NCBI RefSeq assembly: GCF_000687835.1
Contig: NZ_JHYB01000004.1
Coordinates: 62,001-126,000, forward strand
DNA length: 64,000 nt
Direction: 5' to 3'
From: Haploplasma modicum ATCC 29102
Lineage (GTDB): Bacteria; Bacillota_I; Bacilli_A; Acholeplasmatales; Acholeplasmataceae
A program made the translations under genes and the position numbers. Each line of letters opens with the position of its first letter. The stretch's first letter is position 1. The notes beneath the pieces are model-generated. The model saw only the letters and a program-made list of their open reading frames with translations. It was not told the origin of the DNA and did no database searches. Below, piece by piece: positions 1 through 64,000 of the stretch.

Positions 1-888
1 TAACCCTTGGTTAGAATAACTAATTACAACTTCTGGTGTCATAAAATTTTCATTTTCTGCTAAGTCCCATTCAAAACAATGGGGATTAATTCCACTCATT
101 ACTCTAATTGAACCGTGATTAGCAAGTTCTATTGAACTATAATGATTGCCACTATAAACTAAGTTAAATCCTATTGCTGTGCCATAATCTTCAGTAGTAT
201 TTTTCTTACTTAAAATAAAACCAGCGTTATGTCTATTACTACTTGCTCCGGTTTGGGAGCTAATACTAAATAAACCATAACTAACTGGTCTTTTATGTTT
301 GTTTGTTTCTTTAATCCATCCGCCATCAAAAGTAATTATGTCATAATCTTTATCATAAATATCTAACATCATTGACATGATTTTTCTAATTGATAGACTA
401 TTTTCATTTTTATTTGTTAAAACTACTTTTCTTGTAAAAACATTTGTTTCATAGAAACTAGAATAAATTAAATCAAGATAAACATTATTAACTTTATCAA
501 CTAAAGTAACAATAATTGTATTTGTTGCATTTTTAGCATGAGGCAGTTTGTAATCTAATGAGCCATCTTTTATTTCATGCTTTAAATAACAAAAATCAGC
601 AACAAAAGATCCATTTGGCATTTTAACCTCAAGTGGCATACTTCTATAATCGCCTTTTCCTATAGAAGAATACTCTAGCGGTAATAAGTCTAGACTTATA
701 GGCTCTAAATCACTATATAAAACTTGACTTCCTACCATCGTATCAAGTTTTATCTTTAAATCAGATAACTTACTTTTTGTTTTAGGTCCAAGGTAGACAT
801 GTTCTAGCTTGCCACTAGGTAGAATATCAATAATGTAAGATAAATCTTTTGTTTCTAAGATAATAAATGAATCTTCGACTCTTATCAT
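1..888 (-). CDS. alpha-galactosidase, GH36 family (N-terminal part, cut by window edge)
   Basis: The reading frame is open from an ATG at 888 down to base 1, so 296 codons of the N-terminal half are visible. A strong ribosome site (AGGGGG) lies at about 895-900. The visible part has the GH36 beta-sandwich character: GKLEHVYLGPKTK near the N-terminus and a late INPHCFEWDL...FMTPEVVISYSNQGL stretch, which in this family sits just before the catalytic barrel. The catalytic Asp residues lie outside the window. By family it removes terminal alpha-1,6-galactose from melibiose or raffinose-type sugars. It starts 20 bases after the GH13 gene and is surely co-transcribed with it. No signal peptide is seen, so the enzyme should be cytoplasmic. 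Confidence 0.85.
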   Translation of the reverse strand, partial: MIRVEDSFIILETKDLSYIIDILPSGKLEHVYLGPKTKSKLSDLKIKLDTMVGSQVLYSDLEPISLDLLPLEYSSIGKGDYRSMPLEVKMPNGSFVADFCYLKHEIKDGSLDYKLPHAKNATNTIIVTLVDKVNNVYLDLIYSSFYETNVFTRKVVLTNKNENSLSIRKIMSMMLDIYDKDYDIITFDGGWIKETNKHKRPVSYGLFSISSQTGASSNRHNAGFILSKKNTTEDYGTAIGFNLVYSGNHYSSIELANHGSIRVMSGINPHCFEWDLAENENFMTPEVVISYSNQGL

Positions 889-907
889 AAAATACCCCCT
901 ATTTTAT

Positions 908-2506
908 TTAATAAGTTAAATCAATAATCATTGCTTCATATGGTCTTATATAATCTATTTGTTTATCATAATTTGAAAATACTACACTACCCTTTATTTT
1001 AAAAGGATATGATACATTTTTAGAAGTAAAATTTGATATAACAAGATAAGTTTTATCTTTTGTTTTACGTTTGAAAATAAATATTTTTTTTGATATATAT
1101 ACTTTTTCAAAGCTTCCCTCTTTTAAGACAATACTATTTTTTCTAAAAGCTATTAATTTCTTGTAAAAATTTAAAATTGAATTTGGATCTTCCATATTAG
1201 CTAAAACATTAATTTTATCTTTATTAGGGTTTTCCTTAATCCAAGGTTTTCCGTTTGTAAATCCTTCCTTGCTATCCCATTGTACCGGTTGTCTTGCATT
1301 ATCTCTTGATGCATTTCTTAATAGTTTAAGACGAAGTTTTTTAGGAAATAAAAGTTTTTTGGCAAGACCATATATTCTAATTGATTCTAAATCTTGATAA
1401 TCTTCAATCTTATTTAAATAGGCATTTGTCATCCCAATTTCTTGACCTTCATATATATAAGGTGTCCCTCTTAATGATAAATTAAATAAACAAAGCATTT
1501 TTGCAGATTCTAAATGATACTTTGTATCATTACCAAACCTTGAAACACTTCTTGGTTGATCATGGTTTTCTAAATAATTAGCATTCCAGTAAACTTCTTC
1601 TTGCCATTTAGCAATCGTTTTAAAAAACTTTTTCGGTTTAAATTTAGTCTTAAACCACTTATTGTTTATTTGATCTGTTTCCATATGTTCAAAGCCGAAA
1701 ACCATATCAAGTTCTTTATTTTCAGGTAAAATTAAATCATTAGCTTCTTTAGTATTTACCAATACCGTCTCACCAACAGTAAAAGCATCATATTTATCTA
1801 AGACATCAGTGCGTAGTTCTTTTAATATTTTATGTAAACCTTTAGTCGAATGATAATGTTCAAGACCTGTTAAAACAAGTCTTTTTTTGCCATTAGCTAA
1901 ACTATCTTTATAAATTATATTAATGACATCACACCTAAAGCCACTTATCCCTTTTTTAAGCCAAAAATGCATGATATCTTTTATTTCTTCTATAACATCT
2001 TTATTGTGAAAGTTTAGATCTGGTTGTTTTTTACTAAATAAGTGTAGATAATACATATCATCTACTTTAGTCCAGGCTTTACCACTAAAAAAACTAGTCC
2101 AATTGTTTGGTTTATCACGCCAATAATAGTAATCGTGATACTTACTATTTTTATCCTTTGAGGCTATAAACCAAGGATGTTCATCTGATGTATGATTGAT
2201 AACTAAATCCATGATGATTTTAATTCCTCTGTCATTTGCTTCTTTAATTAACAAATCCATATCTTCCATCGTACCAAAATCTTTATGAATTTCTTTATAA
2301 TCTCTAATATCATAACCGTTATCATCATTAGGTGAATCATAAACTGGTGATAACCAAATAACATCAACACCTAAGTCTTTTAAATAGTCTAGTTTCGAGA
2401 TTATTCCTAAGATATCGCCAATTCCATCACCATTACTATCTTTAAAACTTCTTGGATATATTTGATAAACAACTGCATCTTTCCAATATGGTCTATTTGT
2501 AATCAT
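908..2506 (-). CDS. GH13 oligo-1,6-glucosidase / alpha-glucosidase
   Basis: A 532-residue cytoplasmic GH13 enzyme of the oligo-1,6-glucosidase/dextran glucosidase type. The conserved regions are present: DLVINH at about 100-105, QPDLNF at 161-166, GFRCDV with nucleophile D193, GE with acid/base E246, and NHD with D316. The residue after the nucleophile is Val (V194), which in this family goes with alpha-1,6 specificity, while Thr or Ala goes with maltase activity. It should release glucose from isomaltose-type oligosaccharides. Followed after 20 bases by the GH36 gene; the pairing resembles the dexB/aga genes of streptococcal msm operons. Trehalose-6-phosphate hydrolase is a less likely alternative. 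Confidence 0.9.
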   Translation of the reverse strand: MITNRPYWKDAVVYQIYPRSFKDSNGDGIGDILGIISKLDYLKDLGVDVIWLSPVYDSPNDDNGYDIRDYKEIHKDFGTMEDMDLLIKEANDRGIKIIMDLVINHTSDEHPWFIASKDKNSKYHDYYYWRDKPNNWTSFFSGKAWTKVDDMYYLHLFSKKQPDLNFHNKDVIEEIKDIMHFWLKKGISGFRCDVINIIYKDSLANGKKRLVLTGLEHYHSTKGLHKILKELRTDVLDKYDAFTVGETVLVNTKEANDLILPENKELDMVFGFEHMETDQINNKWFKTKFKPKKFFKTIAKWQEEVYWNANYLENHDQPRSVSRFGNDTKYHLESAKMLCLFNLSLRGTPYIYEGQEIGMTNAYLNKIEDYQDLESIRIYGLAKKLLFPKKLRLKLLRNASRDNARQPVQWDSKEGFTNGKPWIKENPNKDKINVLANMEDPNSILNFYKKLIAFRKNSIVLKEGSFEKVYISKKIFIFKRKTKDKTYLVISNFTSKNVSYPFKIKGSVVFSNYDKQIDYIRPYEAMIIDLTY

Positions 2507-2537
2507 TACTTTTCCCCTTTTATGTATTATTAACTTG

Positions 2538-2546
2538 ATTATATCA
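2538..2546 (-). promoter_or_regulatory. extended -10 promoter of the GH13-GH36 operon
   Basis: On the minus strand TATAAT (2543-2538) is preceded by TGA (2546-2544), giving the extended -10 form TGnTATAAT. It lies about 30 bases upstream of the ATG at 2506. No good -35 hexamer is seen 16-18 bases further up, and no clear cre site. Confidence 0.6.
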
Positions 2547-2595
2547 CGTCTTTTATTTAATTAAATAGCTTTTTAGTTCAAAGTATTTATATGCG

Positions 2596-2620
2596 TAAAA
2601 AAAAGGAGATCAGTCTCCTT
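2596..2620 (-). terminator. terminator after the LRR protein gene
   Basis: Minus-strand stem AAGGAGA / TCTCCTT with loop CTGA, followed by an eight-base T run. The stem overlaps the stop codon of the LRR gene. Confidence 0.85.
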
Positions 2621-3413
2621 ATTTTTTATGTTTAACGTAATTAGGTTCAGCTACTAGTCTATCCTTAATCAAATGTAAAATTTTATTTTGATCTGCTTTT
2701 CTCTTAATTTTTAAGTATGGATCATTATTATTAGTTTCAATTTGCTGTTGGTACTTATCAACATTTACCATTTCAACTTTTAAAACGAAATCTTTATGGT
2801 CTCTTTTAACCCTAGGAAAACTTCTTACCTTCTCAACTGCTTCCTTTGCATTTTCAGCCATAACTGCATAAGTAATTGGCATATACATATTTCTTCCGAC
2901 ATGACCACATTTAACAGTTACTAAAAAATGATTATTACCATTTTTATTTCTAATAAGTTTATCATTTTCTATGTCTTCTTGATTATAATAGACAATTTGA
3001 GCACTGCAAGTAGTTGGTCGCTTTAAGGATATAGGTGATTTTATAATTTGTTCTTTTGTCCAACCATAAAAAGCATCAGGATGCACTTCTAGTACACTTT
3101 CTGGTAAAGTTAACTCTTTGATTGAACTGCAATTTTTAAAAGCTCTTGCTTTAATTGTAACAACATTATCGGGTAAAGTTATATTTTCAAGTGAGGTACA
3201 ATTTTCAAAACAAGCTTCAGTAATCACAGATAATTTACTATCTTTTTCAAAGTAAACTTTTTTTAATTTGTTATTATTATAGAATAATCCATGACTAATT
3301 TTTGTTATATTTTTATGAATACTTATTTTTTTAATTTGTTTATGTTTTTTGATAAATTCATCAGATAAATGAGTTACTTCTCTAGGTACCGTAACATTTT
3401 GATTATTATTCAT
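2619..3413 (-). CDS. BspA-type leucine-rich repeat protein
   Basis: About 264 residues. Residues about 25-115 hold BspA-like LRR_5 repeats (ITEACFENCTSLENITLP, KARAFKNCSSIKELTLP). They are followed by a second, unrecognised domain beginning near HFLVTVKCGHVGRNMYMP and a Lys-rich tail. I start it at ATG 3413, which overlaps the end of the upstream gene by 8 bases. A longer reading adding a hydrophobic MIILLFTLMEFLII stretch is possible, but that stretch is out-of-frame coding sequence of the neighbour and would mimic a signal peptide. Without it the protein has no signal or anchor and is probably cytoplasmic. It is translationally coupled to the nuclease gene. Function unknown. Confidence 0.75.
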   Translation of the reverse strand: MNNNQNVTVPREVTHLSDEFIKKHKQIKKISIHKNITKISHGLFYNNNKLKKVYFEKDSKLSVITEACFENCTSLENITLPDNVVTIKARAFKNCSSIKELTLPESVLEVHPDAFYGWTKEQIIKSPISLKRPTTCSAQIVYYNQEDIENDKLIRNKNGNNHFLVTVKCGHVGRNMYMPITYAVMAENAKEAVEKVRSFPRVKRDHKDFVLKVEMVNVDKYQQQIETNNNDPYLKIKRKADQNKILHLIKDRLVAEPNYVKHKK

Positions 3414-4395
3414 GATTATCAAGAATTCCATTAAAGTGAATAACAAAATTATCAAACTTTCCTGTACGTTTTAAATTGTTCTTAATTATTGTTTGTTGAA
3501 AATCAAGTTCATTAAAATCAATATGAAGTCTTGCTTCCTTTTTATCACTAATATCAAAAGATCTTTTTTCTATTAATCTATTTAACATAAAGTCTTCTAA
3601 TTTCTCATTTACATCTGTTTTTAGTAGGTCTTCATAGGTTATCCACTCATCTTCAAACCTTGTCAGTAAATGAGTTTTTATATCATGTTTTTCCATTATT
3701 TCTTTAAGTTTAAAATATTTATATAAAACATTTTTTATTGATAAGTCTTTTAAATCTTTTACTTCAACAAGAATTAAATGATTATGGTAAGTTTGAATTA
3801 AATAATCAATTGTATATTTTTTTTTATTATTTTTTCCATAATTTAGCTTATAGGGTTGTTCAATGATATCCTTTATGTATCCTGAGTTTGCAAGATCATT
3901 AATAAAATCTAATTCAAGCCCCGACTCATATCCCACTTTCTTATTACCATACAAGAGTTCTAAATCAGTAAATCCACTTTTTGAAGACGCTTCTGATTCA
4001 TCCAAATCACGTACTGGAGCAAAATTATTAATGATATCGCTGTAAGATTTATAAACACCTGGTTCAAGACCAAATATCTTATCAAAGTTATTTCTTAAAT
4101 CTGCATAGTCTACATCAGCAATTTTAAAATAGCTTTTTCTTTTCCTTACATTTTCAACAGCAATAATGCTTGTTTCCTCTAGCATTTCACTTGTTACTTC
4201 TCTTAAATTTTCATGTGATAAGTTAGGAAAAACTCCAAATGATTTAGAATCAATGTATTTTCCTGATACTGCACCATTGGTAATACCTTTTAAAACAGAT
4301 CTCATTGAAACTGGGTAAGGTAGATCCCCATTTACCTCAAACTCCTTAATTAATTCAAGTATATGATACTTAATTTTTTTATTAATATCTGTCAT
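3406..4395 (-). CDS. TnsA-like PD-(D/E)XK nuclease with N-terminal winged-helix region
   Basis: A 329-residue protein of two parts. Residues about 1-95 look like a winged-helix DNA-binding module of the RQC-minor kind (SMRSVLKG ... FGVFPNLSHENLREVTSEMLEE). From about residue 153 there is a restriction-like fold core: ESGLE, then YTIDYLI, then LVEVKD. This spacing (E, D, ExK) is what TnsA-like endonucleases show. ATG 4395 has an AGGGG ribosome site. The gene is followed by an overlapping LRR gene. No TnsB/C or other transposition gene is nearby, so it may be a stand-alone nuclease of a defence or repair system. Domain calls are by motif only; the enzyme activity is inferred. Confidence 0.6.
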   Translation of the reverse strand: MTDINKKIKYHILELIKEFEVNGDLPYPVSMRSVLKGITNGAVSGKYIDSKSFGVFPNLSHENLREVTSEMLEETSIIAVENVRKRKSYFKIADVDYADLRNNFDKIFGLEPGVYKSYSDIINNFAPVRDLDESEASSKSGFTDLELLYGNKKVGYESGLELDFINDLANSGYIKDIIEQPYKLNYGKNNKKKYTIDYLIQTYHNHLILVEVKDLKDLSIKNVLYKYFKLKEIMEKHDIKTHLLTRFEDEWITYEDLLKTDVNEKLEDFMLNRLIEKRSFDISDKKEARLHIDFNELDFQQTIIKNNLKRTGKFDNFVIHFNGILDNHE

Positions 4396-4485
4396 ATTAT
4401 CCCCTTTTATTTATATTTTTAAAACAAAAAAAAGTTTAAATACATATGAATTTTTCTCTTTTTCTCCTTCCTATTTTCTAATTAT

Positions 4486-4514
4486 ATTATACCATGATAG
4501 CGCTTTTATTTCAA
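4486..4514 (-). promoter_or_regulatory. promoter of the nuclease-LRR pair with cre-like spacer
   Basis: Minus-strand -35 TTGAAA (4514-4509), 17-base spacer, -10 TATAAT (4491-4486), also with TG one base before the -10. The spacer contains TGATAGCGCTTTTA (4495-4508, read on the plus strand), which is one base off the CcpA cre consensus. The promoter match is strong; the cre call is weak. Confidence 0.7.
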
Positions 4515-4591
4515 GTGAAAAAGGCTTAAAAAACACCTTTAAAACTATAAAATAAACGTATGTTAAAAGGAGTTATTAGTTTACTTTTATT

Positions 4592-4618
4592 TAAAAAAAA
4601 TAAAGGAAACCCTTTATT
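4592..4618 (-). terminator. terminator after the LOR-family gene
   Basis: Minus-strand stem AATAAAGG / CCTTTATT with loop GTTT followed by a run of Ts, directly after the stop codon at 4618. It closes the four-gene cassette that begins at 7874. Confidence 0.85.
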
Positions 4619-5100
4619 TATTTGTATCTGTCATTATGTATTATTGTATCTATACCTATTAATATTGCTAGTATTAAGTCTGAATATTCCCCCTTAATAT
4701 CTAATTCATAAGTATCTCCCCATGATAGTATTTGTTTTTTAACACTTGCAACCTTAACATTATCTTTTAAAACGTTAAATTTATATTGTAATAAACTTCC
4801 ATCTATCACATATGAATTACTTCTTGTTTTTATCTGAAGTCTTGGATAAAAGAAAGTGAAATTTTTCTTAATAATAACTTCTTCATTTGTTCTATGATCT
4901 ATTACATATACTCTAGGTAGAATAGTTACAATCTTATGTTTAAAAGTAAAAATTAGTTTTTTGTTTTTATCATACATTTTCATCATACCACTTAAGGAAA
5001 ATAGTGTTCCTTCTGTATAAAAAAGTAGATTTTGATTTTCATCGTATAACTTATATTTATCAACAAGTGAGAAAACTTTTTGTTTCATATATATTTTCAT
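4618..5100 (-). CDS. LURP-one-related (LOR/YxjI-like) family protein
   Basis: 160 residues with the beta-rich repeat pattern of LOR proteins, a tubby-like fold: MKQKVFSLVDKYKLYDENQ, then LFYTEGTLFSLSGMMKMYD, RVYVID, LQIKTRSNSYVIDG. The ATG at 5100 is chosen because GGAGGTGG lies just upstream; the 22-codon longer form has no support. That ribosome site is made of the Gly codons that end the preceding gene, and the two genes are separated by one base. In eukaryotes the fold binds membrane phospholipids; the bacterial role is not established. Last gene of the cassette with the Gly-tailed protein, the ATP-grasp enzyme and the DUF350 membrane protein. Confidence 0.75.
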   Translation of the reverse strand: MKIYMKQKVFSLVDKYKLYDENQNLLFYTEGTLFSLSGMMKMYDKNKKLIFTFKHKIVTILPRVYVIDHRTNEEVIIKKNFTFFYPRLQIKTRSNSYVIDGSLLQYKFNVLKDNVKVASVKKQILSWGDTYELDIKGEYSDLILAILIGIDTIIHNDRYK

Positions 5101-5101
5101 T

Positions 5102-5863
5102 CTATCCACCTCCGTAGAAAGTTCTACCACCACTATATGCATCAGGTATAACGCCACCAAATCCACCAGCCGAGTTTCTTCTAAGCCCTAATAGTACTAA
5201 AAATCGATAAAGATTGCTTTTATATTTCATTGGTTTTTTCACCTTTATTTCTTTTAGACTAAGTGCATTTATAATCTTAATCCCACCTGATTGGTAATTG
5301 TATAAAATATGGGATAGGTCTTCTAGAATATTTTTTTTATCAAAATTAGTAAAAAGAAAGATCTTTGTTATTCCTTTTTCTTTTAGATACATTAAAGATG
5401 GCATATCTTGTTTAAATATACTCCATCTATTATCAAAAATATTACCTTCTTTTTTATCCTTAAAGCTCATGCGATTTGCATCAAGTAAAAAAGCGGGATT
5501 TGCATCTTTTCTAATAATTTTATTTTTTAAAATATATGAACCATGATATAGCGCTTCTTCTAATTCACTTAGTGATATTGCATTTTTATTACTCTTGCTA
5601 CTTACTGAGTTATAAAGTGGGATAGGTCTAAACCCAATATCACTTAACACTAGTCCTTGTTTTAGTGATTTAACGCCATCTAGATCAACAATACATATTG
5701 CATCTTTACTATATATTAAATCACTGTTTAAATCACTTCCTAGATTATAATTTAATTGCATACTACTAAATTCATTCATATTTGCAAACATAACTGGTTT
5801 TACCCATTTAGTCCATTCTGATTCATCATTAGCCCAAACTTTATAAACTTCTAATTTATCCAT
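5102..5863 (-). CDS. unknown protein with Gly-rich C-terminal tail, partner of ATP-grasp ligase
   Basis: 253 residues from ATG 5863, which has GGAGGATT upstream; the longer frame runs through the end of the ATP-grasp gene and is unlikely. The body (WANDESEWTKWVKPVMFANM ... IFLFTNFDKKNILEDLS) matches no family I know. The last 22 residues are distinctive: SAGGFGGVIPDAYSGG, then RTFYGGG at the very end. No signal peptide or membrane segment. It overlaps the ATP-grasp gene by 8 bases. As I recall, proteins encoded beside glutathionylspermidine-synthase-like genes in E. coli (YgiB/YjfM) also end in Gly-rich tails. I infer, without proof, that this tail may be the substrate of the ligase. Confidence 0.6.
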   Translation of the reverse strand: MDKLEVYKVWANDESEWTKWVKPVMFANMNEFSSMQLNYNLGSDLNSDLIYSKDAICIVDLDGVKSLKQGLVLSDIGFRPIPLYNSVSSKSNKNAISLSELEEALYHGSYILKNKIIRKDANPAFLLDANRMSFKDKKEGNIFDNRWSIFKQDMPSLMYLKEKGITKIFLFTNFDKKNILEDLSHILYNYQSGGIKIINALSLKEIKVKKPMKYKSNLYRFLVLLGLRRNSAGGFGGVIPDAYSGGRTFYGGG

Positions 5864-7073
5864 TTGAATCCTCCTTATAAATAAGTACTGGAATATCGAT
5901 TGCTTTATTATCGATTCTAGGACTTTTACTAATTCTTGCATATAATCCAGATGAATTATCATTTATACTAAATACACCAAGACATAAATGGAAAATTTCA
6001 TTATCTGTGGTTTTTAGTGGAACACTTTCAAATCTCTCTTGAGCAATCCAATCTTTAGGATATTTCTTAACAGCTTTTTTAATTGTTTTATATTCTTTAT
6101 CGGTAATTGCTTCCTTAATGCTTATTCCCTCACCAACACGGCCTAAAACCGGTTTAAATATATAATTTGAGTATTTGTCTTTATTATTATTAAACTCTTT
6201 AATACTGATAGTATTTGGCAGCATTTTTTTCCATGTCTTTAATTCTAAATTTAGTTTATCAAAATAAAGTGGTACATTCTTACTTTGCGATAAAATATTT
6301 ACAGGATGGTTACATGAAGTAATACTATTTGAAAAATATCCACTATAATTGTACTTCTTACTTAAATTATCAAGCCATTCAAGTGGAAAGAATCTAAAAA
6401 TTGCATCCATATTTTCTTCTTCTAAAACATTAAAAACTATCTTGTTCTCATTAAATACTAAATGCTCTGGGGCATTATAAAATGATTTAAGTCCCATACT
6501 TTCAAAATAATCACCTAAAAACTGCATCACTTGTCTATCATCAGAGTAAGATGTTGCATGAACAAATGAAATATTTTTAATATTTTTGTTAACAGCCATA
6601 AATGATTCATAAAGACTTTTTCCTAAATTATAAGGAACATCACCAATTTTTACATATTTTTTAGCAATCAAAGGAAACAGTGAACTCTCAGCCAGACCTC
6701 CTGGTACATCACTATTTACTTCAGAGATCATCCAACCTTTTGTAGTTGGATGAAAGTCATATCTATTTAAATTAACATTATCACCAAAATTATAATCATC
6801 AATTTTTTTTAAATATTTAGTAATTTTTCTTGGTAAATTAAGTTTGTTAATTAACTTTTTATTATCTAAAAAAGCTTTTTCAATTTCTCTAGTCTCTAGA
6901 CTTAAAGCTTTGACTAAATTATTGATTTCATCATATGTTTTCTCATCAATGAGTAAAACATACTCAGATACTGTATTACTATCTTCAACCTGAGGATCCC
7001 ACTTATATGCATTAAATATTACATCAGTTTTATAATCATTATATAATTTTTCATCAATTTTTATTAGTTTCAT
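5856..7073 (-). CDS. glutathionylspermidine synthase-like ATP-grasp ligase
   Basis: 405 residues of the GSP_synth (ATP-grasp) family, the same family as E. coli YjfC/YgiC and the Gss C-terminal domain. Seen: SEVNSDVPGGLAESS (about 119-133), which matches the conserved E-x-N-x-D-x-P segment, and FKPVLGRVGEGISI, which supplies the ATP-binding Lys and Gly-rich loop, then DWIAQERFE. The amidase half of full-length Gss is absent. The family joins an acid to an amine with ATP; the substrate here is unknown. ATG 7073 is chosen with AGGTG just upstream; a GTG at 7079 is possible. It lies 6 bases after the DUF350 gene and overlaps the next gene by 8 bases. Confidence 0.85.
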   Translation of the reverse strand: MKLIKIDEKLYNDYKTDVIFNAYKWDPQVEDSNTVSEYVLLIDEKTYDEINNLVKALSLETREIEKAFLDNKKLINKLNLPRKITKYLKKIDDYNFGDNVNLNRYDFHPTTKGWMISEVNSDVPGGLAESSLFPLIAKKYVKIGDVPYNLGKSLYESFMAVNKNIKNISFVHATSYSDDRQVMQFLGDYFESMGLKSFYNAPEHLVFNENKIVFNVLEEENMDAIFRFFPLEWLDNLSKKYNYSGYFSNSITSCNHPVNILSQSKNVPLYFDKLNLELKTWKKMLPNTISIKEFNNNKDKYSNYIFKPVLGRVGEGISIKEAITDKEYKTIKKAVKKYPKDWIAQERFESVPLKTTDNEIFHLCLGVFSINDNSSGLYARISKSPRIDNKAIDIPVLIYKEDSNG

Positions 7074-7079
7074 ATTCAC

Positions 7080-7874
7080 CTACATTAAAAGTTTAACAAA
7101 ATCAAAGAGATCAGATAGATATAATAAGGAGATAACTGAAAAACCTAAATATACTAGTCCAATCGTAAATGATAATGTTTTACTTGTGCTATTTTTGAAA
7201 ATAAGTTCTATAACTATTGAAATAATTATTAGAATAATGGCTGGCCAAAAAATTAAGAATTCTACAAATGTATGTTCAAGGGAAGTCCAATTGCCACTTG
7301 CTGCTTTACCAAGAATTAAAGATAGGCCAAGAACTAACATGGAAAATCTAATAGCTAAACTTAAGTTGTGATCTGATATGATTTTATCGAGAATTTTTGT
7401 TGTTTTATTTAAAATCATAATTAACAATATAAAGGCAATTAAACCAAGCGAAGATGCTACTATTACTGTCCAAAATCCTGGTCCTTCTCCAACATTTGCA
7501 AAGGAGTATATTAATCCAAGACCTATCATCACTCCTGATACTGTTAGAGCTGTTGCTTTATTGTTACTGTTAAGAGCATCATCAATCCATGAGATATTTA
7601 AAAACATAAAGATCAAATGATTAGTTAGATTTGTAAAAGCAAACCCTAAAACAATATAATAAAATATATAAAATTGTGAAGTTACTACATCACTTGCTGC
7701 AAATGATGTAGTCGTATAAAAGTAAATAACAAATAATATTACTGGTGTTAAATAAAAGAATCTTTTTACAAAACGATGATTACCAATATCCCAAATTTTA
7801 TATACTCGGTAATACCACTTATAAAAAAATTGTAAGGTTAAAAATATTGATAAAACAAAGACTATCATTTCCAT
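7080..7874 (-). CDS. DUF350 family multi-pass membrane protein (YjfL-like)
   Basis: 264 residues, almost wholly hydrophobic, with about eight membrane segments. It can be read as two repeats of the DUF350 unit; the first is clear in DDALNSNNKATALTVSGVMIG and LIYSFANVGEGPGFW, the second in SLAIRFSMLVLGLSLILGKAASG. The ATG at 7874 is preferred over a GTG at 7886 because the ribosome site GAGGG sits between them. First gene of a cassette running DUF350, ATP-grasp, Gly-tailed protein, LOR. DUF350 with a YjfC-type ATP-grasp gene is a known conserved association (E. coli yjfL-yjfC), usually linked to envelope stress. Confidence 0.75.
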   Translation of the reverse strand: MEMIVFVLSIFLTLQFFYKWYYRVYKIWDIGNHRFVKRFFYLTPVILFVIYFYTTTSFAASDVVTSQFYIFYYIVLGFAFTNLTNHLIFMFLNISWIDDALNSNNKATALTVSGVMIGLGLIYSFANVGEGPGFWTVIVASSLGLIAFILLIMILNKTTKILDKIISDHNLSLAIRFSMLVLGLSLILGKAASGNWTSLEHTFVEFLIFWPAIILIIISIVIELIFKNSTSKTLSFTIGLVYLGFSVISLLYLSDLFDFVKLLM

Positions 7875-7965
7875 ATTATCCCTCACCCCTATAGTGTTTA
7901 TTAGATTAATTCTAACATTAAAAAGTACTCATGTAAATAAAATTTAAAGAATAGACCTAACCTTA

Positions 7966-7992
7966 ACAAAAAAGAGTCATTTTCATGACTCT
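7966..7992 (-). terminator. terminator downstream of the small membrane-protein pair
   Basis: Minus-strand stem AGAGTCAT / ATGACTCT with a four-base loop and a TTTTTT run. It lies about 185 bases beyond the stop of the 116-residue membrane protein. The 300-base gap from 7875 to 8176 holds this hairpin and the promoter region of the DUF350 cassette; no other feature is seen there. Confidence 0.75.
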
Positions 7993-8176
7993 AATCTAAT
8001 AATATAACTTCTTAATGATCTCACTAAAAATATTACAATATTTTTTTATTTAGTATATTAACAGATTTAAATCCTTACCAATTTTTTATAATTGGTTACA
8101 ATATATTTGCTATAGAAACTATGACTTAAACTAACTAAAATCCTATTTTGTCATATTCTAATAAATTTAGAGTTAA

Positions 8177-8527
8177 TCAGTTTGAAAATATTTTTATTAT
8201 TAATATTAGATGCATCGTAACGATTAGTGGAACTGAAATAATAAATAATAATATTGGTATAAGAGAGAAATCTCCTATATTTTGAGGAGGATTAGTATTT
8301 AAACCTATTACAATATACACATTAAATATAATTGTAGAAATCAAAGTCATAATAATCAAAATTTTACTATGTTTAGGGTTTCTAATAAAGTAAATCAAAT
8401 TTAATACTAATGTGAAAATGCTAATTAATACAATTGAAGTATAGGACATTATATTATTATTAAATACTCTATACAAAAATAAAATAATTAAACTTAAAAA
8501 AACTACTAATATACTTTTATTGTTCAT
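8177..8527 (-). CDS. small multi-pass membrane protein, unknown
   Basis: 116 residues with about four membrane-spanning stretches (SILVVFLSLIILFLYRVF; MSYTSIVLISIFTLVLNLIYFI; ILIIMTLISTIIFNVYIVIGL; LIPILLFIISVPLIVTMHLILII) and short charged loops. No family recognised. It follows the 227-residue membrane protein by 19 bases, so the two are likely co-transcribed and may act together at the membrane. Confidence 0.55.
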   Translation of the reverse strand: MNNKSILVVFLSLIILFLYRVFNNNIMSYTSIVLISIFTLVLNLIYFIRNPKHSKILIIMTLISTIIFNVYIVIGLNTNPPQNIGDFSLIPILLFIISVPLIVTMHLILIIKIFSN

Positions 8528-8546
8528 TATTAAACACTTCCTTAAT

Positions 8547-9230
8547 CTATTTATTACTCAAACATGCCAATTTAGTTGAAATAAAACACTTTCTAATGAA
8601 TGGATTAGCTCTTTTACCTAGGATAAATTCAATATCACCTGATTTTAGTAATGTCTTTTTTAAGCCATCATCTTCGATATATGATACATTAAAATCATTT
8701 TGTTTAAACTCATAGCAACCAAAGTCTTTAATCGTATTATTAAAATCTAAAACAATTCGTATTTTTCCATTATAAAGAAAAATTAGCACATCCTTATTAG
8801 TAAATAATAAATTTGAACTTTTATAGCATTTAGTTACTATTGAATGTTCAGATACTTTATAATATTTTTTTAAAGGTACAGTAATATCTTGGATATTTTT
8901 TAGTGTTAATTCACCAGTAGCTGAAGGAGTTATATATTTACTTATTAGATTATATATAATAACAATAATGGCCAAAGGAACTACTACTGTAATTAAGATC
9001 ATTCCAATCATCATCAAAGATTCTAACAATAAATTATCTATAATCTTGACTAAATATTTGATGAGGATAATAAAAGAAAAAATGAATATGAGATAAATAG
9101 AAAACATAGTATAAGCAATTACATTATTTTTTCTGACATTCATTTGCGCTTTTCTATCAAGATTTTTAAATCTTAACTTATTTTCTCTCATTATAATCTT
9201 ATAATAAAATGGACACTTTAAAAATTTCAT
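8547..9230 (-). CDS. membrane protein with C-terminal cytoplasmic domain, unknown
   Basis: 227 residues. Two membrane segments near 40-62 and 70-97, followed by a soluble domain of about 110 residues rich in beta-type stretches (SIVTKCYKSSNLLFTNKDVLIFLYNGKIRIVLDF), which recalls PH-like or YcxB-like membrane-attached domains but is not a sure match. ATG 9230 has AGAGG upstream. Upstream gene of a two-gene unit with the 116-residue membrane protein. Confidence 0.55.
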   Translation of the reverse strand: MKFLKCPFYYKIIMRENKLRFKNLDRKAQMNVRKNNVIAYTMFSIYLIFIFSFIILIKYLVKIIDNLLLESLMMIGMILITVVVPLAIIVIIYNLISKYITPSATGELTLKNIQDITVPLKKYYKVSEHSIVTKCYKSSNLLFTNKDVLIFLYNGKIRIVLDFNNTIKDFGCYEFKQNDFNVSYIEDDGLKKTLLKSGDIEFILGKRANPFIRKCFISTKLACLSNK

Positions 9231-9319
9231 CTAGCAAACCTCTTTCCATTAAGTTTATTTTACTACTTTTTCGTCTTTTTTACAATTCATTACGGTTAAT
9301 GGTACTTATCAAGTATAAA

Positions 9320-9359
9320 TGTCAAGTTAAGAATGGACAAAAGGAAGTGCGGACAAAAA
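9320..9359. repeat. insertion-sequence end-like fragment
   Basis: The stretch from TGTCAAGTTAAGAATGGACA (9320) to GTGCGGACAAAAA (9347-9359) resembles the repeated ends of IS21-type elements. The 13-mer GTGCGGACAAAAA occurs again, on the minus strand, inside the transposase-like relic at 12999-13011. In DNA this AT-rich a shared 13-mer with five G/C in a row is notable. No complete element surrounds it. Confidence 0.3.
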
Positions 9360-9395
9360 AGGATTGACTCTTAATTAATTTAGAAATCAACCCTT
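9353..9395 (-). terminator. terminator of the antiporter gene
   Basis: Minus-strand stem AAGGGTTGA / TCAATCCTT (one G-U pair) with a loop of about 19 bases, followed by TTTTTT. It lies about 70 bases after the antiporter stop. Confidence 0.65.
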
Positions 9396-9467
9396 TAACT
9401 AGAATATTAAATTTTAATTACTAAAACATATATGGTTAATATTAAAATAAATCAAACTTTATAATAA

Positions 9468-10754
9468 TTATTTAGGAATACTGTCATCTGAAATCTCATA
9501 TGATTTAGATAAATATAATGATAGTTTAGCACTTGGTGGTCCAAATATTTCATATAAAACGCCAGATGAAATAATTATTGTAGATAACATGATTGCCTCA
9601 TTCGGTAATCCAGCAGCTAATAAGGCCGCTGAACCGCTTGCTGCTAATCCCAATGATACGCCTGCTTGAGGAATTAATGCAAGCCCTAAATATTTTTTAT
9701 TGTTTTCTGTTGATTTAGCAGCTACACTTCCTAAAGTTGCTCCACCATACTTGCCAATAATTCTTACAACAAAATAAACTATCCCTATCCAACCAATGGT
9801 TGCTAAACTTTCTAATTCCAAACGCATTCCACTCATAACAAAGAAAATAGTCAAAAATATTGGGGAAAAATATTCTATCTGTCTAAATAAAGATTCATCT
9901 TTACTTACATTTATATAAGCCATTCCCATAGCCATAACTCCAAGGAGTGGGGATACTTCAATTAAAAATGCAACACCACTAAAAATCATCAGAAAAGCAA
10001 CAGTTAATATTAAGCGGTTGTCTACTGACCTATTAGGTCTATTTACTATTAGATGTAATAAAACCCCTAATATTAAACCAATAACAACCGATAAAATAGT
10101 CATAAGTATTGGTAAAAGAATAACCATAAAACCACTTTTATTACTACCATCCGCTGTAATAACTGCCATACTTACGCTAAATAAAATTAACGATACTGCA
10201 TCATCTAAGGTAACTACTTGTAAAATAGTATTAACAAAATCACCTTTAGATTTTGTCTGTCTTATTGTCATCATAGTTGATGCTGGTGCAGTAGCAGATG
10301 CAATTGCAGCCAGTAACAATGCAAATTTCCACTCTATTAATCCTGTAGCTTTACCAATTAAAAACATTGTTAAAAAAACAACAAGTGCAGCAATTAACGA
10401 TTCAAATAAGGTAATTATAATAATTTTATTACCACTTTTTTTTAATACATCAAGTTTCAAAAATCTACCAACCCCAAAAGCAATAAAAGCCAGTGATAAA
10501 TCCGTTAAAAAGCCCATTGAGTTAATCATCTCTTTGCTGATGAATCCTGGTTTATAAAATATTTTAAGAACTGGACCTAATATTATACCCGCAAAAATAT
10601 AGGCAGTTACATTAGGTAGTTTTAAAGGTTTAGTTAATCTGGTTAATAAGAATCCCATTAATAACATAATAGAAACTCCTATTAATATCATTGGAATTAT
10701 ATTTTCTCCTACTATTTTTTCAAGTAGTGAAACACTATATATTTTAAAAAACAT
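9468..10754 (-). CDS. CPA2-type monovalent cation:proton antiporter
   Basis: 428 residues, about 12-13 membrane segments, of the Na+/H+ exchanger (Kef/NapA-like) family. Seen: LPNVTAYIFAGIILGP near residues 40-56, ASATAPASTMM and VTLDDAVSLILFS, whose Asp pair corresponds to the ion-binding site. There is no C-terminal RCK/TrkA domain, so it is a transport domain alone. ATG 10754 is chosen from the GAGGAGAT ribosome site; the longer frame has no such support. Likely role is Na+ or K+ export against protons for pH or salt balance. It is divergent from a LysR-type gene, which probably controls it. Confidence 0.85.
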   Translation of the reverse strand: MFFKIYSVSLLEKIVGENIIPMILIGVSIMLLMGFLLTRLTKPLKLPNVTAYIFAGIILGPVLKIFYKPGFISKEMINSMGFLTDLSLAFIAFGVGRFLKLDVLKKSGNKIIIITLFESLIAALVVFLTMFLIGKATGLIEWKFALLLAAIASATAPASTMMTIRQTKSKGDFVNTILQVVTLDDAVSLILFSVSMAVITADGSNKSGFMVILLPILMTILSVVIGLILGVLLHLIVNRPNRSVDNRLILTVAFLMIFSGVAFLIEVSPLLGVMAMGMAYINVSKDESLFRQIEYFSPIFLTIFFVMSGMRLELESLATIGWIGIVYFVVRIIGKYGGATLGSVAAKSTENNKKYLGLALIPQAGVSLGLAASGSAALLAAGLPNEAIMLSTIIISSGVLYEIFGPPSAKLSLYLSKSYEISDDSIPK

Positions 10755-10777
10755 AATATCTCCTCGCTTCACCCTCA

Positions 10778-10806
10778 ATTATAGCCTCATTTTATCATTA
10801 GTTCAA
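10778..10806 (-). promoter_or_regulatory. antiporter promoter
   Basis: Minus-strand -35 TTGAAC (10806-10801), 17-base spacer, -10 TATAAT (10783-10778), ending 24 bases before the ATG at 10754. Confidence 0.8.
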
Positions 10807-10843
10807 CTTATATTTTCTTATAGTTATATAAGTTTTGCTTATA
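10807..10843. promoter_or_regulatory. probable LysR-type operator: three CTTATA repeats
   Basis: CTTATA occurs at 10807, 10817 and 10838. The middle copy forms the perfect palindrome CTTATA-GTTA-TATAAG at 10817-10832, and its core fits the T-N11-A rule of LysR boxes. The site sits between the two divergent -35 elements, as expected for a regulator that controls both its own gene and the antiporter. Confidence 0.65.
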
Positions 10844-10863
10844 GTATCTATTTGTGTTAAAAT
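10835..10863 (+). promoter_or_regulatory. lysR-type gene promoter
   Basis: -35 TTGCTT (10835-10840), 17-base spacer, -10 TAAAAT (10858-10863). The third CTTATA repeat overlaps the -35, which points to negative autoregulation. Confidence 0.7.
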
Positions 10864-10878
10864 AAAACTGGTGATAAA

Positions 10879-11757
10879 ATGATTGATGATAAATTATATA
10901 CTTTAATTGTTCTAGAAAGAGAAAGAAATTATACAAAAACTGCTGCAATTTGCCATATTTCACAACCAGCGGTAACCCAACATATTAAGTCTTTAGAAGA
11001 TTTTTATGGTATTAAGATCTTTAAAAGAAATGGACGTGAACTTCTCTTAACTATTGAGGGGGAACTATTAGTCAAAAATGCAAGAAGACTATATGCATTA
11101 AATAATAAAATTAAAAGTGAAATCGAATTAAGTTTAAAAAAACTAAAACAGTTAAATATAGGTATAACTTTAACTGCTGGCGGATATTTTATTCCTGAAA
11201 TATTGAAAGTTTTTAAAGAAAACTACCCTTTAATAAAATTTAATTTTCATACTGATTTAGCTGAAAATTTAATCAACAGAATCAATAATTTTGAATTAGA
11301 TTTTGCTATAATTGATGGAATTCCACCTAAAAATAATTTGAATAAAACACTTCTTTCAATGGATCAATTAATTGTTATAGCTAACAATTCACATCCTTTA
11401 TTAAATGAGAAAAATGTGTCATTTGACATGTTAAAAAAAGAAGACTTCATTTTAAGACACGATACTGCTGATACAAGAAAAGCCTTTGATGCATATTTAA
11501 AAAATCACTTAGAAACTATTGATGATTTTAATATCATACTAGAAATTGATAATACCGCTTTAATAAAAGAATTAATCATTAAAGGTTATGGCATTAGTAT
11601 TATGTCAAAAGCTCTCTGCGAACAAAATATTAAACAAGGAGCTATTAAAGAAATAAAAATTAATGATTTTAAACTAGAACGAGGTATATACTTAGTATAT
11701 CCGCAAAATTTAAAAAATAATGAGATAATCACCTCAATCATTAATATTAAAAAATAA
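10879..11757 (+). CDS. LysR-type transcriptional regulator
   Basis: 292 residues. N-terminal winged helix-turn-helix about 1-60 (ERNYTKTAAICHISQPAVTQHIKSLE), a linker helix to about 90, then the periplasmic-binding-protein-like effector domain with GITLTAGGYFIPEIL and the late GYGISIMSK motif. Full family length. It is divergent from the CPA2 antiporter with LysR-like boxes in the gap, so the antiporter is the obvious target. The effector cannot be told from sequence. Confidence 0.9.
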   Translation: MIDDKLYTLIVLERERNYTKTAAICHISQPAVTQHIKSLEDFYGIKIFKRNGRELLLTIEGELLVKNARRLYALNNKIKSEIELSLKKLKQLNIGITLTAGGYFIPEILKVFKENYPLIKFNFHTDLAENLINRINNFELDFAIIDGIPPKNNLNKTLLSMDQLIVIANNSHPLLNEKNVSFDMLKKEDFILRHDTADTRKAFDAYLKNHLETIDDFNIILEIDNTALIKELIIKGYGISIMSKALCEQNIKQGAIKEIKINDFKLERGIYLVYPQNLKNNEIITSIINIKK

Positions 11758-11765
11758 TCTATAAA

Positions 11766-11815
11766 AAAAACAGTTATAAATAATCACTTTTCGGTTAATT
11801 ATAACTGTTTTTATT
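11766..11815. terminator. bidirectional terminator between lysR and a small minus-strand gene
   Basis: Stem CAGTTATAA (11771-11779) / TTATAACTG (11799-11807), flanked by A-rich sequence on the left and T-rich on the right, so it can serve both the LysR gene and the convergent small gene, whose last codons overlap it. Confidence 0.85.
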
Positions 11816-11972
11816 TTTTATTTAAATATTCAAATTTTAAAACATCAATCATATTATTTATTGTAACTATAATAGGATCTTCCATCAACTCAGATAAAGC
11901 CCCTTGTTCCATTTGACGTTCTTCTTTGATTTTTTCCAAGCATACAATTGCTTTTTTTACTGTATCTTTCAC
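11811..11972 (-). CDS. small protein of 53 residues, unknown
   Basis: GTG start at 11972 preceded by GGAAGTGATA, stop TAA at 11811. Sequence begins MKDTVKKAIVCLEKIKEE and ends VLKFEYLNKK; it looks mostly helical and acidic in the middle (SELMEDP). No family recognised. The good ribosome site, uninterrupted frame and shared terminator support a real gene, convergent with lysR. What it does is not known. Confidence 0.5.
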   Translation of the reverse strand: MKDTVKKAIVCLEKIKEERQMEQGALSELMEDPIIVTINNMIDVLKFEYLNKK

Positions 11973-12111
11973 TCTATCACTTCCTTTATACGCCTATTAT
12001 ACCACCAACTAATGATATAGCAAATTTTTGATTTAAAAATAAAAAAATCTTATAAAAAAAATCAAGGGAATTTCACCACTAACAAGCTCACTTCTTTTAA
12101 AATTATAATAA

Positions 12112-12579
12112 TTACTTGCTTAAAACCTTCTTTATTGCTTCAACTCTAGATTCTCTCCCCATTAACTCGTAATATCTACACCAAATTTCAATCGATTGAA
12201 GAGGTATCTTGACACCATCTAAATCATAATACTCAATAATCTCTTCTGGCTTTAAAGAGCAATCAATGAGGTTATCACCATTTACAATTGAAAAACCTGC
12301 CATTACATCGACATCAACATTATCAATTATAAACTCTAAAAATACTCTTGTTTTATTTTTAGAACTTAGATTAGGTGATTGGAGTTCCCCTAATTCTAAT
12401 AAAATTTTTTTAACTTGATCTATATCATCATCGATTACCATAATGTCAATATCCTTAAACTCTGATATTATACCTTTAAAATACAAGAGCATTGAAGCAC
12501 CTAAAGCCCAGGTTATATTCTTTTTATTCAATTCAATGGCAATTCTCTTTAATACATTTATTTTTTTATTTGTCATCAT
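12112..12579 (-). CDS. nucleotidyltransferase-fold protein
   Basis: 155 residues with the polymerase-beta-like nucleotidyltransferase motif: LGASMLLYFKG (about 26-36) followed by DIDIMV (about 43-48), and a later DVDVMAG that can supply the third acidic residue. It resembles the stand-alone AbiEii/LinA-like group of minimal nucleotidyltransferases. A possible role is nucleotide addition to an RNA, protein or drug. No partner antitoxin gene is adjacent. ATG at 12579 or 12576; GAAGGG lies upstream. Confidence 0.6.
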   Translation of the reverse strand: MMTNKKINVLKRIAIELNKKNITWALGASMLLYFKGIISEFKDIDIMVIDDDIDQVKKILLELGELQSPNLSSKNKTRVFLEFIIDNVDVDVMAGFSIVNGDNLIDCSLKPEEIIEYYDLDGVKIPLQSIEIWCRYYELMGRESRVEAIKKVLSK

Positions 12580-12665
12580 AATTATTGATTCCCTTCAAAG
12601 TATATAACTTTATAATCTTAGTTCTACTATATTTCTTTTTTAACTAGCGATCAGTTTTTATCAAT

Positions 12666-13094
12666 TTATACAATAAATAACCGACTTCGAGGATAAGTAG
12701 TGCACTTTTTAGTAAATTTTATGTGCATTTCTAGGGTCTCCAATGATTTTTTTTCAATCGTTAGGCTACTTTTATTATAAATAGGATATCTAATTTTCTT
12801 TTTCAATCTAGTTTCATTATCTCTGTGAGTAGCAACATCAGCACAAACAACTTCTCTTTACGCTTCAAGTATGCACTCAAAAAGACGACAAATACTCATC
12901 GAAATAATAACCTTTTTGTATTCAACCTCTTCAAATGGACCTCTTTAAATATTAGCAATATCTAATAACAACTTAAAAGCTCCTTTATTAAGTCCAACTT
13001 TTTGTCCGCACCTCCTATTGTGTACTCTTATTTGAACATTTATACCTAGTTCTTTATATTCTTGAAGCTTCTTGTATTGTTGTATACTTAACAT
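12666..13094 (-). pseudogene. degraded transposase-like relic (possible IS21 istA fragment)
   Basis: From an ATG at 13094 with a very good ribosome site (AGGAGGTGAG) the frame reads MLSIQQYKKLQEYKELGINV... and stays in one frame for 143 codons, but is broken by TAA at 12947-12945 and 12860-12858. The N-terminus resembles the DNA-binding start of IS21-type transposases, though the match is weak. It also holds the GTGCGGACAAAAA 13-mer found at 9347. The gap between 12580 and 13403 contains this relic, the structured islet at 13195-13260 and the terminator at 13323; no intact gene. Confidence 0.35.
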
Positions 13095-13194
13095 TTGTCT
13101 CACCTCCTATAGTTTTGTTAGTACACATCAAAATCATTTACTCTCACATCTACACCACCTCCTTTAAGTCGTTTTTTTAAGTCATCAAAATAAT

Positions 13195-13260
13195 GGGAGT
13201 CTTGGAATAGGCGGGCTCTAGATCCCTATTCTACAAGGCTGACACTGTTGGCGACAGCAA
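13195..13260 (+). ncRNA. GC-rich structured RNA candidate, possibly HEARO/omega-RNA-like remnant
   Basis: About half of these bases are G or C, against under a third around them. Stem one: AGTCTTG (13198-13204) and GAATAGG (13205-13211) pair with CCTATTC (13225-13231) and CAAGGCT (13234-13240), with a two-base bulge. One pair is G-U only if transcribed from the plus strand; on the minus strand it would be an A-C mismatch. Stem two: CTGT / ACAG (13245-13257) closing a five-base loop. The look recalls, from memory only, conserved hairpins of IscB-associated HEARO RNAs. No IscB gene is present. Confidence 0.3.
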
Positions 13261-13322
13261 TATATAAAAATAAGTCTTTTCCACCAAAATCATTATTTCT
13301 ATATAACTTATCAAACTATAAA

Positions 13323-13348
13323 GAGAAAAGGTAGCAACTATAGCTACC
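13323..13348 (-). terminator. terminator of the restriction-modification operon
   Basis: Minus-strand stem GGTAGC / GCTACC with a seven-base loop and TTTTCTC tail, about 55 bases after the last gene of the island operon (stop at 13403). Confidence 0.75.
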
Positions 13349-13402
13349 AAATTAATAACATACATACGTTTGATGATAAAACAAAAAACGTCTTAATTAT
13401 CA

Positions 13403-13984
13403 TCACTTTGAATCTTCTACTTTTTTATCAATTATTTTGTAGTAGTTTTTGGTTCCAACTTTTTTCAACTCTACAAATCCTTCCTTAACCATTTCATTTA
13501 AATCTTTTCGAATTATATATTCACTAACTTTTATATTTGATGAAACATCCAAGATTGTGAACCAAGTATTTATATCAAACAACTTTGAAATCTCTTTTTT
13601 TATGTTAAAATTTTTCTCTTTATTGATATTTCTTTTAGACTTTAAAATCAATTCTGATATAAAAGGTAAACTAACTATGAATGAAAACGCCACAAAATAA
13701 TCATATTCTTCCAAATTAGAGGTCCTAAAAGCAATCACTACTATTATTGCAAAATAAGCACAAGCTAATAGGAAACCATCGTAATATTTTACACTTTTCT
13801 TATTAAATAAAGGTATAAATATATAAATAGAATATGAAAATAAACCTGCAAATAACCACACTACAATCTTACCGCCGATACTATTAGGAAGACCAACAAT
13901 TCCTAATAACACAATAGAAAGAATTGATGTTATACCTACTAGTAGATATAGTAATAATTGTTTAATTATTTTTTTCATTATCAT
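13403..13984 (-). CDS. four-helix membrane protein with C-terminal winged-helix domain, unknown
   Basis: 193 residues. Four membrane segments between about 8 and 112, then a cytoplasmic region (FDINTWFTILDVSSNIKVSEYIIRKDLNEMVKEGFVELKKVG) that has the helix-helix-helix-wing layout of a DeoR/MarR-like winged helix. The start ATG overlaps the TGA of the upstream 136-residue gene (ATGA), so the two are translationally coupled. Last gene of the run that begins with the XRE-hsdRMS genes. Could be a membrane-bound sensor or regulator, or a defence effector; no family recognised. Confidence 0.6.
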   Translation of the reverse strand: MIMKKIIKQLLLYLLVGITSILSIVLLGIVGLPNSIGGKIVVWLFAGLFSYSIYIFIPLFNKKSVKYYDGFLLACAYFAIIVVIAFRTSNLEEYDYFVAFSFIVSLPFISELILKSKRNINKEKNFNIKKEISKLFDINTWFTILDVSSNIKVSEYIIRKDLNEMVKEGFVELKKVGTKNYYKIIDKKVEDSK

Positions 13985-14391
13985 TTTTTACCTGATCCTT
14001 TATCAAATAATTCGAAGAATTTTCTCCAAAAACTATTCCATCCATTTTTCTCATTAGCAACTTGTGGAGGTAGTATAGCATTCATGAGTATATTTAATTC
14101 TTCATACTCTGAATCATTAAAACTTAAAATATTTGCTAATAAATCATCCATTTGCAAAATGATTAATCTATTTCTTTCTAAGTTTTGTTCTCGTTTTTTT
14201 CTATCGACAAAATTTTGAAAGAGTGAATCTTTTTTGTCGTATTTCATTCTAAAAATAGTTATTTTAGTAAACATCATGTTTAATCGATTTTCATCGGTTG
14301 ATGAATCAATGTATTTGCTTATCGTTTGTAAACATTCATCAGATATTTTTTTGAGTTCCTCGTTGTTCTTTTTTCCTGAAAATAGTCCCAT
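13981..14391 (-). CDS. small soluble helical protein, unknown, island operon
   Basis: 136 residues, charged and mainly helical, starting MGLFSGKKNNEELKK and ending WNSFWRKFFELFDKGSGKK; no membrane segment and no recognised domain. ATG 14391 has a textbook AAGGAGG site. Coupled by a 4-base overlap to the membrane winged-helix protein downstream. It lies 134 bases after the DUF2971 gene, and may have its own promoter in that gap. A two-gene defence or regulatory module is a fair guess; the sequence does not show which. Confidence 0.55.
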   Translation of the reverse strand: MGLFSGKKNNEELKKISDECLQTISKYIDSSTDENRLNMMFTKITIFRMKYDKKDSLFQNFVDRKKREQNLERNRLIILQMDDLLANILSFNDSEYEELNILMNAILPPQVANEKNGWNSFWRKFFELFDKGSGKK

Positions 14392-14525
14392 AATTAATCC
14401 TCCTTAATTGATATTTATTCTAAATATACAATATTATGGTTTGAGAAAATATAAACTTGTAAAAAATCTCTTTTCCATTAATACTAAAACCTTAGTAATT
14501 TTACTTATTGATATTAAATGGTATC

Positions 14526-15854
14526 CTACAACATTTGATATTTTTCTAATTTATATTCGTCTTTATGCAATTTATATCTATACAAACTCCAGTTTTCTTT
14601 TCTACATAAATTCAGCATTAAACTTTGTAAGTTCTCGCTTGCATTAACTCCTAAAATGATAGATTTAACATATTTAAATGAGATGATTCTATTATCATCT
14701 TGTATGTATACAATGTTTCGAACTTCGCTTTCATAACCCCATTCTTTTGATTTTGTATATAACGCCTCAATAATGTTATTTATTAATACTTTTGTTCTAC
14801 TTTCAATATCATCTTTAAATTTTTGAATGTCTGAAGGAAGCAATCTAACCCTATCTTTAGAATATTTAACTACAAATAGTCCAGACATAATATCAATGTC
14901 TTCGTCAGATATATTTATAAAGTCGTATTCAACAACAAAACCCCTATGTTTATTAGAGTAATGAGACCACATTAAAGGAATATTATCTCTTTTACTAAAA
15001 CAAGTTATTCCAATATGTTTATCAATTAAATTTGATAACTTTTTCAATTCCCTATTAGCAATTTCATTAAGTTGCTCGATAGTTGTCATTATCTCTTCTT
15101 TTTCTTTTGAATCGATAGATTTGATTAAATCAATATTATCGAATGAAAAATTAACACTTGACAATGCATATTTAGAATCTTTAACAACTAAATTAGGTTG
15201 TGCTAATAGCTTATCAAGTGGAAAATCAGGATTTGTGAATACATCTAATAATTGTTTTCTGGTATTTTCATTTCGATATTTTTGATCTAGAAAATTATCC
15301 AAGAATGATTCTCGAAAATCTTCATGTGAAAAGATCAGTTTAGATATTTCCTTATTCCAATATCCATTGTTTTTCGGGAAAAATTTATCTTTCTGATGTA
15401 AACCATAATATATATCATCAATCTTAATCATTTGTATTACTATATCTCTTATCAATGATGGTTCCCATAAACTTGCTTCTACAAGTTTCTTATCTCTATT
15501 GCTTGTATCTTTAAATATTCTTTTAATATCATTTTTTCTATTTAAATTTGTGAAATAATCTAGGTTAAAAAAGGATTTGATTATGTCGTTTAGCAAGGTT
15601 TCAGTTGAATATCCAATTGTGCAATCAAATGGATCATTAAATTGGCTAGGTTTAGAGGAATATATTACATGATTGATAAGATTCTTAAAATCATAGTTAA
15701 ATCCATCATTATTGTATGGATTATGTTCATCATCAAAAGAACAATACCTGTAAAGCTTGAAATCAGAATCCTTTAGCTTAGCAAGTATTTGTTTCTTTTT
15801 ATCATTTGATCCTTTTAAATCTAATATCTTATCAATTTTCATGTTTGATGCCAT
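14526..15854 (-). CDS. DUF2971 family protein, restriction-modification accessory
   Basis: 442 residues. N-terminal LYRYCSF and SSKPSQFNDPFDC, then GITCFSKRDNIPLMWSHYSNKHRGFVVEYDF and KEWGYESEVRNI: the conserved elements of the DUF2971 family, here with a helical insert of about 200 residues between the first and second blocks. Members are common in prophages and defence islands; their biochemical activity is, to my knowledge, not settled. It starts 61 bases after hsdS in the same direction, with AGGATG as ribosome site, so it is probably part of the type I restriction operon. Confidence 0.75.
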   Translation of the reverse strand: MASNMKIDKILDLKGSNDKKKQILAKLKDSDFKLYRYCSFDDEHNPYNNDGFNYDFKNLINHVIYSSKPSQFNDPFDCTIGYSTETLLNDIIKSFFNLDYFTNLNRKNDIKRIFKDTSNRDKKLVEASLWEPSLIRDIVIQMIKIDDIYYGLHQKDKFFPKNNGYWNKEISKLIFSHEDFRESFLDNFLDQKYRNENTRKQLLDVFTNPDFPLDKLLAQPNLVVKDSKYALSSVNFSFDNIDLIKSIDSKEKEEIMTTIEQLNEIANRELKKLSNLIDKHIGITCFSKRDNIPLMWSHYSNKHRGFVVEYDFINISDEDIDIMSGLFVVKYSKDRVRLLPSDIQKFKDDIESRTKVLINNIIEALYTKSKEWGYESEVRNIVYIQDDNRIISFKYVKSIILGVNASENLQSLMLNLCRKENWSLYRYKLHKDEYKLEKYQML

Positions 15855-15915
15855 TTAATCATCCTACCTATATCATTTATATTAATTCACAATATCAAGC
15901 TCAATAATGCTTGAT

Positions 15916-17124
15916 CTAATTATCTTTAAATTTTACTTGACCATTCATTAATAATGGCAACAAGAAGTCTCGTAATGATGTCAATTCGTTTGATTGTTTT
16001 ATATTTGCAATAATTATTTCTCTTATTTTTATTTTATTAAATTTTTTTGCTATTTCTTCATTATATGGCAACATAAATTCCAATAAATCATCAGATGTTA
16101 TAACTGGCATTTTTGTTCCCTTAGAATTATTTATTGCGTATTTGAACATGTTTTCTGAAGTAAGTGTGAATAATGCTAAGTTGTAGTCTGATTCTTTTAT
16201 TACCTCATAGCAGTGTATTGTTCCAGCAACTGCACCATCATAAGAAGCAATCCCTGCTTTTCTTAAATATGGACGAATTGAACCAAATAATATATCTCCC
16301 TCTTTTACTGCAAAAAGATTTGTTTCAAAATCTTTACTCGAACTTGTATCATTGATTGAAATTGAATTTGATGGCATAATACTTAAATCATATGTTTTGG
16401 ACTCTTTATTGTAATCGTACACTCTATTTGTTTTCTTTACAATATTTTTTAGTTTAATAGTTTTCCACCCTTCTGGTATTTCTCGTTTTAGTTCTTCATT
16501 CCAAATCATCTTGCCGCCCGATGATTTATAAGGTTTACCCTCTTCATTTGGGAATTCAAATTGCAAGAACCAATAGTCGTATAAAGTTTTTGCCATTGTT
16601 TCTAATTCAGCATTAATCCTATTGTTGTTTCTAATTTTTATATCTAAACTATATAACAAGTTTGAAATTTTATCCTGTTCTTCTCTTGTTTTTAAGTCAA
16701 TATCAAAATTTTTTATATCGTCACTATTGAGGTTTTTTCTAACACCTGCTGCTAGTTTTCTTAAAGCTATATAACTATTTTTTAGCCAATAATAAACGTA
16801 TTTATAATTAGCTTTCTTATCATCAACAACTATGTTACAACAAGCCTGATTTGTACACATCTCTCTTCCTAAAATAGAAACATTACCTCTTGTTTTTCCT
16901 TCTCCATACATTGCAACAGATACAGTATTTTTTGGAAAAAGTTTGATAGATGTAGCATCTAGAGCTTGTTTTGAAATATATTCATTAGTGTCAGTTATTA
17001 TAAAATCGCCTAATTGTTCTGTTTTTAGCCAAGGTATTTCTCTTTTATTCCAAAACTCATTATTTGACCTTAAAGGAGTTAACCCACTACTGATTTGAAT
17101 AGCAATGTGATTTATTTTACTCAT
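15916..17124 (-). CDS. hsdS: type I restriction-modification specificity subunit HsdS
   Basis: 402 residues with two target recognition domains (about 1-140 and 220-345), each followed by a conserved helical spacer: TREEQDKISNLLYSLDIKIRNN after the first, and a shorter FNKIKIREIIIANIKQSNEL after the second. TRD1 begins LTPLRSNNEFWNKREIPWLK, the usual start of such domains. It sets the bipartite DNA target of the HsdM/HsdR complex. GGAGG lies upstream and it overlaps hsdM by 8 bases. Only one hsdS is present and there is no recombinase or inverted partial copy, so no sign of phase-variable shuffling. Confidence 0.9.
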   Translation of the reverse strand: MSKINHIAIQISSGLTPLRSNNEFWNKREIPWLKTEQLGDFIITDTNEYISKQALDATSIKLFPKNTVSVAMYGEGKTRGNVSILGREMCTNQACCNIVVDDKKANYKYVYYWLKNSYIALRKLAAGVRKNLNSDDIKNFDIDLKTREEQDKISNLLYSLDIKIRNNNRINAELETMAKTLYDYWFLQFEFPNEEGKPYKSSGGKMIWNEELKREIPEGWKTIKLKNIVKKTNRVYDYNKESKTYDLSIMPSNSISINDTSSSKDFETNLFAVKEGDILFGSIRPYLRKAGIASYDGAVAGTIHCYEVIKESDYNLALFTLTSENMFKYAINNSKGTKMPVITSDDLLEFMLPYNEEIAKKFNKIKIREIIIANIKQSNELTSLRDFLLPLLMNGQVKFKDN

Positions 17125-18775
17125 ACTTTATTGCCTCCAGTTGATTCATAATTTCATCTTCTAGAGATTTTCCTTCTTCAAATAATGAAAAAAGGTTTGC
17201 TTTATATGTATTCATCTTTGCTTCGAATTCTTCTGGAGTCAGTTCTACATATTCTATTTTTACGACAAAATATTGACCAGCACTAAAAGAATAGTTCTTT
17301 TCTTTAATTTGGTTATAAGTCACTGAAACAGCAAAATCGTCCTCAACTTTATGATTAATAAATACATTAACAATTCTATCTAATTCACCTTTTGAAAGAA
17401 CTGTTTTTTGGTTTTTACCAACTTTAACTTTTTCACCAAGTTTTGATGCATCCATTAATAATACTTCACCATTTGTGTTTGATTTATCGATAAATAGAAC
17501 AGATACATTCGTTCCTGTATTAGCAAAGATGTTTGATGGCATAGAAATTACACCACGAAGCCATTTATTATCAATAATTTGTTGTCTAATTGCTTTTTCA
17601 ATACCTGCTTGAGCAGTGATAAAGCCAGTAGGAACAACAATCGCAGCTTTTCCGCCATCTTTTAGTGAATATAAGATATGTTGAATAAAGCAAAGATAAA
17701 TTGCCATTGAGTCTTTTTTAGCATTTGGTATTTTAGGTACTCCTGCAAAGAATCTTGTAGTTTTTTCCCACTTAGTTTCAATTTTGTCTCTTGTAGATGA
17801 GAAGTCTGTTTTGAAAGGAGGATTTGAAGTGATATAATCAAACTTCTTTAATCCTGATGTGTCATCACCTTTTATTCTATAATGAGCTGGAGTCTCTAGT
17901 GTATCACCTTCAATAATGTTTTCTAGCGATTCTTTCAGGCTATTTAAAAGCATATTGATTCTTAAGAATCTTGATGATTTTTGAGAAATATCTTGTGTAT
18001 ATACTCTGGCTTTGTTTCCAAATTTTCCATCACCCAACTCATTTGCTAAGTGAAGAACTAAAGAACCAGATCCAGCAGATGGATCGTATATTTCATAAAT
18101 TTTATCTTCTACTGGTGACATATGTACCAATATTTTAGCAATAGCACTTGATAAAGCTTGAGGTGTGAAATATTCAGCATACTTTCCGCTTGCAACATTG
18201 TAGTTTTGGATGAGGTATTCAAAAATGGTACTAAAGAAGTCATAATTTCCTTCGATTGTTTCACCAAAGTCAAATCTGTCTCTAGTGATATATGAGAATA
18301 TGTTTCGTGCGAAAGCATTTCTTTTTGAAGCTTCAACCTTATCACAAATCTCTGTGAATAAAGGTTTCTTTTCACCACCAGCAGTTTCTACACTAAATGA
18401 CTGGTTTTCTTTGTAGTTTGATATTCTAACTAATGTTTTATCAAATTGGTCGTAAAAATTATCATCCTTAATGTGTTGTACTAGATAGTCAATTGTATCT
18501 TCATAATGGAATGCTACATCTTGTGGATATGCCGCATAGAAAGCATCAAGCATATCATCTTCATTCTTAATAACTGATTGATAGTCTAAGCCAGTATCCT
18601 TACAGAACTTGCGAAGATTAGCCATGAACTTGTCATTTAAGAACTTATAAAGGAATACAGAAGTAACAACAACTTCTTCATAAGCAGTGTTGGATAATCC
18701 ATTGGTAGAACATAAACCTTGAAGGTCATCAATAATGGATTTTATATTTTTCTCTAATTCTACATAATTTTGCAT
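17117..18775 (-). CDS. hsdM: type I restriction-modification DNA methyltransferase HsdM
   Basis: 552 residues. N-terminal helical HsdM_N domain (1-150), then the N6-adenine methyltransferase core with the AdoMet motif DPSAGSGS at about 231-238 and catalytic NPPF at about 318-321, and a C-terminal helical part that contacts HsdS. It methylates adenine at the site chosen by HsdS and forms the M2S1 complex. GGAGGAAT precedes the ATG. It follows hsdR by 12 bases. All key motifs are intact, so it should be active. Confidence 0.95.
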   Translation of the reverse strand: MQNYVELEKNIKSIIDDLQGLCSTNGLSNTAYEEVVVTSVFLYKFLNDKFMANLRKFCKDTGLDYQSVIKNEDDMLDAFYAAYPQDVAFHYEDTIDYLVQHIKDDNFYDQFDKTLVRISNYKENQSFSVETAGGEKKPLFTEICDKVEASKRNAFARNIFSYITRDRFDFGETIEGNYDFFSTIFEYLIQNYNVASGKYAEYFTPQALSSAIAKILVHMSPVEDKIYEIYDPSAGSGSLVLHLANELGDGKFGNKARVYTQDISQKSSRFLRINMLLNSLKESLENIIEGDTLETPAHYRIKGDDTSGLKKFDYITSNPPFKTDFSSTRDKIETKWEKTTRFFAGVPKIPNAKKDSMAIYLCFIQHILYSLKDGGKAAIVVPTGFITAQAGIEKAIRQQIIDNKWLRGVISMPSNIFANTGTNVSVLFIDKSNTNGEVLLMDASKLGEKVKVGKNQKTVLSKGELDRIVNVFINHKVEDDFAVSVTYNQIKEKNYSFSAGQYFVVKIEYVELTPEEFEAKMNTYKANLFSLFEEGKSLEDEIMNQLEAIKYE

Positions 18776-18787
18776 ATTATATTCCTC

Positions 18788-21700
18788 CTAAATGCTCTCT
18801 TTATAAAGTAATAAGTTCACATATAACATTTCAAGTATATCGTCATATGAGTCTTTTACTTTCTTGAATAGTTTTTCTTTGATTAAGAGAACAGTTATCT
18901 TTGCTTTTGTGGCATCAACGAATCCTTTTTTACCTTGAATAACTAATGCATCATCGTAAATAGTATCCTTAATATTATCGTAAATCGCTTTTAAGAGACT
19001 TTCAATATCTGATCTATCTATGTTTGTTTCTAAAACAGCATCACTTAAAGTCTTGACGAATGCAAAACTTCCCCCATAAGCTTGAGATAAACGATCATTT
19101 TCTTCATTTATTCTTTTTGCTTCTTCTAATGCAGCTCTTAATTCTTCAGATAATTCATCAATCGTTGCATAGTCAAATACTTGAAGTTTTTCAAATATCT
19201 TTTTGAGTAAATCTTCTAATTTTTGAATCTTAATATCTTTCTTGTTCTTGTTCTTTTGAACTTCTCTTTGAAGATCAGTTAAAACATCCTTAACTTTACT
19301 AAAATCCTCATCTTTAAGCATAAACTTGCCTAAATCAAGAATCGTGATTTTGGTTTTGATAAACTCATAAACAACTTTAATAACTTCTTCGTTATTCATA
19401 ATATCAAGAGTATCAATAACCTTGCTTGATAAATTAATAAATGAAATTCTGTTATTAACAGCTTTTAAGTATTTGTTAACTTTGTCATCATCAATTAGTT
19501 TTGAATATTCTTCTGCTCTTGAAAGTTTGAATTCGACAGAGCAATCTTTAACACCTGTTAATAACTTTCTAATCTTTAATAGTGCATCCTTATTAAAGTA
19601 TTGCATCATATTAACAAACGTTTCAATATTATCAGTAGGAATAAACTGTTTAAGTTCGGCTGTAATCTTATCTAATTTTCTCTTGATATCTTCTTTGTCA
19701 ACAACAAGACCAGATAATGAAACTTCATCATCGCCATCTTCATTCATATCAGCTTCCAGTTCTTTAATGTAAGCATCAAGGGTATTGTTATATTCTTTCT
19801 CAATGTCTACAAAGTCTACGATATAACCATATTGGTAAACCTTACCTGTAGGACTCTTATATGGTCTATTAACACGTGAGATCGTTTGAAGTAAGCTTTG
19901 TGCTTTTGGTCCTCTTAGAAGATACATCTTTTTTAGTCTCTTAACATCATATCCCGTAGTAAGCATGTAATGAACAACTAAAATATCAGGGAAACCACTT
20001 TCTCTAAAGTTTATTTGATGTTGTTTATTCAATACACTCTGAATGGCATTATTTTCGCTATCAGACATTACTAATCCACTAGTTAATTTACTGTTATTCT
20101 TAAACCATTCATTGATTTTTCTTGCTTGCTCATTTGAACGACATACAATCATTACACCAATTGTGTTATCAGTGTTTACTAGTCTGAATTGTCTGAAGTC
20201 TTTTTCAATATATTTTGAAACACCTTCAATATAGTCGTCTGATTCATACACATCTTTACTTTCTAGGTTTTGGTTTTCGATATCTAAATTTTCTTTAATT
20301 TCAGCTTTGGCAGCTGTGTCTATTTGCTCTTTTTTAATTCTTAATGTATAACCATCAGCAATTGATTTGTCATAGAAATATTTATGAATGTAATCACCAA
20401 ACTTAAGGTTAGAACGTTCTTTCTTCGTTAATAAAGGTGTCCCGGTCATGGCAATATAAATACCATTTGAATCACAGGTCATTAGGTTTTTAAAAAACTC
20501 ACCATGAACGTTATAAGATCTATGAGCTTCATCAACAAAAAATATTCTTTGAACTTTTACATTGTATACATTTTCGATGACTGGCATCTTTGATTCTTCC
20601 ATTAGCTTATGGATGTTAACAATACATATAGTACCAATGCCATCATTATCTTCATCAAGTGGTTTCTTAAGTTCTTTGGCAAATTCATTCCTACTTGAAA
20701 CGTTAGTTACTGTAAAACCTCTATTTGTAAATTCTGTAGTTGCCTGTGTCATCAAATCAAGTCTATCAACGATAAAGAAAAATCTAGTATTCACATTCTT
20801 TTTGGCAAAGAAATCAGTGATAACTTTTAGTGAGTATGCTGAAAGAGCAGTCTTACCAGAACCTTGAGTGTGCCAGATAATACCATTCTTATCTTCTCCG
20901 CTAAATCTTTTGATAATAGCTCTAGTAGCAAAGAACTGAGGATATCTCATGATGTGCTTTTGTTTAATTGGAATTTCCTCTTGTACGTTCGTAGTAGCAT
21001 TACGTACTTTCTTAATTTCAGTTAGGAACATGATGCCATAACGAAGCATGTATAAAACTCTCTCTTTATCAAATAAAGAAGTTATAAATCTATTACAAGG
21101 TGTTAAATCAGATAGATTGGTATTAAATTCTGGTGTATCAGTTTCATCTGGATTATATCCACCATCTCTAACGACATATTTAATTGTTGTTTCATCGATT
21201 TCTTTTAGTTTGTATTTGGAATGGTACTCTTTGATATCTTCTCTAAAGAATGAGAATGTTGTGCTTTGTCCATTAGGAGTTGTATAGAATGAACCTGCTT
21301 TAACTTCATCAGCAATGTCATCATCAGCATCTTCATATTCCATGTTATTTGAGAAAGAGATAAGTTGAATTAAATTAAAGTACTTTTTATAGTCATCATT
21401 CTTTAATCTCTTATTGATCATTCGTTCAAACTCAACTTGAATTCCACCACTGTTATCAGGGTGCTTAACTTCCAAGAATGCTAAAGGCATACCGTTGATT
21501 AGAATACTAATGTCAGGTCTAAATGAACCTTCTTCTGTTCCTTCTTTAATACTAAAAGGTAATTCATTAACAACAGCAAAATCATTGTTATTAAAGTCAT
21601 CCAAGTCTAATAGTCGAATTGAATATTCAGATGAAAGTAGTCTCTTATAGAACTCTTTACCTAAATCGTTATTTTTGATTAATGTGTTAATTTCAGCTAA

Positions 21701-21892
21701 AAGCGAGAACAATTCGTCATTTGATATTGCTCTTTTATTTATTCTTTCTATTGCGATTTTAAATCTATCTATAAAAATTTTAGTTTCAAAGTCAACCCTA
21801 GCACCTTTTAATGTTTGATATTCATATCCTAATTTTAAAAATTGAATGGTTGCTGGAAATTTCACTCTTGTATCTTCATTAAAATGTAACAT
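18788..21892 (-). CDS. hsdR: type I restriction enzyme HsdR
   Basis: 1034 residues, EcoR124I-like. N-terminal PD-(D/E)XK nuclease with D127 (RPDIS) and E141/K143 (LEVKH), then SF2 translocase with Walker A GSGKT at about 344-348, DEAH at 454-457 (VDEAHRS), MTGTP, and QTISRVNRPY late in the motor; a helical C-terminal region binds the methyltransferase. It translocates and cuts unmethylated DNA. The start ATG shares one base with the stop of the XRE gene (TAATG). Motifs are complete and the gene looks functional. Confidence 0.95.
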   Translation of the reverse strand: MLHFNEDTRVKFPATIQFLKLGYEYQTLKGARVDFETKIFIDRFKIAIERINKRAISNDELFSLLAEINTLIKNNDLGKEFYKRLLSSEYSIRLLDLDDFNNNDFAVVNELPFSIKEGTEEGSFRPDISILINGMPLAFLEVKHPDNSGGIQVEFERMINKRLKNDDYKKYFNLIQLISFSNNMEYEDADDDIADEVKAGSFYTTPNGQSTTFSFFREDIKEYHSKYKLKEIDETTIKYVVRDGGYNPDETDTPEFNTNLSDLTPCNRFITSLFDKERVLYMLRYGIMFLTEIKKVRNATTNVQEEIPIKQKHIMRYPQFFATRAIIKRFSGEDKNGIIWHTQGSGKTALSAYSLKVITDFFAKKNVNTRFFFIVDRLDLMTQATTEFTNRGFTVTNVSSRNEFAKELKKPLDEDNDGIGTICIVNIHKLMEESKMPVIENVYNVKVQRIFFVDEAHRSYNVHGEFFKNLMTCDSNGIYIAMTGTPLLTKKERSNLKFGDYIHKYFYDKSIADGYTLRIKKEQIDTAAKAEIKENLDIENQNLESKDVYESDDYIEGVSKYIEKDFRQFRLVNTDNTIGVMIVCRSNEQARKINEWFKNNSKLTSGLVMSDSENNAIQSVLNKQHQINFRESGFPDILVVHYMLTTGYDVKRLKKMYLLRGPKAQSLLQTISRVNRPYKSPTGKVYQYGYIVDFVDIEKEYNNTLDAYIKELEADMNEDGDDEVSLSGLVVDKEDIKRKLDKITAELKQFIPTDNIETFVNMMQYFNKDALLKIRKLLTGVKDCSVEFKLSRAEEYSKLIDDDKVNKYLKAVNNRISFINLSSKVIDTLDIMNNEEVIKVVYEFIKTKITILDLGKFMLKDEDFSKVKDVLTDLQREVQKNKNKKDIKIQKLEDLLKKIFEKLQVFDYATIDELSEELRAALEEAKRINEENDRLSQAYGGSFAFVKTLSDAVLETNIDRSDIESLLKAIYDNIKDTIYDDALVIQGKKGFVDATKAKITVLLIKEKLFKKVKDSYDDILEMLYVNLLLYKESI

Positions 21893-22089
21893 TATTCCTT
21901 ATCCTCCAAATCAATATTATTTGCTTTACATAATTCAACAATTTTTCTTTTGATCTTAGTTGTGGGTTCATGTTTTCCTGTTTCCCATCTATTAATTGAT
22001 GCAAAGGAAACGCCTAAAAGAGCTGCTAACTCTTCTTGAGTGATAATCAGCTTTTCTCTTATCTCTTTTACTAATTTCTTATAGTTCAT
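21892..22089 (-). CDS. XRE-family control protein of the type I RM operon
   Basis: 65 residues, a single Cro/C1-type helix-turn-helix: TQEELAALLGVSFASINRWETGKHEPT at about 17-43. ATG 22089 is preferred because AGGTGA lies six bases upstream; a longer frame of 22 more codons lacks a ribosome site and runs through the promoter region. It is the first gene of XRE-hsdR-hsdM-hsdS-DUF2971 and overlaps hsdR by one base. By analogy with controller proteins it probably times restriction and methylation, acting on repeats found upstream. Confidence 0.85.
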   Translation of the reverse strand: MNYKKLVKEIREKLIITQEELAALLGVSFASINRWETGKHEPTTKIKRKIVELCKANNIDLEDKE

Positions 22090-22200
22090 AATATTCACCT
22101 TTTTGCTTGTAACCGTCTTGTAATTAGTATAGCACTTTTTTATCAAATCGTCCATAATTTATTAAATAAACTGTCGATTTAAATCATATTTTTCTCAAAT

Positions 22201-22248
22201 CGTTCAAAAGTTGAGTAATCGTTCAAAACTAGCCCTAAACGTTCAAAA
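22201..22248 (-). repeat. three phased TTTTGAACG repeats upstream of the RM operon
   Basis: CGTTCAAAA (plus strand) occurs at 22201-22209, 22220-22228 and 22240-22248, with start-to-start distances of 19 and 20 bases, close to two helix turns. They lie 110-160 bases upstream of the XRE start. The likely use is as operator sites for the XRE protein, but they could belong to another regulator. Confidence 0.55.
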
Positions 22249-22349
22249 GTTATATATAAAATAAAAAAGAGACCAGAAAATAGCCTTAAATCTGACTACT
22301 ACTGATCTCCTAAAAACTGGTGGATAGGAGTTTTATCACTTTCTGCCAA

Positions 22350-22383
22350 CAAAAAAAGGCTTGACACTAATTGTATCAAACCT
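22350..22383 (-). terminator. terminator downstream of fic
   Basis: Minus-strand eleven-pair stem AGGTTTGATAC / GTGTCAAGCCT (with G-U pairs), loop AATTA, then seven Ts. It separates fic from the RM operon, so the two are independent transcripts. Confidence 0.85.
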
Positions 22384-22443
22384 ATTCATTCAATATGTGC
22401 CTGTAGACCTATTTTGATACATTACAACACCCCCACCAAAATT

Positions 22444-22478
22444 TACTACACCCCTAACGTTTTTTACTACACCCCTAA
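22444..22478 (-). repeat. tandem 14-mer repeat between fic and its terminator
   Basis: TACTACACCCCTAA (plus strand) is repeated at 22444-22457 and 22465-22478, 21 bases apart, with a poorer third copy near 22425. On the minus strand one frame reads RGVVKNVRGVVNFGGGVV with no start codon, so it may be a scrap of coding sequence from a lost replication or mobility gene. The gap 22090-22527 holds these, the terminator and the XRE operator repeats. Confidence 0.4.
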
Positions 22479-22527
22479 ATTGATGGCTTTGTTATCAAAT
22501 TTATTTTGTTAACGATATCTTTACATA

Positions 22528-23445
22528 TCAAAACAACGATAACCATAAGTTAGATGACTCAATTACTAAATCATTTATCAATTTAATAAAGTTGGTATAG
22601 TCTTTTGTAGTATGTGCATAATCAAGTGAATCATAATATGTTAATCTGTTTTCATTTTTTATAATGACTGGTGTAAATCCGTTTTTCATCAAAACAAAAT
22701 TGAGTAGTAGTCTTGCTGTTCTTCCATTTCCATCAATAAAAGGGTGAATCTTTACAAATTCACCATGAAGTAATGCTGCTTGAACTACAGGATGATATTT
22801 ATTCCAAGAATGGTTAAAATCATAAATTAATTTTTCCATTAGTGTATATAATTGTTCATGTTTTGGTGGCACATGGCTTGCCCCGCTAATAATTACGTTT
22901 GAATTACGATACTTTCCAGCATATTCATCATTAATCTGTTTTAATATAATCGCGTGTATACTTTTAATATCCCATTCCGTCAATATAGAATCTGCTCTAA
23001 CAAGTTCTTCTAAAAATATAATCGCTTCTTTGTGATTAATAGCTTCCAAATGTTCAACAACACTTTTACCACCAATAGTAATACCTTCTAAAACTACTTT
23101 GGTTTCATAAAGGGTCAAAGTACTTCCCTCAATAGCATTAGAGTTATATGTCCAATCAACAATAAGACTCTCTCTAAGTGATTTGCTGGTGTTTATATCT
23201 AAGGGCCTTTTAGAGTCTATTTTGGTTTTAAGTGAATCAACAACACTAAAATTAAAATCTAATCCTCTAAAATCAAATATTGTTTTTTCTCTTAGATCAA
23301 CCGGTTTATTAGCATCTATTGGTATCATCCAATTTCTTCCAGTTTTAATTGCGCCTTCAATTCTGCCTTCGTTTAGCAAGACTCTAATTCTTCTATCGCT
23401 AATACCCCATTTAATACTTGCCTCACTAGTTGTCATATATTTCAT
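22528..23445 (-). CDS. Fic family AMP transferase with N-terminal HTH and inhibitory helix
   Basis: 305 residues. Residues 1-45 form an excisionase/MerR-like helix-turn-helix (TTSEASIKWGISDRRIRVLLNEGRIEGA). The autoinhibitory motif (S/T)xxxE(G/N) is present as SNAIEG at 102-107, upstream of the Fic core, making it a class II Fic protein. The Fic motif HPFIDGNGRTAR lies at 234-245 with catalytic H234 and full nucleotide-binding loop. The family transfers AMP to a Ser, Thr or Tyr of a target protein. ATG 23445 is chosen with AAGAGGTGG upstream. It has its own promoter and terminator and sits next to the RM operon. Confidence 0.9.
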   Translation of the reverse strand: MKYMTTSEASIKWGISDRRIRVLLNEGRIEGAIKTGRNWMIPIDANKPVDLREKTIFDFRGLDFNFSVVDSLKTKIDSKRPLDINTSKSLRESLIVDWTYNSNAIEGSTLTLYETKVVLEGITIGGKSVVEHLEAINHKEAIIFLEELVRADSILTEWDIKSIHAIILKQINDEYAGKYRNSNVIISGASHVPPKHEQLYTLMEKLIYDFNHSWNKYHPVVQAALLHGEFVKIHPFIDGNGRTARLLLNFVLMKNGFTPVIIKNENRLTYYDSLDYAHTTKDYTNFIKLINDLVIESSNLWLSLF

Positions 23446-23467
23446 ATTAACCACCTCTTATACTTAT

Positions 23468-23496
23468 ATAATATACCGTTATCGGAATAATGTCAA
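23468..23496 (-). promoter_or_regulatory. fic promoter with inverted repeat in the spacer
   Basis: Minus-strand -35 TTGACA (23496-23491), 17-base spacer, -10 TATTAT (23473-23468). The spacer contains CCG-ATAA-CGG (23485-23476), a small inverted repeat well placed for autorepression by the HTH of the Fic protein. Confidence 0.8.
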
Positions 23497-23571
23497 TTGT
23501 TTTATTTAAAAATAAATAACTTTGTTAAACGGTTTTTTCACTTACATCATATAAGATGAAATTGTTGAAAA

Positions 23572-24642
23572 TTATATATATGAATTTATTGATATTACTT
23601 GATACCCTGCAAATATATTATTGTCAAACTTTTGAATCATATAATTATAAATGTTATCAAAATCATCATGTTGCACTGTTATTTTATTTAAGTATCCATT
23701 ATTATTTTTGTCTTTCTTAGTTTCGATAATAATAAAATATATTGTGTCCAGATCTAATGTTAGTTCATCAATATTTGTTAACACCGTTTCTTTAATCAAT
23801 ACATTATCTAAGTTATACTCATATAATTTTGAGAAAATTACCTCATTAACCTTCTCTACTTCAATATTAAAGTTATACTCAAATTTTAATATTTCATTAT
23901 AATAGATAGAAAAGTTCTTTGAATATTTAGATAAGTTTCCTAAATAAATATTGTTAGTATCAAACTCTAAATAATAATTATTACTCTCTATATTGTAAAT
24001 AATGTAAGTGATATTTAAATAATTATAATTATTCGTATCTTTTATAAATATTTTAGAAAATATGGTTTCTTTATTTTCTGAGTAATCAGTAGTGCTATAA
24101 TAAATTTTATTATCATGTAAAGTTTTAATGTTATTGTAAAGCTTAATGTATTGAAAAGGATAGTCTTTTGACTCTAAAAAATTATCAAAGGCAACATATT
24201 TATCATCATAATTACGATAATGTTCTAAACCGTCAGCATCAAGTATTGCATAGCCAACAACAGTTTCTGTTAACGGTACTTTTGGAAGAGTCGGAACCCC
24301 AGATAAATTATTCAAACGATTGTTAAATATTATTATTGAAGATATTATAACAATAATTAAAGAAGCTAGTCCTATACTAACATATAAGAAAAGGCTTCTA
24401 TTTTTTGTTTTAATATTAGAGTAGTTATCAATTGACATTAATGCTAATTCTTCTTCATCTAATAAATCGCTAATTTTAACATTAAAAATTTCGCATATTA
24501 ATTCTATGCTTTGCTTTGTTGGATATGACAAACCGTTTTCCCATTTAGAAATTGATTGTCTTGAAATGTGAATTTTATTTGCTATTTCTTCTTGAGTATA
24601 ATTATTTTCTATTCGCAAGTCTTTAATTTTATTTTTAAACAT
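23572..24642 (-). CDS. membrane-anchored XRE-family regulator
   Basis: 356 residues. N-terminal Cro/C1 helix-turn-helix at about 10-65 (TQEEIANKIHISRQSISKWENGLSYPT), a single membrane segment at about 85-107 (LFLYVSIGLASLIIVIISSIIIF), then about 245 residues outside the membrane, Asn/Tyr/Asp-rich and unlike any domain I know. ATG 24642 has AAGGAAGTGA upstream. The layout is that of a one-component membrane sensor that links an outside signal to a promoter. Targets are unknown. It stands alone between fic and tRNA-Ser. Confidence 0.75.
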   Translation of the reverse strand: MFKNKIKDLRIENNYTQEEIANKIHISRQSISKWENGLSYPTKQSIELICEIFNVKISDLLDEEELALMSIDNYSNIKTKNRSLFLYVSIGLASLIIVIISSIIIFNNRLNNLSGVPTLPKVPLTETVVGYAILDADGLEHYRNYDDKYVAFDNFLESKDYPFQYIKLYNNIKTLHDNKIYYSTTDYSENKETIFSKIFIKDTNNYNYLNITYIIYNIESNNYYLEFDTNNIYLGNLSKYSKNFSIYYNEILKFEYNFNIEVEKVNEVIFSKLYEYNLDNVLIKETVLTNIDELTLDLDTIYFIIIETKKDKNNNGYLNKITVQHDDFDNIYNYMIQKFDNNIFAGYQVISINSYI

Positions 24643-24861
24643 CGTTAAATCACTTCCTTCGTTGATATTATACCTTACTAAATTATTTTTCAAACATGAT
24701 TCTATGAACTTTATGATTGCAACCAGTTGCACTTAACATATAATCGTTAAATTGTAATAGCTATTTTAATAGTATTATTTTTAAATTAGTAAAAATAGAT
24801 TAAAAATTTGCTTTTTCATTGATTTTCCGTTGTTTTTTAACTGTTTTTGACTAAAAACGAT

Positions 24862-24896
24862 AAAAAAAGTCCAATACTTGATGAAGTATCAGACTA
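24862..24896 (-). terminator. terminator downstream of tRNA-Ser
   Basis: Minus-strand stem built from AGTC-TGATACTT and AAGTATTG-GACT around loop CATC, followed by seven Ts. It lies 13 bases after the tRNA 3' end. Confidence 0.8.
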
Positions 24897-24908
24897 ATGC
24901 TTTACTAA

Positions 24909-24997
24909 TGGCGGAGGAAGGGGGATTCGAACCCCCGCACCTATTACAGCCTACTAGCTTTCCAAGCCAGCCCCTTCAGCCACTTGGGTATTCCTCC
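24909..24997 (-). tRNA. tRNA-Ser (anticodon GGA)
   Basis: Read on the minus strand: acceptor GGAGGAA pairs with TTCCTCC, followed by an encoded GCCA end. The anticodon stem CTGGC / GCTAG closes the loop TTGGAAA, giving anticodon GGA. A long variable arm of about 18 bases and a GGTTCGAATCC T-arm confirm a class II serine tRNA. Length 89. It marks the right border of the accessory island, with its 3' end facing the island. No second copy of its 3' end was seen as an attachment site. Confidence 0.97.
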
Positions 24998-25049
24998 ATA
25001 AGCACTATTATTTAGTGCTCTTATAAATTATAGCATATTTTATTAAATA

Positions 25050-26669
25050 TTAAACTTCTTCTATTTTAATATTTTTTCCTTTATATTTAAATGTTTTATT
25101 GTTAATAAATGAATGACCTTTACTACTTAATTCAACTACAGTATAAGTTTGATAATGTTTAATATCACCAATATTATTATTTCTGATGTTATAGATTGAT
25201 CCAAACATATCTAATATAATAAGTGGAGTTATTTTATCTTTTCTACCTAAATTAACTTTTACTAAGACTGCATTATCTTTTAACTTACTTGGTTTTCTAT
25301 TTGAATCTTTTCTATCTTTTTTCTTGTTATCAGAATCAGATAAATTTGATTTCTTTTGTTTAGGTTCTTCAATAACTTCATAAACTTTTTTGCTTGGTAC
25401 AAGTTTATCTAGTAATGCATTAAGTAATGCATCTTTACTAATTCCTTCTTGTTCAAATTCATTAATGATCTTATCGTATGTATTAGTATTAGCTACTACT
25501 TCTTTTTTAAGACTAATAATTAATTTATTTTCAAGTGCCTTAGCAATTATTTTCTCTGAAGGAATTTCTAGTTTATTAATTGTAGTTTTAGTAAATTTTT
25601 CTAGTTGTTTAATTTTATGTTCTGTTCTTGGTGTAAGTAGTGTATAAGCTAAACCTTCACTACCGGCTCTACCTGTTCTACCAATTCTATGAACATAGAT
25701 TTCATCTTCTTGTGGGTAATCATAGTTAATAACTAATCCTACATTCTTAATATCTAATCCTCTAGCTGCAACGTCTGTTGCTACTAAGATATTTAGTTGT
25801 TTGTTTCTAAAATTACTTGTGACATAACTTCTTTCTTTTTGTTTCATGTCACCGTGTAGGCTATTTGCGTTAAATTTCTTTTCTCTTAAGAACTCTGTAA
25901 TTTCATCTACTTCTCTTTTTGTATTAGCAAAAATAATATTTGAATCCATATTACTAATATCTAAGAGACGTTCTAACAACTTCATCTTATCTTCTTTTTT
26001 AACAACATAATAGTTTTGAATAATCTTAGTTGCTGTTAATGTTTCACTCTCAGCTTTAATAATTGAACTATTGTTTTGATATTCTTTAGCAATTCTCTTA
26101 ATTTCTTGTGGAATTGTTGCGGAAAACAATGTTGTTTGTCGCTCTTTAGGAGCATTTTGTAAAATAGCTTCTAAATCTTCTTTAAAACCCATTTTAAGCA
26201 TTTCATCTGCTTCATCAAATGTAAGTTGTGTTAACTTAGAAAAATCTATTGTACCCCTATTTAAATGATCAATAATTCTCCCTGGAGTTCCGATAATAAT
26301 ATGTGGTTTCTTTTTTAATGCGGTAAATTGTCTCTCATATGATTCACCACCAACAATTGGTGCAACTAATATATCCTTTTGGTATTTAACAAGTTTTAAA
26401 AACTCATTATATACTTGGATTGCAAGTTCTCTTGTTGGACAAAGTACTAAACTTTGTGTTTCTTTAACTAACTTAATTTTTTCGATAATTGGAATAGCAA
26501 AAGCAAATGTTTTACCAGTCCCTGTTTGTGCTTCAGCAATAAAATCAAGTCCATCAATCATTTTTGGGATTGCTAGAGCTTGAATTGGAGTTAAATCTAT
26601 TAACCCTAAATCACTAATTGCTTGTTTTGTTTCTAATTTTATTTCTAATTCTTCAAATTTTGTATTCAA
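25050..26669 (-). CDS. DEAD-box RNA helicase (CshA/DeaD-like) with DbpA-type RNA-binding domain
   Basis: 539 residues. RecA-like core with AQTGTGKT, PTRELAI, GTPGRIIDHL, FDEADEM, SATI and HRIGRTGR in order; then a Lys/Ser/Asp-rich linker at about 420-450 and a C-terminal DbpA-like RRM (NAVLVKVNLGRKDKITPLIIL ... GNIKIEEV type fold). The family unwinds short RNA duplexes in ribosome assembly, mRNA decay and cold adaptation. Stands alone between tRNA-Ser and a lipoprotein gene. The 225-base gap upstream shows no feature other than the lipoprotein terminator. Confidence 0.93.
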   Translation of the reverse strand: MNTKFEELEIKLETKQAISDLGLIDLTPIQALAIPKMIDGLDFIAEAQTGTGKTFAFAIPIIEKIKLVKETQSLVLCPTRELAIQVYNEFLKLVKYQKDILVAPIVGGESYERQFTALKKKPHIIIGTPGRIIDHLNRGTIDFSKLTQLTFDEADEMLKMGFKEDLEAILQNAPKERQTTLFSATIPQEIKRIAKEYQNNSSIIKAESETLTATKIIQNYYVVKKEDKMKLLERLLDISNMDSNIIFANTKREVDEITEFLREKKFNANSLHGDMKQKERSYVTSNFRNKQLNILVATDVAARGLDIKNVGLVINYDYPQEDEIYVHRIGRTGRAGSEGLAYTLLTPRTEHKIKQLEKFTKTTINKLEIPSEKIIAKALENKLIISLKKEVVANTNTYDKIINEFEQEGISKDALLNALLDKLVPSKKVYEVIEEPKQKKSNLSDSDNKKKDRKDSNRKPSKLKDNAVLVKVNLGRKDKITPLIILDMFGSIYNIRNNNIGDIKHYQTYTVVELSSKGHSFINNKTFKYKGKNIKIEEV

Positions 26670-26803
26670 AATATATCCTCATTTCTAATAGCCTTTATAA
26701 CTATACCATAAGTGAGTATATAAAGATAGTATAAAGAGAAAGAAATATTTTCTAACATTTTTTAACTAAAAAAGATATTATTAATAATAGTTTTATCTAA
26801 GCA

Positions 26804-26830
26804 AATAAAAAGACTTCAAAATGAAATCTT
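26804..26830 (-). terminator. terminator of the 149-residue lipoprotein gene
   Basis: Minus-strand stem AAGATTTCA / TGAAGTCTT with one G-U pair and a short loop, followed by TTTTATTTG. Confidence 0.7.
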
Positions 26831-26895
26831 ATTATTTTTGATATCAAATATTCAATTAATATAAAAATGTTGTTTTAAAAATACTTATAACTTTT

Positions 26896-27345
26896 TTATA
26901 ATTTAATGTCTAATAATTCTTCTAGTTCTTTAATTACTTCATGATTAGTAAAATAAAGTTTATCAAGATATACTAACTTACCATTTCTAAGTCCAAATCC
27001 GTAATATATAACTTCATGGGTCTTTATAGTTTCTGCTTCTAAATAATTAAATTTTAGAATTATCTTATACCAATAATTTTTTTCATCAACTTTTTTCTCT
27101 TTAGGTTGATACTTAATTTCATTAAATAAATTATAAAATGAATTTACTATATCAGAATCATCAAAACTATAATTAGTAAACTCTTTAATATATTTTTTAT
27201 TCTCACGAAATGATACATGAACATTAACTAAATCTTCACTTTTAAATGGAAGCGTGTAAACCGGCCATGATTCTGTATCTAATTTACATGAACTTAAAAT
27301 AAATAAAAAAACTAATGAAATTATTAAACTAAATACTTTTTTCAT
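26896..27345 (-). CDS. small lipoprotein, unknown
   Basis: 149 residues. Signal peptide MKKVFSLIISLVFLFILSSC with lipobox LSSC, so it should be lipid-anchored outside the cytoplasmic membrane. The mature part is charged and mixed alpha/beta with no recognised domain. ATG 27345 has AGGTGA five bases upstream. It occupies the place where jetD would be expected after jetC, but a strong terminator separates the two and it bears no resemblance to JetD. Confidence 0.7.
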   Translation of the reverse strand: MKKVFSLIISLVFLFILSSCKLDTESWPVYTLPFKSEDLVNVHVSFRENKKYIKEFTNYSFDDSDIVNSFYNLFNEIKYQPKEKKVDEKNYWYKIILKFNYLEAETIKTHEVIYYGFGLRNGKLVYLDKLYFTNHEVIKELEELLDIKL

Positions 27346-27375
27346 AAACATCACCTACTGTTTAATTATATCATT

Positions 27376-27411
27376 TAATAAAAATAAAGGATAAGAAAAT
27401 TCTTATCCTTT
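27376..27411 (-). terminator. strong terminator after jetC
   Basis: Minus-strand near-perfect stem AAAGGATAAGAA / TTCTTATCCTTT (27386-27411) followed by a T-rich tail, seven bases after the jetC stop. It ends the AbrB-jetABC transcript. Confidence 0.85.
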
Positions 27412-27417
27412 GATAGT

Positions 27418-30400
27418 TTATTTATTTAATACTAGTCGGCTATCTTTAAATGATTCAATGATTGCATAATCATCTTCTTTAACGATTACTAAACTTGTAT
27501 TTACATAATCAATAATATTTACTACTCTTTGTGGTGGAATAGCAATTAATAATTGAATTGATAAACTACTATAGTATTTCATCATTGCATCAATTCTTGT
27601 ATCATCCATGTTATTGAACGCTTCGTCAAATAGCACAATACATCCTGAATTAATACGTTTATTTCTAGATAGTAATTGTTGGAATGAAGCAGCAATAACA
27701 ATATAGAATGGAACTTGGGTTTCTCCCCCACTCTTTTCCTTACTTACTTTACTAAATAGAGACTTAGTACCATTTGAGTGACTTACTTCAATGTCATAGC
27801 TCATATATTTTCTGTAATCTAAGAACTCAAATGTTAATTTATCATATTCCGGATTACTTGATGCTATTTTATTAAATAATTCCATTAATAATTGTTCATT
27901 ACGTTTTGATAAACCTTCTGTAAATAATTTATGATCTTCAAGTGAACTTGAATCCATAAACATATTATAATATTGTCTATATTCTGGATCTTCACTTGCT
28001 TTATAAATTAATTTGTAAGAGTCTTTACCAAACTGTTTACCTTCTAGGGCAATATTTAAATCCTCAATTTGTTGTTTTGCAGCATCAATTGAACTTCTAA
28101 GTTTATTAACAAACTCTTCTTTAAATCCAATTTCTGAGTTTCTTCTAAGTTCAGTTGCTTCATGTTCAAACTTCACTAAGTTATTGTTTCTAATAATATT
28201 TGCTTCACGTAAATAATTATCTAAGTGTTCAAAGTTAGGTTCACTATTAAAGAAATATTCTCTATTATACATACGCATTTGATTTTGAAGTTCTGTTTCT
28301 TTTCGTAAATTGGCATTAGTTAAACTAACTTTTTCTTTAGTTAATTCTTCGCTAATAGTTGCATGGTTTTTAAACTTTTGTTTGAGCGCATAAAACTGAG
28401 TATTAGCATGACTAATTTTTTCTGGATAATTTTTTGAAAAATCGTCTTGTTTTACACTATATTCAAATAGTTTTTGTTTTGCACTTTCTAATGCTTCATG
28501 AACTTTTTCAATTTCGTCTCTAACTGATCTAATATCACCAATAATACGTTCTTGGTCTAATTTTGCTTGTCTTCTTCTATTTCTTTCAACTTCAAGTTGA
28601 CTTTCTAACTTAGCAATGCTTGGTGTTTTAGATAATTCTAATAATTCTTCTTCAACTTTAATTACTTCTCTTCTTAAATCTTTAATAACATCAAAATATT
28701 TAAGTTCATTTTGATGAATTATTTGATTTGATTTTAAATTAGATAATAATCTTAAAATTGTATTATAGTTAGTTGTTATACCGTGTAGTTGTTCTAACTT
28801 TTTCTCTAAAGCTTTTAACTCATCTAGTTCAATTGCAAGCTGTGTTTCAATTGAACTATTTCCAATAAATGGAATTTGATATGTTTTTGGGTTTAACTGT
28901 CTAGCAGTATAGTTAGAATAGGTCATACAACTAGGTGTAATTGAACGCATATGAAGTTTTAAATCTTTAGCATCTAAAACAGTTATAACATTATTTAGAA
29001 GCATATTTACATAGTTTCTAGCATGAGAAATACTTGTATCTACCTTGCTAGCTAAACTCTTAGGATTAGTTTCATGGAATTCACTTAGTTTTGAAGTATT
29101 TACTAACCCAACATTATAAATTTGTTTTTCAGTCTTAATTTCATCATAAATTGCAAGTGCTAAATCAAAGTACTCAGGTTCAACAATAATGTTAAACTTT
29201 TGGTTTCCAAGTTGACCTTCAAGGGCATCACGCCATTTTTCATCATTAACTTCAATTAATTCAGCAAGCGGATAAACTTTAATTTCTGTATTATAGTTAT
29301 CACTTAAACGTTCATTTAATTCTTTGATTAAAAGCTGAACTGCATATGGATAAGTTTTAACATTACGTTTTAGGCTATTAATTCTTTCTTTAATATAATA
29401 TATTTCATTAGAAAGGCGTTGTTTTTCACTTTCTTGTCTTTCTTTTTCGATATTATAAGCTTGAATATTTGCATCTTTATCGTTTGCTACATCTACTAAT
29501 AAACTTTCTAACTCTAAAACATTTAAATTAGATTCATTTTTTTGGAAATATGTCACAAAATCTTTAAATGATCTAACGTTTATATGATTAGATACTTCTT
29601 TTAAGAGATTAAATTCATCAATTAACTTCCCGTTTAATTTAACAACAGTTTCTTTAATATTTTCATATTCAATTTGTTTTTTATTAAAGTTTTCACGGTA
29701 TTGATTAATGGTTCGTTCTAAGTCATCATTACTTTTTAGTGATTCTAAGTTACTAATTTGAGCTTCAATGCTCTCAAGTTCCAAATCAATTCTAACTCGC
29801 TCTTCGCGGTATTTAACAAGTGTTTGATCTAGACTTCTAGTTTTATCTTCATTTTGTTTAATATAGTTTTCTCTTTGCTCAGTATAGTTTAGTCCTTCAA
29901 CAATTTCATTGATGATTAACTGATTTCTATTACTTTCAATTTCTTCACCAACCATACTTATTGCATCAAGCTTGCCTAGTTTTTCTTTGTCTTTTAATAT
30001 TTGTAATTCAACTTTTTTAAGTTGTTCAACGTTATTTTTCAGTGCTCTAATATCTACTGGATCATCATCTAATAAAAACTCATAAATAAAAGCTTGTAAA
30101 TCAATTGGCTTAAATGCTAATGCTTTTGGTAAAATTTTTGCATATTTTCTAGCATCCATTCCAAAAAATCCAGCAAGTTCATCACGATATGCTTTTTGGG
30201 TATCAAAAGTTTTAAACTCTTTTTCTAGATCTTTCGTGATAAAATCGCGCATTTCTTTATAGTCTTTGGGATATTTACCATTTAAAAATAGTGAATCATG
30301 AATTGAAAGATCATTTGCTACATAAAATCTTTCTTTGATGTTACTTGATTTTGGTAAATCTAAAATAACTCCAATAATACTATATAAATCTTCCTCTTCA

Positions 30401-30696
30401 TCATAAAACTCTAAAGCAACATGACTGATAACATCGTGTTCACGCAAGTATTCTTTAGTTTCCGATCCAATACGACCTCTAACATATCCTTCTAGCGTTC
30501 TTTTAGCATCTTCGTTAGCAGCAATATTAAATTTAGCTCCACTTCTACCACCAACTAGTAAATACTGAATGGCGTCAAGTAAGGTTGATTTACCACTACC
30601 ATTTTCACCACTGATTAGGGTATTATCATTTATTTCAATTGTTTGGTTTGAAAATAAATGCCAGTTTACAAGTTTAATTTTCGTTAATTTCTTCAT
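27418..30696 (-). CDS. jetC: Wadjet JetC / MksB-like SMC ATPase
   Basis: 1092 residues with a full SMC/MukB-like layout: Walker A GENGSGKST at about 30-38 in the head, two long coiled-coil arms (about 230-430 and 620-880) around a hinge region near 450-600, then the signature KSGGETQVPF and Walker B IVLFDEAFNNMD in the C-terminal half head. This is the motor of Wadjet/MksBEF condensins, which extrude DNA loops and, in Wadjet, recognise small circular plasmids. It overlaps jetB by 23 bases. All ATPase motifs are intact. Length is in the usual JetC range. Confidence 0.9.
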   Translation of the reverse strand: MKKLTKIKLVNWHLFSNQTIEINDNTLISGENGSGKSTLLDAIQYLLVGGRSGAKFNIAANEDAKRTLEGYVRGRIGSETKEYLREHDVISHVALEFYDEEEDLYSIIGVILDLPKSSNIKERFYVANDLSIHDSLFLNGKYPKDYKEMRDFITKDLEKEFKTFDTQKAYRDELAGFFGMDARKYAKILPKALAFKPIDLQAFIYEFLLDDDPVDIRALKNNVEQLKKVELQILKDKEKLGKLDAISMVGEEIESNRNQLIINEIVEGLNYTEQRENYIKQNEDKTRSLDQTLVKYREERVRIDLELESIEAQISNLESLKSNDDLERTINQYRENFNKKQIEYENIKETVVKLNGKLIDEFNLLKEVSNHINVRSFKDFVTYFQKNESNLNVLELESLLVDVANDKDANIQAYNIEKERQESEKQRLSNEIYYIKERINSLKRNVKTYPYAVQLLIKELNERLSDNYNTEIKVYPLAELIEVNDEKWRDALEGQLGNQKFNIIVEPEYFDLALAIYDEIKTEKQIYNVGLVNTSKLSEFHETNPKSLASKVDTSISHARNYVNMLLNNVITVLDAKDLKLHMRSITPSCMTYSNYTARQLNPKTYQIPFIGNSSIETQLAIELDELKALEKKLEQLHGITTNYNTILRLLSNLKSNQIIHQNELKYFDVIKDLRREVIKVEEELLELSKTPSIAKLESQLEVERNRRRQAKLDQERIIGDIRSVRDEIEKVHEALESAKQKLFEYSVKQDDFSKNYPEKISHANTQFYALKQKFKNHATISEELTKEKVSLTNANLRKETELQNQMRMYNREYFFNSEPNFEHLDNYLREANIIRNNNLVKFEHEATELRRNSEIGFKEEFVNKLRSSIDAAKQQIEDLNIALEGKQFGKDSYKLIYKASEDPEYRQYYNMFMDSSSLEDHKLFTEGLSKRNEQLLMELFNKIASSNPEYDKLTFEFLDYRKYMSYDIEVSHSNGTKSLFSKVSKEKSGGETQVPFYIVIAASFQQLLSRNKRINSGCIVLFDEAFNNMDDTRIDAMMKYYSSLSIQLLIAIPPQRVVNIIDYVNTSLVIVKEDDYAIIESFKDSRLVLNK

Positions 30697-31309
30697 TTAG
30701 ATTGCTCCCCTCTAAATAACCATCTAGTCTTTCAACTACTTCTTTAATTCCATCTAGATTTGTTATATAAAGAATAGTTGGATAGATTTTAATTCTTGCG
30801 TCATCTGATAAACTTCTGTCGATATAATCGATAATATTATATCCTCTTAAAAATGTTAGAGCTGGTTTTAATTCATTTTTAGTAATTCTCTTATTATCTA
30901 AATAACCAATTCTTGCTAGTTCATCATGAATTTCATATAAATAAACTTCTAAGTCATCATCTAGTGTTACTACATCTTGTTTTCTTTGGTATATAATTCT
31001 TAGAACTAATATTAAAATACTCTCTGTTTTTCTTAAAGTAATATGATTATATCTTTCTTCATTTACAATATAAACTACATCATCTTCACGCTTAATTGTA
31101 AGTGAGAAATCTATTAAGGCAAAAAATGCTTTAAATAGTTCTTCGTAAGCCAGAATAAATCTATAGTCATTACTATCTCCAGGTTTTCTTTTTGTTAAAT
31201 AATTTACTTGTAGTAATTTATTAGTAATACGTGAAAAATTTGTTTTTTCCGTTTCTTTAAAATCACCATAATTTTGAGAAAATGCTTTTAGTGCGCTTGT
31301 TTTATTCAT
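30674..31309 (-). CDS. jetB: Wadjet JetB / MksE-like kite subunit (DUF4194)
   Basis: 211 residues, tandem winged-helix type as in MksE/JetB: LRIIYQRKQDVVTLDDDLEVYLYEIHDELARIG and LKPALTFLRGYNIIDYIDRSLSDDARIKIYPTILYI, the latter being the usual C-terminal wing. It should bind the JetC neck and the JetA kleisin. AAAGGAG precedes ATG 31309, which overlaps jetA by 8 bases, giving tight coupling of the three subunits. Confidence 0.85.
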   Translation of the reverse strand: MNKTSALKAFSQNYGDFKETEKTNFSRITNKLLQVNYLTKRKPGDSNDYRFILAYEELFKAFFALIDFSLTIKREDDVVYIVNEERYNHITLRKTESILILVLRIIYQRKQDVVTLDDDLEVYLYEIHDELARIGYLDNKRITKNELKPALTFLRGYNIIDYIDRSLSDDARIKIYPTILYITNLDGIKEVVERLDGYLEGSNLNEEINEN

Positions 31310-32693
31310 AACTTACTCCTTTGTGAAAAATTTTAAAATCATTGAAACTTACAAAATTACTTACTACTTCATTATTGAGTAATTCAATATCATATTCCAT
31401 CCCAACCGATTTAGAATATAGGAAGATTAATACTAATTTTATATATTCCTCTTTACTATTTACGATAATTTCACTTGCTTTAAGACTTCTTCTATCCCTT
31501 AACAATTCAAGAACATATTTATTAATTTCACGCTTACTATAAATACTGTTTTCTAAGATTTTTTGAATTCTTCTTTCTTTATCTTCTTCTGTAAAGAAAT
31601 CCTCGGTGTCAAATAGTTCTTCTGGAATACTATCCATTCGATATCTTCTTTGATTATAAAGTGATGCTGTATCAAGGTTTTTAATTTGAGCAACATTTAA
31701 GATACTATTAAAATCAAAATCATCGTCACTTAATACTACTTTGAATAATCTGTTAAAGATACCTTCAATATCATCTGAGTGATTTGTTAAATAAAGGATC
31801 TTAGAAGCTGTTGCTGAGATATATTGTTCGTTTTTACGGTCAATATCGATGATTAGATTATCTAAAACGTTAAATGAATCTTGAATAAATCTTAGTTTAT
31901 TTTCAATATAACTAAATGCTTCATTGTAATCATCTATTCTTTTATCTTGAATAACCTTTGAGGCTAAAATATCCATAGTTTCAACATTATCATAAATAAC
32001 ACTTACTCTTTTTAAGATTGCTCTTTTATATCTTGGAAGACTATCTTTGGTCTTTAAGTTATAATATGAAGTATCAAAGAAGTTTTGTTTGTATTCAATT
32101 AAGAGTTTTTCTAAGATATTTTGCAAGTTTTCTTTTGAACGTTTTTTTGTTATGTCATAATAATATCTATATATATTAGCTTTTAGTGCTTTTAATTTTT
32201 TAATAATTTCTAAAGTCTTCTTATAAGATTGTTCGATTACACCAATACCTTCTTCAATTGTAAAGGAGTTAAGTAGTGAATATACAGCAAAAATCTCACC
32301 TGTATACTCATCTTGTCTTGCATTTACAATATCATCAAGTAGTGAAATAGTTTTTATACTATAATCAAAAAGATTCAATGATATTTTATAATCACCTAGT
32401 TCTTCTTCACCAATCCAACCATTGTTTTTAAGAACATTAATTACATAATTAGCTTTTTGTCTTGATGTATTTGGTTTATTATTTTCTGTTACATCTACAA
32501 ATTCTTCAAGTGCAATATCATCAAAATAATCTACTAATCTTGAAACTACATATTCCCTATCACCTTGAAATGATTCTTCAATACTATCTACTGCATTATA
32601 AATAATAAATAAACAGTCAACATACATCCTTTTATTAGGTGAAGATAGAATTGAGAAAAAGTTTGGATTTAGTTTATCAAATAAATGTGCCAT
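31302..32693 (-). CDS. jetA: Wadjet JetA / MksF-like kleisin subunit
   Basis: 463 residues. The N-terminus (LFDKLNPNFFSILSSPNKRMYVDCLFIIYNAV) is that of the JetA family found in Bacillota-type Wadjet systems; the middle is helical and the C-terminus (SLKASEIIVNSKEEYIKLVLIFLYSK) completes the kleisin that bridges the two JetC heads. AGGGGG precedes the ATG. First subunit gene of jetABC, 54 bases after a small AbrB-type gene that probably shares its transcript. Confidence 0.85.
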   Translation of the reverse strand: MAHLFDKLNPNFFSILSSPNKRMYVDCLFIIYNAVDSIEESFQGDREYVVSRLVDYFDDIALEEFVDVTENNKPNTSRQKANYVINVLKNNGWIGEEELGDYKISLNLFDYSIKTISLLDDIVNARQDEYTGEIFAVYSLLNSFTIEEGIGVIEQSYKKTLEIIKKLKALKANIYRYYYDITKKRSKENLQNILEKLLIEYKQNFFDTSYYNLKTKDSLPRYKRAILKRVSVIYDNVETMDILASKVIQDKRIDDYNEAFSYIENKLRFIQDSFNVLDNLIIDIDRKNEQYISATASKILYLTNHSDDIEGIFNRLFKVVLSDDDFDFNSILNVAQIKNLDTASLYNQRRYRMDSIPEELFDTEDFFTEEDKERRIQKILENSIYSKREINKYVLELLRDRRSLKASEIIVNSKEEYIKLVLIFLYSKSVGMEYDIELLNNEVVSNFVSFNDFKIFHKGVSYE

Positions 32694-32747
32694 GTTTTCC
32701 CCCTAATAGTAAACTTTTATATATTTTAACATATAAAACTACATTAT

Positions 32748-32945
32748 TCATTTTTTATTTTTCAATAATTTTAATTCTTTTTCTAATTTTTCAATATATT
32801 CAACAGGATAAATAGCAACTTGTTTTAAAACAATTTTGCCGTCATTGACATTAATTTGAAGTTTATCACCTTCAGAAAGATTTAATTCTTTAACTATTTC
32901 TTTAGGTAAGGTTATTTGTGACTTTTTTCTAAGTTCAATTATCAT
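32748..32945 (-). CDS. AbrB/MazE-type DNA-binding protein
   Basis: 65 residues. The swapped-hairpin AbrB fold occupies residues 1-45 (ELRKKSQITLPKEIVKELNLSEGDKLQINV), followed by a short Lys-rich coiled coil. Such proteins act as regulators or as antitoxins; no toxin gene is beside it. It has its own promoter at 32995-33023 and no terminator before jetA, so it is the leading gene of an AbrB-jetABC operon and probably its regulator. Confidence 0.85.
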   Translation of the reverse strand: MIIELRKKSQITLPKEIVKELNLSEGDKLQINVNDGKIVLKQVAIYPVEYIEKLEKELKLLKNKK

Positions 32946-32994
32946 CCAATCATCCTACTTTCCTATTTTTGTATATTCTTACTTTCTTACTATT

Positions 32995-33023
32995 AGTATA
33001 TTACAATATCTTAATTTATGCAA
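32995..33023 (-). promoter_or_regulatory. promoter of the AbrB-jetABC operon
   Basis: Minus-strand -35 TTGCAT (33023-33018), 17-base spacer, -10 TATACT (33000-32995), 50 bases before the ATG of the AbrB gene. Confidence 0.7.
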
Positions 33024-33054
33024 TAAAAAAAGAGTTTAAGAAAACTTAAACTCT
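33023..33054 (-). terminator. terminator of the endonuclease I gene
   Basis: Minus-strand stem AGAGTTTAAG / CTTAAACTCT with loop TTTT and a run of Ts, directly after the nuclease stop codon and directly before the AbrB promoter. Confidence 0.9.
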
Positions 33055-33058
33055 AAAC

Positions 33059-34018
33059 TTAATTTGCATAAACTAATTGTGCCATATAAGGATTATCAAT
33101 ATAGGGATTACGGTTTTTTTGAATTTTATATATTTCTTCATTTCTTCTTAGCTCAAAATCATCTACCGGATCTTCCATATGCCATCTTAATAGAACATCA
33201 AGATAACCTACATCATTTAAATTTAGACCATACATTGTATTCATATAAAATAAAATTCTAGCAACATCACCTGAATCTTCTTTTCCTGGATAATAGTTGT
33301 TTGAATCAACTACGCCATGGATATCAGTTGGTGTTTTTGGATCATTAAATTTACTATTACCGCGGGTTTCATTTATTTTTGGGTTTGCTGGTCTTAAATT
33401 ATGTAAGTCACTTGCTTTATTGACTGAACCATTGCTTGCACTTGATCCTAATTTACTTTGGGGCCAAACATGTTCTCTATTCCATGTAGTACCACCATCC
33501 CATGCTGATTTTACAGATACTCTATTATACATTAAGATTAAATTTCCATCTTTTAACATATCTTTGTCTGTTTTTGCTAAATCATATCTAGCAGCACCGT
33601 AATTGACGCCTCTCATTGTAAAGTTTAATAGATCTTTTAAGAAAACTTTTAAAGAATCACCACTTAAACCATTAGCACCTTTATAATACTCTAGTAAATT
33701 ATGTTCCTCTTCACTAACAATAATTGTAAAAGTAAATTCAGTTCTATTATTATCGGAATCTACCACATAATATAAGACTTCATATTTTCCGGGTTTATTA
33801 AAATCAGGAAGTGTCTTTTCATCAATTAATACTTCTAACTTACCATCTTCCTTGTCTATTGCTTCTAGGATTGGTAATGAAAACTCATCACCTAAATTTA
33901 AAACTACTTCAACAATTTCCGGTTTAACTATTTCTGGAAAATTATTTTCTTCGCTGTCACATGAAACTAAAATTAAAATACTTAATAATATAGCAATACT
34001 TAAAATTATTTTCTTCAT
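33059..34018 (-). CDS. secreted endonuclease I family lipoprotein
   Basis: 319 residues. Lipoprotein signal peptide ending LVSC (about 20), an Ig-like DUF5011-type domain (about 30-105: LGDEFSLPILEAIDKEDGKL ... KYEVLYYVVDSDNN), then an endonuclease I (EndA/NucM) domain with the beta-beta-alpha-metal motif NREHVWPQS and SDLHNLRPA. It should degrade DNA outside the cell, most simply to gain nucleotides. Divergent from gdhA. It is next to the jet operon but is exported and has its own terminator, so it is not a JetD substitute. Confidence 0.9.
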   Translation of the reverse strand: MKKIILSIAILLSILILVSCDSEENNFPEIVKPEIVEVVLNLGDEFSLPILEAIDKEDGKLEVLIDEKTLPDFNKPGKYEVLYYVVDSDNNRTEFTFTIIVSEEEHNLLEYYKGANGLSGDSLKVFLKDLLNFTMRGVNYGAARYDLAKTDKDMLKDGNLILMYNRVSVKSAWDGGTTWNREHVWPQSKLGSSASNGSVNKASDLHNLRPANPKINETRGNSKFNDPKTPTDIHGVVDSNNYYPGKEDSGDVARILFYMNTMYGLNLNDVGYLDVLLRWHMEDPVDDFELRRNEEIYKIQKNRNPYIDNPYMAQLVYAN

Positions 34019-34123
34019 CTAATCTTCTCCCATCCGTATTTTTTATTATATCATATATTCACATGTTTTTATTATAATTGTGGTAATATATGTTTAATAT
34101 GAAATAGAAATAGAGGGATTTAT

Positions 34124-35458
34124 ATGAATAATGAATTAAGCCTTATCTACGAAAATTTAAACAATAAATATCCAACCGAAAAAGAATATTTATCAAGTGT
34201 TTATGAATTTTTAACCTCCATCAGTGAGATTTATAATGACTTTCCTGATTTAGGTGATTTAGGAATAATTGAAAGATTAATTGAACCAGATCGAATTATT
34301 ACTTTTAAAGTTCCATGGGTTAATGATCAAAATAAAGTAATAGTAAATACTGGATACAGAGTTCAGTTTAGTAATTTACTTGGACCATATAAAGGTGGAA
34401 TTAGATTTGATAAATCTGTAAATTTATCTATCTTAAAGTTTTTAGGTTTTGAACAGACACTTAAAAATAGTCTAACTACTCTACTTTTAGGTGGTGCTAA
34501 GGGTGGAAGTGATTTTGATCCTGCAAATAAATCAGATCTAGAAATTATGAGATTTTGTCAAAGTTTTATGAATGAATTATACAGACATATTGGAGCAAAC
34601 ACTGATGTTCCTGCAGGTGATTTGGGTGTTGGAGCAAAAGAAGTTGGTTATCTCTATGGTCATTATAAAAAATTAGCAAATGTATCAAATGGAACATTTA
34701 CTGGTAAAGGCTTTGATTATGGTGGTAGTTTAATTAGACCAGAGGCAACCGGATATGGAGTTTGTTATATTGCTGAATTTGCTTTAAATAAATATTTAGA
34801 TAAATCACTAAATGGACAAAAAGTACTAATCTCAGGAAGTGGTAATGTTGGAATACATGCTGCTTTTAAAGCAAAAGAATTAGGAGCTATAATTGTTGGA
34901 ATGTCTTCTATTACTGGAGTAATTGAGGACCAATCAGGAATTGATGTTGAATTAATTAGTAAAATTCAAACTAATAAATTAAGTTTCAAGCACCATTTAG
35001 AAACATATCCAGATGCAAAATACTATAGTAATCCTAGAGACCTTTGGAAAATAAAAGCTAATATTGCAATTCCATGTGCTAAAGAAAATGAAGTTTCGCT
35101 AACAGATGCTAAATTTATGATTGAAAATGGAGTTATTGCTTTAATAGAAGGTGCTAATAAACCTTCTGAAGTTGAAGTTTCTAAACTATTTGAAGAAAAT
35201 AAATTAATTTTTATTCCAAGTAAAGCTGCTAATGCAGGTGGTGTTAGTGTTTCACTTCTTGAAATGAATCAAAATGCTAGTCATCTTCAGTGGGACAAAA
35301 ATTTAGTTGATCAAAAATTAAAAGGCATCATGGAAAATATCTTTAATAACATTTATAATACTGCACTTAAAAATAATAATATTTATAATTTAACAAAGGC
35401 TGCAAATATTGCATCTTTTAAAAGATTATACAGTGCAATGAAACAATTAGGCGTATAA
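34124..35458 (+). CDS. gdhA: NADP-type glutamate dehydrogenase
   Basis: 444 residues, the hexameric 50-kDa class. Substrate domain: GYRVQFSNLLGPYKGGIRF with catalytic-site Lys, GGAKGGSDFDP, and NTDVPAGDLGVGAKEVGYL; Rossmann domain: ISGSGNVGIHAAFKAKELGA. It interconverts 2-oxoglutarate plus ammonia and glutamate; the class is usually NADPH-linked and assimilatory. AGAGGG precedes the ATG. Monocistronic with its own terminator. Confidence 0.95.
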   Translation: MNNELSLIYENLNNKYPTEKEYLSSVYEFLTSISEIYNDFPDLGDLGIIERLIEPDRIITFKVPWVNDQNKVIVNTGYRVQFSNLLGPYKGGIRFDKSVNLSILKFLGFEQTLKNSLTTLLLGGAKGGSDFDPANKSDLEIMRFCQSFMNELYRHIGANTDVPAGDLGVGAKEVGYLYGHYKKLANVSNGTFTGKGFDYGGSLIRPEATGYGVCYIAEFALNKYLDKSLNGQKVLISGSGNVGIHAAFKAKELGAIIVGMSSITGVIEDQSGIDVELISKIQTNKLSFKHHLETYPDAKYYSNPRDLWKIKANIAIPCAKENEVSLTDAKFMIENGVIALIEGANKPSEVEVSKLFEENKLIFIPSKAANAGGVSVSLLEMNQNASHLQWDKNLVDQKLKGIMENIFNNIYNTALKNNNIYNLTKAANIASFKRLYSAMKQLGV

Positions 35459-35463
35459 AATAA

Positions 35464-35502
35464 ATAAACCAGACAAAATTAATTGTCTGGTTTAATTTTT
35501 TT
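35464..35502. terminator. bidirectional terminator between gdhA and a DsbA-like gene
   Basis: Stem AACCAGACAA / TTGTCTGGTT with loop AATTAA, flanked by T-rich sequence on the plus side and A-rich sequence on the other. Serves both convergent genes. Confidence 0.9.
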
Positions 35503-36109
35503 AATAGTTACAAAATTCTCCACTACATTCAGTTTTTGGATTCTTACTTTCTTCTAAGATATGACTAATTATATTTTTAAGTTCTTGTTTGCTATAATAT
35601 CCATTATAATTATGTTTGATATTAATTCTTAAATGAGGAACTTGAATAATACCTTTATATTTAGCATTTTCTTTATTTGAACTAATTTGCTTGTTGTAGC
35701 AACATGAATCAAGAACCTTTCTTGTCTCTGTTAAATCTAAATTGATTTTTTTAGCTACTTCTTCTAAAAACTTAACATCGTTAATCTTATTATTATTAAC
35801 ATATGCCTCATGGAAAACTAAAACATTAAATTCTTTAGCTAAATTATTCCATTTTGCAAGATGCGCTAGTTGATGAACATAGTCTGTATCATAAAAGCCT
35901 TGATCTACATAAGTCGGTATATTTTCATTAACAATTTTTATTAACTCTGGTATTTGTTTTAATTGATTATATAGTGGCTCATCAAGTTTATAACTACGAT
36001 ATAATAGATCATATTTTTCTAGTTTTAATTCATCGATTGCTTCTATTAAATTTTTATGCGTCAAATATGTTATTGGACATAAATAGTCAACCCAAAATTC
36101 TATTCTCAT
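35501..36109 (-). CDS. DsbA/FrnE-like thioredoxin-fold protein
   Basis: 202 residues with the DsbA-like (FrnE/HCCA isomerase) fold: MRIEFWVDYLCPITYLTHKN at the start, an inserted helical domain, and a later IIQVPHLRIN with the cis-Pro. The active-site position reads CPIT, so the second Cys of the usual CxxC is missing, and there is no signal peptide. A Cys pair occurs at the extreme C-terminus (ECSGEFCNY). A redox role in the cytoplasm is plausible, perhaps thiol-stress related as in YjbH/FrnE relatives. Confidence 0.8.
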   Translation of the reverse strand: MRIEFWVDYLCPITYLTHKNLIEAIDELKLEKYDLLYRSYKLDEPLYNQLKQIPELIKIVNENIPTYVDQGFYDTDYVHQLAHLAKWNNLAKEFNVLVFHEAYVNNNKINDVKFLEEVAKKINLDLTETRKVLDSCCYNKQISSNKENAKYKGIIQVPHLRINIKHNYNGYYSKQELKNIISHILEESKNPKTECSGEFCNY

Positions 36110-36180
36110 AATAACGCTCCTTCTTTTTTATCACATGTATATTAACATTAATTAATAGGTTAATTCAAGTAAAACACTAA

Positions 36181-36927
36181 TTAAGAGATTATTTCATTAA
36201 TTATGTTATTATTAAAGCCTTTTTGATATAACTTATTTTTAATAAACTGCTTTAACTCATAACCTTCTTTTTTATTTTGGTATTTCTTTAAAAGTTTTTC
36301 ATATTCCTTAATTAATAAATCACGTTCATCAATTATAACATCTCTAAACTCTTTTTCGACAATACTAAAAATGAGGTCATTACTATATCCTTTATTAATT
36401 AATGATGTAGTTATTTTTTGCTTTAGCTGCTTTTTATTAAGTTTTTTATTTTTAATTATATTAGACTTAACAAATTTTTCAATTGCCTCATCTTCTTTAA
36501 TATTTTCTAAAAATTCATTAATTAAATCTTTGTCTAATCCCTTATTTATTAACTTTCTTAAGACGACTTTTTTACCATCGTTTTTTGTTCTAAATTCTAG
36601 ATAATTTTTAATATACATTTTATCATTTAAAAAATTATATTTTGTATATTTTAAAACAAGTTCATTAATTAACAAATCACTTGCATTATTATCCTTTAAA
36701 TAGGTTTTCAGTTCATGTGTTGTTATTTGTTTCTTTAATTTATTTTTAGCAATTCTATCAAAATAATAGTACTCATTTTCTTTTATTATTTCAGTCCATT
36801 TATTAGTACTAATTTCCAATTTGTCAGTTATTTTATATTTATAAATAATCTCTTTTTCAATATTATATGAAACATAATTAAATTCAACTTCATAATAATA
36901 CTTTAGTTTTTTGATTATCCTAATCAT
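36181..36927 (-). CDS. recX: regulatory protein RecX
   Basis: 248 residues made of repeated three-helix RecX units, e.g. TTHELKTYLKDNNASDLLINELVLKYTKYNFLNDKMY and KVVLRKLINKGLDKDLINEFL, within the length range of firmicute RecX. It binds RecA filaments and tunes recombination. The start overlaps the YitT-like gene by 4 bases. Very AT-rich and Lys/Asn-rich, as are its neighbours. Confidence 0.85.
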   Translation of the reverse strand: MIRIIKKLKYYYEVEFNYVSYNIEKEIIYKYKITDKLEISTNKWTEIIKENEYYYFDRIAKNKLKKQITTHELKTYLKDNNASDLLINELVLKYTKYNFLNDKMYIKNYLEFRTKNDGKKVVLRKLINKGLDKDLINEFLENIKEDEAIEKFVKSNIIKNKKLNKKQLKQKITTSLINKGYSNDLIFSIVEKEFRDVIIDERDLLIKEYEKLLKKYQNKKEGYELKQFIKNKLYQKGFNNNIINEIIS

Positions 36928-37799
36928 TTGCTAAAACCAATTCCAACCGATTCACTAGTCTTTGTAATAAAAGTAAATGCATTTGGATCATTTTCATGAA
37001 TGATTGCTTTTAGATGGTATAACTGATTTTTAGAGATTGTACATATTATCATGTCTTTTTCAGTTTCACTAAATCCACCTGTAACATGTACTTTTGTTAC
37101 ACCACGGTTGATTTTTTTATATATTAAATCTTTTAGTAAATGATAGTCATTTGTCACAATAAATACTGTATAGCCACTTCTTCCTGTTAATAAAACCTTA
37201 TCAACAATATAACCAGAAATAACAATTCCTAGTATTGCAAAAAATGTTAATTCAATATTTTTAGTATATACTAAGCCAAGTAGAACAATTAAACCATCAG
37301 CAATATAAATTGAGACTGAATTAGGTAATCTTAATTTATGATGTAATATTCTAACTACGACATCACTACCACCTGTTGTTGCATTGTTTTTAAAGACTAA
37401 TCCAAGGCCTAATCCAGTTAATACTGCACCAAGGGTTGCGACAATAATAATTTTATTATCACCAGCAATTTGATCATATAAAATAGCTGGACTTACTTTA
37501 GTAAGAGATATTAAGAAGGTGAAAAATGGTAACATTAATGATCCATAAATTGTCTTATAGAACAATTCTTTTCCTAAGACTAACCCTCCAATTACTAATA
37601 GTACTAAATTAGCTGCAAAAATAAAAATACTAACACCAATTGGAGCAAGTTCAAATATACTTTTAATAATTAAAGATAGTCCTGTTACACCACCTGTTAT
37701 TAAATTAGCTGGTTGATTGAAAAAATAAAATCCAACGGCAACTAAAAAAACACCAAGAGTTATTTGTAAGTATTCAATAACTTTTTCATTTTTAAACAT
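36924..37799 (-). CDS. YitT family membrane protein (DUF161/DUF2179)
   Basis: 291 residues. Five or six membrane segments in the first 200 residues with the family element LITGGVTGLSLIIK, and VFKNNATTGGSDVVVRIL, then the soluble DUF2179 domain (GVTKVHVTGGFSETEKDMIICTISKNQ). Transport substrate of this family is not established. Starts one base after prfB ends and overlaps recX, so secA-prfB-yitT-recX form one run. Confidence 0.9.
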   Translation of the reverse strand: MFKNEKVIEYLQITLGVFLVAVGFYFFNQPANLITGGVTGLSLIIKSIFELAPIGVSIFIFAANLVLLVIGGLVLGKELFYKTIYGSLMLPFFTFLISLTKVSPAILYDQIAGDNKIIIVATLGAVLTGLGLGLVFKNNATTGGSDVVVRILHHKLRLPNSVSIYIADGLIVLLGLVYTKNIELTFFAILGIVISGYIVDKVLLTGRSGYTVFIVTNDYHLLKDLIYKKINRGVTKVHVTGGFSETEKDMIICTISKNQLYHLKAIIHENDPNAFTFITKTSESVGIGFSK

Positions 37800-37800
37800 C

Positions 37801-38892
37801 TTAACCCCTCGCTTTTAAATATGCACTAATAAAGTCTTGTAAGTCTCCATCCATAACATCATTAATTTGGCTTGTTTCATAGTTTGTTCTATGGTCTTTA
37901 ACCATTTGATATGGGTGGAACACATAACTTCTAATTTGTGATCCCCAAGCAATATCTTTTAACTCACCTTTAATGTTAGCTAATTTTTCTTCTTTTTTTC
38001 TAATTTCTTCTTGAATTAATTTAGCTTTTAAAAGATTCATTGCTGTTTCTCTATTTTTTATTTGACTACGTTCATTTTGGCAACTAACAATAATATTAGT
38101 TGGAATATGCGTAATTCTAACGGCTGAATCGGTTGTATTAACTGACTGACCACCAGCACCACTTGAACGATAAACGTCAACTCTTAAATCTTCATCTTTT
38201 ATTTCTACTGAGACACTATTATCAATTTCTGGCATAACTTCAACTGAAGCAAAAGATGTATGTCTTCTTGCGTTAGAATCAAACGGAGATATTCTTACTA
38301 AGCGATGAACCCCTCGTTCTGCTTTTAAATAACCATATGCATAATCACCTTTTACAAGCATAGTAACAGACTTAATTCCAGCTTCTTCACCTTGCTGATA
38401 ATCAAGGATTTCCATCTTATATTTCATATTGTTAGCATATCTTTGATACATTCTAAAAATCATTAAAGCCCAGTCCATAGCTTCAGTTCCACCAGCACCA
38501 GCATGAATTTCTAAAATTGCATTATTAGTATCATATTCATCACTTAATAAAATTTCAATTGAAAAATCATCAATTACTTTTTCCAAGTTTGATAAGTCTT
38601 CTTCTAAAATTTCCCATTCTTCAGTTCTTTCTTCACTAATCTCTAGCCAGTCTTTAACACTGTCTAAATCTTTTTCTAACTTTTCAATTTTTTCAATTTT
38701 TTCACTTAGTAAATTAGCTTCCTTAGTAACTTTAGTTGCACTATCTGAGTCATTCCAAAAAGTTGGACTTTGCATAATATTATTTAATTCATCAAGTCTC
38801 ACCTTTAATTCAGATGGTGCAATTTTATTATTTAAATCACTAACTTGTTTTGTTAATTTTTCAATTAACCTATTTACTTCAAATTTTTCCAT
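37801..38892 (-). CDS. prfB: peptide chain release factor 2
   Basis: 363 residues. Helical domain 1, the codon-recognition domain, and the catalytic GGQ in SSGAGGQSVNTTDSAVRITH. It releases peptides at UGA and UAA; its presence shows that UGA is a stop codon here. The reading frame is continuous from ATG 38892 with no in-frame TGA near codon 25, so the usual autoregulatory +1 frameshift of prfB is absent. Follows secA by 12 bases, a classic arrangement. Confidence 0.97.
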   Translation of the reverse strand: MEKFEVNRLIEKLTKQVSDLNNKIAPSELKVRLDELNNIMQSPTFWNDSDSATKVTKEANLLSEKIEKIEKLEKDLDSVKDWLEISEERTEEWEILEEDLSNLEKVIDDFSIEILLSDEYDTNNAILEIHAGAGGTEAMDWALMIFRMYQRYANNMKYKMEILDYQQGEEAGIKSVTMLVKGDYAYGYLKAERGVHRLVRISPFDSNARRHTSFASVEVMPEIDNSVSVEIKDEDLRVDVYRSSGAGGQSVNTTDSAVRITHIPTNIIVSCQNERSQIKNRETAMNLLKAKLIQEEIRKKEEKLANIKGELKDIAWGSQIRSYVFHPYQMVKDHRTNYETSQINDVMDGDLQDFISAYLKARG

Positions 38893-38904
38893 ATAAAAAA
38901 CTCC

Positions 38905-41364
38905 TTATTGCCAAGGAGCTCTTCTACCCCTTATTTTTTGTTTTTTGGCTTTTTTAGGCTTGTCTGAGCCTTCATTTGTTGCAGTATTTTTAACTACTGC
39001 TTCTCTTTTTACATTATATTCAATATTTGCTTTTAAAACATATTTTGTGACATCTCTTGAAATATTACTAATTAATTCTTCAAATAATCTATATCCTTCT
39101 TTTTGATAAATAACTAAAGGATTTTGTTGACCATATGCTTGTAAGACAACTCCTTGTCTTAATTCGCTCATTGTATCAATGTGATTCATCCAGTATGTAT
39201 CAATAATTCTTAACATTATAACTTTTAAAAACTCAACAAATACTTCTTCTGGTATTTGTGTCTTTTTATTATTAATTTCAAAATTAGCTAATTCTTTTAA
39301 ATATTCAATTACGCCTTCTTCATCTTTTTCTTTTAATGTTTCTAAATCAATTGTATTTGTTCTATAAATTGGACCATTAAAATGTTTATATAATCCTTCA
39401 TAGTCAATTTCTGTTTTTCTGCCTGATTGATCAATATACATACTTGCATCATCTTCAATGCTTCTAAATAACATATTTAAGGCTTGTTCTTCAATATTTG
39501 ATTCTGTTAAAACGTCCATACGTTCTTTATAAATAATTTCACGGTGCATTCTTAACACATCATCATATTTCAAAACATTTTTACGTGATTCAAAGTTATT
39601 TCCTTCAATTCTTTTTTGTGCTCCAGCAACAAACCTTGAAAACATTTTTGATTCAACTGGTGAGTTCTTATCTTCATTTAAGTTTTGTAATAACTGAATT
39701 CTCTTCTTAAAAGTCTCGCCACCAAATCTAACCATTAATTCATCTTCAGCTGATAAATAAAATCTTGAGAACCCTGGATCACCTTGACGTCCAGCACGAC
39801 CTCTTAACTGATTATCAATTCTTCTTGATTCATGTCTTTCGCTACCTAAAACTGCAAGTCCACCTAGTGCGACTACACCTTCACCTAACTTAATGTCAGT
39901 CCCACGACCAGCCATGTTGGTTGCGATTGTAACAGAGCCCATACGACCAGCTTTTTCAACAATTTCAGCTTCTCTTAAATGATTCTTAGCATTTAAAACT
40001 TCATGTGGAATTCTTCTTTTTCTAAGTTCTACCGATAAGAATTCACTTGTTTCAACAGCAATAGTACCAACTAATACTGGTTGTCCTAGTTTATGTCTTG
40101 CTTCAACATCATCTAATAATGCATTATATTTTGCTTCTGCTGTAGCATAAATAAAATCTGGTGCATCTATTCTAATAACAGGTTCATTTGTTGGAATAAC
40201 AATAACGTCCATGTTATAAATTTCATTAAACTCTTCTTCTTCAGTTTTAGCAGTACCAGTCATACCTGATAGTTTTGAGTACATTCTAAAGAAGTTTTGG
40301 TAAGTAATAGTTGCAACAGTAATAGTTTCTTTTTTAATTTCTACACCTTCTTTAGCTTCAATTGCTTGGTGTAATCCTTCACTAAACTGTCTACCATGTA
40401 AAATACGACCTGTAAATTGGTCAACGATTAATACTTCGTTATTATCAACTACATACTCTTTATCTCTTTGTAAAATATAATTAGCTCTTAAGGCATTATT
40501 AATACCATGAACAATTGACACATTATTTAAATCATAAATGTTTTCAACATTGAAAAAAGACTCCGCTTTATTAATACCACTAGGAGTTAACTCAATTGTT
40601 TGTGATTCAACATCTATTTCATAATCATCTTCTAAAAGACTTTTTACATATCTATCAACACGTTCATATAGTCCACCATTATTCTTTGCTCCACCAGAAA
40701 TAATAAGAGGAGTTCTCGCCTCATCAACTAAGATTGAGTCAACTTCGTCAATAATTGCAAACTTTAATCCGCGTTTAGCAACAATATCATTAGCATATAA
40801 TGCCATATGATCTCTTAAATAGTCAAAACCTAATTCACTATTAGTTGAATACATAATATCGCAATCATATGCTTCTTGTTTTTGTTTTTGTGTTAACTCA
40901 CGAATATTTAAGCCCACTGTTAACCCAAGAAATCTGAATAAATCACCAATTTCTCCCTCAACTTCTCTTCTTGCAAGGTATTCGTTAACTGTAACAATAT
41001 GAACACCTTCATTTGTTAAAGCATTTAAGTATGCTGGCATAACAGCAGTTAAAGTTTTACCTTCACCAGTCTTCATTTCAGCAATATTACCACCATGAAT
41101 TGCAACAGCCCCTAATATTTGTACAAAATATGGTTTCATTCCTGTAACTCTGGTTGATGCTTCTCTAACAACAGCATAAGCTTCAACTTGTAGACTATCT
41201 AAACTTTCCCCATTTTGATATCTTTCTTTAAACTCATTTGTTTTTTCTTTTAATTCTAAATCAGTTAGTTTTTGCATTTCTTCGTCTAGTGCAAAAACAT
41301 TTTTAGCAATTATATTTGCTTCTTTTAATACTTTTCTCGTTGGATCAAACCACTTTTTAAACAT
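38905..41364 (-). CDS. secA: preprotein translocase ATPase SecA
   Basis: 819 residues. Walker A in MKTGEGKTLTA (about 100-110), DEVDSILVDEARTPLI, the RGRAGRQGDPG motif of NBD2, and helical scaffold/wing domains. It drives export through SecYEG. The C-terminus is Lys/Arg-rich (KKAKKQKIRGRRAPWQ) and lacks the Cys-rich zinc motif that binds SecB, common in reduced firmicutes and mollicutes. First gene of the secA-prfB-yitT-recX run. Confidence 0.97.
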   Translation of the reverse strand: MFKKWFDPTRKVLKEANIIAKNVFALDEEMQKLTDLELKEKTNEFKERYQNGESLDSLQVEAYAVVREASTRVTGMKPYFVQILGAVAIHGGNIAEMKTGEGKTLTAVMPAYLNALTNEGVHIVTVNEYLARREVEGEIGDLFRFLGLTVGLNIRELTQKQKQEAYDCDIMYSTNSELGFDYLRDHMALYANDIVAKRGLKFAIIDEVDSILVDEARTPLIISGGAKNNGGLYERVDRYVKSLLEDDYEIDVESQTIELTPSGINKAESFFNVENIYDLNNVSIVHGINNALRANYILQRDKEYVVDNNEVLIVDQFTGRILHGRQFSEGLHQAIEAKEGVEIKKETITVATITYQNFFRMYSKLSGMTGTAKTEEEEFNEIYNMDVIVIPTNEPVIRIDAPDFIYATAEAKYNALLDDVEARHKLGQPVLVGTIAVETSEFLSVELRKRRIPHEVLNAKNHLREAEIVEKAGRMGSVTIATNMAGRGTDIKLGEGVVALGGLAVLGSERHESRRIDNQLRGRAGRQGDPGFSRFYLSAEDELMVRFGGETFKKRIQLLQNLNEDKNSPVESKMFSRFVAGAQKRIEGNNFESRKNVLKYDDVLRMHREIIYKERMDVLTESNIEEQALNMLFRSIEDDASMYIDQSGRKTEIDYEGLYKHFNGPIYRTNTIDLETLKEKDEEGVIEYLKELANFEINNKKTQIPEEVFVEFLKVIMLRIIDTYWMNHIDTMSELRQGVVLQAYGQQNPLVIYQKEGYRLFEELISNISRDVTKYVLKANIEYNVKREAVVKNTATNEGSDKPKKAKKQKIRGRRAPWQ

Positions 41365-41455
41365 GAAATCACTTCCTTTTATCTCTATAATAATACTATA
41401 ATAGAGTTATTTTTTCAAGACAAAACTAATATTACCATATTTTACACATGAAAAT

Positions 41456-41510
41456 AAAAAAAGTAGTTAGTAAAATATTTAATTAAAAATATTCAACTAA
41501 ATCTACTTTT
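41456..41510 (-). terminator. terminator after the LemA-like gene
   Basis: Minus-strand stem AAAGTAG / CTACTTT with a long, partly paired AT loop that includes the end of the gene, followed by seven Ts. Confidence 0.55.
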
Positions 41511-41971
41511 GTAATTTTTGCTATTATATTGTAAGGAAAACTTCTAATATGGCTATTAAAACTTGCTGCATAATTATTGTAAATATTTATTGCTGCTTCA
41601 ATATTTTCCAAATAAAACAAAGCTTTTTTTCGGTAATTTATAACTTCGTCACTTATTTTTATACTGCTATTTTCCTCTAAAAAATATTTAAAATTATTAT
41701 AATCGTTGCTCAACATTAAACTGAATTCACGCATATCATTAATACTTGGATGAGATTTTAAACTTACAGAAGTCTTTACTACTTCTTCATTTAATAAAAA
41801 ATTAATTTCATTTAAATATCTATTTGTTTGATTAAGTAAGGATTCTAATTCAACTTCACTATTAAATATTTGTTCTTTATTAACTTTAATAATTTTATAG
41901 ATAATAAAAGACCATAATAGTAAAATTAGTGAAAAGATTACTATTCCAATTAAAACATATAAGTAAATCAT
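41483..41971 (-). CDS. divergent LemA-like single-pass membrane protein
   Basis: 162 residues. One N-terminal membrane helix ([21 protein letters not shown]), a helical body, and a C-terminal [26 protein letters not shown] that matches the conserved end of LemA proteins (YN...YN...FP...). The central part has drifted, so this is a remote member. Overlaps metK by 4 bases and is thus under the SAM riboswitch. Function of LemA is not settled. Confidence 0.6.
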
Positions 41972-43119
41972 TTAACAAGTTCCTTAAAAACTTCAAGATC
42001 ATCAAGTTTTTCCCATTTTTGGTCTAATGCATTAACCCCGAAATGACCATAAGATGATGTATTCTTAAATACTGGTTTTTGTAACTCTAACTTTTTAATG
42101 ATTGCTTTGGGTCTTAAATCAAAATTGTCTTTAATTACTTTGTAGATTAATTCTTTTTCTACTTTTTCAGTATTAAAAGTTTCAATAAATAAACTAACAG
42201 GTTCAGCCTTACCAATTGCATATGCAACTTGTAATTCAACTTTGTTTGCAAGATTTGCAGCAACTATATGTTTTGCTAAATATCTAAGCATATAGGCAGC
42301 ACTTCTATCAACTTTACTTGCATCTTTACCACTAAATGCACCACCACCATGTCTTGCGTATCCACCATATGAATCAACAATTATTTTTCTACCTGTAAGA
42401 CCACTATCAGCAGCAGGTCCACCTAAGATAAAGCTTCCTGTTGGATTAATTAAAATCTTGGTGTTTTTATCTAATAAGCCATTTTTTATTACTTCATTAA
42501 TTACATGTTTAGTTAATGCTTCTCTTAATGTTTCTTGGGTGTGTGATGGATCATGCTGTGTTGAGATAACTATTGTATCAATTCTAACTGGATTATTGTT
42601 ACTATCATATTCGATTGTAACTTGAGTCTTACCATCCGGTCTAAGACCGCTTATAATGTTTTTTTCTCTAACTTCTGTTAGTCTAAGTGATAACTTATGT
42701 GCTAAATCAATAGCAAGTGGCATTAAACTATCAGTTTCATTAGATGCATAACCAAACATAATTCCTTGGTCACCAGCCCCTTGATCTAAGTCTTCTTTAT
42801 CAACACCCATAGCAATCTCACTTGATTGTTTTGATAACTCAACTTGAATTGAAACGTTTGATGCATTAAATCCTAATTCATCAGAATTATAGCCAATCTC
42901 TTTTATTGTTTCTCTAACGATTGCTTCATAATCAAGATTAGCATTTGTTGTTATTTCACCAAACACTAATACTAAGTTATTTTTAACTGCTGTTTCACAG
43001 GCTACTCTTGAGTTTTTATCTTGTGCTAAAGCACTGTCTAAGATGCTATCGCTTATTCTATCAGCTACTTTATCTGGATGTCCTTTTGTAACTGATTCAC
43101 TACTAAATAAATAATTCAT
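41968..43119 (-). CDS. metK: S-adenosylmethionine synthetase
   Basis: 383 residues from ATG 43119, which has AAGGAG upstream; the 11-codon longer frame is discarded because it runs into the riboswitch terminator. Seen: [37 protein letters not shown], the [22 protein letters not shown]-binding stretch. It makes SAM from methionine and ATP, and its leader carries a SAM-sensing riboswitch, so it is feedback-controlled at transcription. Confidence 0.97.
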
Positions 43120-43133
43120 TTTTATACTCCTTT

Positions 43134-43264
43134 TTAAAAAAAACACTATCATAAGGATAGTGTCTTACTTTTCCTTATTGTTGGGTTTCCCCCTTGTGAA
43201 GGCACCTAATTAAATAGGTTGCCGCTACTTCAAAGCTCACGAAGCTCCATAGCTCTTAATAAGT
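43134..43264 (-). ncRNA. SAM riboswitch (S-box-like) with intrinsic terminator, metK leader
   Basis: On the minus strand the leader begins ACTTATTAAGAG (43264), continues through a P2 hairpin with the kink-turn-like GGAGCTTCGTGAGCTTTGA, then GAAGTAGCGGCAACC and an AGGTGCC strand that closes P3, a GGG/CCC hairpin, and AATAAGG to close P1 near 43174. This is the S-box order. The usual TAATTCC after GGTGC is replaced by TTCAC. A terminator hairpin (ACACTATC / GATAGTGT, 43142-43163) with eight Ts follows, so SAM binding should stop metK transcription. Confidence 0.82.
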
Positions 43265-43283
43265 TAATATTAATTTCTTTATT

Positions 43284-43311
43284 ATTATATCACAACTTTT
43301 ATTCTTGTCAA
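43284..43311 (-). promoter_or_regulatory. metK riboswitch promoter
   Basis: Minus-strand -35 TTGACA (43311-43306), 16-base spacer, -10 TATAAT (43289-43284) with TG at the extended position. The -35 abuts the stop codon of the upstream membrane protein gene. Confidence 0.85.
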
Positions 43312-44622
43312 TTATAGACTATTGTAAAGTTCTTCTATTTCATGATTGAATTTTATAAAACGATTAATTAGTTCATAATTAAAGTACATTCCAAGTTTTT
43401 CTTCAAGTTGGTCTACCGCCATCTTATGGTTATATGGCCTCTTATAATCTTCAGGTTTTCTAAGTATTAGATAAAGGTCTGAAAGTAGTATAATTTGTGA
43501 TCTTAAACTTTTATGATTTTCAATAATTAACTTCATCATATTATCATTTAGACTACCAAAAGTAATAGCTCTAATTATTTTTTCACTGACTTGAGCAAGT
43601 TCGATTCGTTCAACAATTAAAACACCCATTTTTGTTTTTTCTTTTAATTTATCATAAATTTTATCATCATATGCACTCTTTGCAAGTGAAGCAAAACCTC
43701 TAATATCATCGTTTTTTAGTGATATTATCGCAAACTCTCCTAACTCTTTTATTTCATCTTTATCCATACTTACTAATGACGCTATTTTTGATGCCATTTT
43801 TTGAACGTTATAGGAATGTTCAACATTAATAGAAATATATGAGTTATTAAAAACTGCATTAAATAAGTTTCCAACGATTAATGAAAAATCGTCTTGAACT
43901 TGTCTTCTCTTAATTAATTCTTTTTTTCTTTCTTCTTGCATATATTGTCCAATAGAAACAATAACAATAACTACTAAGAAAAAAAGTGAGAAAACAACGG
44001 TTCTTAATATTAAATCCCAAAACTGATCAGTTGTTGTAAAGTATTTAAAAAACCCCATCATTGTAAAGCCTTGTGCAACATCTACTATTTTATAAGTCCA
44101 AACAATGTGGATAAATGTTAAAATAATTAACAAAAATAAATATGAATTTGCAAGTAATCTTTTATCTTGATAAAGTGAAATTAAAACAATAGCATAATAA
44201 ATCAGTACATACGCAACCGTTTCAAAACTACTTAAATTGTATAACTTAACATAAATTAATACGGCTGAAAAGAAAATATAAAGTGATGCTACATACATCG
44301 CTATTTGCTGTTTTGTTTCATCGTTTTTATCTAGATTAATTAAAATTTTAAGAAGCTTATTTATCCCAAAAGTAATTGGAAATGAAACTACTGTAATAAT
44401 CCAGTCAGTAGTTTTACCACTTGTTACTGATAATAGAAAAAGTAAAATTGTATAGAAGATATTTGAAACAAAGACAATATTTTTTATAACAACATTTCTG
44501 CGGTGTAAAACCTCAGTATCATTAGTAATATCTATTCCTTGTTCAAAACCAAAAAACTTAGCAAAAATACTACTGCTAATTTTTTGATACCACTTTACTT
44601 TTCTTACCTCATCTTCTTGCAC
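43312..44622 (-). CDS. membrane protein with degenerate HD-GYP-like domain
   Basis: 436 residues. Six to seven membrane segments in residues about 45-225, then a cytoplasmic domain that follows the HD-GYP plan: EHSYNVQKMASKIASLVSMDKDEIKELGEFAIISLKNDD where HD is expected, then ENHKSLRSQIILLSDLYLILRKPEDYKRPYNHKMAVDQL matching the segment around and after GYP, and YFNYELINRFIKF at the end. The metal-binding HD pair and the GYP triplet are missing, so it should not hydrolyse cyclic dinucleotides but may sense a ligand. It lies downstream of and near yutG. Role unknown. Confidence 0.6.
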   Translation of the reverse strand: MQEDEVRKVKWYQKISSSIFAKFFGFEQGIDITNDTEVLHRRNVVIKNIVFVSNIFYTILLFLLSVTSGKTTDWIITVVSFPITFGINKLLKILINLDKNDETKQQIAMYVASLYIFFSAVLIYVKLYNLSSFETVAYVLIYYAIVLISLYQDKRLLANSYLFLLIILTFIHIVWTYKIVDVAQGFTMMGFFKYFTTTDQFWDLILRTVVFSLFFLVVIVIVSIGQYMQEERKKELIKRRQVQDDFSLIVGNLFNAVFNNSYISINVEHSYNVQKMASKIASLVSMDKDEIKELGEFAIISLKNDDIRGFASLAKSAYDDKIYDKLKEKTKMGVLIVERIELAQVSEKIIRAITFGSLNDNMMKLIIENHKSLRSQIILLSDLYLILRKPEDYKRPYNHKMAVDQLEEKLGMYFNYELINRFIKFNHEIEELYNSL

Positions 44623-44633
44623 AAAATCACCTT

Positions 44634-45209
44634 TTATTTAATGTCATCCTCAAAATCAAAAATACTTAATTTTTGATAGCTATCATCTACTAATGCTAAT
44701 TCTTCATTAATAACTTGAGCAACTCTTGTTGATGCTGCAGCAGCAATTGCTCCGACTATATCATCTAAGAATGTATGACAAACCCCTTCTTTTTTTCCTT
44801 CTTCATTTAATTTATTAATAACACCAACTTTGTTAACATCAATATCACCAAAGTTTGTTTGACCGATTGTTCCGTATAGTCCTGATAAATCTAGGCCGAG
44901 AGTTTCATCAATTCCAAACAGTCCTAAATCATCATGTAATATCTCTTGCATTGGGCTACTAAAGGCCTTAGCTTCTACTAATCTATCAAGGTCTGCTGCT
45001 AATTGAACAAAGTGGAATGGGTCTCTTAATGACAATATTTTCTCAACTGATTTAATACACAAATCCATTGAAATATCTTTAGTATAACGCGATTGTTGCT
45101 TATGTGTAATCTCAGCAATAGATCTAACAGTTACACCACGTTGTTCTAAAACTTTAATATTCATTTGAAGCATTTCTTCTCTAGTAAATAATGTTCTACC
45201 TTTTTTCAT
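44634..45209 (-). CDS. YutG/PgpA-like phosphatidylglycerophosphatase A family protein
   Basis: 191 residues. Family marks: REEMLQMNIKVLEQRGVTVRSIAEI at the start, DDLGLFGIDETLGLDLSGLYGTIGQTNFGDID, and CHTFLDDIVGAIAAAASTRVA near the C-terminus, as in B. subtilis YutG. PgpA members dephosphorylate phosphatidylglycerophosphate, but this soluble variant lacks membrane helices and its activity is not certain. Overlaps fmt by 4 bases. Confidence 0.8.
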   Translation of the reverse strand: MKKGRTLFTREEMLQMNIKVLEQRGVTVRSIAEITHKQQSRYTKDISMDLCIKSVEKILSLRDPFHFVQLAADLDRLVEAKAFSSPMQEILHDDLGLFGIDETLGLDLSGLYGTIGQTNFGDIDVNKVGVINKLNEEGKKEGVCHTFLDDIVGAIAAAASTRVAQVINEELALVDDSYQKLSIFDFEDDIK

Positions 45210-46126
45210 AAATTACCTCTTTCTACGTAGTCTTTACTACTAATTAATTTTTGACCATTTAGGAAATCTTTGACATTCATTTTTTTCTTACCTGGAGCTT
45301 GTATTTCTAACACTTCAATAATATCAGTTTTGCTCTTAATTAAAAATGTGTTTTTGTCAATGAATATCTCCCCTGGGCTCATCTCTTTAATTATATCACT
45401 TTTTTTAATTTTATATAATTTATAGGTATTACCATTTATATTAATACTTCCTGCTGGTTCTGGTAATAGTCCTCTTAGTTTATTAATAACTTTAATACCA
45501 TCATCATAGAAATTTAGAAATTCTTCTTCTCTTTTAATTGTATAGGCAAAGCTAACTCGACTTTCATCTTGTTTAACTCTTGGGTAGTTTCCATTTAATA
45601 CTTTAATTAATAAATCGGCACCTAATAAAGCTAATCTTCCAGCAAGAGTTTCAAAATTATCATCCGCTTTTATTACTTCTTCACCTTGTAAAATAATATC
45701 ACCAGCATCCATCTTAAATGCCATATCCATAATAGTAATTCCTGTTTTATCTAAACCATCAAATAAGGCATACTGGATTGGTGCACCACCACGATATTTA
45801 GGTAGTAGTGAGCCATGAACATTAATTGCTTTAATATTATCTAGTAGACTTTTTGGTAATATTTGACCGTATGCTGCTGTTACAATTAAATCTGCATTTA
45901 AGTTAATTAAGGTATTAACATCTTCCTTAATTTTTACTGGTTGTAAAACTTTTAAATTATGTTTTAATGCTAACTTTTTAACCGGTGAAAATACTATTTC
46001 TTTTTTTCTACCTTGTATTTTATCTGGCTGTGTAACAACCATTACTATATTAAATTTTTCAGCAATTAGTCTATCTAAAACTGTTGCTGCAAAATCTGGT
46101 GTACCCATAAATATGATATTTTTCAT
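45206..46126 (-). CDS. fmt: methionyl-tRNA formyltransferase
   Basis: 306 residues. IFMGTPDFAATVLD at the start, the catalytic HGSLLPKYRGGAPIQYAL (Asn, His and later Asp of the formyl-transfer site), and KTGITIMDM; the C-terminal OB domain is present and complete. It formylates initiator Met-tRNA using 10-formyl-THF. Eight bases downstream of priA, as in many firmicutes. Confidence 0.97.
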   Translation of the reverse strand: MKNIIFMGTPDFAATVLDRLIAEKFNIVMVVTQPDKIQGRKKEIVFSPVKKLALKHNLKVLQPVKIKEDVNTLINLNADLIVTAAYGQILPKSLLDNIKAINVHGSLLPKYRGGAPIQYALFDGLDKTGITIMDMAFKMDAGDIILQGEEVIKADDNFETLAGRLALLGADLLIKVLNGNYPRVKQDESRVSFAYTIKREEEFLNFYDDGIKVINKLRGLLPEPAGSININGNTYKLYKIKKSDIIKEMSPGEIFIDKNTFLIKSKTDIIEVLEIQAPGKKKMNVKDFLNGQKLISSKDYVERGNL

Positions 46127-46134
46127 TTTTCCTC

Positions 46135-48444
46135 CTATATTGCATCAACAACATTTAAAAATGTTATTTTTGATTCGTTATATTTTTTTATTGTCTCTTG
46201 AATTAGTTCATAATCTATTTTTTTTGCTTTAATTGTAAGAACAAACCTGTAGTTCCCTCTTACATATTTAATATATGGTTCACTTGGACCAAGAATAACT
46301 TCAAAGGAATCACTTAATTCTTTTTTTATGCTAATTGCATCTTTATAACTATTTAAGTAAGATTCATTAGCAATAATAATTTGAACAACTTTGTAGAAAG
46401 GTTCATATTTTAAAGCTAGTCGATCTTTGATTGCTCTTTCATAAAATTCATCATATGACTTATTAACCATACTAATTGCATAATGATCAAGATTATAGCC
46501 CTGGATTACTGCCTCACCACTCATATGTCTACCACTTCTACCAACCATTTGGGTTAATAGGTTATAAGTTTCCTCATTCGCCAGATAAGTTGGGCTTTTA
46601 AGTTCTAAGTCTGCCATTAAAATACCAACTAGTGTTACTTTAGGAAAATCTAGTCCTTTTGAAATCATTTTAGTACCAACTAAAATATCATATTTATGTT
46701 CTAGAAAATCTGACCATATTTGTTCATGACTTCCCTTATATTTAGTTGAGTTTTGATCCATCTTTAAAACTCTTGCTTCAGGATATGTTTTTTTCACTCT
46801 ATCATATACTTGATCTATCCCCATACCAATTTGGTCAATCTTTGTACTCTTACATGTATCACAAACTTTCTTAAATTCTTGTTTATGATCACAGTATGAA
46901 CATTTAAGAAGATTTTCATCTTTATAATATGTTAAAGCAACATCACAACTAGGACACTTAGGTGTATATCCACAGTTTCTACATAAAACAAAATTGGCAT
47001 AACCTTTTCTATTATATAAAAGAATTGTTTGTTCATTTTTGTTTAATCTATTTTTAATTTTTTCATTAAGTTCTTTAGAGAAAATTGAAACATTTCCTTC
47101 CCTTAATTCTTGTTTCATATCAACAAAACTTATTTTAGGTAAGCTTTGACTTGTTGCTCTATTTTTAAGTTCAAGTAATTTATATTCGTTATTCTTTGCA
47201 TAATACATTGAACTAACTCTAGGTGTTGCACTTGCTAGTAATATGGGAATACTATGATATTTAGCCTTAATTTTTAAGATATCAATTGCATCATAATAAA
47301 CATCGGACTTTTGCAAGTACGAAGAATCATGTTCCTCATCTACAATAATTAAACCTATATTATCAATCGGTAAGAAAACAGAACTTCTTGTTCCAACAAT
47401 TAAACTTGCCTTACCGTCTAAAACTTGGTTCCATGCATCAAACCTTTCTCCTCTTGTAATATTACTATGGTAGTATGTCACATTACAAATATCTCTACTT
47501 TTTAAATAGTTTGCTGTTGGAGCAACTAAACTAATTTCGGGAACTAAGTATAATACAGTTTTATTACGTCTTATTACTTCTTTTAAGATATTAATATAGA
47601 CTTCTGTCTTACCGGATCCTGTTATTCCACTTAATAAATATATATTATTTTTATCTAGGTTATTTGTAACTTCATCGTAAATTAATTGTTGTTCTTTATT
47701 TAATTTGTGCGAATCCACTAAATTTTTATTTTTATAACTAGCATTTCTAACTTCATTTATTTCTTTAATATATAAAACTTCATGTTTAATTAAAGTATTG
47801 ATAGCACTAATGCTAAAACCAGCTTTTACAATATCACTTTTAATTAAGCCTTCATTCTCTTTTACATAATCGGTTAAATCTTTATAATTAATAGCCTTAG
47901 GATAATTTGCATCTTTGTTATAATAAATTGCACTAATTATTTTATCCTTTGCTCTTTTACTATATTCTCTTTTAACTTCAATAATATTTTCTTTAATTAG
48001 TTTTTTGATTAAAGAGTTATTATCTCTTAAATTTTTAGTATAAATTAATTCATTTGAATTACCAAATAACAAAGCTATACTTTCTTCAAGAAGTGACTTA
48101 TCTTTAACTGTTAAAATTTGTTTATAGTCAATGAAGAGTTCATTTGGAACAATTGTTCTAATATTATCAATAAGTAGACTATTATTTGTTTTATTAATAT
48201 AGTCTAAATAAAGAAATGATTCTTCTGTAATAGATGGTGTTATATCTAAAACTTCACTTATTTCTTTTAAGTTTAAATATGAACTATCAGTAACAATATC
48301 GATAACAAAGCCAAGTCTCATTAAATGACCAAAAGGGACATAAACTCTCATGCCCTTTTCGATTTCCAAATGTTTTGGAATTATATAGTCAAATAACATA
48401 TCGACTTCTTTTGTTCTTAAATCTACTAACACTTTTGCTATCAA
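46135..48444 (-). CDS. priA: primosomal helicase PriA
   Basis: 769 residues. N-terminal 3'-DNA-binding domain and winged helix, helicase with Walker A GITGSGKTEVYI and DEEH in VDEEHDSSY, and the zinc-binding module with eight Cys (CRNCGYTPKCPSC ... CSYCDHKQEFKKVCDTC). It restarts collapsed replication forks. Followed closely by fmt and yutG. Length and motifs are normal. Confidence 0.97.
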   Translation of the reverse strand: MIAKVLVDLRTKEVDMLFDYIIPKHLEIEKGMRVYVPFGHLMRLGFVIDIVTDSSYLNLKEISEVLDITPSITEESFLYLDYINKTNNSLLIDNIRTIVPNELFIDYKQILTVKDKSLLEESIALLFGNSNELIYTKNLRDNNSLIKKLIKENIIEVKREYSKRAKDKIISAIYYNKDANYPKAINYKDLTDYVKENEGLIKSDIVKAGFSISAINTLIKHEVLYIKEINEVRNASYKNKNLVDSHKLNKEQQLIYDEVTNNLDKNNIYLLSGITGSGKTEVYINILKEVIRRNKTVLYLVPEISLVAPTANYLKSRDICNVTYYHSNITRGERFDAWNQVLDGKASLIVGTRSSVFLPIDNIGLIIVDEEHDSSYLQKSDVYYDAIDILKIKAKYHSIPILLASATPRVSSMYYAKNNEYKLLELKNRATSQSLPKISFVDMKQELREGNVSIFSKELNEKIKNRLNKNEQTILLYNRKGYANFVLCRNCGYTPKCPSCDVALTYYKDENLLKCSYCDHKQEFKKVCDTCKSTKIDQIGMGIDQVYDRVKKTYPEARVLKMDQNSTKYKGSHEQIWSDFLEHKYDILVGTKMISKGLDFPKVTLVGILMADLELKSPTYLANEETYNLLTQMVGRSGRHMSGEAVIQGYNLDHYAISMVNKSYDEFYERAIKDRLALKYEPFYKVVQIIIANESYLNSYKDAISIKKELSDSFEVILGPSEPYIKYVRGNYRFVLTIKAKKIDYELIQETIKKYNESKITFLNVVDAI

Positions 48445-48471
48445 AATATCACCTTAATTTTATTATAAACT

Positions 48472-48500
48472 TAAAAGAAAAAAGTAACAAGAGTTACTTT
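48472..48500 (-). terminator. terminator of the rimP-nusA-infB-rbfA operon
   Basis: Minus-strand stem AAAGTAAC / GTTACTTT with a four-base loop and a T-rich tail; the stem overlaps the rbfA stop. Confidence 0.85.
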
Positions 48501-48835
48501 ATTTCTTTCAATAATTTATCGATATGATTACCATATGCTAAAGCTTCATCATATAAGAAGTTTAGTTCAGGAATCTTTCTAATGTTTTTAATTTTTTTAG
48601 CTAATTCCATTCTAATTTGACCATTAGCTTTGTTTAATTCATTTTCTGCTAATTCTAATATTTTCTCATCATCACTTAAGATTGTATAATAGATTTTAGC
48701 AACCAATAAATCTTTAGTTACTTTTACTTCAGTTAAATTGATATATCCTACTTTTTCATTATTAATCGCTTTATTAACAATTGGTGCTAATTCTCTTTGG
48801 ATTAAACTTGATAATCTTTCTGTAGTAATTGACAT
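48494..48835 (-). CDS. rbfA: ribosome-binding factor A
   Basis: 113 residues, the KH-like fold of RbfA: LSSLIQRELAPIVNKAI, VGYINLTEVKVTKDLLVAKIYYTIL, IRKIPELNFLYDEAL. It assists 16S rRNA maturation in 30S assembly. Last gene of the nusA operon, one base after infB. Confidence 0.95.
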   Translation of the reverse strand: MSITTERLSSLIQRELAPIVNKAINNEKVGYINLTEVKVTKDLLVAKIYYTILSDDEKILELAENELNKANGQIRMELAKKIKNIRKIPELNFLYDEALAYGNHIDKLLKEIK

Positions 48836-48836
48836 T

Positions 48837-50663
48837 TTATTTTACCTCAATTTCTTTCATTTCTGAGATTTCGATATTATCGCCAACTTTAATATCATTA
48901 TAGTTTTCTATTGAAAGTCCACATTCATAACCACTCTTAACTTCTTTAGCGTCATCTTTAAAACGTTTAAGTGATGCAAGCTTACCTTCATAAACTACTA
49001 TTCCATCTCTAACAACACGAATCAAACTATCTCTTTTCACTATACCGTCTGTTACAAAACAACCAGCTATAGTACCAATTTTTGAAACTTTGAATGTTTC
49101 TCTAACTTCAACGTTACCAATAACAACTTCTTCAAATTCAGGTTCTAACATTCCTTTTAAAGCTTTTTCAATATCTTCAGCTACACGGTAAATAACATTG
49201 TATAATCTGATTTCAACATTTTCATCTTCAGCAACTTTTCTAACGTTTGCTGTTGGTCTAACGTTAAAACCAATAACGATTGCATTTGATGCATTTGCTA
49301 GACTAATATCATTTTCACTAATTGCACCAACACTTGCACGAACAATATTTACTTCAAGACCTTTAATATCAATTAAGCCTAGAACACTTCTTAATGCCTC
49401 AATTGAGCCTTGAACGTCTGCTTTGATTAACAGATTAAGTTCTCTATGTTCATCCGACATTTGATCAAACATTTTATCAAGTGATGCTTTAATTTGTTTT
49501 TGTTCGCCTTCACGTTCAATGCTTGCACGTTGTTCTGCAATTTGTCTTGTTGTTCTTTCATCTGCAAATACCATGAAGATATCTCCGGCTTGAGGAACAT
49601 CATTTAAACCTGTAATTTCTATCGCTCCTGAAGGATAAACTTCAGTATGTCTTTTTCCTAAATCATCTTGCATTGTTCTAATCTTACCGTATGTTTTACC
49701 TACTACGATATTATCACCAACTCTTAGTGTTCCACTTTGCACGATTAATGTTGCAACAGGTCCTCTACCCTTATCAAGTTTAGCCTCAATAACTGTACCT
49801 CTTGCTTCACGATTTGGGTTTGCTTTATATTCACCAATTTCGGTTACTAAATCAATAACGTCTAATAGCTTATCAATCCCTTTATTTTTAAGGGCTGAAA
49901 TTTGGATAAATGGAATATCTCCACCCCATTCTTCAGGAAGCAATCCATGATTTGATAATTCAGTCATTACATGATCTGGATTTGCGGTTGGTTTATCCAT
50001 TTTATTAACTGCAACAATAATTGTTGCTTTTGCTGCTTTAGCATGATCTAAGGCTTCAAGTGTTTGAGGCATTACTCCATCATCTGCTGCTACAACTAAA
50101 ATTACGATATCTGTTACACCAACACCTCTTTTACGCATTTCAGTAAATGCCGCGTGTCCTGGAGTATCAATAAAAGTAATCTTTTTACCATTTCTATCAA
50201 CTTGGTATGCCCCAATGTGTTGAGTAATACCACCATGTTCTCCTGCTGTAACTCTTGTTTTTCTAATAACATCTAATAATGTAGTTTTACCATGATCAAC
50301 GTGTCCCATTACGGTAACAACAGCTGGTCTTAGTTCTAAATCTTTAGCATCATCTTCAACTACAAACTCATCATATCTAACTACGTCTGTAATAACTTCA
50401 TCTTTAACTTCAAAACCTAATTCCATTGCAATTAATTCTACTGTTTCACGGTCTAATGCAACATTAACACTTGCCATAATACCTAATTGCATTAAGTTTT
50501 TAATAACTACTGCATTTGAAACTCCAAGTCCTTGTGCTAATTCAGGAACAGTCATTCCTGATTTAAAGATAACTACTTTTTCACCGGCCGGGCTATCTTT
50601 TTTACTTGGATGGTTTTGTCTTTTAACAAACTGATTTTTTACTTTTTTATTATTTTTGGCCAT
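48837..50663 (-). CDS. infB: translation initiation factor IF-2
   Basis: 608 residues, the short form typical of mollicutes and related bacteria, with only a brief basic N-terminus before the IF2_N module ([24 protein letters not shown]). G domain: [16 protein letters not shown] and NKMD; C-terminal domains II-IV follow. It brings fMet-tRNA to the 30S subunit. Directly downstream of ylxQ with no gap. Confidence 0.97.
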
Positions 50664-50960
50664 CTAATTCACTTCCTTCTCTAGCTTTAGCATTTTATTA
50701 CTAAAACCAATATCAATAATACCAACTACCATGATATTATTTTTTCCTATTGCATTTGATAGTGCTATAGAATCATATAATTCAATTACTTTAGTATCAT
50801 AAGTTTTGCACTTATCATATACTAATTTTTTTGTATTATCTGATGCATTAGTAGCTAATAACACTAACTTTACTTTTTTGCTTCTAACACCGTTTATTGT
50901 TATTTCAGTTCCACTAGTAATTTTTCTTGCTCTTGCTGCAAGCCCCAATAAATTAATCAT
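50664..50960 (-). CDS. ylxQ: L7Ae-family ribosomal-type RNA-binding protein YlxQ
   Basis: 98 residues of the L7Ae/L30e fold: INLLGLAARARKITSGTEIT and KVKLVLLATNASDNTKKLVYDKC. Such proteins bind kink-turn RNA; the precise role of YlxQ is not established. Overlaps ylxR by 8 bases in the nusA operon. Confidence 0.9.
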   Translation of the reverse strand: MINLLGLAARARKITSGTEITINGVRSKKVKLVLLATNASDNTKKLVYDKCKTYDTKVIELYDSIALSNAIGKNNIMVVGIIDIGFSNKMLKLEKEVN

Positions 50961-51216
50961 TTATCAGACTTTCAAGTTCTAAGTATATTTCTTCTGGAAC
51001 AGAAACTTCTAATTTACGGTCTAAAGCCTTATTTTTTCTTGCTAAATTTATTACTTCACGTGATAACTTTAAGTATGCTCCACGTCCTGGTGCTTTACCT
51101 TTTAAGTCAACACTTACCAAACCTTCCTTAGTCGCACATACTCTTACCAATTCTTTTTTCGGTAAAACTTCCTTAGTAACAACACAAGTGCGCATTGGTA
51201 TCTTTTTGACCTTCAT
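50953..51216 (-). CDS. ylxR: YlxR family RNA-binding protein (RnpM-like)
   Basis: 87 residues from ATG 51216, where the family begins (KIPMRTCVVTKEVLPKKELVRV). A 17-codon longer frame exists but lies inside nusA. Family motif GRGAYLKLS is present. Recent work on the B. subtilis member links it to RNase P RNA. Starts one base after the nusA stop, so translation is coupled; no strong ribosome site is seen. Confidence 0.88.
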   Translation of the reverse strand: MKVKKIPMRTCVVTKEVLPKKELVRVCATKEGLVSVDLKGKAPGRGAYLKLSREVINLARKNKALDRKLEVSVPEEIYLELESLIND

Positions 51217-51217
51217 A

Positions 51218-52285
51218 TTAATACAAGATTCCTTCTTCATTTGCCATTGCTTCAGATTTAATATCAATACTCCAACCTGTTGCTAGTACTGCAAGTTTAA
51301 CGTTTTGACCTGCCTTACCAATTGCAAGAGATAATTGATCGTTTGGTACGATTGCTAAGGCTGTTTTATCTTTTGGATTAATTTTTGTTACAGCAATAAC
51401 ATCTGATGGTTGAAGTGCATTTTCAATTAATTCACGTTCGTTATCGCTCCATCTAAATAAATCGATTTTTTCGCCTGATAATGCTTGAACAATTTCTCTA
51501 ATTCTTGTTCCGCCTTCACCAATACATGAACCGATTGGATCAACAGATGGATCATTTGATCTAACTCCAACTTTTGATCTCTCGCCAGGAGCACGGCTGA
51601 TTCCAACAATTTCAACAGTCTTGTCTTTGATTTCAGGAATAAATAATTCCATTAATTTTTCTACTAAATTTTTATCTTTTCTTGTAACAAAGATTTTTGG
51701 TCCTTTTGATTTAGACTCAACCTTTGAAACATAAACATAAACAAATGCATTAGGATGTAGGTGATCTTTTTCTAAAACTTCTGTTTTAGGTAGAATTGTC
51801 ATTTCTTTTCCTAAGTCAACTTTATACATTAAAGGTGTTTCTTCGATTATTCTTGCTTTAATCATTTGTCCTTCTTTATCTTTAAAGAATTCATATAAAT
51901 TTGATTTTGTATGTGATAATAAAACATCTTTATATCTTTGTTTCATATCACGCATACCAAAGTGACTAAAGTCTTCTGGTTTTACTTCAATTTCTAAGAT
52001 TTCACCAACCTTAGCTTTATTGCTTAACTTTAATGCTTCATCTAGTAATAAAACACTATATGTTTTTTCGCCACCAATTTCAATTTCATCAATTACAAGG
52101 TATTGTCTAAAAACTTTAAGTTTGTTTTTTACTTCATCAAAGTCAACACGGCATGTGTTTACTTGATGTGTTCTTTTACATCCTGCAATTAATCCTTCTT
52201 TTAGTGCTTCTAAAACTTGATTCTCGGACAAACTCATTGATTCAGCTACTTCTTTGATTTCGCCTAAAATATCTTGTTTTGCCAT
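51218..52285 (-). CDS. nusA: transcription elongation/termination factor NusA
   Basis: 355 residues: N-terminal RNAP-binding domain, S1 domain (about 130-200), and two KH domains with RAPGERSKVGVRS, DPIGSCIGEGGTRI and LAIGKAGQNVKLA. The C-terminal acidic repeats of Proteobacteria are absent, as usual in firmicutes. It controls pausing and termination. Second gene of the operon after rimP. Confidence 0.97.
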   Translation of the reverse strand: MAKQDILGEIKEVAESMSLSENQVLEALKEGLIAGCKRTHQVNTCRVDFDEVKNKLKVFRQYLVIDEIEIGGEKTYSVLLLDEALKLSNKAKVGEILEIEVKPEDFSHFGMRDMKQRYKDVLLSHTKSNLYEFFKDKEGQMIKARIIEETPLMYKVDLGKEMTILPKTEVLEKDHLHPNAFVYVYVSKVESKSKGPKIFVTRKDKNLVEKLMELFIPEIKDKTVEIVGISRAPGERSKVGVRSNDPSVDPIGSCIGEGGTRIREIVQALSGEKIDLFRWSDNERELIENALQPSDVIAVTKINPKDKTALAIVPNDQLSLAIGKAGQNVKLAVLATGWSIDIKSEAMANEEGILY

Positions 52286-52296
52286 TTTGTTTCCTC

Positions 52297-52737
52297 CTAT
52301 ATTTTGACTCTTGTTCCTATATTTAGGACATCGTCATATTCAATTTTTATTTTTCTAAACTGACCCTTATTATTGTACTCAATTGTAATTGTTTTATCTT
52401 CAACACTTAATATTGTACCTAGGATCTTTTCTTTGCTTGTTTCAGCATACACAAAACTATTTATATGTTCTTTTACTTCTTCTAGACTATTTAATAAATA
52501 TTCTGCACCAACCGATGATAATTCTAAGAAATAATCATCGTCAATATCACCATCTGATAAAACATCAAATAATTTTCTATGAATTTCTTCTAATAAATCT
52601 GTTGTAATATCTTTCCCTTTTAATAAAATTTCTAGTATCTTTTCACCAAATTCTTTTTTAGTTTTAATACTTGAGATTTCTAAAGGGTATGATGTTAAAA
52701 TATCTTCTAATTTTTGTTTTACTACTTCTATTCTCAT
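52297..52737 (-). CDS. rimP: ribosome maturation factor RimP
   Basis: 146 residues from ATG 52737, preceded by AAAGAGGTG. The family's central YFLELSSVGAEYLL (SSPG region, here SSVG) and the C-terminal Sm-like barrel (KEKILGTILSVEDKTITIEY) are visible. It acts in 30S assembly. First gene of rimP-nusA-ylxR-ylxQ-infB-rbfA. Confidence 0.9.
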   Translation of the reverse strand: MRIEVVKQKLEDILTSYPLEISSIKTKKEFGEKILEILLKGKDITTDLLEEIHRKLFDVLSDGDIDDDYFLELSSVGAEYLLNSLEEVKEHINSFVYAETSKEKILGTILSVEDKTITIEYNNKGQFRKIKIEYDDVLNIGTRVKI

Positions 52738-52819
52738 AAACACCTCTTTATATATCAATTATATATTATATCATTTTTTGTTATTTTTAACAATCTGATA
52801 ATGCTTAATAATATATTAT

Positions 52820-52858
52820 TAAAAAAACTAAAGACTCTAACCAGTAGTTCCTTAGTTT
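52820..52858 (-). terminator. terminator of the 72-residue coiled-coil gene
   Basis: Minus-strand stem AACTAAGGA / TCTTTAGTT with one G-U pair and a 14-base loop, then seven Ts. Confidence 0.7.
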
Positions 52859-52865
52859 CTTTTAG

Positions 52866-53084
52866 CTATTGTTCCTTAGCTTTTCTTCTTTCAAATTCAG
52901 AAATCTCTTGTGCATGAACTTCAATTTGAGCATTAATCTTTTTTAGTTCTTTTTTAATCTTTCTCACATTAAAAAAACCTTTTGTGCTTTTTAGTTCATT
53001 TTCTTTTTCTGTCATTTCTTTACTAAGTTCTTCTACTCTTCTTAAATTAAATTCATGTTTGTTATCACTTATATGCTTATTCAT
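52866..53084 (-). CDS. small coiled-coil protein, unknown
   Basis: 72 residues, highly charged and predicted helical throughout (RRVEELSKEMTEKENELKS ... KKELKKINAQIEVHAQEISEFERRKAKEQ). A good AGGGAGG site precedes the ATG and a terminator follows, which supports a real gene. No family recognised. It is divergent from the zinc operon and upstream of rimP. Confidence 0.6.
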   Translation of the reverse strand: MNKHISDNKHEFNLRRVEELSKEMTEKENELKSTKGFFNVRKIKKELKKINAQIEVHAQEISEFERRKAKEQ

Positions 53085-53147
53085 CCTAATACCTCCCTTT
53101 ATTTATCTTTATTTTAACATTTATTTATAGTTTATTCAATTAAAAAG

Positions 53148-53188
53148 TTTTGCGAATGGTTTGCAAAAATAAAACTCTGTGTTATAAT
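53148..53188 (+). promoter_or_regulatory. Fur-family (Zur-like) operator overlapping the znu promoter
   Basis: The 9-3-9 inverted repeat TTTTGCGAA-TGG-TTTGCAAAA lies at 53148-53168. It overlaps the -35 (TTTGCA, 53160-53165), which is 17 bases from -10 TATAAT (53183-53188). A Fur-type gene ends the operon, so this is probably its own operator: repression when zinc is plentiful. Confidence 0.8.
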
Positions 53189-53212
53189 TATTTTGCTTTC
53201 AAGGAGGATTTT

Positions 53213-54166
53213 ATGTATAAAAAAATTATAAAAATGATGTTAGTACTATTTTTAGTTTTAACACTTACTAGTTGCAACAAGAATAATACAGCTAAACCAC
53301 TAATAGTAACTACACTTTTTCCACAATATGATATGGCGAAAAATATTGTTGGTGATAAATTTGATGTAGTACTTCTTCCAAATCCTGGTTCTGAGATTCA
53401 TGATTTTGAACCTACAAGTAGACAAATATCAAGCATTAAAAAAAGTGATCTTTTTATTTTTTCAAGTTATGAGATTGATTCATGGTTAAACAATAATGCT
53501 TATAGAGTTAGTGGTGATAAAACTGTTGTATTAAATTTAAGTACCTATCTTGATTTAGAACATGAAGAAGAACATGAACATGACGAACATGAACATGAAC
53601 ATAAGCACGATCACAATCATGATCATGGTGACCTTCATTACTGGACTGATACTACTGTTTATCTTGAACTACTAGAAGTTGTTAGTAATCTGATTGCTGA
53701 GATTGATTATATCAATAAGGATTACTACTTATTAAATGCGAAAAATTATAGTGAAAAAATTCTTACCCTGCATAATAGTTTTTTAGATTTCTTAAATAAA
53801 ACAGAAAATAAAAAAATATATTTCTCCGGACATAATGCACTTGATAGTTTTAGTAAGTTATACAATATAGAAATTACTGCTTTAGTTGATTCTATAAAAC
53901 CAGATGCAGATATTACCTCTGTCCAAATTATTAAATTAATAAATGAAATTAAAGAAAATAATATCAACTACTTATTTACAGAAGAGTTAAGTGATCCTAA
54001 AGTTTCACAAACTATTAAAAATGAAGTAAAGAAAAAAAATCAAGATGTCACTCTTTTAGAACTACATGGGTATCATAACATTTCAAAAGAAGATAACAAA
54101 AACAATATTACATTTTATGACTTACTATCAAGAAATGTTAATAACTTAAAGGAGGCACTAAAATGA
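53213..54166 (+). CDS. znuA: zinc ABC transporter substrate-binding lipoprotein ZnuA
   Basis: 317 residues from ATG 53213, which has AAGGAGG upstream. Signal peptide ending LTSC gives a membrane-anchored lipoprotein. Cluster A-I fold with PNPGSEIHDFEPT, a His/Asp/Glu-rich loop (about 118-142) and HYWTD after it, HNAL and the late LHGYHN. The His-rich loop marks zinc rather than manganese specificity. It captures Zn2+ for ZnuB. First gene of znuA-znuC-znuB-zur, overlapping znuC by 4 bases. Confidence 0.95.
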   Translation: MYKKIIKMMLVLFLVLTLTSCNKNNTAKPLIVTTLFPQYDMAKNIVGDKFDVVLLPNPGSEIHDFEPTSRQISSIKKSDLFIFSSYEIDSWLNNNAYRVSGDKTVVLNLSTYLDLEHEEEHEHDEHEHEHKHDHNHDHGDLHYWTDTTVYLELLEVVSNLIAEIDYINKDYYLLNAKNYSEKILTLHNSFLDFLNKTENKKIYFSGHNALDSFSKLYNIEITALVDSIKPDADITSVQIIKLINEIKENNINYLFTEELSDPKVSQTIKNEVKKKNQDVTLLELHGYHNISKEDNKNNITFYDLLSRNVNNLKEALK

Positions 54167-54825
54167 ATTTAATTGAAGTATCAAACTTATCTTATAGCGT
54201 ATCTAATCAAACCATTTTAAATGATATATCATTTACACTAAAAAAGGGTGAGTACTTAAATATCATTGGACCTAATGGTTCTGGTAAAACTACATTAGTT
54301 GAACTAATAACAAACTTAATTAAACCAACTGAAGGTACAATTAAAATAAATGAAACAAATATTGGTTATTTACCGCAAAAATTAAACTTGAAGAAAAATT
54401 TCCCAATTACTGTAAAAGAAGTAATTAAATCCGGGGTGTTAAATACTAAACTACTATCTGATGAAAATATTATGAAGTGGTTAAAGATGATGGGAATTGG
54501 TGAACTCTTAAATGAAAAAATGCATGTTTTATCCGGTGGGCAACAACAAAGAGTATTTATTATTAGAACACTAATTAATGAACCTAGTATATTAATTCTT
54601 GATGAGCCTACAAGTGCGCTTGACCCTGATTTTAGAGAAGGATTTAATATATTTTTAAAGTCCCTCTGTGAAAAGAAACAAATTACTATTATTAATGTTA
54701 CTCATGATTTAAGTGAATTAAATTTAAAAAATACTAAAGTATTATATATCGATAAAGAAATAAAGTATTATGGTGATTCAATAAACTTCAAAGAATTAGA
54801 GCACGGAGGGGTAAGTCATGTTTGA
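54163..54825 (+). CDS. znuC: zinc ABC transporter ATP-binding protein ZnuC
   Basis: 220 residues. Walker A GPNGSGKTT (about 36-44), Q-loop LPQKL, signature LSGGQQQR, Walker B ILILDEPTSALD and H-loop His in VTHDL. It energises zinc import with ZnuB. ATGA overlap with znuA and an 8-base overlap with znuB show a tight operon. Confidence 0.96.
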   Translation: MNLIEVSNLSYSVSNQTILNDISFTLKKGEYLNIIGPNGSGKTTLVELITNLIKPTEGTIKINETNIGYLPQKLNLKKNFPITVKEVIKSGVLNTKLLSDENIMKWLKMMGIGELLNEKMHVLSGGQQQRVFIIRTLINEPSILILDEPTSALDPDFREGFNIFLKSLCEKKQITIINVTHDLSELNLKNTKVLYIDKEIKYYGDSINFKELEHGGVSHV

Positions 54826-55639
54826 GTTTTTTAGTTATAGTTTTGTTATTAATGCAATTTTAATCGCCTCAATAATTGCTGTTTCAAGTGCTTTACTAAG
54901 CCCTTTCTTAGTTTTAAATGAACAAGCTTTAATTGCTGATGGACTAGCTCATGTAGGTTTTACTGGGTTTGCTCTAGGAATAATTCTAATCAATGAACCC
55001 TTATTTATCAGCATCCCATTTGTCGTTATTGTTTCAGTTTTAATTAAATATTTAGCTAATAATAAAAATATTAATGGTGATGCTGCTCTTGGATTATTAT
55101 CTACCATTTCACTTGCTATCGGATTAATTATTGTTCATAAATCTGATGGATTTAATCGTTCAATTCAAACGATGTTAGTGGGTAACTTATGGACGGTTTC
55201 AAATTTAGAACTTATTTTATCTTTTATAATATTAATATTAATTATTTCATTTGTAAGTTTTTATTACAAGAAACTTTTATTAATTACATTCGATTATAAA
55301 TATGCAAAGTTTTTAAAGGTTAAAACAAATTTAATATCTTATTTACTTTCCATTTTAACTGCACTTTTAATTACAATTGGGGTAAAAGCAATCGGAACAT
55401 TATTAATCTCATCATTTGTAATTTTTCCTGTAATAATTGGAATGCAATTTAAAAAAGGGTTTTTCCATACATTATTACTAGGTGTTATAGCGTCCATTAT
55501 AGCGGTATTGATTGGAATAATTTTTGCTCACACTGTTGATATTCCTGCTGGTTCTAGCATTATCTTAGTGTATACAATAATTTTATTTGTTTCAATGTTT
55601 TTAAAAAAGTTTATTAAAGGAGGAAGTTTCCGTGCTTAG
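54818..55639 (+). CDS. znuB: zinc ABC transporter permease ZnuB
   Basis: 273 residues with eight or so membrane helices of the ABC-3 family; LIADGLAHVGFTGFALGI and IKAIGTLLISSFVIFP-like stretches (here VKAIGTLLISSFVIFP) are the conserved coupling and core elements. Forms the membrane channel. GGAGGGG precedes the start inside znuC. Confidence 0.95.
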   Translation: MFEFFSYSFVINAILIASIIAVSSALLSPFLVLNEQALIADGLAHVGFTGFALGIILINEPLFISIPFVVIVSVLIKYLANNKNINGDAALGLLSTISLAIGLIIVHKSDGFNRSIQTMLVGNLWTVSNLELILSFIILILIISFVSFYYKKLLLITFDYKYAKFLKVKTNLISYLLSILTALLITIGVKAIGTLLISSFVIFPVIIGMQFKKGFFHTLLLGVIASIIAVLIGIIFAHTVDIPAGSSIILVYTIILFVSMFLKKFIKGGSFRA

Positions 55640-56003
55640 ATTAACATCTCATAGAAAAAAAGTTTATGATATTTTAAACAATACCAACAAACCTTTAAGT
55701 TGCGAAATGATCTATGAAAAAGTAGAAAATGAAAATATTAATTTATCTACTATTTATCGTGCTATTGATTATTTTTTTGAAAATGACTTAGTACTAAAAT
55801 TTCATTTCAATAATAAAAGTTATTATATTCTAAATCAAGATCATAACCACTCACATTACTTTATTTGTACAAATTGTCTTAAGATGGATAAAATTAAATG
55901 TAATATGAAAGATATAATAACTGAGTTAAAAGAAACAAAGAACTATCAAATTTTAAATCATGAAATGACTGTTTATGGTCTATGTGATTTATGTAGTAAT
56001 TAA
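55632..56003 (+). CDS. zur: Fur-family metal regulator, probably Zur
   Basis: 123 residues with GTG start at 55632 and GGAGGAAG upstream. Winged helix (LTSHRKKVYDILNNTNKPLSCEMIYEKV ... NLSTIYRAIDYF), the His-rich metal segment NQDHNHSHYFIC, and two CxxC structural zinc sites (CTNC, CDLC). Its place as last gene of the znu operon and the Fur-type box at the operon promoter point to zinc-dependent autoregulation, so Zur rather than Fur or PerR. Confidence 0.88.
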   Translation: MLRLTSHRKKVYDILNNTNKPLSCEMIYEKVENENINLSTIYRAIDYFFENDLVLKFHFNNKSYYILNQDHNHSHYFICTNCLKMDKIKCNMKDIITELKETKNYQILNHEMTVYGLCDLCSN

Positions 56004-56380
56004 AATTTTCCTTTAATGGATAAAATATTTATAATAATACCTGATATTGCAGATATGATTAAAAGACTAATAAAGATAATTGATTTAAAATTAAGTCCGT
56101 TATCACCTGAAAAAGAAAAAGCTAAAAAAGCTGCCATATAAAAATATAAATTTACCTTATTTATTGTAAGGTATTTTTTATTTAAAATTATAACTTCATT
56201 TGATTTATCCCTACTATATCTAAATAAAACAAATAAAAATAAACCAATAAAGATACCATAAAAGGCTAAATTAATATATTTATTATCAACTAACTCCTTT
56301 AAAATACTATTTAATGGTAATACTAAAAATAAGATAAAAACAAATATTTGAAGCTTAATTGCACGTTTTTGAATTTCCAT
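56000..56380 (-). CDS. small four-helix membrane protein, unknown
   Basis: 126 residues with four membrane helices (about 10-28, 36-54, 75-92, 97-118). GGAGGAC precedes the ATG. Convergent with zur, overlapping its stop by 4 bases, and divergent from coaD. No family recognised. Confidence 0.6.
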   Translation of the reverse strand: MEIQKRAIKLQIFVFILFLVLPLNSILKELVDNKYINLAFYGIFIGLFLFVLFRYSRDKSNEVIILNKKYLTINKVNLYFYMAAFLAFSFSGDNGLNFKSIIFISLLIISAISGIIINILSIKGKF

Positions 56381-56432
56381 TGCTGTCCTCCGGTTTTATT
56401 TATGTTATACTATCACTATGAGGTGATTTACT

Positions 56433-56918
56433 ATGAGAAAAGGCTTATATGCAGGTACATTTGATCCACTTACACTTGGCCACTTAGATGTTATTAAAAG
56501 AGCTGCTAAACTTGTGGATGAACTTACAGTCTTAGTTGCAAACAATAATTTAAAACAACATCGCTTTACTAAAGAAGAAAGATTAGATATGGTTAGGAAA
56601 GTTGTTAAAGATATTCCTAATGTTAAAATCGATTCAACAGAGAGCCTAGTTGTTAGATATGCTAAAGAACATGGTATTGGCATGATGTTTAGAGGTCTTA
56701 GAAATATTCAGGATTATGAATATGAATATTCCCTTGCAAACTACAATACAAATATTGATCCTGATGTTGAGACGGTTTTATTATTTCCAACTAATAATAT
56801 GCATTTCGTATCTTCTAGTTCTATTAAAGAATTAGTCTATCATGGTGTTGATATTAGTAGATATATTCCAAAAGAAAATATTAAACTAGTTGAAGATAGA
56901 CTTAAGGCAAAATCTTAA
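56433..56918 (+). CDS. coaD: phosphopantetheine adenylyltransferase
   Basis: 161 residues. Nucleotidyl-transfer motif GTFDPLTLGHLDVI (residues 9-22), FRGLRNIQDYEYEYSLA, and SSSSIKELV. It makes dephospho-CoA from phosphopantetheine and ATP. AGGTGA precedes the ATG. The end overlaps the convergent HAD gene by 17 bases. Confidence 0.97.
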   Translation: MRKGLYAGTFDPLTLGHLDVIKRAAKLVDELTVLVANNNLKQHRFTKEERLDMVRKVVKDIPNVKIDSTESLVVRYAKEHGIGMMFRGLRNIQDYEYEYSLANYNTNIDPDVETVLLFPTNNMHFVSSSSIKELVYHGVDISRYIPKENIKLVEDRLKAKS

Positions 56919-57678
56919 TACTTTTAAAAAAATCATAAAGCTGATTATCGTCGATGTGTGGTGCGATATAATCGGCTTTTTCTTTTAATTCTAAAAAGCC
57001 ACTATTGCTCATAGCAATTCCAATATCTGCCATTTCAACCATCTGGATATCGTTATGACCATCACCAACAGCAATAAGTCTATAATCTTCTTCACCCTTT
57101 AATAGTTCTTTAATCGCAAGTGCCTTATTAGATTTTCTATCTACTAAGTCATAACCCTCTTTATGCCATGGATGAAGATCTAAATTTATTTGATTTTTTA
57201 TACTATCCATATAATCTTTATCACTTGTAAAAAGCCATAACTGATAAACATCTTCACTCAAATAAATATCAGGTTTTACTTCTGGTTTTTTAATGTTAAA
57301 ACTATTTATATTAATGTGCACTTGATCATTGTAAGTTGTTATATACTCATCAATCTTGCAGACAAAACCAACACTTATATCTTTTTTTTCTGCAAGTGAA
57401 ATAACATTTTTAATTTCTTCTTTATTAATTGCATTATTATATACTAGTTCATTATTTTTATAAGCGATTGCTCCATTAATAAAAATTTTATAAGTAAAAA
57501 GGTCTAGTAAAGAACCTAACATTGAAACTTTAGCTTCATTTCTTCCGGTTGCTATACCTAAATACGTATTTGGAAGATTCGCTAGTTCCAATAATAATTT
57601 AACTGTTTGACCTGGAATTATTTGGTTTTTAGTACTATGAATTGTATTGTCTAAATCAAAAAAAATTATTGTCTTCAT
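56902..57678 (-). CDS. HAD-superfamily Cof-type phosphatase
   Basis: 258 residues from ATG 57678 with GAGGTGGAG upstream. HAD motif I DLDNT with nucleophile Asp near residue 8, the IIB-type cap domain, a Lys in SNKALAIKELL, and motif IV GDGHNDIQM. Such enzymes hydrolyse sugar phosphates or cofactor phosphates; the substrate is not readable. Convergent with coaD, divergent from rnjA. Confidence 0.9.
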   Translation of the reverse strand: MKTIIFFDLDNTIHSTKNQIIPGQTVKLLLELANLPNTYLGIATGRNEAKVSMLGSLLDLFTYKIFINGAIAYKNNELVYNNAINKEEIKNVISLAEKKDISVGFVCKIDEYITTYNDQVHININSFNIKKPEVKPDIYLSEDVYQLWLFTSDKDYMDSIKNQINLDLHPWHKEGYDLVDRKSNKALAIKELLKGEEDYRLIAVGDGHNDIQMVEMADIGIAMSNSGFLELKEKADYIAPHIDDNQLYDFFKSIKILP

Positions 57679-57780
57679 ACTCCACCTCAAAAATAATTAT
57701 ATCATAAAAAGGTTTTTACTATCTTTTTATCTCTATTTATTATACAATATAATAAAGAATTATAGCACGGAGGGATTTAA

Positions 57781-59469
57781 GTGAAAAACACATTACTAAA
57801 AACCGATGAAATCGGAATTTTTTCATTAGGAGGTCTGGGCGAAGTTGGGAAAAACATGTATATTTATGAAATTAGTGATCAAATATACATTGTGGACTCC
57901 GGTATACTTTTCCCTGATGACAGGCTTTTAGGTATTGACTATGTAATACCTGATTATCAATATTTGATCGAAAACGAGGAAAGAATCGTTGGCCTTTTTA
58001 TTACCCATGCCCATGAAGATCATATTGGTGGTATTCCATATTTACTAAGAAAGGTAAAAATACCTAAAATATATGCTGCAGGAATTGCAGTTGATATGAT
58101 TGAGCATAAACTAGGTGAACACAAAGATGTGAAATCACCACAAATTGAAGTATTTAAAGCACATTACAAATATAACTTTAAAGATTTAGAAATGTCTTTT
58201 ATTAGACTAAACCATTCTATTCCTGATATGTTTGGTATTGTTTTTAAAACTATTCATGGCAATGTTTTCCATACTGGAGACTTTAAAATTGACTTTACAC
58301 CAGTTGGTCCACCAGCTGAGTATGACAAACTTGCTAAAATTGGAGCAGAGGGAGTTTTATGTCTCTTATCTGATTCTACTAATGCTGAGCGTGAAGGTTT
58401 AATTGAATCTGATACGAAGATTGGAAAATCAATTAATGAGTTATTCTCGAAAATTGAAGGTAGAATTATTATTGCTACTTTCTCATCTAATATGTACCGC
58501 GTTCAACAAATCATCGAAGCATCAATTAAAAATAATCGTAAAATTGCTGTCTTTGGTAGAAGTATGGAACGTGCAATTGAAGTTGGTAGACAGTCTGGTT
58601 ATATTATTATTCCAAAAGGATTTTTACTAACCGAACAAGAAATCACAAAGGTTAAAGATAGTGAATTAACTATTATTGTTACAGGATCACAAGGTGAACC
58701 ATTTGCTGCACTAAGTAGAATTGCTAATGGATCACATCGTCAGATTAAAGCACACAAGGGTGATACCGTAATCTTTTCTTCATCACCAATTCCAGGTAAT
58801 CAAGAAGGCGTTAACAAGACTGTTAATAAATTATTCAGATTAGATGTTGAAGTTATTACTCACGGTCCACTTGCTGATACACATACATCAGGACACGGAT
58901 CACAAAATGACTTAAAATTAATGTTATCATTAACAAGACCAAAATTCTTTATTCCAATGCATGGTGAGCATAGAATGCTTAAATACCATAAAAATCTTGC
59001 CGTAGACTGTGGAGTAAAACCTGAAAATATTTTAATTATGGATAATGGTGAAGTTGCTGCATTAACAAAAGATACTATTAGACTTGCTGGTAGTGTTCCT
59101 GCAGGAGATATTTATATCGACGGAACAGGAATTGGCGATATTGGTAGTGCTGTTATTAAAGAACGTAAAACTCTTTCTGAGGAAGGTTTGTTTGCAGTTA
59201 TTATAACAATTGATTCTGCAAATAAAAAACTTATCTCAGAACCATCAATTGTTTCAAGAGGTTTCATCTATATGCGAGGAAATGAAGAAATAACCAAAGA
59301 ATTTGCTCTTCTTGCTCATAAAGTAGCAAAAGAAGAGTTAAATAAAAAAATGTTTAATGAATTAAATATGAAACAAAGAATTATTGATACACTACAAGCT
59401 AAGATTCATGAGCTAACACTTAGAAATCCAGTAATTATTCCAATTGTTTCTGATTTGAAATCTAATTAA
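57781..59469 (+). CDS. rnjA: ribonuclease J
   Basis: 562 residues with GTG start at 57781 and GGAGGG upstream. Beta-CASP metallo-beta-lactamase core: THAHEDHIGGIPY, HTGDFKID, SDSTNAEREG, and HTSGHGSQNDL; the C-terminal domain is present. It is the 5'-3' exo- and endonuclease of firmicute mRNA and rRNA processing. Which of the J1/J2 paralogues it is cannot be decided here. Confidence 0.95.
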   Translation: MKNTLLKTDEIGIFSLGGLGEVGKNMYIYEISDQIYIVDSGILFPDDRLLGIDYVIPDYQYLIENEERIVGLFITHAHEDHIGGIPYLLRKVKIPKIYAAGIAVDMIEHKLGEHKDVKSPQIEVFKAHYKYNFKDLEMSFIRLNHSIPDMFGIVFKTIHGNVFHTGDFKIDFTPVGPPAEYDKLAKIGAEGVLCLLSDSTNAEREGLIESDTKIGKSINELFSKIEGRIIIATFSSNMYRVQQIIEASIKNNRKIAVFGRSMERAIEVGRQSGYIIIPKGFLLTEQEITKVKDSELTIIVTGSQGEPFAALSRIANGSHRQIKAHKGDTVIFSSSPIPGNQEGVNKTVNKLFRLDVEVITHGPLADTHTSGHGSQNDLKLMLSLTRPKFFIPMHGEHRMLKYHKNLAVDCGVKPENILIMDNGEVAALTKDTIRLAGSVPAGDIYIDGTGIGDIGSAVIKERKTLSEEGLFAVIITIDSANKKLISEPSIVSRGFIYMRGNEEITKEFALLAHKVAKEELNKKMFNELNMKQRIIDTLQAKIHELTLRNPVIIPIVSDLKSN

Positions 59470-59473
59470 TAAA

Positions 59474-59512
59474 AAAATAATGATCCAATTAAGGGTCATT
59501 ATTTTTATTTTT
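59474..59512. terminator. terminator after rnjA, usable from both sides
   Basis: Stem AATAATGATCC / GGGTCATTATT with one G-U pair, loop of about six bases, T-rich on the plus side and A-rich on the other. Confidence 0.85.
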
Positions 59513-59518
59513 AGTTAA

Positions 59519-59998
59519 TTATAAATCAAGAGATAACTTATATCCTGTAGCAAGTAAACCAAGACCAGATAATACTAATGAGATTATTCCAAGTGTTGAT
59601 AACTTAATTTGAATCTTAATTGCATTACCTATAATAGGTGTAAATGATACTTCTTTAATTACTAACATTAAGATAATGTTTAATAAGAATAATCCAACTG
59701 CAACTAGTGATCCTAATTTATTATTTAAAATACCATTAATAACTGCTGCACCTGCTGGAAGTAGCATTGCGATTACTAATAATAAATTAAAATTAAATGT
59801 TCCAAGTGTTACAGAAATAGCACCTGTTGTTTGCCATTTACCTCCAAAAGCAACCATTAATCCATTTAAATCTGAATTACTATTGTTATAATTTGTTGAA
59901 AATGCATTAAGTGTTAGTAAGAAACTTGCAGCAATTCCTAAAATAATAACAACAAAAGTTACGCCAAACTTCACATTTTGTTTATTTTTTTTGCTCAT
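59519..59998 (-). CDS. four-helix membrane protein, unknown
   Basis: 159 residues from ATG 59998, chosen because AGGGGG lies seven bases upstream. Four membrane helices at about 11-30, 50-74, 80-99 and 118-140; short basic N-terminus (MSKKNKQNVK). No family recognised. It starts 16 bases after the exonuclease gene in the same direction. Confidence 0.6.
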   Translation of the reverse strand: MSKKNKQNVKFGVTFVVIILGIAASFLLTLNAFSTNYNNSNSDLNGLMVAFGGKWQTTGAISVTLGTFNFNLLLVIAMLLPAGAAVINGILNNKLGSLVAVGLFLLNIILMLVIKEVSFTPIIGNAIKIQIKLSTLGIISLVLSGLGLLATGYKLSLDL

Positions 59999-60014
59999 TT
60001 TCATTCCCCCTTTT

Positions 60015-60863
60015 TTATTTATTATATACTTCATTCTTCGAATATGCAATAAATGAATCAAAAACTTTTTTAGTTACCTTTGCATCATATGTTGCATCAT
60101 GCACTTGTTCTTCTCTTTTTAAGGAGTATGTTTCATATGCTTTAAAAAGTCCTAAATCATTTGCAAGATTAAAATAATCTCTATGTAATTTGAGTAAATC
60201 AACAAAATCTTCTCTCTTAGTAATTGGTACTAAGCGATGAATCTCATATGCTAGATCTAGACTTAAAATATCATTTTTCCCCCAAACAACAATTTTTGGA
60301 TTATATGTTTCTAGTATTTCTTTTAATTCTAAATAAAAATCTTTAAATAAAATATGATTGTTAATATATTCATCTTTATCAATACTTAAAAATCCTAGTG
60401 TTCTTGAACTTGGTGGATACTGAATTATTGTTTTTAAATAGTTGTCATTTTCAATAATTGTTTCACCCTTTTTATTAACTAATAAATATCCATATTGTAA
60501 AATTTCAACCTTAAAGTTCTTTTGTCTATATTTGGGTAGTGTCATTTCAAAATCAATGAATAAATAATGCTCATTTTTTTCTAAAAAGTTTAACATATCA
60601 CTCTTAAGTTTACTGTGATTATAGAAATCTCTTTTTGTTTTTAAATCAGTTATCCTATTAAAATAAGCAACTTGATAACAAATTTTAGCATTTATTCTAC
60701 GTTTATTTTTACCAATTTCAAAATCAACTAATAATCCTTTTCTTAAAGAATTTAAAAATATTTTATTTAGTCTGCTTGTTAAGTAGAAATATGTTTTTCT
60801 ATTACCAATAATTACTGAGAAATATTTATCGTTATAGTTAACATCTTTAATTATCAGTTTCAT
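60015..60863 (-). CDS. DEDDh-type 3'-5' exonuclease family protein
   Basis: 282 residues. N-terminal about 90 residues unrecognised, then the RNase T / DNA polymerase III epsilon fold: IDFEMT (motif I, Asp and Glu), VVWGKNDILSLD (motif II) and HDATYDAKVT (motif III, His and Asp). It should trim RNA or DNA from the 3' end; substrate unknown. Overlaps uvrC by 17 bases, so it is co-transcribed with it. Confidence 0.85.
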   Translation of the reverse strand: MKLIIKDVNYNDKYFSVIIGNRKTYFYLTSRLNKIFLNSLRKGLLVDFEIGKNKRRINAKICYQVAYFNRITDLKTKRDFYNHSKLKSDMLNFLEKNEHYLFIDFEMTLPKYRQKNFKVEILQYGYLLVNKKGETIIENDNYLKTIIQYPPSSRTLGFLSIDKDEYINNHILFKDFYLELKEILETYNPKIVVWGKNDILSLDLAYEIHRLVPITKREDFVDLLKLHRDYFNLANDLGLFKAYETYSLKREEQVHDATYDAKVTKKVFDSFIAYSKNEVYNK

Positions 60864-62583
60864 TATTTAATACCTCTTTTAATTTATTTATTACTTTATC
60901 TGGAAGCCCAATTTCTTTTAACTGTTCAAAGCTTGCCGTCTTAATTTCATCCAAATCTTTAAAGCTTGCAAGAAGTGCTCTTTTTCGCTTTTCACCAAGA
61001 CCTGTAATCTCATCTAATTTGCTGTTATAAGCCTTTTTATTTCTTTGTACCCTATGAGTGCTAATTGCATAACGGTGAACTTCTTCCGATAGTTTAAAGA
61101 GAAATTGATAGACTTTAGGATAGTCTTTTAGAATTATTTCTCTATCAATTGATACCATACTTTCAAGTTGGTGTTTATTATTCTTCTTAAGTCCTAATAC
61201 TTTAATATCAAGATTTAAATTATCAATAACTTCTTTGGCAATTTTCACATGGCCAATTCCACCATCGACTAATATTAAGTCTGGTCTTTCTAAATTTTCC
61301 ATTAAGATACGGTAATACCTACGATATATTACTTCTTGCAGTGCTTTATAATCATCATTTGTTGTAGTTTTTAAATTAAATTTACGATATAACTTTTTAT
61401 TAAATTTATAGTCTTTAAAAACAATCATCGCAGAGATTGATGCGGTACCAAAGAGCTGTGAGTTATCAAACACTTCAATTAAGTTTAAATCATCAACATT
61501 AAGTAATGTTTTTAATTCACTTACCGCCTCTTCTTGTTTTTCTAATTTATTTTGATATAGTAAGAAATAATTCTCTAAGTCAAATTTTGCATTTTTATTA
61601 GCAAGCTCAACAATTTTTCGCTTATCACCAATTTTAGGTAAAAATGTAACATTTGAAAATGTTAAATCTTCATCACTAAACATCATATAGTCAAATAATA
61701 TTTCATCTGGAAAATGACCTTGATAAAATTGATTAATATAACTTAGAATAAATTCTTTAGGATCTCCCACATACGAAAAAATTGTCTGGTGTTGATCAAT
61801 TATTCTGCCACTTCGCATAAATAAGATTTGAAGCGCGATACTCTCATCATTATAATAACTACCAATAATATCACGGTCTTTGTAATCATTTAGACTTATA
61901 ATTTGTTTCTCTGTTGTTGTTTTAATATGATTTAAGGTATCTCTAATTACAGCAGCCCTTTCAAACATCATTAAATTACTATAATCTAACATTGATTTTT
62001 CAAGTGCATTAGTTACTTCTTTAATATCACCTTTTAAAAACTTAGTAATTTTTGATACTTGGAGTTCATAGTTATTAGATGTGTCTGATTCAATACTTTT
62101 ACCAATTTCTTCATAAAAATTAGGTATTTTTTCGATTTTTCCCATTGGGAATAGTAATTCAAGTAACCTTGCTGTTTCTCTTGCACTTTTGACATTAGGA
62201 TAAGGACCAAATATTTTTCCTTTAACATTTTTAGTTCTTATTACTTTAATTACTGGTGGGATTGTTTTGGTAATTTCAATATAAGGATAAGTTTTATCAT
62301 CCATAAAAACAACATTATATTTAGGTCTATGTTCTTTAATTAAGTTTAATTCTAAGATTAGCGATTCTTGTTCGCTATTTGTTAAGACTATTTCAAAATC
62401 ATGTATTTCGCTAACTAATTTCGATGTTTTATAGTTATGAGCCCCAGTAAAATATGATTTAACTCTTTGTTTTAAGTTTTTTGCTTTTCCTACATATATT
62501 ATCTTTGAATCTTTATTTTTCATTAAATAACAACCGGGATTATCAGGCAATAAACTTAGTTTTTCTTTAATTTTTGAAATCAT
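60847..62583 (-). CDS. uvrC: excinuclease ABC subunit C
   Basis: 578 residues. GIY-YIG nuclease at the N-terminus (PGCYLMKNKDSKIIYVGKAK), UVR motif region near 200-235, RNase H-like nuclease with LVDGGIGHVKIAKEV and the late HRYAISTHR, and a C-terminal helix-hairpin-helix (LDEITGLGEKRKRALL). It makes both incisions in nucleotide excision repair. A terminator at 62628-62660 separates it from rpoZ. Confidence 0.97.
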   Translation of the reverse strand: MISKIKEKLSLLPDNPGCYLMKNKDSKIIYVGKAKNLKQRVKSYFTGAHNYKTSKLVSEIHDFEIVLTNSEQESLILELNLIKEHRPKYNVVFMDDKTYPYIEITKTIPPVIKVIRTKNVKGKIFGPYPNVKSARETARLLELLFPMGKIEKIPNFYEEIGKSIESDTSNNYELQVSKITKFLKGDIKEVTNALEKSMLDYSNLMMFERAAVIRDTLNHIKTTTEKQIISLNDYKDRDIIGSYYNDESIALQILFMRSGRIIDQHQTIFSYVGDPKEFILSYINQFYQGHFPDEILFDYMMFSDEDLTFSNVTFLPKIGDKRKIVELANKNAKFDLENYFLLYQNKLEKQEEAVSELKTLLNVDDLNLIEVFDNSQLFGTASISAMIVFKDYKFNKKLYRKFNLKTTTNDDYKALQEVIYRRYYRILMENLERPDLILVDGGIGHVKIAKEVIDNLNLDIKVLGLKKNNKHQLESMVSIDREIILKDYPKVYQFLFKLSEEVHRYAISTHRVQRNKKAYNSKLDEITGLGEKRKRALLASFKDLDEIKTASFEQLKEIGLPDKVINKLKEVLNNETDN

Positions 62584-62627
62584 CTATAAAACACCTCCTT
62601 TAATCAAATCTATCTTTAATTATATCA

Positions 62628-62660
62628 TAAAAAAATAAAAGGGATTTGATCCCTTTTATT
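62628..62660 (-). terminator. terminator of the gmk-rpoZ operon
   Basis: Minus-strand perfect twelve-pair stem AATAAAAGGGAT / ATCCCTTTTATT with a three-base loop and seven Ts; it overlaps the rpoZ stop. Confidence 0.9.
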
Positions 62661-62868
62661 CAAATTCGATTTCTACTCGGTCTTTTAAAATTTCTTCAAG
62701 AGCAATTCCAATACTTTTTAAGCATTTAGCATCTTTGATATATAGTTCATCTCTTTCAATAATTTCTGCAACTTTACTTGCTGCATAAACTAACTTATAT
62801 TTTGAATCTATTTTCTCTAGTAAATTATCAATTGAAGGGTAACGCATTCCATCTTTGTTTTTTTCCAT
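62656..62868 (-). CDS. rpoZ: RNA polymerase omega subunit
   Basis: 70 residues. MRYPSIDNLLEKIDSKYKLVYAASKVAEII is the family start with the conserved helix; the ATG at 62868 adds a seven-residue Lys/Asn-rich lead. It aids RNA polymerase assembly. Three bases after gmk, the standard firmicute order. Confidence 0.9.
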   Translation of the reverse strand: MEKNKDGMRYPSIDNLLEKIDSKYKLVYAASKVAEIIERDELYIKDAKCLKSIGIALEEILKDRVEIEFE

Positions 62869-62871
62869 TTT

Positions 62872-63492
62872 TTAATTCTCCTCTAACATCTTCATATAAT
62901 TATGAATTGACCTTTCAGTCTTAGCATGCTCTGCTCTTATTATAGCAGCAATTCTGTCTGCTGCGTTATTTACATCATCATTTACCACAATGTAGTCATA
63001 TTTGTGGGCTAATGTAAACTCACTATCCGCTTTTGCAATTCTTTCTCTAATCTTTTCTTCGCTTTCAGTTCCTCTACTTAAAAGTCTATTGTATAAAACT
63101 TTCTTTCCTGGTGGAACAATAAATATAAATACGGCATCTTTCATTTTTTTTCTAATTTGAAGAGCACCTTTAACTTCTATTTCAAGAATAACTTCTTTTC
63201 CTTCATCAAGTTGATCTTCAATTATATCTTTAGGGGTACCATAATAGTTCCCAACAAATTCAGCCCATTCTAAAAATTTATCTTCTTTTATTCTCTGTTC
63301 AAATTCTTCTCTTGATATGAAGTAATAATCTTCACCATTTACTTCACCAACTCTTGGTTCTCTTGTCGTCATTGATATTGAGTAAAAATATTTATGATCT
63401 TTCTGTTCAAAAAGTGCGCGCCTAACAGTTCCTTTACCTACTCCTGATGGACCTGACATTACTACCAATAATCCTCTTTCATTAAGTTTCAT
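62872..63492 (-). CDS. gmk: guanylate kinase
   Basis: 206 residues. P-loop GPSGVGKGTV (about 12-21), the GMP-binding SMTTREPRVGEVNGEDYYF and LEIEVKGALQIRKKM. Converts GMP to GDP. ATG 63492 is preferred over a GTG at 63501 because GAGGTG overlaps the latter. Divergent from rqcH. Confidence 0.97.
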   Translation of the reverse strand: MKLNERGLLVVMSGPSGVGKGTVRRALFEQKDHKYFYSISMTTREPRVGEVNGEDYYFISREEFEQRIKEDKFLEWAEFVGNYYGTPKDIIEDQLDEGKEVILEIEVKGALQIRKKMKDAVFIFIVPPGKKVLYNRLLSRGTESEEKIRERIAKADSEFTLAHKYDYIVVNDDVNNAADRIAAIIRAEHAKTERSIHNYMKMLEEN

Positions 63493-63532
63493 TTGTTTCA
63501 CCTCGCCTTTTCATCCATTTTCATTATTATAT

Positions 63533-63561
63533 ATTATATATCTTTATTATTAAAGTGTAAA
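63533..63561 (-). promoter_or_regulatory. gmk-rpoZ promoter
   Basis: Minus-strand -35 TTTACA (63561-63556), 17-base spacer, -10 TATAAT (63538-63533). Confidence 0.75.
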
Positions 63562-63578
63562 GGCTTATATATCATTTG

Positions 63579-63587
63579 TGGTATAAT
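63579..63587 (+). promoter_or_regulatory. extended -10 promoter of rqcH
   Basis: TGGTATAAT, an extended -10 element, ends 15 bases before the GTG start at 63603. No good -35 is seen. Confidence 0.6.
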
Positions 63588-63602
63588 TTATTTGGTGATA
63601 AT

Positions 63603-64000
63603 GTGGCAATAGATGGTTTTTTCATTAAAAATTTAATAAATGAAACAAATGATGTTTTATTAAACAATCGCTTAGAACAAATAAAAATGATTTCAAATGA
63701 TACATTTTCGTTTGTCTTTTACTATATGCGTGAAAGAAACTACTTAAATATTAAATTAAATTCACCAAACGCATCATTTTTTCTTGGTGAAATAAAGTCA
63801 AATAGTGAACTTACTTCAAATTTCTTACAAACATTAAAAAGAAATTTAGAAGGTTATATTTTAACAAGTATAAAACAAGTAAATTTAGATAGAGTTATAT
63901 TTTTTGAGTTTGAAGGAAATGACTTTTTACTTGGTAGAGTATCTAAAAGATTAGTCTTAGAATTAATGGGAAGATACAATAATCTTATTTTAGTTGATAG
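63603..64000 (+). CDS. rqcH: RqcH / NFACT ribosome quality-control protein (5' part, cut by window edge)
   Basis: The frame is open from GTG 63603 to the window end, 132 codons. GGTGAT lies just upstream. The start VAIDGFFIKNLINE and the following LNNRLEQIKMISNDTFSFVFY, LGRVSKRLVLELMGRYNNLILVD match the NFACT-N domain of RqcH (formerly FbpA/YloA). RqcH adds Ala tails to nascent chains on stalled 50S subunits. An ATG two bases earlier runs into a stop after three codons, so the GTG is the real start. Divergent from gmk, as in B. subtilis. Confidence 0.9.
   Translation, partial: MAIDGFFIKNLINETNDVLLNNRLEQIKMISNDTFSFVFYYMRERNYLNIKLNSPNASFFLGEIKSNSELTSNFLQTLKRNLEGYILTSIKQVNLDRVIFFEFEGNDFLLGRVSKRLVLELMGRYNNLILVD

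What the first reader, a model, noticed from the sequence alone, without database searches (positions are those of the whole stretch)
4618..7874. DUF350 / ATP-grasp / Gly-tailed protein / LOR cassette: a possible protein-tail ligation system
Four tightly coupled genes share one transcript ended by a terminator at 4592. Seen directly: the overlaps (8 bases, 6-base gap, 1-base gap), the GSP-synthase-type ATP-grasp motifs, the multi-helix DUF350 protein, the LOR fold, and a C-terminal tail with GGFGG, YSGG and a final GGG. Known: ATP-grasp genes of this family associate with DUF350 genes (E. coli yjf cluster). Inference: the ligase modifies the Gly-rich tail or joins it to a membrane amine, with DUF350 as membrane partner and LOR as lipid-side sensor. 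This four-part form, with LOR and without PspA, is one I do not recall as described.
Basis: partly seen in the sequence, partly recalled or inferred. Interest (0 to 1): 0.72.

Follow-up and report, generated by a model that had tools for sequence, protein, structure and literature searches.

The report
Glycine-tailed protein with polyamine-type ligase
A small bacterial operon pairs a membrane protein and a glutathionylspermidine-synthetase-like ligase with an undescribed protein whose conserved glycine tail matches the tails beside E. coli's peptide-spermidine ligases, so the ligase may cap protein ends with a polyamine; this has not been tested in cells.

Summary
Four tightly packed minus-strand genes are real: DUF350 (7080-7874), a GSP-synthetase-type ATP-grasp ligase (5856-7073), a 253-residue protein ending GGFG...YGGG (5102-5863) and LOR (4618-5100), with a plausible terminator after LOR.

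The core is three genes. Across 82 complete homologues from about 12 phyla, the 253-residue family matches no Pfam or NCBIfam model. Sixty carry the tail (LxRN[AS][AT]GGFGxx[IV]P...G; last residue Gly in 51). DUF350 adjoins 42 of 43 tailed loci with enough flank and 0 of 19 tailless ones. Unrelated DUF1190 proteins beside E. coli YgiC/YjfC, which RefSeq names peptide--spermidine ligases, carry the same tail. The ligase keeps the GspSA active-site positions in 77 of 77 sequences; its nearest solved folds are YgiC, YjfC and GspSA.

Best explanation: the ligase activates the tail's C-terminal Gly and joins it to a polyamine-like amine, with DUF350 as membrane partner. This is inferred, not shown.

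Against it: one clade of 21 homologues lost tail and DUF350 but kept an intact ligase, mostly beside homospermidine synthase. LOR adjoins the ligase only in this genome, so the four-part form is local. New variant of a known kind.

The parts
7080..7874 (-). DUF350 membrane protein, 264 aa, at least 6 hydrophobic helices by a simple scan
   Evidence: (PF03994 E 3e-8)
5856..7073 (-). GSP-synthetase-type (YgiC/YjfC-like) ATP-grasp ligase, 405 aa
   Evidence: PF03738 E 1e-21; top Foldseek hits YgiC 7uk8/7uka, YjfC 7uk6, GspSA 2io7-2io9
5102..5863 (-). Gly-tailed protein, 253 aa, undescribed family, no TM segment found; carrier of the tail
   Evidence: no Pfam or NCBIfam family; globular part mostly pLDDT over 90, tail disordered
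5105..5179 (-). conserved C-terminal tail, residues 229-253 (RNSAGGFGGVIPDAYSGGRTFYGGG); GGFG at 5156-5167; C-terminal Gly = proposed ligation point
   Evidence: conservation; low pLDDT; only stretch aligning with E. coli YgiB
4618..5100 (-). LOR (LURP-one-related) protein, 160 aa; co-located with the ligase in this genome only, as sampled
   Evidence: PF04525 E 2e-12; not found in other loci
4594..4619 (-). intrinsic-terminator-like hairpin followed by T run
   Evidence: -7.7 kcal/mol, z -2.3
7973..7992 (-). terminator-like hairpin upstream of DUF350, likely ending the preceding transcript and so bounding the operon

Best explanation
The core is a three-gene module: a DUF350 membrane protein, a GSP-synthetase-type ATP-grasp ligase and a cytosolic protein with a disordered GGFG...G tail. 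The ligase binds the tail, phosphorylates the C-terminal Gly carboxylate with ATP/Mg2+ and joins it to the primary amine of a polyamine or similar amine. This would repeat on a protein what GspSA does to the Gly carboxylate of glutathione and what YgiC/YjfC are reported to do to peptides. The capped, positively charged tail would then engage DUF350 at the membrane. Shown: gene linkage, tail conservation, intact active-site residues, the predicted fold match of the ligase, and tail-DUF350 co-loss. Inferred: the reaction on this tail, the amine, and the DUF350 contact. LOR is a local passenger or add-on of unknown role.
For: The ligase matches PF03738. A profile of the family finds only YgiC, GspSA and YjfC in the PDB, and its model's best fold hits are YgiC, YjfC and GspSA, TM about 0.7. 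Positions equivalent to GspSA R316, D318, E330, N332, D334, E392 (as D), K533 and R598 are kept in 77 of 77 relatives, and D389 is D or E in all (their roles are from memory of the GspSA structures). K-12 RefSeq names YgiC and YjfC peptide--spermidine ligases, after Pederick 2023 as cited in PMC12568646. Their neighbours YgiB and YjfM end RGGFG...SMGG and RGGYG...HWGG. Of ten DUF1190 proteins on other proteobacterial replicons, eight have GGFG...GG ends and two have variants ending GS. The only alignable stretch between the new family and YgiB is this tail (short, so not significant by itself). In the new family 51 of 60 tails end in Gly and 6 in Ala, like the Gly end of glutathione. The tail is predicted disordered. 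DUF350 adjoins 42 of 43 tailed loci and 0 of 19 tailless ones, and the seven tailless genomes tested lack it genome-wide. In the class sample the family's ligase is found only beside the tail protein; the one other PF03738 hit is a different ligase beside a glutamate-cysteine-ligase-like gene. The tailless clade pairs the ligase with homospermidine synthase, which keeps a polyamine link. The window genome has no second protein with both GGFG and a terminal Gly tail.
Against: A clade of 21 homologues, and separately the G075 variant, keep an intact ligase without the GGFG...G tail, so the tail cannot be the only possible substrate. The window genome has no spermidine-synthase homologue, so any polyamine must be imported or be something else. 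Identity to YgiC/YjfC is low (12-16% in the structural alignment) and the tree branch to them is long. GspSA E391 falls in a two-residue deletion here. DUF1190 proteins look like exported lipoproteins while this carrier looks cytosolic. No biochemical data exist for this family.
Confidence: 0.5

Rival explanations
1. The tail is not a substrate but a docking arm: it binds DUF350 (or bridges DUF350 to the ligase) without covalent change, and the ligase makes a separate small polyamine conjugate.
For: The tail tracks DUF350, not the ligase, within this family: 42/43 versus 0/19 loci, and DUF350 is absent genome-wide in seven tailless genomes. In G075 a four-TM segment is fused to the tail-protein domain and DUF350 is absent, as if the membrane part replaced the docking arm.
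Against: DUF1190 proteins keep the tail beside a ligase with no DUF350 next to it (E. coli ygiBC; Rhodobacter, Loktanella, Sulfitobacter and Paracoccus replicons). Conservation of the very last Gly is more than a docking motif needs. The tail-DUF350 correlation rests on about two independent losses.
Confidence: 0.27
2. The ligase makes a free polyamine-peptide metabolite and the tail protein is an enzyme or sensor for it; the tail only regulates.
For: The tailless clade keeps the ligase and gains homospermidine synthase. The globular domain is the part kept everywhere.
Against: Does not explain the matching tail on unrelated DUF1190 proteins or the conserved terminal Gly.
Confidence: 0.13
3. 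The GGFG arm is a phosphate-binding lid, like the C-terminal motif of dUTPase, that closes over a nucleotide in the ligase or its own domain.
For: The window genome's own dUTPase-like protein ends RLGGFGSSGI (identified from memory of the dUTPase C-terminal motif). Arg and small residues flank GGFG in the tail.
Against: dUTPase lids need no conserved terminal Gly, whereas the variable 10-29 residues after GGFG here still end in Gly or Ala. The globular domain shows no recognised nucleotide fold.
Confidence: 0.07
4. Four unrelated genes packed by chance in a compact genome.
For: LOR is present only here, and no fourth gene recurs beside the triad.
Against: The triad is syntenic in about 12 phyla, including archaeal MAGs.
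Confidence: 0.03

Closest known systems
E. coli ygiBC and yjfLMC (DUF1190 protein + YgiC/YjfC peptide--spermidine ligase, with DUF350 YjfL)
   Same: GSP-type ATP-grasp ligase beside a protein with an RGG[FY]G...GG C-terminus; DUF350 in the yjf operon; same ligase fold and active-site positions
   Different: Carrier is DUF1190, with an unrelated body and lipoprotein-like N-terminus; ligases share little sequence; the E. coli yjf operon adds PspA, DUF2170 and DUF2491; no LOR
E. coli GspSA glutathionylspermidine synthetase
   Same: Fold and the residues that bind Mg2+ and the Gly carboxylate; joins a C-terminal Gly to spermidine (established)
   Different: Two GSH-binding Ser (335, 337) are Val/Gly here; no amidase domain; the proposed substrate is a protein tail
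SpermGS-ATPgrasp / DUF350 / DUF1190 operons of the PSP survey (PMC11237479)
   Same: ATP-grasp ligase of GSP type with YjfL-family DUF350 and a small partner; variants without PspA are described there
   Different: The passages read do not mention this tail-protein family, the tail motif or LOR

Membership tests
GSP-synthetase-type ATP-grasp (PF03738; YgiC/YjfC) | Profile match above the curated cut-off | tested here: met
   78.1 bits versus cut-off 29.3
GSP-synthetase-type ATP-grasp (PF03738; YgiC/YjfC) | Fold of YgiC/YjfC/GspSA | tested here: met
   Top Foldseek hits of the predicted model are 7uk8, 7uka, 7uk6, 2io7-9, prob 1.00, TM about 0.7
GSP-synthetase-type ATP-grasp (PF03738; YgiC/YjfC) | R316, D318, E330, N332, D334, E392 (as D), K533, R598 (GspSA numbering) | tested here: met
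   77/77 relatives including the window protein; E391 has no counterpart
Glutathionylspermidine synthetase proper | GSH-binding Ser335/Ser337 and amidase domain | tested here: not met
   Val and Gly at those sites; no amidase domain
Peptide--polyamine ligase | Joins a peptide C-terminus to a polyamine | not testable with these tools
   Needs biochemistry
ygiBC/yjfMC-type system | DUF1190 partner protein | tested here: not met
   Tail protein has no Pfam match; only the tail aligns with YgiB
ygiBC/yjfMC-type system | GG[FY]G...G-COOH tail on the protein encoded beside the ligase | tested here: met
   GGFG and terminal Gly (compare)
DUF350 (YjfL) family | PF03994 match and multiple TM helices | tested here: met
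   34.2 bits versus cut-off 26; at least 6 hydrophobic segments
PspA-linked envelope-stress operon | PspA/CesT or band-7 gene in the operon | tested here: not met
   None among the four genes; no recurrent extra gene beside tailed loci

The most novel reading that the evidence does not exclude
A widespread C-terminal protein modification: dedicated carrier proteins of at least two unrelated families (this undescribed family and DUF1190) bear a GGFG...G tail whose last Gly is amidated with a polyamine by a GSP-type ATP-grasp ligase, and DUF350 is the membrane receptor for the capped tail.
Probability: 0.35. Interest if true: 0.87.

Novelty: new variant of a known kind. Interest (0 to 1): 0.68.

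Why it matters
YgiC and YjfC are annotated as peptide--spermidine ligases, and DUF350 is a domain of unknown function. A conserved tail shared by two unrelated neighbours of such ligases, across many phyla, names a concrete candidate substrate (the C-terminal Gly of the tail) and a candidate reader (DUF350). If true, polyamines are attached to protein ends in many bacteria and some archaea, and the idea can be tested with peptide assays and intact-mass spectrometry. The tail protein is also a family without a Pfam or NCBIfam model and without a clear match among solved folds.

Tried and rejected
A single-sequence scan for relatives in genome contigs found none; an alignment query was needed. 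The weak HAD-like Pfam hint for the tail protein (E 0.15) was rejected: no support in 65 relatives or in the fold search (best E 0.05, TM about 0.2). Anti-phage defence rejected: no PADLOC match. LOR as a core part rejected: no LOR in six related tail-protein genomes or in the wider loci. The best PotA-like hit in the window genome is below cut-off and its neighbourhood looks like sugar metabolism, so polyamine import is undecided. DUF2207 in the tailless clade as a replacement Gly-tail carrier: linked in 17/17 loci with enough sequence, but DUF2207 Gly tails are general and mostly do not end in Gly, so kept as a lead only. The Pfam DUF350 model misses divergent members, so a family alignment was used instead. 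The Pederick 2023 and Sui 2012 papers are not in the library, so which peptides were tested there is not known to me.

Full report
Observation. Domain calls: DUF350, GSP_synth and LOR, all above Pfam cut-offs; the 253-residue protein matches no family. A hairpin with a T run follows LOR and another terminator-like hairpin lies upstream of DUF350, which fits a four-gene unit. No RNA data exist here.

Homologues. In genomes related to the window's, the tail protein is rare: 3 of 120 relatives, and 6 of 395 in a class sample with a profile (both counts include the window's own genome). A scan of GTDB-species genomes with a five-member alignment returned 80 loci from Bacillota, Mycoplasmatota, Elusimicrobiota, Spirochaetota, Synergistota, Kiritimatiellota, Verrucomicrobiota, Planctomycetota, Acidobacteriota, Chloroflexota, Myxococcota and Bathyarchaeota. 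One Pseudomonadota MAG (L085) groups tightly with Planctomycetaceae in the ligase tree and may be contamination. The search patterns lay in the globular domain, so tail conservation was not selected for by them, but only the best 80 of 116 loci were kept. Many are MAGs; isolates include Enterococcus termitis, Breznakiella homolactica and Geminisphaera colitermitum.

The tail. Of 82 complete proteins, 60 have G[GT][FY]G near the end; 51 of these end in Gly and 6 in Ala. Counting from the first Gly of GGFG, Leu at -6 (56/60), Arg at -4 (54/60), Asn at -3 (45/60) and Pro at +7 (54/60) are conserved. The structure model is confident in the globular part and disordered in the tail. The globular part has no convincing fold match in PDB or viral models.

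Linkage. Order is DUF350-ligase-tail protein in 49 loci; loci with all three genes in another order are two. DUF350 is beside 42 of 43 tailed loci with enough flank and 0 of 19 tailless ones (Fisher p 5e-15, but not corrected for shared ancestry). Six genomes of the tailless clade, and G075, lack it entirely. The tailless set is one clade of 21 plus the G075 variant, so the correlation rests on about two independent losses. No other gene recurs beside tailed loci. LOR lies beside the ligase only in the window genome.

Ligase. The profile finds YgiC, GspSA and YjfC; the predicted fold matches them best. Catalytic positions are intact in tailed and tailless relatives alike. Some positions differ consistently between the two sets, such as 105, 173 and 342; 105 and 173 lie next to active-site motifs, which may mean a changed substrate. 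The tailless clade has homospermidine synthase downstream in most loci.

Link to known systems. RefSeq labels YgiC and YjfC peptide--spermidine ligases, citing work known to me only through reference lists. Their DUF1190 neighbours end RGGFG...GG and RGGYG...GG. Of ten DUF1190 proteins on other proteobacterial replicons, eight end GGFG...GG and two have variants ending GS; several sit beside a ligase without an adjacent DUF350. Profile comparison aligns the new family with YgiB only at the tail. Two unrelated bodies with one tail beside one kind of ligase is the main argument that the tail, and its Gly end, is what the ligase acts on.

Limits. No experiment was possible. The amine is unknown; no spermidine synthase was found in the window genome. 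The tailless ligases show that the enzyme can exist without this tail. The final GGG codons here double as a Shine-Dalgarno sequence for LOR. I rate the covalent-tail reading at 0.5 and a non-covalent docking arm next at 0.27.

Noticed in passing
3406-4395 and 2619-3455 (-): A TnsA-like-N endonuclease-domain protein gene, with a BspA-type leucine-rich-repeat protein gene just downstream on the same strand, lies beyond the LOR terminator.
   Followed up: no
5102-5114 (-): The last codons of the tail (GGA GGT GGA) also read as a Shine-Dalgarno sequence for the LOR gene, which starts just after the stop codon.
   Followed up: partly
L065, L068-L097 (tailless loci): Tailless ligase loci carry homospermidine synthase in most cases and a convergent DUF2207 membrane protein in all 17 with enough downstream sequence.
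   Followed up: partly
L005:9417-10712 (G075): Tail-protein domain fused to four TM segments and an Arg/aromatic/Gly tail, in a genome with no DUF350 found.
   Followed up: partly
L162:1485-1928 (-), G000 contig C7 near 7068: The window genome's dUTPase-like protein ends RLGGFGSSGI, the same GGFG on an unrelated enzyme.
   Followed up: partly
L004:4172-4504: A YolD-like gene lies just upstream of DUF350 in G025.
   Followed up: no
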